20,185 nucleotides of DNA from a virus, in the IMG/VR virus record IMGVR_UViG_3300037584_000634, positions 1 through 20,185 of that record; one strand, given 5' to 3'. Of the stretch, positions 1-20,185 are shown piece after piece. Made by a program: the position numbers and the translations under genes. Under the pieces are notes generated by a model. It saw nothing but the letters and a program-made list of their open reading frames with translations. It was not told the origin of the DNA and did no database searches. How positions within the stretch are numbered: the stretch's first letter is position 1; every line of letters starts with the position of its first letter.

Positions 1-129
1 TATAATGGCCCCTGAACCCAGTTTCTTTAAATCAGGATCACGTGTTTCTAAGTCAATTGCAATCTCATCCGCTTTTCTTAGATCAGGAAATTCTGTAGGT
101 GCTACCCATTCTGTAGTCGGCATTAACAT
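1..129 (-). CDS. DNA polymerase (PolA-type), N-terminal part with 3'-5' exonuclease, cut by window edge
   Basis: Only the first 43 codons are in the window; the gene continues past position 1. Residues 23-28 read IAIDLE followed by TRDPDL, which matches the Exo I motif (hhDhE) of DnaQ-like 3'-5' exonuclease domains. Asp26 and Glu28 would be the metal ligands. In phages this motif this close to the N-terminus, as in 'AIDLETRDP', is typical of family A DNA polymerases with a proofreading domain. A free-standing exonuclease cannot be excluded from this fragment. The first ATG overlaps the TAA of the DUF3310 gene as TAATG; a second in-frame ATG lies two codons later at 123. No separate ribosome binding site is obvious, so translation is probably coupled to the upstream gene. 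It is the last visible gene of the replication module, which fits a replicative polymerase. Confidence 0.75.
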   Translation of the reverse strand, partial: MLMPTTEWVAPTEFPDLRKADEIAIDLETRDPDLKKLGSGAII

Positions 130-377
130 TATTTTTTACCTTTTGTATCTTTCAGTTTTTTAATTTCTAATTCACAGTAATGAATTACTTTTTCTAAATC
201 TTGTATGCCATTTTTATTCATGTAACGACACACATACTTTATAACGTTTCCCTGAAAAAAGGAAAGGTCGTTCTTAGAAATGAATTCATAGGGTTGAATG
301 TGAAAGTCTTTATAGTGACTCCCCCCTATCTGCTTATCTTGTGGAAATGCTTTATCAAACATATCTTTATTGCTCAT
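129..377 (-). CDS. DUF3310 family protein (T7 gp1.7-like)
   Basis: This 82-aa protein carries the DUF3310 signature: GGSHY at residues 18-22, then IQPYEFI, then GNVIKYVCRY at 43-52, followed by KNGIQDLEKVIHYCELEI and a lysine-rich tail. DUF3310 includes phage T7 gp1.7, described as a nucleotide kinase linked to dTMP metabolism; whether this short member has that activity is inference. The ATG is preceded by a strong Shine-Dalgarno, GGAGGT, about 7 bases upstream, which fixes the start. Its stop codon shares one base with the start of the DNA polymerase gene, and its start overlaps the stop of a 26-aa candidate gene as ATGA. The placement directly before a DNA polymerase supports a role in nucleotide supply or replication. 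Confidence 0.85.
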   Translation of the reverse strand: MSNKDMFDKAFPQDKQIGGSHYKDFHIQPYEFISKNDLSFFQGNVIKYVCRYMNKNGIQDLEKVIHYCELEIKKLKDTKGKK

Positions 378-454
378 TTTAATACCTCCATTATGTTAAT
401 TATAAAAAATGTTAGTGTTATTGTTATTAGTATATCGCTTGTTATTATTCTCAT
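374..454 (-). CDS. Candidate 26-aa single-span membrane peptide
   Basis: A short reading frame of 26 codons plus stop, beginning MRIITSDILITITLTFFIIN. Almost the whole peptide is hydrophobic (Ile, Leu, Thr, Phe), enough for one membrane segment. Two things support it: a good ribosome binding site (AAAAGGA) about 6 bases before the ATG, and a stop codon that overlaps the DUF3310 start as ATGA. It begins two bases after the stop of the 53-aa candidate gene, so the spacing is that of a packed phage operon. No family is recognised. The short length and low-complexity AT-rich sequence mean it could be chance. Part of it is complementary to a 90-codon plus-strand open frame that looks like a shadow. 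Confidence 0.45.
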   Translation of the reverse strand: MRIITSDILITITLTFFIINIMEVLK

Positions 455-456
455 GT

Positions 457-618
457 TTATCCTTTTGTTGTAGCAGTTATTGATTTGGTGATGAGTAAGA
501 TTGGGAGTCGAGAAACCAAATCAATTTTATACGACGCTGCTTTACCGCCGCTGAGTATAGTCTCTATCCCGTTCTGTTTATACTTATTGTATAATCTAGT
601 TAAAGTGTTTGTATTCAT
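457..618 (-). CDS. Candidate 53-aa small protein, unknown function
   Basis: A 53-codon frame beginning MNTNTLTRLYNKYKQNGIET and ending ITATTKG. It starts 23 bases inside the 3' end of the UvrD-like helicase gene and ends two bases before the 26-aa candidate, filling what would otherwise be an empty 220-base gap in a packed operon. The first half is basic and helical in appearance; 'YNKYKQNGIETIL' faintly resembles the first helices of IS630-type helix-turn-helix proteins, but this is weak. The second half holds a hydrophobic stretch, LPILLI. Against it: no good ribosome binding site next to the ATG, several codons rare in this AT-rich genome (CTC, ATC, ACC, GCG, TCG), and an 11-bp inverted repeat inside it. 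The segment could instead act as a structured RNA. Confidence 0.45.
   Translation of the reverse strand: MNTNTLTRLYNKYKQNGIETILSGGKAASYKIDLVSRLPILLITKSITATTKG
479..525. repeat. 11-bp perfect inverted repeat, 25-base loop
   Basis: Arms ATTGATTTGGT (479-489) and ACCAAATCAAT (515-525) are exact reverse complements, separated by 25 bases. The enclosed sequence and the bases out to about 575 are clearly more GC-rich than the surrounding genome. No T-run follows on either strand, so this is not a standard intrinsic terminator. It lies inside the 53-aa candidate gene and just downstream of the helicase gene, where an RNA structure could affect processing or stability of the replication transcript. 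Confidence 0.6.
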
Positions 619-2032
619 TCTTTTTTGTTTTACCTTTTAATTTATATAAATTATTTCTTGCACGTGTTGCTCCTACGTACCAAACTCTATGTTCTTCATC
701 ATTCTTTTCATCACTTTTCTTAACTGATTTCTTTATTGTTCTTCCTAAATCTAAACATAAAATAACATTATCTTCTTCACCACCTTTAGCTGCATGAATT
801 GTAGAAGCATATATACGAGCATCTTCATCTAAATTTTCACCATTTATAAGCATTTCCTTAATGTATATTCTGTCTGATAATTTAGTTTGTTCAAACGCTT
901 CAAACCAATCTACATTATTGTTCCATTTTTCTTTAGGTAAACCAATAAATTCTGCTATCTGTTTGATTTCTTTTTCTTCTATTTCTATTCCTCTGCACCA
1001 TGAATTATAATTTACAGATGCATTATATAATCTTACAGGAAAACTTTTACCTTTGTTACTTTGATAATATAAATTTCTTTTTCTTAACTCTTCAATAATT
1101 TGTAATAATCTATGTGTTGTTCTAGTTAATATTAAATATCTATTTTTTGTTAGATCTATTTGATCTAAGTTGTTTATTCTTAAAGACTCACCTTGATAGT
1201 TTCTTGGATAATAAATTTTTTTTTTTCTTAAACCTTTAATTCTTTCTAATGGTAATTCAGATTCTTCTTGAACTGCTTTAGATACTCTTTTAGAATATTT
1301 TAAAACTTTTTCTTTTCCAGGTTCTTCAATAAATCTATCTACATCTGCACCTGCCCACGCAAAAATAGCTTGATCATCATCTCCTGCTAAATACATATCT
1401 TCTGTATTTTCTTTTAATTTATCAAATAATTTCCATTGCAATGGAGATAAATCTTGAGCTTCATCTATAAATATAGTTTTAAATTTTGGTAAGTCAGGTT
1501 TATTAATTAATTTTTCAATCATGTCATTAAAATCTAATTTACCTGTAATTCTCTTATATTCTTTTAAATTTTTATCTAAATTATCTAATATATACCATTC
1601 TATCTCTTTTTTATTATGTTCACTTCTATCGTATTCTTCTCTTATATCGATGTCTCTATTTATTGCTCTACCAATCATTTTAAAATATGGACTATCAATG
1701 TTTAAATAAAAAATTTCTTCTTGATTATATTTATCGTAATGTTTAACTTTTATATTTAATTCTTTTCCTATCTTAACATAATCGTCTGGTTGCATAACCA
1801 TAGAGTCATTTAATTCTAATTGTTGAAAAGCAAAAGAATGAAGTGTTCTAAAGTAATTTAAATTATCATTTTCTACAGGCATTCTTTCTTTAGCAACCTT
1901 AGCTGCCTTTTTAGTAAAAGCAAAGTAACCTATTCTATCTAATGGAGTTCCTACTCTAATGTATGCTTTAGCTCTACTAATTAGCTTATGTGTTTTACCT
2001 GTTCCTGGAGGACCAAAGTATTTATATATCAT
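596..2032 (-). CDS. UvrD/Rep-like superfamily 1 DNA helicase
   Basis: This 478-aa protein has a complete set of SF1A helicase motifs. Walker A is GPPGTGKT at residues 7-14; motif Ia lies around FAFTKKAAK at 37-45, with TLHSF at 63-67. The Walker B/motif II is FIDEAQD at 188-194, and motif III is AGDDDQAIFAWAGA at 216-229. Motif V is IHAAKG near 412-417 and motif VI is YVGATRA at 452-458. All catalytic residues are present, so it should be an active ATP-driven helicase, probably 3'-5' as in UvrD/Rep; the polarity is inference. It is shorter than cellular UvrD (about 720 aa), consistent with reduced 1B/2B inserts as in compact phage enzymes. The start overlaps the primase stop as TAATG. The gene contains an A11 tract (1216-1226) encoding part of a Lys run. 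Confidence 0.9.
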   Translation of the reverse strand: MIYKYFGPPGTGKTHKLISRAKAYIRVGTPLDRIGYFAFTKKAAKVAKERMPVENDNLNYFRTLHSFAFQQLELNDSMVMQPDDYVKIGKELNIKVKHYDKYNQEEIFYLNIDSPYFKMIGRAINRDIDIREEYDRSEHNKKEIEWYILDNLDKNLKEYKRITGKLDFNDMIEKLINKPDLPKFKTIFIDEAQDLSPLQWKLFDKLKENTEDMYLAGDDDQAIFAWAGADVDRFIEEPGKEKVLKYSKRVSKAVQEESELPLERIKGLRKKKIYYPRNYQGESLRINNLDQIDLTKNRYLILTRTTHRLLQIIEELRKRNLYYQSNKGKSFPVRLYNASVNYNSWCRGIEIEEKEIKQIAEFIGLPKEKWNNNVDWFEAFEQTKLSDRIYIKEMLINGENLDEDARIYASTIHAAKGGEEDNVILCLDLGRTIKKSVKKSDEKNDEEHRVWYVGATRARNNLYKLKGKTKKNEYKHFN

Positions 2033-3696
2033 TATACAATTTCTTCTGGTTTTTTAAACTCAGCTAATTCAACTATGTCAGCATCGTCTTCATCTTTTTT
2101 AAATAAATACAATGGTATAACTGCACAACCATTTACACCTGGATAAGGTTTATCTGTTTTTTTATCTTTACCAGGAAATCTTTTCTTTTTACCAAACTGT
2201 GGTTTAGGCATATGATCTTTTTCTTTTTCAAACATTTTTTCAATCATATAAGAAGTTCTAGAAGAATCTTTTTTCCATTCATTGTCTTTTAAATCATTAA
2301 AAAATTCATCGTACACAAAGTAAGCATAAGTATCATCTTTTAATACATTACCACTTTTAAAAGAGTTATGACTTGTAGCTTCTGTACTATGTATATAATC
2401 TTTTAAATGTTTCTTTAGTATCTCCATAGGTGTGGTCCCTGGAGCCGGTTGCACTGTATCAATGGTCGAGAATAATGCTTTTTGTATTTCAAAGAAGTCC
2501 ATTCCTTTTATAGGTGGAGGTGGAAAATCTGCTTGAGCCATTATCAAACCTCTTAATTCTTGTTGATCTTTTATTTTATTTACATCTTTTGCATGTACTT
2601 GAACTGTTTCTCCATCTTCTCTTTCTACTGTAAAATAGTATTCAGGGTCAGGTTTAAAATCTACTTTGATTAAGTTAGTCATCAATGGCCAATTAATTTT
2701 TTTATCTGAAATAATTCCAAACTTTCTTTTTACACATTCTGATTTAATACATACTGGTGCCAGTAAATCATCATGACAAGTATGTCCTTTTTCTTGTTTC
2801 TCCCAACTTTTTATTTTCTTTTCAATATAATTATCAGTCCATATTTGATCAAATTCAAAATAATTTCTACCTGCTTTTAAAACCATCTTACCCCAATTGT
2901 CGGGATATTTTTTCTTAGCCATAACCATGTAGTTGTATAAAAATCTGTCTCTACCATCTTTCATTTTGTTTTTAGATAAAATTTCTAAACATGGTGGACC
3001 ATCTTTAAATTCTTCTGCACCACCTGTTAATTCTTTTCTAATTAAATCATTAGATATGTTTTCTAATTTTTCGATATCAGCTTTATTTATTTCTACAACT
3101 TTTAAAAATAAATCTAATGGTATTTCTTTACCAGAAGGATCTAATGCTACTCTTTCACTTTTATTAAAGTAAGGTAGATTTATAAAATTACCGTTGACTT
3201 TATTACCATTTGTATCACTTCCTAGTTTAGTTTGCTTAGGAAATATTTCTGTTGTTATTGGTAGTTTAAATAAAAATAATACTTGTTCTAAAAAATCTCT
3301 GATAATTTTAGCTTTAACAAATTCTTTAGTAAATAAATATAAATGAAGTCCATTACTTTTTGATTTAATTGGTATTAGTGGTAATTCTTTTTCTTGAATA
3401 ATATCTAGATATTTTTTTATATCTAGGTCTTTATACACTTTAGGATCAATATCTATTGCACCAAAACATGCTAAACCATTATCATCACAAGGTTGAATAC
3501 CTATAGATTTTTTTCCATGTAAGTGAAGTCTGTAATCATCTTCAGTAATTGGTTTACCTGACCAACCATAATCACCTGCATTAAATTTTATCTTACCTGT
3601 GCTAGGATCTTTATATCCATTGTTTATATTACAAAAACCAAAATTACGTTGTAACCCCGTAAAACATTTTATAAAATCATTCATCTTTATATCCAT
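2032..3696 (-). CDS. Archaeo-eukaryotic-type DNA primase (AEP/TOTE-like) with Cys cluster
   Basis: This 554-aa protein looks like a primase-polymerase of the AEP superfamily. It has the DxD metal motif (GAIDID, Asp82 and Asp84) and the sxH-type motif SKSNGLHLYLF at 112-122, with His118. These resemble the primase domain seen in TOTE systems and related phage proteins. A following helical region has the PriCT-like pattern 'PPCLEIL', then 'KDGRDRFLYNYMVMA', and a Cys arrangement C236, C307, C316, C321 followed by RKFGI, likely a zinc or Fe-S site. Residues from about 340 on are not recognised and end in an acidic tail. The gene lies between the 259-aa gene and the UvrD-like helicase. The start is uncertain: M1 has no ribosome binding site, while M5 has a GGA about 7 bases upstream. 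Confidence 0.8.
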   Translation of the reverse strand: MDIKMNDFIKCFTGLQRNFGFCNINNGYKDPSTGKIKFNAGDYGWSGKPITEDDYRLHLHGKKSIGIQPCDDNGLACFGAIDIDPKVYKDLDIKKYLDIIQEKELPLIPIKSKSNGLHLYLFTKEFVKAKIIRDFLEQVLFLFKLPITTEIFPKQTKLGSDTNGNKVNGNFINLPYFNKSERVALDPSGKEIPLDLFLKVVEINKADIEKLENISNDLIRKELTGGAEEFKDGPPCLEILSKNKMKDGRDRFLYNYMVMAKKKYPDNWGKMVLKAGRNYFEFDQIWTDNYIEKKIKSWEKQEKGHTCHDDLLAPVCIKSECVKRKFGIISDKKINWPLMTNLIKVDFKPDPEYYFTVEREDGETVQVHAKDVNKIKDQQELRGLIMAQADFPPPPIKGMDFFEIQKALFSTIDTVQPAPGTTPMEILKKHLKDYIHSTEATSHNSFKSGNVLKDDTYAYFVYDEFFNDLKDNEWKKDSSRTSYMIEKMFEKEKDHMPKPQFGKKKRFPGKDKKTDKPYPGVNGCAVIPLYLFKKDEDDADIVELAEFKKPEEIV

Positions 3697-3710
3697 CTAT
3701 ATTATTTGTA

Positions 3711-3738
3711 GAGTGGCAACAGTCTCCCGTCGCCACTC
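3711..3738 (-). terminator. 10-bp hairpin between the 259-aa gene and the primase gene
   Basis: On the minus strand the sequence folds as GAGTGGCGAC, loop GGGAGACT, GTTGCCACTC: a 10-bp stem with one G-T pair and an 8-base loop. This is far more GC-rich than its surroundings. No T-run follows (the next bases are TACAAATAATATAG, then the primase ATG), so it is not a standard intrinsic terminator. It sits 14 bases before the primase start and could be a partial terminator, an RNase processing site or an mRNA stabilising element. Confidence 0.55.
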
Positions 3739-3750
3739 CATCTCCGAAGT

Positions 3751-3765
3751 ATTCACTTAGTGAAT
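3751..3765. repeat. 15-base palindrome right after the 259-aa gene
   Basis: ATTCACT (3751-3757), one central base, then AGTGAAT (3759-3765): two perfect 7-base arms. The outer edge touches the stop codon of the 259-aa gene. The core TCACT...AGTGA is the same as in the operator-like repeat at 5168-5185, but the spacing is one base here against four there. It may be a protein binding site, part of a read-through control structure with the hairpin at 3711-3738, or coincidence. Confidence 0.45.
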
Positions 3766-4544
3766 TATATAATATCTTCAGTTTTTGGTTTATCGCTTTT
3801 CTCATATTCAGGTTTAGCACTACCTTTAGACACAGATTTTTGAAACTCCTGTGCCATTAAATATAAGTCCGCATCTTCTTTTTTAGATACGTCTAAAGCT
3901 CTATTCATAGATGGTTTATAAACATGCCAACTTTTACTTCCTGCAACTTTACCAACAGTTTTTAAATTATATACTGCTGCATAAGCTGCTGGGTTGTAAA
4001 CACCTTTGTCATCTTTAAATCTAAGATTTTTAATCAACTGATTTAATTCTCTTGCAGGTGTTAAGTTAGATGATCTCATGGTAATTACTGCAGGTCTAGG
4101 TTCATCACCTAAAACTATTACATAAAAGTATGCAGTTTTTTCTAAGTAGTTACCATTGGTCAGTCTATACTTACCGTTTCTTTCTTCAACAGCATCACTT
4201 GGTACAGTTAAATGTGTTGCAACAGGTGGAGCCGCTGTGTCTCCCATTTCCTGCCATTCTGGAAACCTTGTTTGCACATGTGCAACAAGTAAGTCTACAC
4301 CTTGATTACCATCTATTAATGTACCTAAACCTTTTGCATAAATCATACCAGGTTTAGAACCTTCTACGTATTTAGCATTAGCTTGATTACATTCAGGTGA
4401 TAACTGATGTAGGATTTTTAAAATCGGTGTTGACATATCGTCCGATTTTATTTCTTCACTACCTCTTCCAGAGTCTCCTCTTAGATTGATAGTAGATAAT
4501 GCACCTGCATTATCTTTCTTAGTCATAGCATTTGTATTTGCCAT
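3765..4544 (-). CDS. Phage protein of the replication module, unknown function (possible ssDNA-binding role)
   Basis: This 259-aa protein opens with a polar, low-complexity stretch (about residues 1-35). A central region follows, with 'STPILKILHQLSPE', 'KYVEGSKPGMIYAKGLG' and 'FPEWQEMG', then a beta-rich part and an acidic, lysine-rich tail ending KTEDII. Proteins of this layout are frequent in marine and podovirus-like phages and usually carry no name. A disordered acidic C-terminus and a place between a coiled-coil protein and a primase are what one expects of a single-stranded-DNA-binding protein, but no OB-fold signature could be confirmed, so that role is inference. The start is secure: the ATG at 4544 follows AAGGAGATATAACT, one of the best ribosome binding sites in the window, suggesting high expression. 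Confidence 0.75.
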   Translation of the reverse strand: MANTNAMTKKDNAGALSTINLRGDSGRGSEEIKSDDMSTPILKILHQLSPECNQANAKYVEGSKPGMIYAKGLGTLIDGNQGVDLLVAHVQTRFPEWQEMGDTAAPPVATHLTVPSDAVEERNGKYRLTNGNYLEKTAYFYVIVLGDEPRPAVITMRSSNLTPARELNQLIKNLRFKDDKGVYNPAAYAAVYNLKTVGKVAGSKSWHVYKPSMNRALDVSKKEDADLYLMAQEFQKSVSKGSAKPEYEKSDKPKTEDII

Positions 4545-4572
4545 AGTTATATCTCCTTATTGAGTTATTAGT

Positions 4573-5121
4573 TTATTTTTTATTTTTTAAATACGTTTGA
4601 TTTCCATCAAATGTATTGAATAGTTCTTCCGGAACTTCTTGACCTTTGTCTTTCCATTCCTTCATAACTACTTTGAGTGTCGATGGGTGAACTTTCTCCT
4701 CTTGGATAGGTTCATACCCATTCGACCTCGCAAGGCCAGCGTAATCGACAGCCTTGTTATCTTCGCCTTGACCAAATGATACAGTAATATTATTTTTTAC
4801 TATATCACCTAAGCCATTGTCTCGAAGCCAGTGTATCGCCTCAGCTTTTTTGTCAGCTTTCATTGAGGCACTATAAATTTTTTTAACAGTTAACTCTGAA
4901 CCATCTTTTAATTTTAAACTAGCAAGGTTCATGTCTTCCATTAATTTTGGAATTATATTACAGCTAAAGTATTTTTCATCTTCTTTAAGATCTTTAACTC
5001 TATCTTCCAAATCTTTTATTTGTTGTTGTATGGATTGTAACTTTTCAACTTCAGTTGAAAGTTTATCTGGATCAACGTTATTAGATTGATCAGGTGCATC
5101 TTTACGCATATCTATAATCAT
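4573..5121 (-). CDS. Conserved phage coiled-coil protein, unknown function
   Basis: A 182-aa protein. Residues about 17-55 form a clear coiled coil (VEKLQSIQQQIKDLEDRVKDL and onward). A compact domain follows, with 'IPKLMEDMNLASLKLKDGS', 'IHWLRDNGLGDIVKNNITV' and a C-terminal part 'STLKVVMKEWKDKGQEVPEE'. This arrangement resembles an unnamed family common in podo- and myovirus-like phages next to single-strand-binding and recombination genes. The ATG at 5121 is preceded by TTTAGGAGAAAATAT, a good ribosome binding site. It is the first full gene behind the strong promoter at 5163-5191, so it is probably transcribed early and leads the replication operon. The start overlaps the stop of a 12-codon leader frame as ATGA. 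Its codon use is slightly less AT-biased than that of its neighbours. Confidence 0.75.
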   Translation of the reverse strand: MIIDMRKDAPDQSNNVDPDKLSTEVEKLQSIQQQIKDLEDRVKDLKEDEKYFSCNIIPKLMEDMNLASLKLKDGSELTVKKIYSASMKADKKAEAIHWLRDNGLGDIVKNNITVSFGQGEDNKAVDYAGLARSNGYEPIQEEKVHPSTLKVVMKEWKDKGQEVPEELFNTFDGNQTYLKNKK

Positions 5122-5156
5122 ATATTTTCTCCTAAATTTAACTTTTTAACTTTCAT
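5118..5156 (-). CDS. Candidate 12-aa leader peptide MKVKKLNLGENI
   Basis: The frame starts at ATG 5156-5154, about 7 bases after the -10 box of the minus-strand promoter, so the transcript would begin at or almost at this AUG (leaderless). It stops with TGA overlapping the ATG of the 182-aa gene (ATGA). Its own 3' half contains the ribosome binding site of that gene (GGAGAA). It shares the pattern M-K-x-x-K-L-N with the 9-codon frame at 5528-5557. Such a short frame could arise by chance; the position and shared pattern are the argument for it. Confidence 0.35.
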   Translation of the reverse strand: MKVKKLNLGENI

Positions 5157-5162
5157 GGCCTT

Positions 5163-5191
5163 AGTATAATCACTGATAAGTGATTTGTCAA
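5163..5191 (-). promoter_or_regulatory. Sigma70-like promoter of the replication operon
   Basis: On the minus strand: TTGACA (5191-5186), a spacer of exactly 17 bases, then TATACT (5168-5163). The -35 box matches consensus fully and the -10 box in five of six bases. The start of transcription is expected near 5157-5155. It lies directly behind the stop of the 113-aa gene and points at the 182-aa gene, primase, helicase, DUF3310 and polymerase. It implies recognition by the host RNA polymerase. Confidence 0.8.
5168..5185. promoter_or_regulatory. Operator-like inverted repeat in the promoter spacer
   Basis: AATCACT (5168-5174), four bases, then AGTGATT (5179-5185): perfect 7-base arms with two-fold symmetry, filling the -35/-10 spacer. 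A dimeric repressor bound here would block RNA polymerase. No obvious repressor gene is in the window, so the binding protein would be encoded elsewhere in the phage or by the host. Confidence 0.6.
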
Positions 5192-5193
5192 GT

Positions 5194-5535
5194 TTACTTT
5201 TGATGAATATTTATTTCTATTGGGTAGTAAGTTTTTTCTTGTCTATCCCATTTAAGAAGTTTAAATTTTCCATTAGTCATTTCTGAAGCAATTGCACAAG
5301 TTACTCCAATAATAGCAGGATCACCATTCAATAGTAAATAATCATTTTCTGTAAAATCTTTTAATTTTTGTCTAATACTAAATATAAAAGGTCCAGGTGA
5401 AAACATTATTTGTTCTAATGCTTTAAACATTATTTTAATTTCACCATATTTTCTTGCACCCGTAATATTATATTTAGGTTGTCCTGTAAATTTATCTATA
5501 GGGATATCTTGTAGTAAGTATACGTTACTATTCAT
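5194..5535 (-). CDS. Conserved hypothetical phage protein (113 aa)
   Basis: The protein begins MNSNVYLLQDIPIDKFTGQP. Its C-terminal half contains 'LLLNGDPAIIGVTCAIASEM' followed by 'GKFKLLKWDRQEKTYYPIEI', a pattern seen in unnamed small proteins of marine phages. It is predicted to be soluble and mixed alpha/beta; no catalytic motif is visible. It is divergent to the SNF2 gene, with 82 bases between the two starts. The ATG at 5535 has no ribosome binding site of its own; the nearest good one (AAAGGAAG) serves a 9-codon frame that ends over this start codon, so translation may depend on coupling. It ends two bases before the replication promoter, so it forms a separate, earlier or weaker unit. 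Confidence 0.65.
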   Translation of the reverse strand: MNSNVYLLQDIPIDKFTGQPKYNITGARKYGEIKIMFKALEQIMFSPGPFIFSIRQKLKDFTENDYLLLNGDPAIIGVTCAIASEMTNGKFKLLKWDRQEKTYYPIEINIHQK

Positions 5536-5557
5536 GATTGAGTTTTAAATTTTTCAT
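5528..5557 (-). CDS. Candidate 9-aa leader peptide MKNLKLNHE
   Basis: ATG at 5557-5555, with a strong ribosome binding site (AAAGGAAG) about 7 bases upstream. The frame runs nine codons to TAG at 5530-5528, ending eight bases inside the 113-aa gene (ATGAATAG). Terminating ribosomes would be placed over the start codon of that gene, which lacks its own Shine-Dalgarno. An alternative is that a frameshift has separated this good start from the 113-aa reading frame. Confidence 0.4.
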   Translation of the reverse strand: MKNLKLNHE

Positions 5558-5586
5558 TTGACTTCTTCCTTTTTTTATATTATTAT
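5558..5586 (+). promoter_or_regulatory. Sigma70-like promoter of the SNF2 helicase gene
   Basis: TTGACT (5558-5563), a 17-base spacer, then TATTAT (5581-5586): each box is one mismatch from consensus. Transcription should start near 5593, about 25 bases before the ATG at 5618. The spacer is T-rich. It is the only clear plus-strand promoter seen. Confidence 0.65.
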
Positions 5587-5608
5587 TACAAATAGAAAGA
5601 AAAGTAAA
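5580..5608 (-). promoter_or_regulatory. Weak minus-strand promoter facing the 113-aa gene
   Basis: TTTACT (5608-5603), a 17-base spacer, then TAATAA (5585-5580). Both boxes are imperfect and the region is so AT-rich that chance matches are likely. If real, its -10 box lies on the -10 box of the plus-strand SNF2 promoter, so the two could not be used at the same time. Confidence 0.3.
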
Positions 5609-5617
5609 TAGAATATT

Positions 5618-7051
5618 ATGAATTATAAATTTAAGACTAAGCCGTATGAACATCAATTAGATGCATTAAAAGCATCTTGGGATAAAGAAAATTTTGCGTA
5701 CTTCATGGAAATGGGTACTGGTAAATCAAAGGTATTATTAGATAATGCCGCAATGTTATATGATAAAGGCCAGATAAATGGCCTCCTTCTTATTGCACCT
5801 AAAGGTGTATATAAGAACTGGTATGATCAGGAGGTGCCAGTTCATCTTCCTGATCATATTCAAAAGAAAATGGTTTTATGGAAATCATCAGATAAATCAA
5901 AAAAACAAAAACAAATATTAAATACTTTATTTGAACCAGGTGTAGATTTTCATATTTTAATTATGAATGTTGAAGCTTTTTCTTCTGGAGATGGTGCAGC
6001 TTTTGCATATAAATTTTTATCATGTCATAAATCAATGATTGCAATTGATGAGTCCACTACAATTAAAACTCCAACATCTAATAGAACTAAAAATATTTTA
6101 GCATTAAGAAATCATTGTAAGTATAGAAGAATATTAACAGGTTCACCGGTAACTAAATCACCATTAGATTTGTTTTCTCAATGTGCCTTTCTTGATCCTT
6201 GGCTCCTGGGACATGATTCTTATTGGACGTTTCGTTCTCGTTATGCGAAAATGAGAAAGATAGAAGTTAATGGTAGAAGGGTAGAAATAGTTACGGGATA
6301 CATGAACCTTGGTGAACTATCAGATAAAATAAAACCATTCTCTAAAAGAATATTAAAAGAAGATTGTTTAGATTTGCCAGAAAAAACTTATGTCAAGCAT
6401 TATGTTGAGTTAACTGCAGAGCAAAAGAAAGTATATACACAAATGAAAAGAGAAGCAATTGCTTTTTTAGATGGCAAAATGCAATCTTCAGTAACTGTTA
6501 TGACTCAATTAATGAGACTACATCAAATTACTTGTGGACATTTTACTGCTGATGATGGTACCATAAAAGATTTACCTTGTAGTAGGCTTGGTGAATTAAT
6601 GAACATACTTGAAAATGTAGAGGGTAAAACTATTATATGGTCTCACTATACACATGATGTAAAAAGAATTATCACTGAAATAAAAAAAGTGTATGGAGAA
6701 GATTCTGTTGTAGATTATTTTGGTGAAACTGACACTGATGCAAGATCAGCTAATATTAAAAAATTTCAAAACGATGATAACTGTAGATTTTTCGTAGGAA
6801 CCACTCATACAGGTGGTTATGGTATTACATTAACTGCAGGTAGTAATATGATTTATTTTTCAAATGGTTATGACCTTGAAAAACGTCAACAATCAGAAGC
6901 ACGTATTGATCGTATAGGTCAAACTAAAAAAATGACTTACATTGATATAATGACCCAAGATACTATTGATGAAAGAATTGTAAAAGCTCTTCGTAATAAA
7001 GTTGATATTGCAAATACAATTATGGATGAAGATTTTAGAGAATGGATATAG
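5618..7051 (+). CDS. SNF2-family (superfamily 2) DNA helicase/translocase
   Basis: This 477-aa protein has the SNF2 order of motifs. Walker A is EMGTGKS at residues 31-37, followed by motif Ia (LLIAPKGVYKNW at 57-68). Motif II is DEST at 144-147 (more often DEAH or DESH), and motif III is LTGSP at 173-177 followed by 'LFSQ'. In the C-terminal RecA-like lobe there is 'GGYGITLTAG' at 399-408, and the SNF2 motif VI is QQSEARIDRIGQ at 424-435. It is an ATP-driven double-strand DNA translocase by family; phage members may act in replication-fork remodelling or recombination. It is the only convincing plus-strand gene in the window, with its own promoter at 5558-5586. The ribosome binding site is poor (only an A/G-rich stretch before ATG). 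A 9-bp hairpin starts two bases after the stop. Confidence 0.9.
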   Translation: MNYKFKTKPYEHQLDALKASWDKENFAYFMEMGTGKSKVLLDNAAMLYDKGQINGLLLIAPKGVYKNWYDQEVPVHLPDHIQKKMVLWKSSDKSKKQKQILNTLFEPGVDFHILIMNVEAFSSGDGAAFAYKFLSCHKSMIAIDESTTIKTPTSNRTKNILALRNHCKYRRILTGSPVTKSPLDLFSQCAFLDPWLLGHDSYWTFRSRYAKMRKIEVNGRRVEIVTGYMNLGELSDKIKPFSKRILKEDCLDLPEKTYVKHYVELTAEQKKVYTQMKREAIAFLDGKMQSSVTVMTQLMRLHQITCGHFTADDGTIKDLPCSRLGELMNILENVEGKTIIWSHYTHDVKRIITEIKKVYGEDSVVDYFGETDTDARSANIKKFQNDDNCRFFVGTTHTGGYGITLTAGSNMIYFSNGYDLEKRQQSEARIDRIGQTKKMTYIDIMTQDTIDERIVKALRNKVDIANTIMDEDFREWI

Positions 7052-7052
7052 C

Positions 7053-7074
7053 GATTATAGTCCCCACTATAATC
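7053..7074. terminator. Hairpin between convergent SNF2 and virion operons
   Basis: GATTATAGT, loop CCCC, ACTATAATC: a perfect 9-bp stem with a 4-base loop beginning two bases after the SNF2 stop codon. Because it is symmetric, it forms in transcripts from both strands where the plus-strand SNF2 unit meets the minus-strand virion unit. Neither side has a T-run, so it is not a textbook intrinsic terminator. A second, weak stem (GGCA...TGCC) follows at 7081-7094. Confidence 0.6.
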
Positions 7075-7110
7075 AATCCCGGCAGCTGAGTGCCTAACCT
7101 CCCAAAATAA

Positions 7111-7308
7111 CTACAGTTTTTCAAATAGTATAACGATGATAGTAAACATACCTGCTACTAAAGCAGTCATTGCATAACGCATATGATTTTTAATTTCTTT
7201 AATATCGTTTTCTATTCCTGAAATTTTTTGATGAGTTTGTTTTTGCATGATACGACAAAGCTTTTCATGTGATTCTATTTTCTCTAATGCTAGATCTTTT
7301 TTAGCCAT
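7111..7308 (-). CDS. Holin-like small membrane protein (XhlA-like layout)
   Basis: A 65-aa protein. Residues 1-42 are charged and helical with a heptad pattern (IESHEKLCRIM, then ISGIENDIKEIKNHM). One hydrophobic segment at 44-62 (YAMTALVAGMFTIIVILF) is followed by a short charged end. This coiled-coil plus C-terminal membrane anchor is the layout of XhlA/hemolysin-type proteins that accompany phage lysis genes, so a holin or holin-accessory role is reasonable but inferred; no endolysin is seen next to it. It is the last gene of the virion operon and starts inside the stop of the 387-aa gene (TAATG). A small membrane-anchored virion protein is the alternative. Confidence 0.65.
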   Translation of the reverse strand: MAKKDLALEKIESHEKLCRIMQKQTHQKISGIENDIKEIKNHMRYAMTALVAGMFTIIVILFEKL

Positions 7309-8471
7309 TAATAACCTGTTCTTCCTCTACCAGTTCTATTAGAAAAATTTTCATTAGTGCCTGTAGATCTGGATCCAAAACCTCCACCTCTACCATCTGT
7401 AAATCCTTGCTTGTCAGCACGTTCGTATACATTTGGATTGTTAAATCTTGCTCGATTAGCAGTATCTTCTCTTGCAAATCTTTGTAATTCTGCAATTTTT
7501 GCTCGGCTAGCATCAGTTTGAGCTCTTTTTCTATTTGCTATTCTTTCAATTCTTTTTCGTGCGGCGTTTGCTAAACCAAATCCCCCTTCAGGAATTATTC
7601 CTCCAGAAATTTTATTTAAAAAATCATTACCATATACAGGATTATATCCTTTCATAATTCCTGAAGCAAGAGAGTTTGAAGATGTTAAACCATATCGATC
7701 ACGATAAAAATTTCTTACATTAGTTGCTCTAGGGTCTTCTTTAGGTAACATATTTAAAAGTAAATTTGTTGGAGTTGGAAGACCTCTTAAAATTTCCATT
7801 ATACCTTTTGATTGTTTTAAATTTCCTAATTCATCAACTGTGACAGCGCTATCCTCTAAATCATCTCCTTCTTCAGCGATGTCTTTATATAATGCCAATT
7901 CTGGTTGTGACAGGATACTTTGTTCAAGTGTTGGAACAGTTCCTGTAGCTCCCATGTTTACTTCAGGATCTAAATTAACATCTAGTTCTGGAGCAGAATT
8001 ATTTGTCTCCATTGACATTGGAGCACCGAAATTAGAACCTATTTTAGGAGTTATAGATTCTAAGTTGGGATTTAAATTAGCTACTTCACCTAAGTCAGAT
8101 GCTGCTGCTTTACCCATACTAAACATATCAGATATTTTTTCCGCTAAAGACATATTAGATATTCTTTCCGCTAAAGGAGCAGATGCACCTATAAATCTTT
8201 CATATGCACTTGATAAAGGATTTTCTGCAGAAATCGCTTTCATTATTCCAGATGGTGTATAACTATCTGCTCTTGATATACCTTGAATGGTATCATATGG
8301 TACACTTAAAGCAGCTGCCGCTGCTGGTGAAAGTATATCTTTTAATAATCCTCCAGGTAAATTTCTAACTAAATCCTCTGTAGCTCTAACATTATAGTCT
8401 GCTTGTGTTGAAGCATTATCTCTTATATCTAAAAAATTTCCTCGTGGATATAGTTTTTCATATATTGCCAT
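7308..8471 (-). CDS. Putative virion-associated protein (387 aa), unknown function
   Basis: The protein begins MAIYEKLYPRGNFLDIRDNA and has helical stretches and a long acidic, low-complexity middle (about residues 125-215, rich in Asn, Glu, Pro and Ser). A basic helical region follows around 300-345 ('ANAARKRIERIANRKRAQTD'). The C-terminal 35 residues are Gly/Arg/Asn-rich, with GRGGGFGS and NRTGRGRTGY, a composition fitting RNA/DNA contact or disorder. No enzyme motif is visible. Its start shares one base with the stop of the 1332-aa gene and its stop with the holin-like gene, so the three are translated together. By context it is a structural or ejected protein of the virion; this is inference. 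Confidence 0.6.
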   Translation of the reverse strand: MAIYEKLYPRGNFLDIRDNASTQADYNVRATEDLVRNLPGGLLKDILSPAAAAALSVPYDTIQGISRADSYTPSGIMKAISAENPLSSAYERFIGASAPLAERISNMSLAEKISDMFSMGKAAASDLGEVANLNPNLESITPKIGSNFGAPMSMETNNSAPELDVNLDPEVNMGATGTVPTLEQSILSQPELALYKDIAEEGDDLEDSAVTVDELGNLKQSKGIMEILRGLPTPTNLLLNMLPKEDPRATNVRNFYRDRYGLTSSNSLASGIMKGYNPVYGNDFLNKISGGIIPEGGFGLANAARKRIERIANRKRAQTDASRAKIAELQRFAREDTANRARFNNPNVYERADKQGFTDGRGGGFGSRSTGTNENFSNRTGRGRTGY

Positions 8472-11400
8472 TACGCTAATCCTCTTTGTCTAAGACGTAT
8501 TTGTTGTTCCTCAGGTGATAATAAAGCAAGTTCTGTTGGTGTCAAGCCTTGAGATGTAACATTGGACCCTGGACCCTGAATCTGTGATGTTTGTAGTATT
8601 TGTTGATTTGGCATTGGTGGTTGTCCAATATTTCCTAAACCAAGACTTTCTGCAATACCAGGTCCTTCTTCTAAGTAATCAGTTAAATCTAAATCAAATG
8701 TTTCTCCTAAATCTAAACCTTTTAAATCTCTATTCATTTCTCTTAAAGTAGGTTTAATTTCTTTAAATACATCTACGTCCCCTAGATCTCTTGCAATTTC
8801 TTTAAATCTATCTTCAATATCTTTTGATGGAAAGTATGGTTCAAAACTACCATCTTTTAATTTTCTAAAAGAATCATCACTTAATTGTCTTTCTTTAAAT
8901 GTTCTTCTTAATGCATTATCTTCAACACCTAATATATTTGCTGAATTTAAATTTCTATACATTTCTTTTTGTACATTAAATCTTGCTTGGTTTGATACAA
9001 AGAACCTTTCAATAATATCATTAGCTTTAATTGGTCCACCTCTTAATAGTCCAAAGTAACCACCAGTAAATTCTCTTCTAGCATTCCTAATACCTGTTTG
9101 GTATTCAGCAATTTTAAAACCCATACTTTCTAATGGATCAATTTTAATTGCTCTAAATCCCATTAGTCCACCTAGTTCAGGACCAATTTCTAATTCATCT
9201 CCTCTTTTAGTTGGAGTTCCAAATGCTGCTTGACCTATTCTTTGATATTGTTTGTAAGAAGGTGCAAGTGCTTCTCCTAAATGTAAAAATTGAATTGATA
9301 GTTTATCTCCAAAAGGTGTTTCATCTGTATATAATAATCTACCTTCATTAGTTCTACCGTTTCTAACTACAATGTCAGTCATGGCTTCTGTCCAAATAGA
9401 TTCAGAAATAAATGGATTCATAATTTCTCCACTAGCTTCTATTATACCATCTCTAAAACCTCTTAATAAAACATCGTCTGATTCTTGTGCTCTTAAAACA
9501 TTATTTAATAATGTTCTGAAAGGTCTACCAATTACATCATAAACATTACTGTGACTAAAATCTATATATCTTAATGTTCCATCATCATCTCTCATTGGAA
9601 GTAGTGTAGAGTTTTTTGACCATTCAGGAACAAACTGTCTTAATGCTGACATCTCATCTTCAGTTACATCGTACAATGCTTTCATTCCTTCAGTTAATCC
9701 AATTGGAACTGCAGTTAATGCAGTAGTCATACCAGCAATTCTTTTCATACCTGTTGCATACATTGGGTTATCATTTTTAACAAAAGCATTTGCTTCAATA
9801 TCAAATACCATTGGACCAATGTTACTTCCTCTTGTTGGTCTTGAGTGTCTTAACTCAGATAAAGCTTGTTTACCAATACCGGCAGTTGTTCTAATCATTT
9901 CAGATGGAAACGACATAAAGTTACCAATAGGTAATACTCTTGATGTTTTAACTGCTGATCCAACGTAAGCATAATTAGGTACAGTGTTTTTAACAATGTC
10001 AGCTGCTTTTTGTTTTAATTCTAATTCAACTGCATCATCTAATGTAGAATCTAAATCAGCTCTTTTAATATTTAATTGTTTTGCTCTACCTATTTTTAAT
10101 CTTTCTAACTCAGTTAAAAAGTTTGTAATTTTAAATGCATCATCCTCGGCTACATATTTACCTTGTAAAAAAGAACCTACCTTTTTCATCTTTTTAAAGA
10201 ATGATTTTAATATAGTATCAGGTGATACAAATTGATCTCCACTTTGAATTACATCTTTAAACAAAGCAGTTAAGTCTCCAATTTGTACCTGTGAATTTAC
10301 TACACCAAGTTCTAATAGTTCTTGATATAGTTTTTGCATTTCAGGACTCTTAGGTCCAAGTTTAAATACACCCGATCCTTTGAAACCTTTAACAGCATTT
10401 TTAAAAAATGTAGGTTCAGCTATTGTACCATTTGCAACTGTAAACATACCAGCACTAATTAAGTTACGTAAGTGAGTTGGTATAGATAAAATAGTTTTTG
10501 CCATTTGTGATGCTGCTTTTGGGGCAAGCAATAAAGTTCTATATAAATATGTTGCAGCAGATTCAGCAGATGATGCTGCTTCTCTACCTCTTATTGCACC
10601 TGCTAAACCTCTTGGTACATCATTTGCATGTAGCATTCCTTCTGCTATTTCCTTTGAAGTCCAACTATTTAATATTTCATTATCCACATACTGAATACCG
10701 GGCAATCTATTTTCTTTTAAATAATCACCTACTTTAACTACTTGTATTCCTGTTTCATTTGATCTCACACCTTGTTTAGCTAAAGCTTCATCAGTCCAAA
10801 AAGCTCCTCTTTCTCCAGCGGCTTGAAGTTTTTTATTATTTTCAGCTATGTTTTCAAAAAAAGATGATGTTCTTGCAGCAGATGATAAATTAGTCATTGC
10901 ATTAAAAATTGAATATCTTGGATCTTTTATTTCTCCAAATAACTCTCTTATAACTTTAGAACCTTTACCACCTGTTTTCTTTAACATCTCTTCAAATGAT
11001 TTTGTTTTAATTCCTTGAGCTGTTTTATCAGTGTAATTTAAATCAGGTAATTGTCCTGGTTTTTTTCTAGCTTGTTGTCCTTGTTCTAAAATATCATCAA
11101 CCATATATTTTGCTTGTTGATAATAATCAGTTGTACCTTCTAAATCTAAACCTGTATCTTTAGGTCTATTAGGATCTGTTTTAGCTAAGTATCTTCTAAA
11201 TAAAGCTATTGAATTGTTATATGCTTGTTCTGTTGGTTTATATCTTTGAAATGCTTTAAAGAATCTTGATCTTGGTTCAAACGCTCTATACGTACTACCT
11301 ACCCAACCTTGTATTCTTCCTTTTAAAAGTTCTTGTAATTCTTCTAAACCTGGTTTTAAATTTTTTTTATCTTTTATATTATTATCTAAATAACCAACTA

Positions 11401-12469
11401 AAGTAGTAAATTCACTTCTAGCCTTATCTATTGCTCCGACTATTCTTTGTCTTGATTGTGGATCTAGTTCTATTTCATCCATTTGTTTAACAATGTCGTC
11501 CATACTTTTTGGATTAATAGGTTTACTAATATCTCCTTCAAATAAAGTTTTATTTAATAAATCTAAAAATTTATTTTTTTCATCTTTAGTTGACTTGTTA
11601 AAAATAGTTTCCATTTCAGGAAATACTTTGTCTACTTCTTTTGTAATTGTATTTACAATTTCTTTCGCAGCATCTGTATCTCTTGCTTTTAAACCTTGCT
11701 TAGTCATTTCAGCTGCAAATACTTCTTCAGGTAAATCACCTCTTGGTCTAAATGGTGCACCAATATATTTATTAATCCATCTTTCAAATGCGCTGTCGCT
11801 ATACGCTAGTTCCTTTCCTCTTTGTGCTAATGCTTTGGCTCCTTTACCAACACCTGCAATAACCGGTGTAACTAATAATGATTCAGAACCAAATTTAACT
11901 CTATTTAATAATCTTCTAGATGCTTCTTCTCTACCATAAGTTTCTTCTCTATCTAATGCAGTGGGTCCACCAAATAAATCTCCAAAGCTACCTATTTTAT
12001 CCGCATCAGTTATAAAAGCTTCCCCTGTTGCACCACCCATAATACCTGCAACAAATTTTCTATAACCAGCTTTTTTATTTAATTTTTCTACTTCTTCTAA
12101 TGCTCTTTTAGATTCTTTTCCAAACTTTGCATAAGTACCTGCTTTTTTAGCATTCAAAGCTTTTTGAGCTAGTTTAGTACCTGCTTTAAAACCTGCAGTT
12201 CCCGGTATACCTATTTGTGTAAATACTTCTGCTAGTTTTCCAATAGTTCTTTCTTCTGCAATTTCTTCGAATGGATTTATGTCATCAAAAAATCTTTCAA
12301 CAGATGCAACTGTATCTGTGTCAGCTCCTAAATCAATTAGTTCTGCACCTAATGATACAATACCTTCTGGAACTTTTATTAAACCTGATATTAAACCAGC
12401 ACCAAATGCGCTATACCAACTAGTTTTACTGTCGGCTTCAGCTGAGTTAAATGGAATTAATTCCGCCAT
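8471..12469 (-). CDS. Very large putative internal virion / DNA-ejection protein (1332 aa)
   Basis: At 1332 aa this is the largest protein in the window. The N-terminus carries an amphipathic, Gly-rich hydrophobic stretch (AFGAGLISGLIKVPEGIVSL at about 21-40). Long helical regions follow, with a further hydrophobic part around residues 645-680. A distinctive block near 830-860 ('NYAYVGSAVK', 'LPIGNFMSFPSEMIRTT') resembles unnamed large proteins of marine phages. The last 40 residues are Gln/Pro-rich and look disordered. No protease, lysozyme or nuclease motif was recognised. Size, helical content and place among other helical virion proteins suggest a protein packed inside the capsid and ejected with DNA, like T7 gp16 in role but not in visible sequence. 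The ATG follows TAGGATAAAAA, an adequate ribosome binding site. Confidence 0.65.
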   Translation of the reverse strand: MAELIPFNSAEADSKTSWYSAFGAGLISGLIKVPEGIVSLGAELIDLGADTDTVASVERFFDDINPFEEIAEERTIGKLAEVFTQIGIPGTAGFKAGTKLAQKALNAKKAGTYAKFGKESKRALEEVEKLNKKAGYRKFVAGIMGGATGEAFITDADKIGSFGDLFGGPTALDREETYGREEASRRLLNRVKFGSESLLVTPVIAGVGKGAKALAQRGKELAYSDSAFERWINKYIGAPFRPRGDLPEEVFAAEMTKQGLKARDTDAAKEIVNTITKEVDKVFPEMETIFNKSTKDEKNKFLDLLNKTLFEGDISKPINPKSMDDIVKQMDEIELDPQSRQRIVGAIDKARSEFTTLVGYLDNNIKDKKNLKPGLEELQELLKGRIQGWVGSTYRAFEPRSRFFKAFQRYKPTEQAYNNSIALFRRYLAKTDPNRPKDTGLDLEGTTDYYQQAKYMVDDILEQGQQARKKPGQLPDLNYTDKTAQGIKTKSFEEMLKKTGGKGSKVIRELFGEIKDPRYSIFNAMTNLSSAARTSSFFENIAENNKKLQAAGERGAFWTDEALAKQGVRSNETGIQVVKVGDYLKENRLPGIQYVDNEILNSWTSKEIAEGMLHANDVPRGLAGAIRGREAASSAESAATYLYRTLLLAPKAASQMAKTILSIPTHLRNLISAGMFTVANGTIAEPTFFKNAVKGFKGSGVFKLGPKSPEMQKLYQELLELGVVNSQVQIGDLTALFKDVIQSGDQFVSPDTILKSFFKKMKKVGSFLQGKYVAEDDAFKITNFLTELERLKIGRAKQLNIKRADLDSTLDDAVELELKQKAADIVKNTVPNYAYVGSAVKTSRVLPIGNFMSFPSEMIRTTAGIGKQALSELRHSRPTRGSNIGPMVFDIEANAFVKNDNPMYATGMKRIAGMTTALTAVPIGLTEGMKALYDVTEDEMSALRQFVPEWSKNSTLLPMRDDDGTLRYIDFSHSNVYDVIGRPFRTLLNNVLRAQESDDVLLRGFRDGIIEASGEIMNPFISESIWTEAMTDIVVRNGRTNEGRLLYTDETPFGDKLSIQFLHLGEALAPSYKQYQRIGQAAFGTPTKRGDELEIGPELGGLMGFRAIKIDPLESMGFKIAEYQTGIRNARREFTGGYFGLLRGGPIKANDIIERFFVSNQARFNVQKEMYRNLNSANILGVEDNALRRTFKERQLSDDSFRKLKDGSFEPYFPSKDIEDRFKEIARDLGDVDVFKEIKPTLREMNRDLKGLDLGETFDLDLTDYLEEGPGIAESLGLGNIGQPPMPNQQILQTSQIQGPGSNVTSQGLTPTELALLSPEEQQIRLRQRGLA

Positions 12470-12477
12470 TTTTTATC

Positions 12478-13611
12478 CTAACTGCTAAATTCTGATGTGC
12501 CAAAATTTTTAGGAGCACTTTCTTGTAATTCTTTTAATTTTTTCTGTTGTTCTTCATTTAAATATTGAAAACTTTTAGGAGTTTGTGTAATTGTTTCAGT
12601 ACTTCCTGGAGTTGTTTCAGTAACTTCTGTTATCTGTTCTATTCCTCCAGTTATATCAATCGGTGTTAAACCTTGTTCAGTCAATAAATATGCTTTACCA
12701 TCATTTACGTTGTAGTATATTTTTTGTGCACCACCTGCTTTAATTTTTCTTTTCATAATTTTATTTAATTGTTTTTCATCACCTACATCAACATCAATAT
12801 GACCACCAACTTTACTTTCTCCAAATTTTGTAGCTATTTGTTGTCTAGTTTCAAATTCAAATGTAGCTCTTCTATTTCCTTTGGTAAAATCATTATCATA
12901 TTCTTCAGCAAAACCTGGAGTATATTCTTGTATTTTTTCAGTTGTTGTTTTTTGTTCTAATAAATCTGCTTCTTTTAATAATTTAGATCTTGTTTCATAA
13001 TCTGCTTGAGATTTTTTTTGTTGTAATTCTAAATCTTGTAAGTATTTAGCATCAGCTCTTTCTTTAGCAGCTAAAATTTCAGCTTGTGATAAATCTCTAT
13101 TTAGTTGAGCTTGTTTATCTGCTAATTCTGATTTAAATAATCTATCTCTCTCAGAAGCTTCTAATTCACTTCTTTGTTTCATAGCGGCCCCGGTAGCCTG
13201 AACCCGGATGCTTCTTAGGAAATCATCTTCTTTTTGTTTAGATGCTAGCATAGACGCAACAGGTTTTTCAGCTGCTGCAATTAAATTAGAAAGTGTTCCA
13301 CCACCAGTTTGTTTAGCTGCTGCTGGTCCATACTGTAATAAAAATTGTGTTAAAGGATCAAATCCCCCTCTGTCTCCAGCTGCTTCTAATAATATATCCA
13401 TGTTTTCTTTTGTCATAGATTTTAAATCAGGTAAATTCATTTTTGAAGAAGATCCAGTAGATTTTGCCATATATGGAAACTGATCAGTTTCACCTATAAA
13501 AGGATCAGCTGTTCCTGTTTGATATTCTTCTCTATCTACAATACCTGTCATGATACCTTCGTTGACTGGGCCACCTTTTCTAAACATTGGTCTTTTAAAA
13601 ACTTTGCTCAT
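12478..13611 (-). CDS. Putative internal virion protein with long coiled coil (377 aa)
   Basis: The basic N-terminus (MSKVFKRPMFRKGGPVNEGI) has the 'RPMFRKGG' pattern that recurs in marine-phage structural proteins. Residues about 60-115 are Gly/Ala-rich. Residues about 120-235 form a long charged helix (ELADKQAQLNRDLSQAEILA, then LQDLELQQKKSQADYETRS), probably a coiled coil. A smaller mixed domain follows, around 'KAGGAQKIYYNVNDGKAYLL', and then a Thr/Glu-rich end. No enzyme motif is visible. It lies two bases after the 266-aa gene and eight bases before the 1332-aa gene. The start has no clear ribosome binding site, suggesting coupling to the upstream gene. Role as internal or ejected virion protein is inferred from context and composition. 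Confidence 0.6.
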   Translation of the reverse strand: MSKVFKRPMFRKGGPVNEGIMTGIVDREEYQTGTADPFIGETDQFPYMAKSTGSSSKMNLPDLKSMTKENMDILLEAAGDRGGFDPLTQFLLQYGPAAAKQTGGGTLSNLIAAAEKPVASMLASKQKEDDFLRSIRVQATGAAMKQRSELEASERDRLFKSELADKQAQLNRDLSQAEILAAKERADAKYLQDLELQQKKSQADYETRSKLLKEADLLEQKTTTEKIQEYTPGFAEEYDNDFTKGNRRATFEFETRQQIATKFGESKVGGHIDVDVGDEKQLNKIMKRKIKAGGAQKIYYNVNDGKAYLLTEQGLTPIDITGGIEQITEVTETTPGSTETITQTPKSFQYLNEEQQKKLKELQESAPKNFGTSEFSS

Positions 13612-13613
13612 AT

Positions 13614-14414
13614 TTAAAATGCTCTGTATAAACCAGCTAGTGTAGCACCTGCACTAATTCCAGTTTGAAATGGACTTGGTGATGGTGCAGTTTGTGTAAC
13701 AGTTTGACCAGGGTATCCTGATATTAGACCCATGATTCCTGAACCATATTGCTGTGCAGTGGTTAATGGTTGATATAATTGTTGGGATAATAATTGTTGC
13801 TGTGCAGATAATTTAGCCTGGTTTTGTGCTTGATTCATACCACCTAAAGTAGTTAAACCTGCAATTTGTGCACCTGCTAATGCAGGAGATTTTGTAGCTA
13901 AATTCATTTGTTGACCAAATGCTTGATTCGCTAATTGATTAGCTTGAGTAAAACCTTGTTGTAATAAATTTGCTTGTATTCCTGCTCTGTTTCTATCTGA
14001 TGTAGATTGATACTCTGCTCTTTGTACACCTTCACGTCCTCCACCAAATGCACCTGCAGCTATTGCTGCTGCTGGAACACCTTGTGCTCTTTTTTGTGCT
14101 TGTATGTCATATTCTTGTAAAGTTGTATCAATTACATCTTTTTGATACGGAGACATAAAATCTTTATATGCATCTGGTCCAGAAAAACCTTCAGCTGCTT
14201 TTAAATATGGTTTATATGAACCTAGTCCTCCGGCTAGTTCCATTGCTTGTTTTTGTAATGGATCTAAATCTGCAATAAACTGTGGTCCTAATATTTTAGA
14301 TAAATCTGCACCTTTTAAATTACCAATTGCTTTTTTTAAATCATCTAAATAAAGTTTCGATTCTGATTCTATAAATGTAGCCGGATCTACATTTGTTGTA
14401 GTTGTTTCAGCCAT
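13614..14414 (-). CDS. Putative internal virion protein, Ala/Gln-rich (266 aa)
   Basis: The protein is almost entirely helical in appearance. It has 'MSPYQKDVIDTTLQEYD' near residue 87, 'GAFGGGREGVQRAEY' near 121, and a Gln/Ala-rich repeat-like region at about 145-220 (QANQLANQAFGQQMNLA, then AQNQAKLSAQQQLLSQQLY). The 'AAGAFGGGREGV' pattern followed by 'SDRNRAGIQ' is common in unnamed structural proteins of marine phages. The C-terminus is short and Gly-rich. Its start overlaps the stop of the 484-aa gene as TAATG. Amphipathic Gln/Ala helices fit a tube-forming or ejected protein; this is inference. Confidence 0.6.
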   Translation of the reverse strand: MAETTTTNVDPATFIESESKLYLDDLKKAIGNLKGADLSKILGPQFIADLDPLQKQAMELAGGLGSYKPYLKAAEGFSGPDAYKDFMSPYQKDVIDTTLQEYDIQAQKRAQGVPAAAIAAGAFGGGREGVQRAEYQSTSDRNRAGIQANLLQQGFTQANQLANQAFGQQMNLATKSPALAGAQIAGLTTLGGMNQAQNQAKLSAQQQLLSQQLYQPLTTAQQYGSGIMGLISGYPGQTVTQTAPSPSPFQTGISAGATLAGLYRAF

Positions 14415-15868
14415 TATACTTTACCGCCTTTTTCTAATTTTTTCATCATATCGTACATACGTTGAGCTCCTTTATTGACGTTACCATCACCCATTCCTCT
14501 TACAGCATCAGCTGTAAATACAAATTCATTATTGGCTAACATCGCTGGGATGTCATCTGCTTTTTCTTTTACACCAACTGGAGGAATAAATCCACCACTA
14601 TCTCTGAGGTCTAATTCTGTAACTCCCGCAGGGTTTTGATTTAATGGTAATCCTTCTATTCCTGCTGCCTTAATAGCATTTTGTTCCATTTTACCACCCA
14701 TAGCAGACTTTTTTCTTTCAGATTTTCTAATTCTATTAATATAATCTGTTAAGGATTCACCGGGCATTACATCAATACCTCTTTCATATGCATCAATTAA
14801 ATCTCCATAATCTTCTGATCCATTACCATAACCTATTCTACCACCCTCTGCTCTATATTCAGCAGTATTTGCTTGAACAAATGCATCTACTTCATCTTGT
14901 TCTGCTTCAGGATTTAGTAATTTATATCCATTTGCTAATTGTATTTTTAAAGCTTCTACATCTCTAACTTGACTTGGATCTTCTACGCCTGAAGCTTCTA
15001 AAGCAGCCAACGCACCACCACCTAAACTACCTAATCCAAACATAGCTGCAGTTTTACCTAATGTTTTTTTTCCACCAAAAAAGTTTTTTGCCATACCTAA
15101 AATACCTTGGCTTGTTCCTCCACCCATTTCAGGAGAACCTACAGGTAAACCTGTTCCAAAAATAGCTTTTCCAATTCCACCCAAACTTCTAAGATTTGTA
15201 GGCATAAAACCCTTCATACCTAAAGCTCCTCCAGGTAATCCAAAAGCACCTATACCTAATAAAGCAGCTTTACCTAAAGGTGATTTAACTATTTTTTTAA
15301 CACCTTTAATAGCTTTTTTTATAAAACTACCTAAACCATATTGTTCTCTTGGCACAACATTCATAGAACCACCATTTGCTGCCATGTTTCTCATTATCAT
15401 TTGAAGTTCATTACCAGGTATTTGTGTTGCACCTAATCTAGGATCACCAGGATTGCTTTGCATTCCGCCAGGTGCATCTACAGCAGGTCTAGGACCAAGC
15501 AGGTAAGGAGCTACAAAATTATTAGCAGCCGGTCCTAAACCAAGTGGTATTCTAGGACCAACTCCTTCAGCAGTTTGCAATGGACTTATTTGTCCTCCTG
15601 AAGGCTGACCTATTTGACTTTGTAATGAATCTATAGATTGATTAATACCTTGTAACTCTTGTTCAGCAGAATCTATATTTGAACTTAAACTACCTAGTCT
15701 AGGATAAATACCACCGCTCTCACCTAAATCTTGAATACGTCTTCCAGGAGCCTGGATTAAATTAGCCAACGTAGGCACAAAGTTTTGTGAAGGTCCTCCT
15801 CCAGCTGCCATCTGTGGATCTATTAATTGAGCTAACGCTGCTGCTTGTGGACTTGCGAATCTTGTCAT
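14414..15868 (-). CDS. Putative tail/internal virion protein with conserved C-terminal cap (484 aa)
   Basis: The N-terminal 110 residues hold a helical segment (SSNIDSAEQELQGINQSIDS). Pro/Gly-rich linker sequence, a very Gly-rich hydrophobic middle (about 195-290) and the 'EGGRIGYGNG' pattern follow. The last 42 residues (MLANNEFVFTADAVRGMGDG and on to KKLEKGGKV) form a compact block that recurs at the C-terminus of virion proteins in marine phages. No enzyme motif is visible. The ATG at 15868 has no Shine-Dalgarno. This gene starts a run of four large virion genes after the only real gap (56 bases) in this part of the operon. Confidence 0.6.
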   Translation of the reverse strand: MTRFASPQAAALAQLIDPQMAAGGGPSQNFVPTLANLIQAPGRRIQDLGESGGIYPRLGSLSSNIDSAEQELQGINQSIDSLQSQIGQPSGGQISPLQTAEGVGPRIPLGLGPAANNFVAPYLLGPRPAVDAPGGMQSNPGDPRLGATQIPGNELQMIMRNMAANGGSMNVVPREQYGLGSFIKKAIKGVKKIVKSPLGKAALLGIGAFGLPGGALGMKGFMPTNLRSLGGIGKAIFGTGLPVGSPEMGGGTSQGILGMAKNFFGGKKTLGKTAAMFGLGSLGGGALAALEASGVEDPSQVRDVEALKIQLANGYKLLNPEAEQDEVDAFVQANTAEYRAEGGRIGYGNGSEDYGDLIDAYERGIDVMPGESLTDYINRIRKSERKKSAMGGKMEQNAIKAAGIEGLPLNQNPAGVTELDLRDSGGFIPPVGVKEKADDIPAMLANNEFVFTADAVRGMGDGNVNKGAQRMYDMMKKLEKGGKV

Positions 15869-15880
15869 AGTTTATATATT

Positions 15881-15911
15881 TAAAAAAGTTAAAAGCAGGT
15901 ATATAAACCTG
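15881..15911 (-). terminator. Weak terminator-like hairpin upstream of the 484-aa gene
   Basis: On the minus strand: CAGGT, loop TTATAT, ACCTG, then CTTTTAACTTTTTT. The stem is only 5 bp, but the T-rich tract places it correctly for an intrinsic terminator or attenuator between the glycosyltransferase genes and the large virion genes. Confidence 0.35.
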
Positions 15912-15921
15912 TAAATGCTGT

Positions 15922-15950
15922 ACTTTATTTGATTTTTTTGTCAACGTCAA
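15922..15950 (-). promoter_or_regulatory. Possible promoter for the large virion genes
   Basis: On the minus strand: TTGACG (15950-15945), a 17-base spacer, then TAAAGT (15927-15922). The -35 box has one mismatch and the -10 box two. It overlaps the last codons of the GT-A gene. The hairpin at 15896-15911 would lie at the very start of this transcript, which would suit attenuation but also weakens the promoter call. Confidence 0.3.
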
Positions 15951-16839
15951 CACGTTTTAGAGCTTCTAATTGATCATAAAATCTACCACAATATTGATGC
16001 TCTCCTACATGTGTAATGTAGTCTAATGCATAGATATATACTTTACCCCCCATATCTGTCCATCTTTGACAGAAACCAAAGTCTTCACCAAAGTATCTCT
16101 TAGTTTCTACATCATGTAATGTATCAAATAAATTATAAAAATTTTCTTTTGCTGTTTCTTTACCATTAACTATAGTAGGCTGATATATCTTCAATTCTGG
16201 ATAATGCTTTATCATTTTTTCTATAACTTCTCTTTTAATTAACATACATCCAGTAGGAGCATGACTAACTTCTATAACTCCATGATCAGATATAATTTCT
16301 TGTTCATTATCTAGTTTAAGTGGAAAAAAGTAACCTGCCTTTAACAAATCATCTTTTGTTTTTACTAAATCTGTCCGGTGTAATTTTGCCCACATTCTAT
16401 CTGTGTCAATCATTTTCATTGGATAGGGACATGCAATAATGTCTTTATCAGCACCTATCATTTTAAATATTGTATTTGCTTCAAAGTCTATGTCTGAATC
16501 AATAAATAATAAATAATCATAATTATCAGAGTGATTAAGAAACTCTGCTACACATAAATTTCTACCTTGTGTAACCAAAGATGATTTTAGTAAACTAAAA
16601 CTAACCAATATATTTTGTTTCATACACTCTAATTGAAATTTTAAAACCGCTTGTGTATAATGCATAGACACATCACTGTGACATGGAGTACATACCATTA
16701 TTTTTGTAACATTATCTCCACTTAAATTTATTTCCAACACACTTCTTGGTTCAACTTTACAGTTTTTTATAGTTTGATAAGTGTCATTATTTGTAGTATT
16801 TGTTTTGTCTTCAAACCAAATAGGTTTATTATTTTGCAT
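15925..16839 (-). CDS. GT-A type glycosyltransferase
   Basis: A 304-aa protein. After about 45 polar residues comes the first strand 'KIMVCTPCHSDVSMHYTQAV'. The GT-A metal motif sits in YLLFIDSDIDF, with DSD at residues 114-116. A conserved C-terminal block, YFGEDFGFCQRW, has Glu252/Asp253 in the position of the usual acidic catalytic or acceptor residues, followed by 'ALDYITHVG', a His that can complete the metal site. It should transfer a sugar from a nucleotide-sugar donor; donor and acceptor cannot be told. The ATG follows AAAGGAGC by about 5 bases, a very good ribosome binding site located inside the end of the GT-B gene (11-base overlap). Paired with the GT-B enzyme, it probably modifies a virion protein, DNA or a host surface glycan. 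Confidence 0.85.
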   Translation of the reverse strand: MQNNKPIWFEDKTNTTNNDTYQTIKNCKVEPRSVLEINLSGDNVTKIMVCTPCHSDVSMHYTQAVLKFQLECMKQNILVSFSLLKSSLVTQGRNLCVAEFLNHSDNYDYLLFIDSDIDFEANTIFKMIGADKDIIACPYPMKMIDTDRMWAKLHRTDLVKTKDDLLKAGYFFPLKLDNEQEIISDHGVIEVSHAPTGCMLIKREVIEKMIKHYPELKIYQPTIVNGKETAKENFYNLFDTLHDVETKRYFGEDFGFCQRWTDMGGKVYIYALDYITHVGEHQYCGRFYDQLEALKRVDVDKKIK

Positions 16840-17767
16840 CTATTGCTCCTTTTAAAAATCTATTCCAAGCGTTTCCTTTTATTTTCCAATTGTAGAAATG
16901 ATTAACAAATTTTTGTTGCATTTTTAAATGCTCTACCATACTTGGATCTTGTAAAGATAATGCAACCATTTCAATACTACTTGCAAATTTTTTAGCTAAA
17001 CTTCTATAATCATTAGAATAAGGAATATACATTGGAAACTCAGCCCCAGTTTCATATAAAGCCCCATAATTAGTTGTCACACAATAAAGTCCAGCAGCCA
17101 TGGCTTCTAGTAAAGATATACAAGATGTCTCTTCCCAAATACTAGGATATACAAACAATCGATAATCTTTTAAATGTTCTTTTATATATTCGTTTGGTTT
17201 ATATCCAATATAATTTACGTTAGGTAATTTTTTTGCTTGATTATATAAATCATGATAATGATGATCATTGTGATCATGAAACGCTTTACCATATACTTCT
17301 GTTGAAGAATATACATCTAAAGTTATTAATGGATTTTTAACTAACTGCATTGCACCTAACAATACAGATAAACCTCTCCATGGTGTACAGTGATGAATAA
17401 TTTTTATTGGTTCACCCTTTTTATAAATAGTTGGAATAGGTTCAATATTTTCTATACCATTTTTTATAACTAAACATTTTTCTGTAGGTAATTCAAATTT
17501 TTTAATAAACTGTTCAAAGTTCCAATTAGAGTTAAATACATACCAATCATATTTATGATGATTTGATTTATCTTGAAACCAGTTAATTAAATTTTCTTGA
17601 TCCCAAGAATTTTTTTGCCATAGAATATTTATTTTATCTAAACTAAGTGGTATTTTTTCTGGAACTGAGGTACAAATTTGAAATTGATCTAATAACTTTG
17701 GATCAACATGTTTTTTTAAATATTCAAATTGTAATTCTGTTCCGCCTCTAGGACTTTGGTTTGTCAT
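16829..17767 (-). CDS. GT-B type glycosyltransferase (GT4-like)
   Basis: A 312-aa protein. It begins with SPRGGTELQ (residues 5-13), the Gly-rich donor/acceptor loop of GT4-like enzymes. The C-terminal Rossmann lobe holds 'IIHHCTPWRGLSVLLGAM' at about 123-140. The E-x7-E motif sits in IWEETSCISLLEAMAAG, with Glu213 and Glu221, which bind the nucleotide-sugar. This is shorter than most GT4 enzymes, and the first beta-strand usually found before the Gly-rich loop is absent: an in-frame TGA lies four codons upstream of the ATG. The protein may be slightly N-terminally reduced but otherwise looks active. It overlaps the 77-aa gene by 20 bases and the GT-A gene by 11. Confidence 0.85.
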   Translation of the reverse strand: MTNQSPRGGTELQFEYLKKHVDPKLLDQFQICTSVPEKIPLSLDKINILWQKNSWDQENLINWFQDKSNHHKYDWYVFNSNWNFEQFIKKFELPTEKCLVIKNGIENIEPIPTIYKKGEPIKIIHHCTPWRGLSVLLGAMQLVKNPLITLDVYSSTEVYGKAFHDHNDHHYHDLYNQAKKLPNVNYIGYKPNEYIKEHLKDYRLFVYPSIWEETSCISLLEAMAAGLYCVTTNYGALYETGAEFPMYIPYSNDYRSLAKKFASSIEMVALSLQDPSMVEHLKMQQKFVNHFYNWKIKGNAWNRFLKGAIDAK

Positions 17768-17981
17768 TATTTTTATTCATAACTTTCTGTAAAACGTTTA
17801 ATCCTTTCGGTGATACCTCTACTTTAATATCTTGTGCAATATGTTCTGCTACTGTTTCAGTATTTGGATCAGCTATATCAGCTTCTTTCTCTGCTTCGTC
17901 TTTATATATTTTATTTGTTCTAGTGTTTCTTAACACTACTGTTGTAGTACAATCAATTTTTAATAAGTCTTCGTTGGCCAT
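17748..17981 (-). CDS. Small conserved phage protein (77 aa), unknown function
   Basis: The protein reads MANEDLLKIDCTTTVVLRNT and continues with 'RTNKIYKDEAEKEADIADPN' and a helical, lysine-rich end. The pattern 'VVLRNTRTNKIY ... ADxxDPNTxT' occurs in small unnamed proteins of marine phages. No catalytic residues can be argued. It starts inside the stop codon of the 116-aa gene (TAATG) and overlaps the GT-B gene by 20 bases. By place it belongs to the virion module, perhaps an assembly or minor structural protein. Confidence 0.6.
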   Translation of the reverse strand: MANEDLLKIDCTTTVVLRNTRTNKIYKDEAEKEADIADPNTETVAEHIAQDIKVEVSPKGLNVLQKVMNKNNDKPKS

Positions 17982-18331
17982 TATCCATTCTCCTGTGATC
18001 TGTCTATTAAAGCATAACTTATCAGACCTTGTATTTTATTACTGCCTGTAGCTGCTGTTACTGTTATAGCATCTCCTGCTTCTAAATTCAAGCCTTGAGG
18101 TGAAGCATTTACTTGTGATTTAGCTGCTAAATCATCACGAAAAAATTCATACTCAGTGTTTGAATCAGACGAGTCAACAAAATTCATGTTTACTAAAATA
18201 GCTGATGACGCATCGTTGTTTGCACAATAGATACTTTTAACTATGATTGCCCCATCAGTAGGACAAGTAAGAACCGTTGCTTTAGCTGTGTCAGCTTGTT
18301 TAAAACCTTGATTTTTATATTGTATAGTCAT
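17981..18331 (-). CDS. Small beta-rich virion protein candidate (116 aa)
   Basis: After a short polar start (MTIQYKNQGFKQADTAKATV) come alternating beta-strand-like segments: 'GAIIVKSIYCANNDASSAIL', 'VNMNFVDSS', 'GLNLEAGDAITVTAATGSNK' and 'IQGLISYALI'. The pattern of a hydrophobic strand, Asn/Asp-rich turn and the 'LEAGDAITV' strand resembles beta-sandwich decoration, neck or fibre-tip proteins of phages that lie next to tail genes. No named family can be assigned. It is coupled on both sides by TAATG overlaps. Confidence 0.6.
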   Translation of the reverse strand: MTIQYKNQGFKQADTAKATVLTCPTDGAIIVKSIYCANNDASSAILVNMNFVDSSDSNTEYEFFRDDLAAKSQVNASPQGLNLEAGDAITVTAATGSNKIQGLISYALIDRSQENG

Positions 18332-18495
18332 TAGGATAAAAAGTAATTATATGCATCTTGCTCTTCTTTCAAGTCTTTTTGAAAAGAAAAATTAAGTTGG
18401 TTCTTTAAAGTAGCTAAAGACTCCAGTATCTGTCTTTGATTCTCTACATCATATTCTTGTTTAGGTTCCGGTATATAATTATCTATTTTTGCCAT
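18331..18495 (-). CDS. Small helical protein (54 aa), unknown function
   Basis: The start at 18495 (MAKIDNYIPEPKQEYDVENQ) is preferred to an upstream in-frame ATG at 18546, because it overlaps the tail protein's stop as TAATG, the junction style used throughout this genome; the earlier start would run 52 bases into that gene. After a Pro-containing N-terminus the protein is one long charged helix (NQRQILESLATLKNQLNFSF, then KDLKEEQDAYNYFLS), likely a coiled coil. Function unknown; it could be a small chaperone or a minor tail component. Confidence 0.6.
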   Translation of the reverse strand: MAKIDNYIPEPKQEYDVENQRQILESLATLKNQLNFSFQKDLKEEQDAYNYFLS

Positions 18496-20185
18496 TATCT
18501 TCTTCCATCCGGTTTTATATCTACACGTAAAGTTCCATAACGCCAAGTCTCCCCTATAGCATCATTTTCTATTTTAATTGCAAGTAATCTTCCTCTAGCT
18601 CTAGTGTCTACTTTATTAGTAGATGAAGTTATTGTAAATGGTCCAAGAGGTGAACTAGATGCTGTACCACTTGGATAGTTGTTTAATAATAATGTTACTT
18701 TTGAATTACCAGTTAATACTTTAAAGTCTGGTATAAACCGTTTCATAGACATAATAAATTCACCATCACCTCTTAAATCACCTATATTATTAGAGTTACT
18801 AATATCAAAATCACCTGATTTAATAAAAGCATCAATTGATGTTGTACCCGAGCTATTGATTTGATCGGTTCCGGTTTCATGAGCATAGTAAGTTGATGCA
18901 CCATGAGTATTTGTGATACCTTGAATTGGAAAATTAGGCAGAGCAGTTTTATTATACTCAGTTGCATAAGGTAAATCATAGACCCCTGTGTCCATGTAAG
19001 ATGTTCTAGCTAAAGAAGAAGTTGTCCATAAATTTTCTGAATAATTATATGTTACACATCTATTAATTTGATCAGTACCATTTTTTGGATAAAACCAATT
19101 TATTTCACCGTATAAAGTATTGTGTTCTGCATATATTATATCGCTTGCATTATAATTAATTCCTAAATTATCTCCTGTTGTAGTAAATACAAAATCTTCC
19201 ACTAAACAAGGTATTGATTTTACAGTACCATCAAACATAAAAAATCCACCTTCACCTGACATCCAAAACACTATACCATTAGAATAACTAAGTGCGTTTT
19301 GTCCAATCAATCCACAGTTGGTGCCAACTTGTCTAACACTAAATGTAAATGGTGGTCCAACATATTGAATAACATATGCAGATGAATCTGTTAATACTAA
19401 TGTGTAGTCTTTACCAGACACAGCACCTACAATTTCATTACCTTTATCAACTCTAAATGTTCCTGCAGTATTCGTTGCTGTTGGAGTATATGTATTAAAA
19501 TCTTCTTGATTAGAAAATCTTATAAACATTGGATCTTGAGTTGCTGAATCTCCGATAGTAGTTTCAGTTCCAAAATGAAATACATGTCTATCTCTATCAG
19601 ATACTTGTGTTAGTCTTGATGCAGTTGGTGCTCCTGTCATTATTGTTGCTCTGTTTGCTTTTGGATTTACTGCTCCTGCATTCCATGTAAAAGTTTTACC
19701 ATTGTGAATAGTTGCAATAAGTATTTGACCAAAATTATCTAAGGACCATAAACCTGGATCAAGTGTTACTGTAGATGTTAAAGATTCATTTCCCCATGCA
19801 ATATAAAATTCAACAGTAGCACCACTAGAGTGAGCAGATCTAGTGCCAGCAACCGCTCTTGTAATACCAGTTAAATTATTTCCAGTTATTCCAGTGTATG
19901 AAATATATTCAGCACCAACCCTAATAGTTCCTCCTGTGGTTGGAAAATTTGTAGTAGAAGTTAAAGTAATACTTGTACCTGATCCTCCTGTACCAGCAGT
20001 ATCATCATTCAAAGCACCATTTAATGTAGATGTAACACCGGAAGCACCTCCCCAAGAAGCTGTACCCCAACCTAAACCTGCAGTTTGAAAAGTTGGACCT
20101 ACTATTTCATATGGATCAATCTGTGCAGAACCGGTTCCCGATGTACTTCCAGTTGAATTAGATGGCATAGTAATTTGAAAAGTAT
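18495..20185 (-). CDS. Tail accessory / DNA-stabilization protein (P22 gp10-like), N-terminus outside window
   Basis: The C-terminal part is characteristic: 'GDFDISNSNNIGDLRGDGEF', 'IPDFKVLTGNSKVTLLLNNY', 'RARGRLLAIKIEND' and the final WRYGTLRVDIKPDGRR. This matches the C-terminal region of P22 gp10-like proteins (tail accessory factor, 'packaged DNA stabilization'). The centre has repeated beta-strand units with aromatic turns ('DRDRHVFHFG', 'VFWMSGEGGFFMFDG', 'INWFYPKNG'), fitting a beta-propeller. There is an ATG at 20168, but the frame stays open to the window edge, no ribosome binding site precedes it, and the protein would begin in low-complexity PSNSTGSTSGTGS. The true start is therefore probably upstream, outside the window. 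In P22 this class closes the portal channel. Confidence 0.75.
   Translation of the reverse strand, partial: TFQITMPSNSTGSTSGTGSAQIDPYEIVGPTFQTAGLGWGTASWGGASGVTSTLNGALNDDTAGTGGSGTSITLTSTTNFPTTGGTIRVGAEYISYTGITGNNLTGITRAVAGTRSAHSSGATVEFYIAWGNESLTSTVTLDPGLWSLDNFGQILIATIHNGKTFTWNAGAVNPKANRATIMTGAPTASRLTQVSDRDRHVFHFGTETTIGDSATQDPMFIRFSNQEDFNTYTPTATNTAGTFRVDKGNEIVGAVSGKDYTLVLTDSSAYVIQYVGPPFTFSVRQVGTNCGLIGQNALSYSNGIVFWMSGEGGFFMFDGTVKSIPCLVEDFVFTTTGDNLGINYNASDIIYAEHNTLYGEINWFYPKNGTDQINRCVTYNYSENLWTTSSLARTSYMDTGVYDLPYATEYNKTALPNFPIQGITNTHGASTYYAHETGTDQINSSGTTSIDAFIKSGDFDISNSNNIGDLRGDGEFIMSMKRFIPDFKVLTGNSKVTLLLNNYPSGTASSSPLGPFTITSSTNKVDTRARGRLLAIKIENDAIGETWRYGTLRVDIKPDGRR

Follow-up and report, generated by a model that had tools for sequence, protein, structure and literature searches.

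A putative operator of lineage-specific sequence within a replication promoter of HTVC023P-type pelagiphages

The DNA analysed here (20,185 bases, referred to below as the window) comes from an HTVC027P/HTVC023P-type pelagiphage, a marine SAR11 phage, of whose genome it is a ~20-kb fragment. The named phages closest to it are pelagiphage HTVC027P, phage 023Pt_psg01 and HTVC023P. A promoter of the host-sigma-70 type stands at the head of its leftward replication operon and contains an inverted repeat (dyad) in the spacer between the -35 and -10 hexamers. On the sequence comparisons given below, there is about an even chance that this dyad is an operator of lineage-specific specificity, to which a putative protein would bind. 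The original prediction had proposed a repressor operator at this place; in the amended form that is now best supported, the operator sequence would turn over between relatives while its symmetry stays.

On the minus strand the promoter reads 5191-TTGACA AATCACTTATCAGTGAT TATACT-5163, with the -35 hexamer at 5186..5191, the -10 hexamer at 5163..5168 and a spacer of 17 nt, within the 16-18 nt that separate the hexamers of sigma-70 promoters. The site matches the consensus at 11 of 12 positions and is one of three such sites in the 20 kb. The window holds 94 promoter-like sites, compared with 100.7 +/- 9.9 in shuffled sequence, so the consensus match alone is no proof of a promoter; conservation does count as evidence. 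Another 11/12 site, TTGACA-16-TATTAT (8545..8518, minus strand), was rejected as a promoter: it codes for the conserved peptide LTPTELAL and reappears in relatives as coding sequence.

The promoter is located between a 113-aa gene of the Pam3_gp32 family (5194..5535), whose stop codon precedes the -35 hexamer by 2 nt, and a 182-aa gene (4573..5121; Pfam DUF7307, Pam3 gp33-like), the first of the putatively controlled operon. A 259-aa gene of the Pam3_Gp34 family (3765..4544), a 554-aa primase (2032..3696; AEP-TOTE / phrog_21866) and a 478-aa helicase (596..2032) follow, all of these genes being on the minus strand. The syntenic gene of the helicase in HTVC027P is annotated as 'ATP-dependent DNA helicase'. 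The claim that the promoter heads the replication module is supported: a conserved promoter stands at the head of this leftward operon. Transcription is predicted to start at the A at 5156, the first base of a 12-codon mini-ORF, MKVKKLNLGENI (5118..5156, minus strand), which would be leaderless and ends in a TGA that shares bases with the ATG of the 182-aa gene. Farther along the window, a 9-bp inverted repeat, GATTATAGT-CCCC-ACTATAATC (7053-7074), separates a convergent helicase (5618..7051, plus strand) and 65-aa gene (7111..7308, minus strand) and is likely a terminator.

Loci consisting of the 182-aa and 113-aa genes with their surroundings were gathered from viral contigs. The promoter was found at the same place in 149 related loci, with a nearly invariant TTGACA (rarely TTGACT), 16-18 nt, and then a -10-like hexamer (TATAAT/TATTAT/TATTTA-like). 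The loci are of two classes. In class I, which includes the window, [A/G]TGAAAG is located 6-7 nt past the -10 hexamer and opens a mini-ORF of 7-19 codons (MKVKK...), which in many cases runs into the start of the 182-aa gene. Of 35 distinct leaders with the motif, 34 have it at this distance and only that of the distant HTVC023P does not; the predicted start near 5156 fits the conserved motif, with which it coincides. Class II, which includes HTVC027P, has a different leader and a spacer without a dyad.

The dyad of the window, AATCACT-TATC-AGTGATT (5168..5185), is a perfect 7-4-7 repeat as originally described. Its half-sites are about one helical turn apart and its final T doubles as the first T of the -10 hexamer. 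Shuffling of the spacer gave a chance of P 0.007-0.020 for such a dyad (two loop variants). The window contains a single perfect copy and one more match with 3 mismatches, 2.3 matches being expected by chance. The exact string of TTGACA plus dyad occurs in 7 viral contigs, all of the window lineage, and the five exact matches to the dyad in viral contigs beyond the lineage stand in unrelated contexts. The further copies of the 18-base site that had been proposed as a search target were seen in none of the contigs checked: a scan of 14 contigs, one of ~60 kb, for further copies of each phage's own dyad gave none beyond chance. Upstream of the 113-aa gene, the divergent promoter was found to have no second dyad.

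The original prediction made much depend on whether the palindrome is kept in related phages. The exact 18-mer is not, being confined to the window's own close lineage; the symmetry is, with letters changed in pairs. At the same place, other class I lineages carry the dyads AATTACT-4-AGTAATT, AAACACT-4-AGTGTTT, AATAGCT-4-AGCTATT, AATAGTT-4-AACTATT, AATTGCTT-2-AAGCAATT, AAGATC-5-GATCTT and AAGACC-5-GGTCTT. The L033 and L082 lineages have AATTGCTT arms in common. The majority of such dyads are centred mid-spacer. Some are displaced over the -35 hexamer (AAACTTGA-4-TCAAGTTT) or over the -10 hexamer, and a number of class I lineages, the K and P types among them, have kept the promoter and have no convincing dyad.

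Fourteen class I sequences, picked for a common 17-nt spacer and a central dyad, were aligned. In this set 95.9% of cells are paired, a percentage that leans towards structure because the sequences were chosen for shared spacer and dyad; the 19 two-sided changes are the stronger part of the evidence. G-U is absent from all 98 cells. Pairing was 29-63% when the partner was slid and 78.6% when shuffled, and covariation was 0.515 compared with 0.177, no shuffle reaching the observed value. Nine near-neighbour contrasts showed changes at 6 of 126 arm positions (4 of the changes in symmetric pairs) and at 9 of 36 loop positions, so the arm letters are held, with a drift of the arms about five times slower than that of the loops. 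A single symmetric pair (C>T with G>A) sets locus L085 apart from the window's group, the arms and loop of these sisters being otherwise identical, and in trees of the flanking genes it falls within or beside that group. The trees also suggest a movement of spacer types between lineages, with the types following the 113-aa gene more closely than the 182-aa gene. With its paired changes, slow arms and lack of G-U the dyad behaves as a selected DNA symmetry, which upholds the operator-like character originally proposed; the 18-base sequence as such is not what is kept.

Under the operator reading, the host-sigma-70-type promoter would drive the leftward replication operon from ~5156, and a dimeric DNA-binding protein would occupy the two half-sites, lying about one turn apart. 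Once bound, the protein would lie over the spacer and obstruct RNA polymerase, so that the replication genes would be off or delayed. Since close relatives differ in operator and the binder's specificity must differ accordingly, the binder would be encoded by the phage, as in heteroimmune phage groups. Several observations count against this reading. No covarying binder was found among the candidates, and the dyad is single-copy, whereas repressors often have several sites. Some class I lineages have no convincing dyad or a shifted one, class II has none, and a cultured relative is said to be lytic.

The paired changes would also be given by an RNA stem. Read-through RNA from the 113-aa gene could form a stem that terminates, attenuates or protects the transcript, the symmetry being kept for the stem. 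In class I phages the dyad comes shortly after the stop codon that ends the 113-aa gene, as the inverted repeat of an intrinsic terminator or 3' stem-loop would, and the AAAATAAGTTGACAACTTATTTT of L052-type phages, with more T after it, is terminator-like. Unlike an intrinsic terminator, the dyad of the window forms a weak, AT-rich stem (-5.8 kcal/mol) with no U-run and no G-U, is flanked by conserved promoter boxes, and is absent from the listings of the terminator scans, and the clear hairpins elsewhere in these phages (e.g. 3' of the capsid gene) are GC-rich. The holding of the arm letters also argues against a stem. A true RNA fold found in these phages allows a comparison: a conserved structured RNA of ~140 nt (467-609, minus strand), between the helicase (596..2032) and an 82-aa gene (129..377). 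Across the sequences of 24 relatives, 26 cells of its helices are G-U and 44 are two-sided; the promoter dyad has 0 and 19, respectively. Fisher's test gives P ~0.001 when cells are counted, although cells are not independent of one another, and 0.04 when variable pairs are counted. The -35-centred dyad type has one G-T pairing (L057). As G-U is absent from the promoter dyad and plentiful in the RNA fold, the comparison favours reading the site as double-stranded DNA rather than as an RNA stem, and the hairpin explanation is considered unlikely. The RNA at 467-609 has an apparent pseudoknot, GGGA/TCCC and GAGA/TCTC crossing GTGGCAG/CTGCCAC, and the paired changes among the 24 relatives support its helices. 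It has no Rfam match at the gathering threshold and no tRNA was found in it; Rfam gave no match anywhere in the window. An ORF at the same place (MNTN...) shifts frame between relatives.

The dyad might instead serve the initiation of replication as a single-copy hairpin or cruciform and overlap the promoter only secondarily. That there is one copy per contig, beside primase and helicase genes, with symmetry kept and sequence changing, agrees with such a structure. It is quite improbable all the same, as most of the dyads hold a fixed position in the spacer and both the class II relatives and the K-type class I phages have no dyad; short AT-rich arms are, moreover, unlikely to extrude. A similarly low probability is given to the dyads having no function, as inverted repeats of an AT-rich spacer made symmetric through template switching. 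Short dyads are common in AT-rich sequence, and some class I spacer types are without a good one. A score as high as that of the window's dyad (7 or more) is reached, however, by 0.35% of AT-matched 19-nt stretches and yet recurs in many spacer types here, and comparable dyads were found neither in the promoter of the ribbon-helix-helix gene nor in the divergent promoter of the same phages.

A host regulator was offered as a possible binder in the original prediction. A SAR11 transcription factor on the dyad would tie phage replication to the state of the host, as CtrA does in other alphaproteobacterial phages, and host control of lytic alphaproteobacterial phages is documented (PMC9437464). 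The phages with CtrA-controlled 'lytic deferment' resemble those studied here in having a regulated promoter (putative in the present case) and in being phages of Alphaproteobacteria without lysogeny (PMC9437464). In contrast to the CtrA motif, TTAA-N7-TTAA (PMC9437464), which the dyad, read directly, does not match, the site is not constant between phages. A host protein is unlikely as the binder because the sequence of the site turns over between close relatives, sometimes near sisters, and the exact string of promoter plus dyad had 0 matches across 84,980 species genomes.

The operator reading can be set beside known systems. The tet and lambdoid operators are examples of operators placed between the -35 and -10 hexamers of a sigma-70 promoter. 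They have in common with the present site a symmetric sequence of ~18 bp in the spacer that is expected to exclude RNA polymerase; unlike in those operators, the letters here change in matched pairs between close relatives and the promoter boxes are constant. Lambdoid immunity groups form a heteroimmune repressor/operator system. Another is known from the Cluster A mycobacteriophages L5/Bxb1 (PMC6550527). As in these systems, an early promoter here contains a repressor site (putative in this case) whose sequence differs among related phages. The dyad at the promoter is under selection, and both half-sites differ together between related phages. In the heteroimmune phages the differences between sites track repressor specificity. 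Several sites per genome are usual there, if not universal, unlike the single copy here (one site per contig, 14 contigs); the repressor gene is postulated, and the cultured relative is said to be obligately lytic.

According to published work, HTVC027P is an obligately lytic phage that has no lysogeny genes and relies on the host RNA polymerase throughout (PMC12753301). Temperate or pseudolysogenic behaviour, at which the original prediction hinted, finds no support. None of the early genes of HTVC027P has a known function, and HTVC023P-type phages reportedly account for ~7.6% of the reads in ocean viromes (PMC12753301). If a changing operator does control the replication promoter, it would offer a concrete handle on transcription control in these phages. 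It would predict a repressor and raise the question of why a lytic phage should have lineage-specific repression.

The genome represented by the window is incomplete. Three candidates for the binding protein were examined. Scans of the early genes of a 60-kb class I phage with Pfam and PHROGs gave no known repressor. The 113-aa neighbour, whose versions travel with the promoter type, is disfavoured as the repressor: proteins beside different dyads are up to 95% identical, and the predicted fold has no known DNA-binding motif. Its AlphaFold model (pLDDT 89) has a weak SAVED/CARF-like fold and, in the PDB, matches SAVED, CARF and ring-nuclease domains best (E 0.03-0.1); judging from the model, this Pam3_gp32-family protein may possibly bind cyclic nucleotides.

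A ribbon-helix-helix-like gene ~12 kb downstream is likewise disfavoured, its strand residues being constant across dyad types. The assignment is one of sequence pattern only, as no family was matched and the monomer was modelled with low confidence (pLDDT 70). The promoter of this gene carries a conserved element, ATATAATWATCCTATAT, common to class II replication promoters. Overlapping the ribbon-helix-helix-like gene is a hypervariable gene that looks like a helix-turn-helix gene, the kind of gene which the original prediction had recommended to search for. It is disfavoured as the binder by a near-constant putative recognition helix across dyad types: phages G004 and G036, of different dyad types, have versions that are 82% identical, with nearly the same helix. 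The ribbon-helix-helix-like gene is a conserved gene of 54 aa, and the HTH-looking gene overlapping it has the motif LWRNVL. This pair was located at L150:11641-12082, L152:7977-8502 and L161:13422-13863, and at 80 further loci (L182-L261).

A 60-kb class I phage (G003) carries an array of small genes at L152:16400-18800. Five of the array genes are preceded by another dyad, ACARTGGC-N8-GCCAYTGT, followed by a TGYTAATAT-like sequence. Three exact ATGGC...GCCAT matches were counted, where 0.04 are expected.
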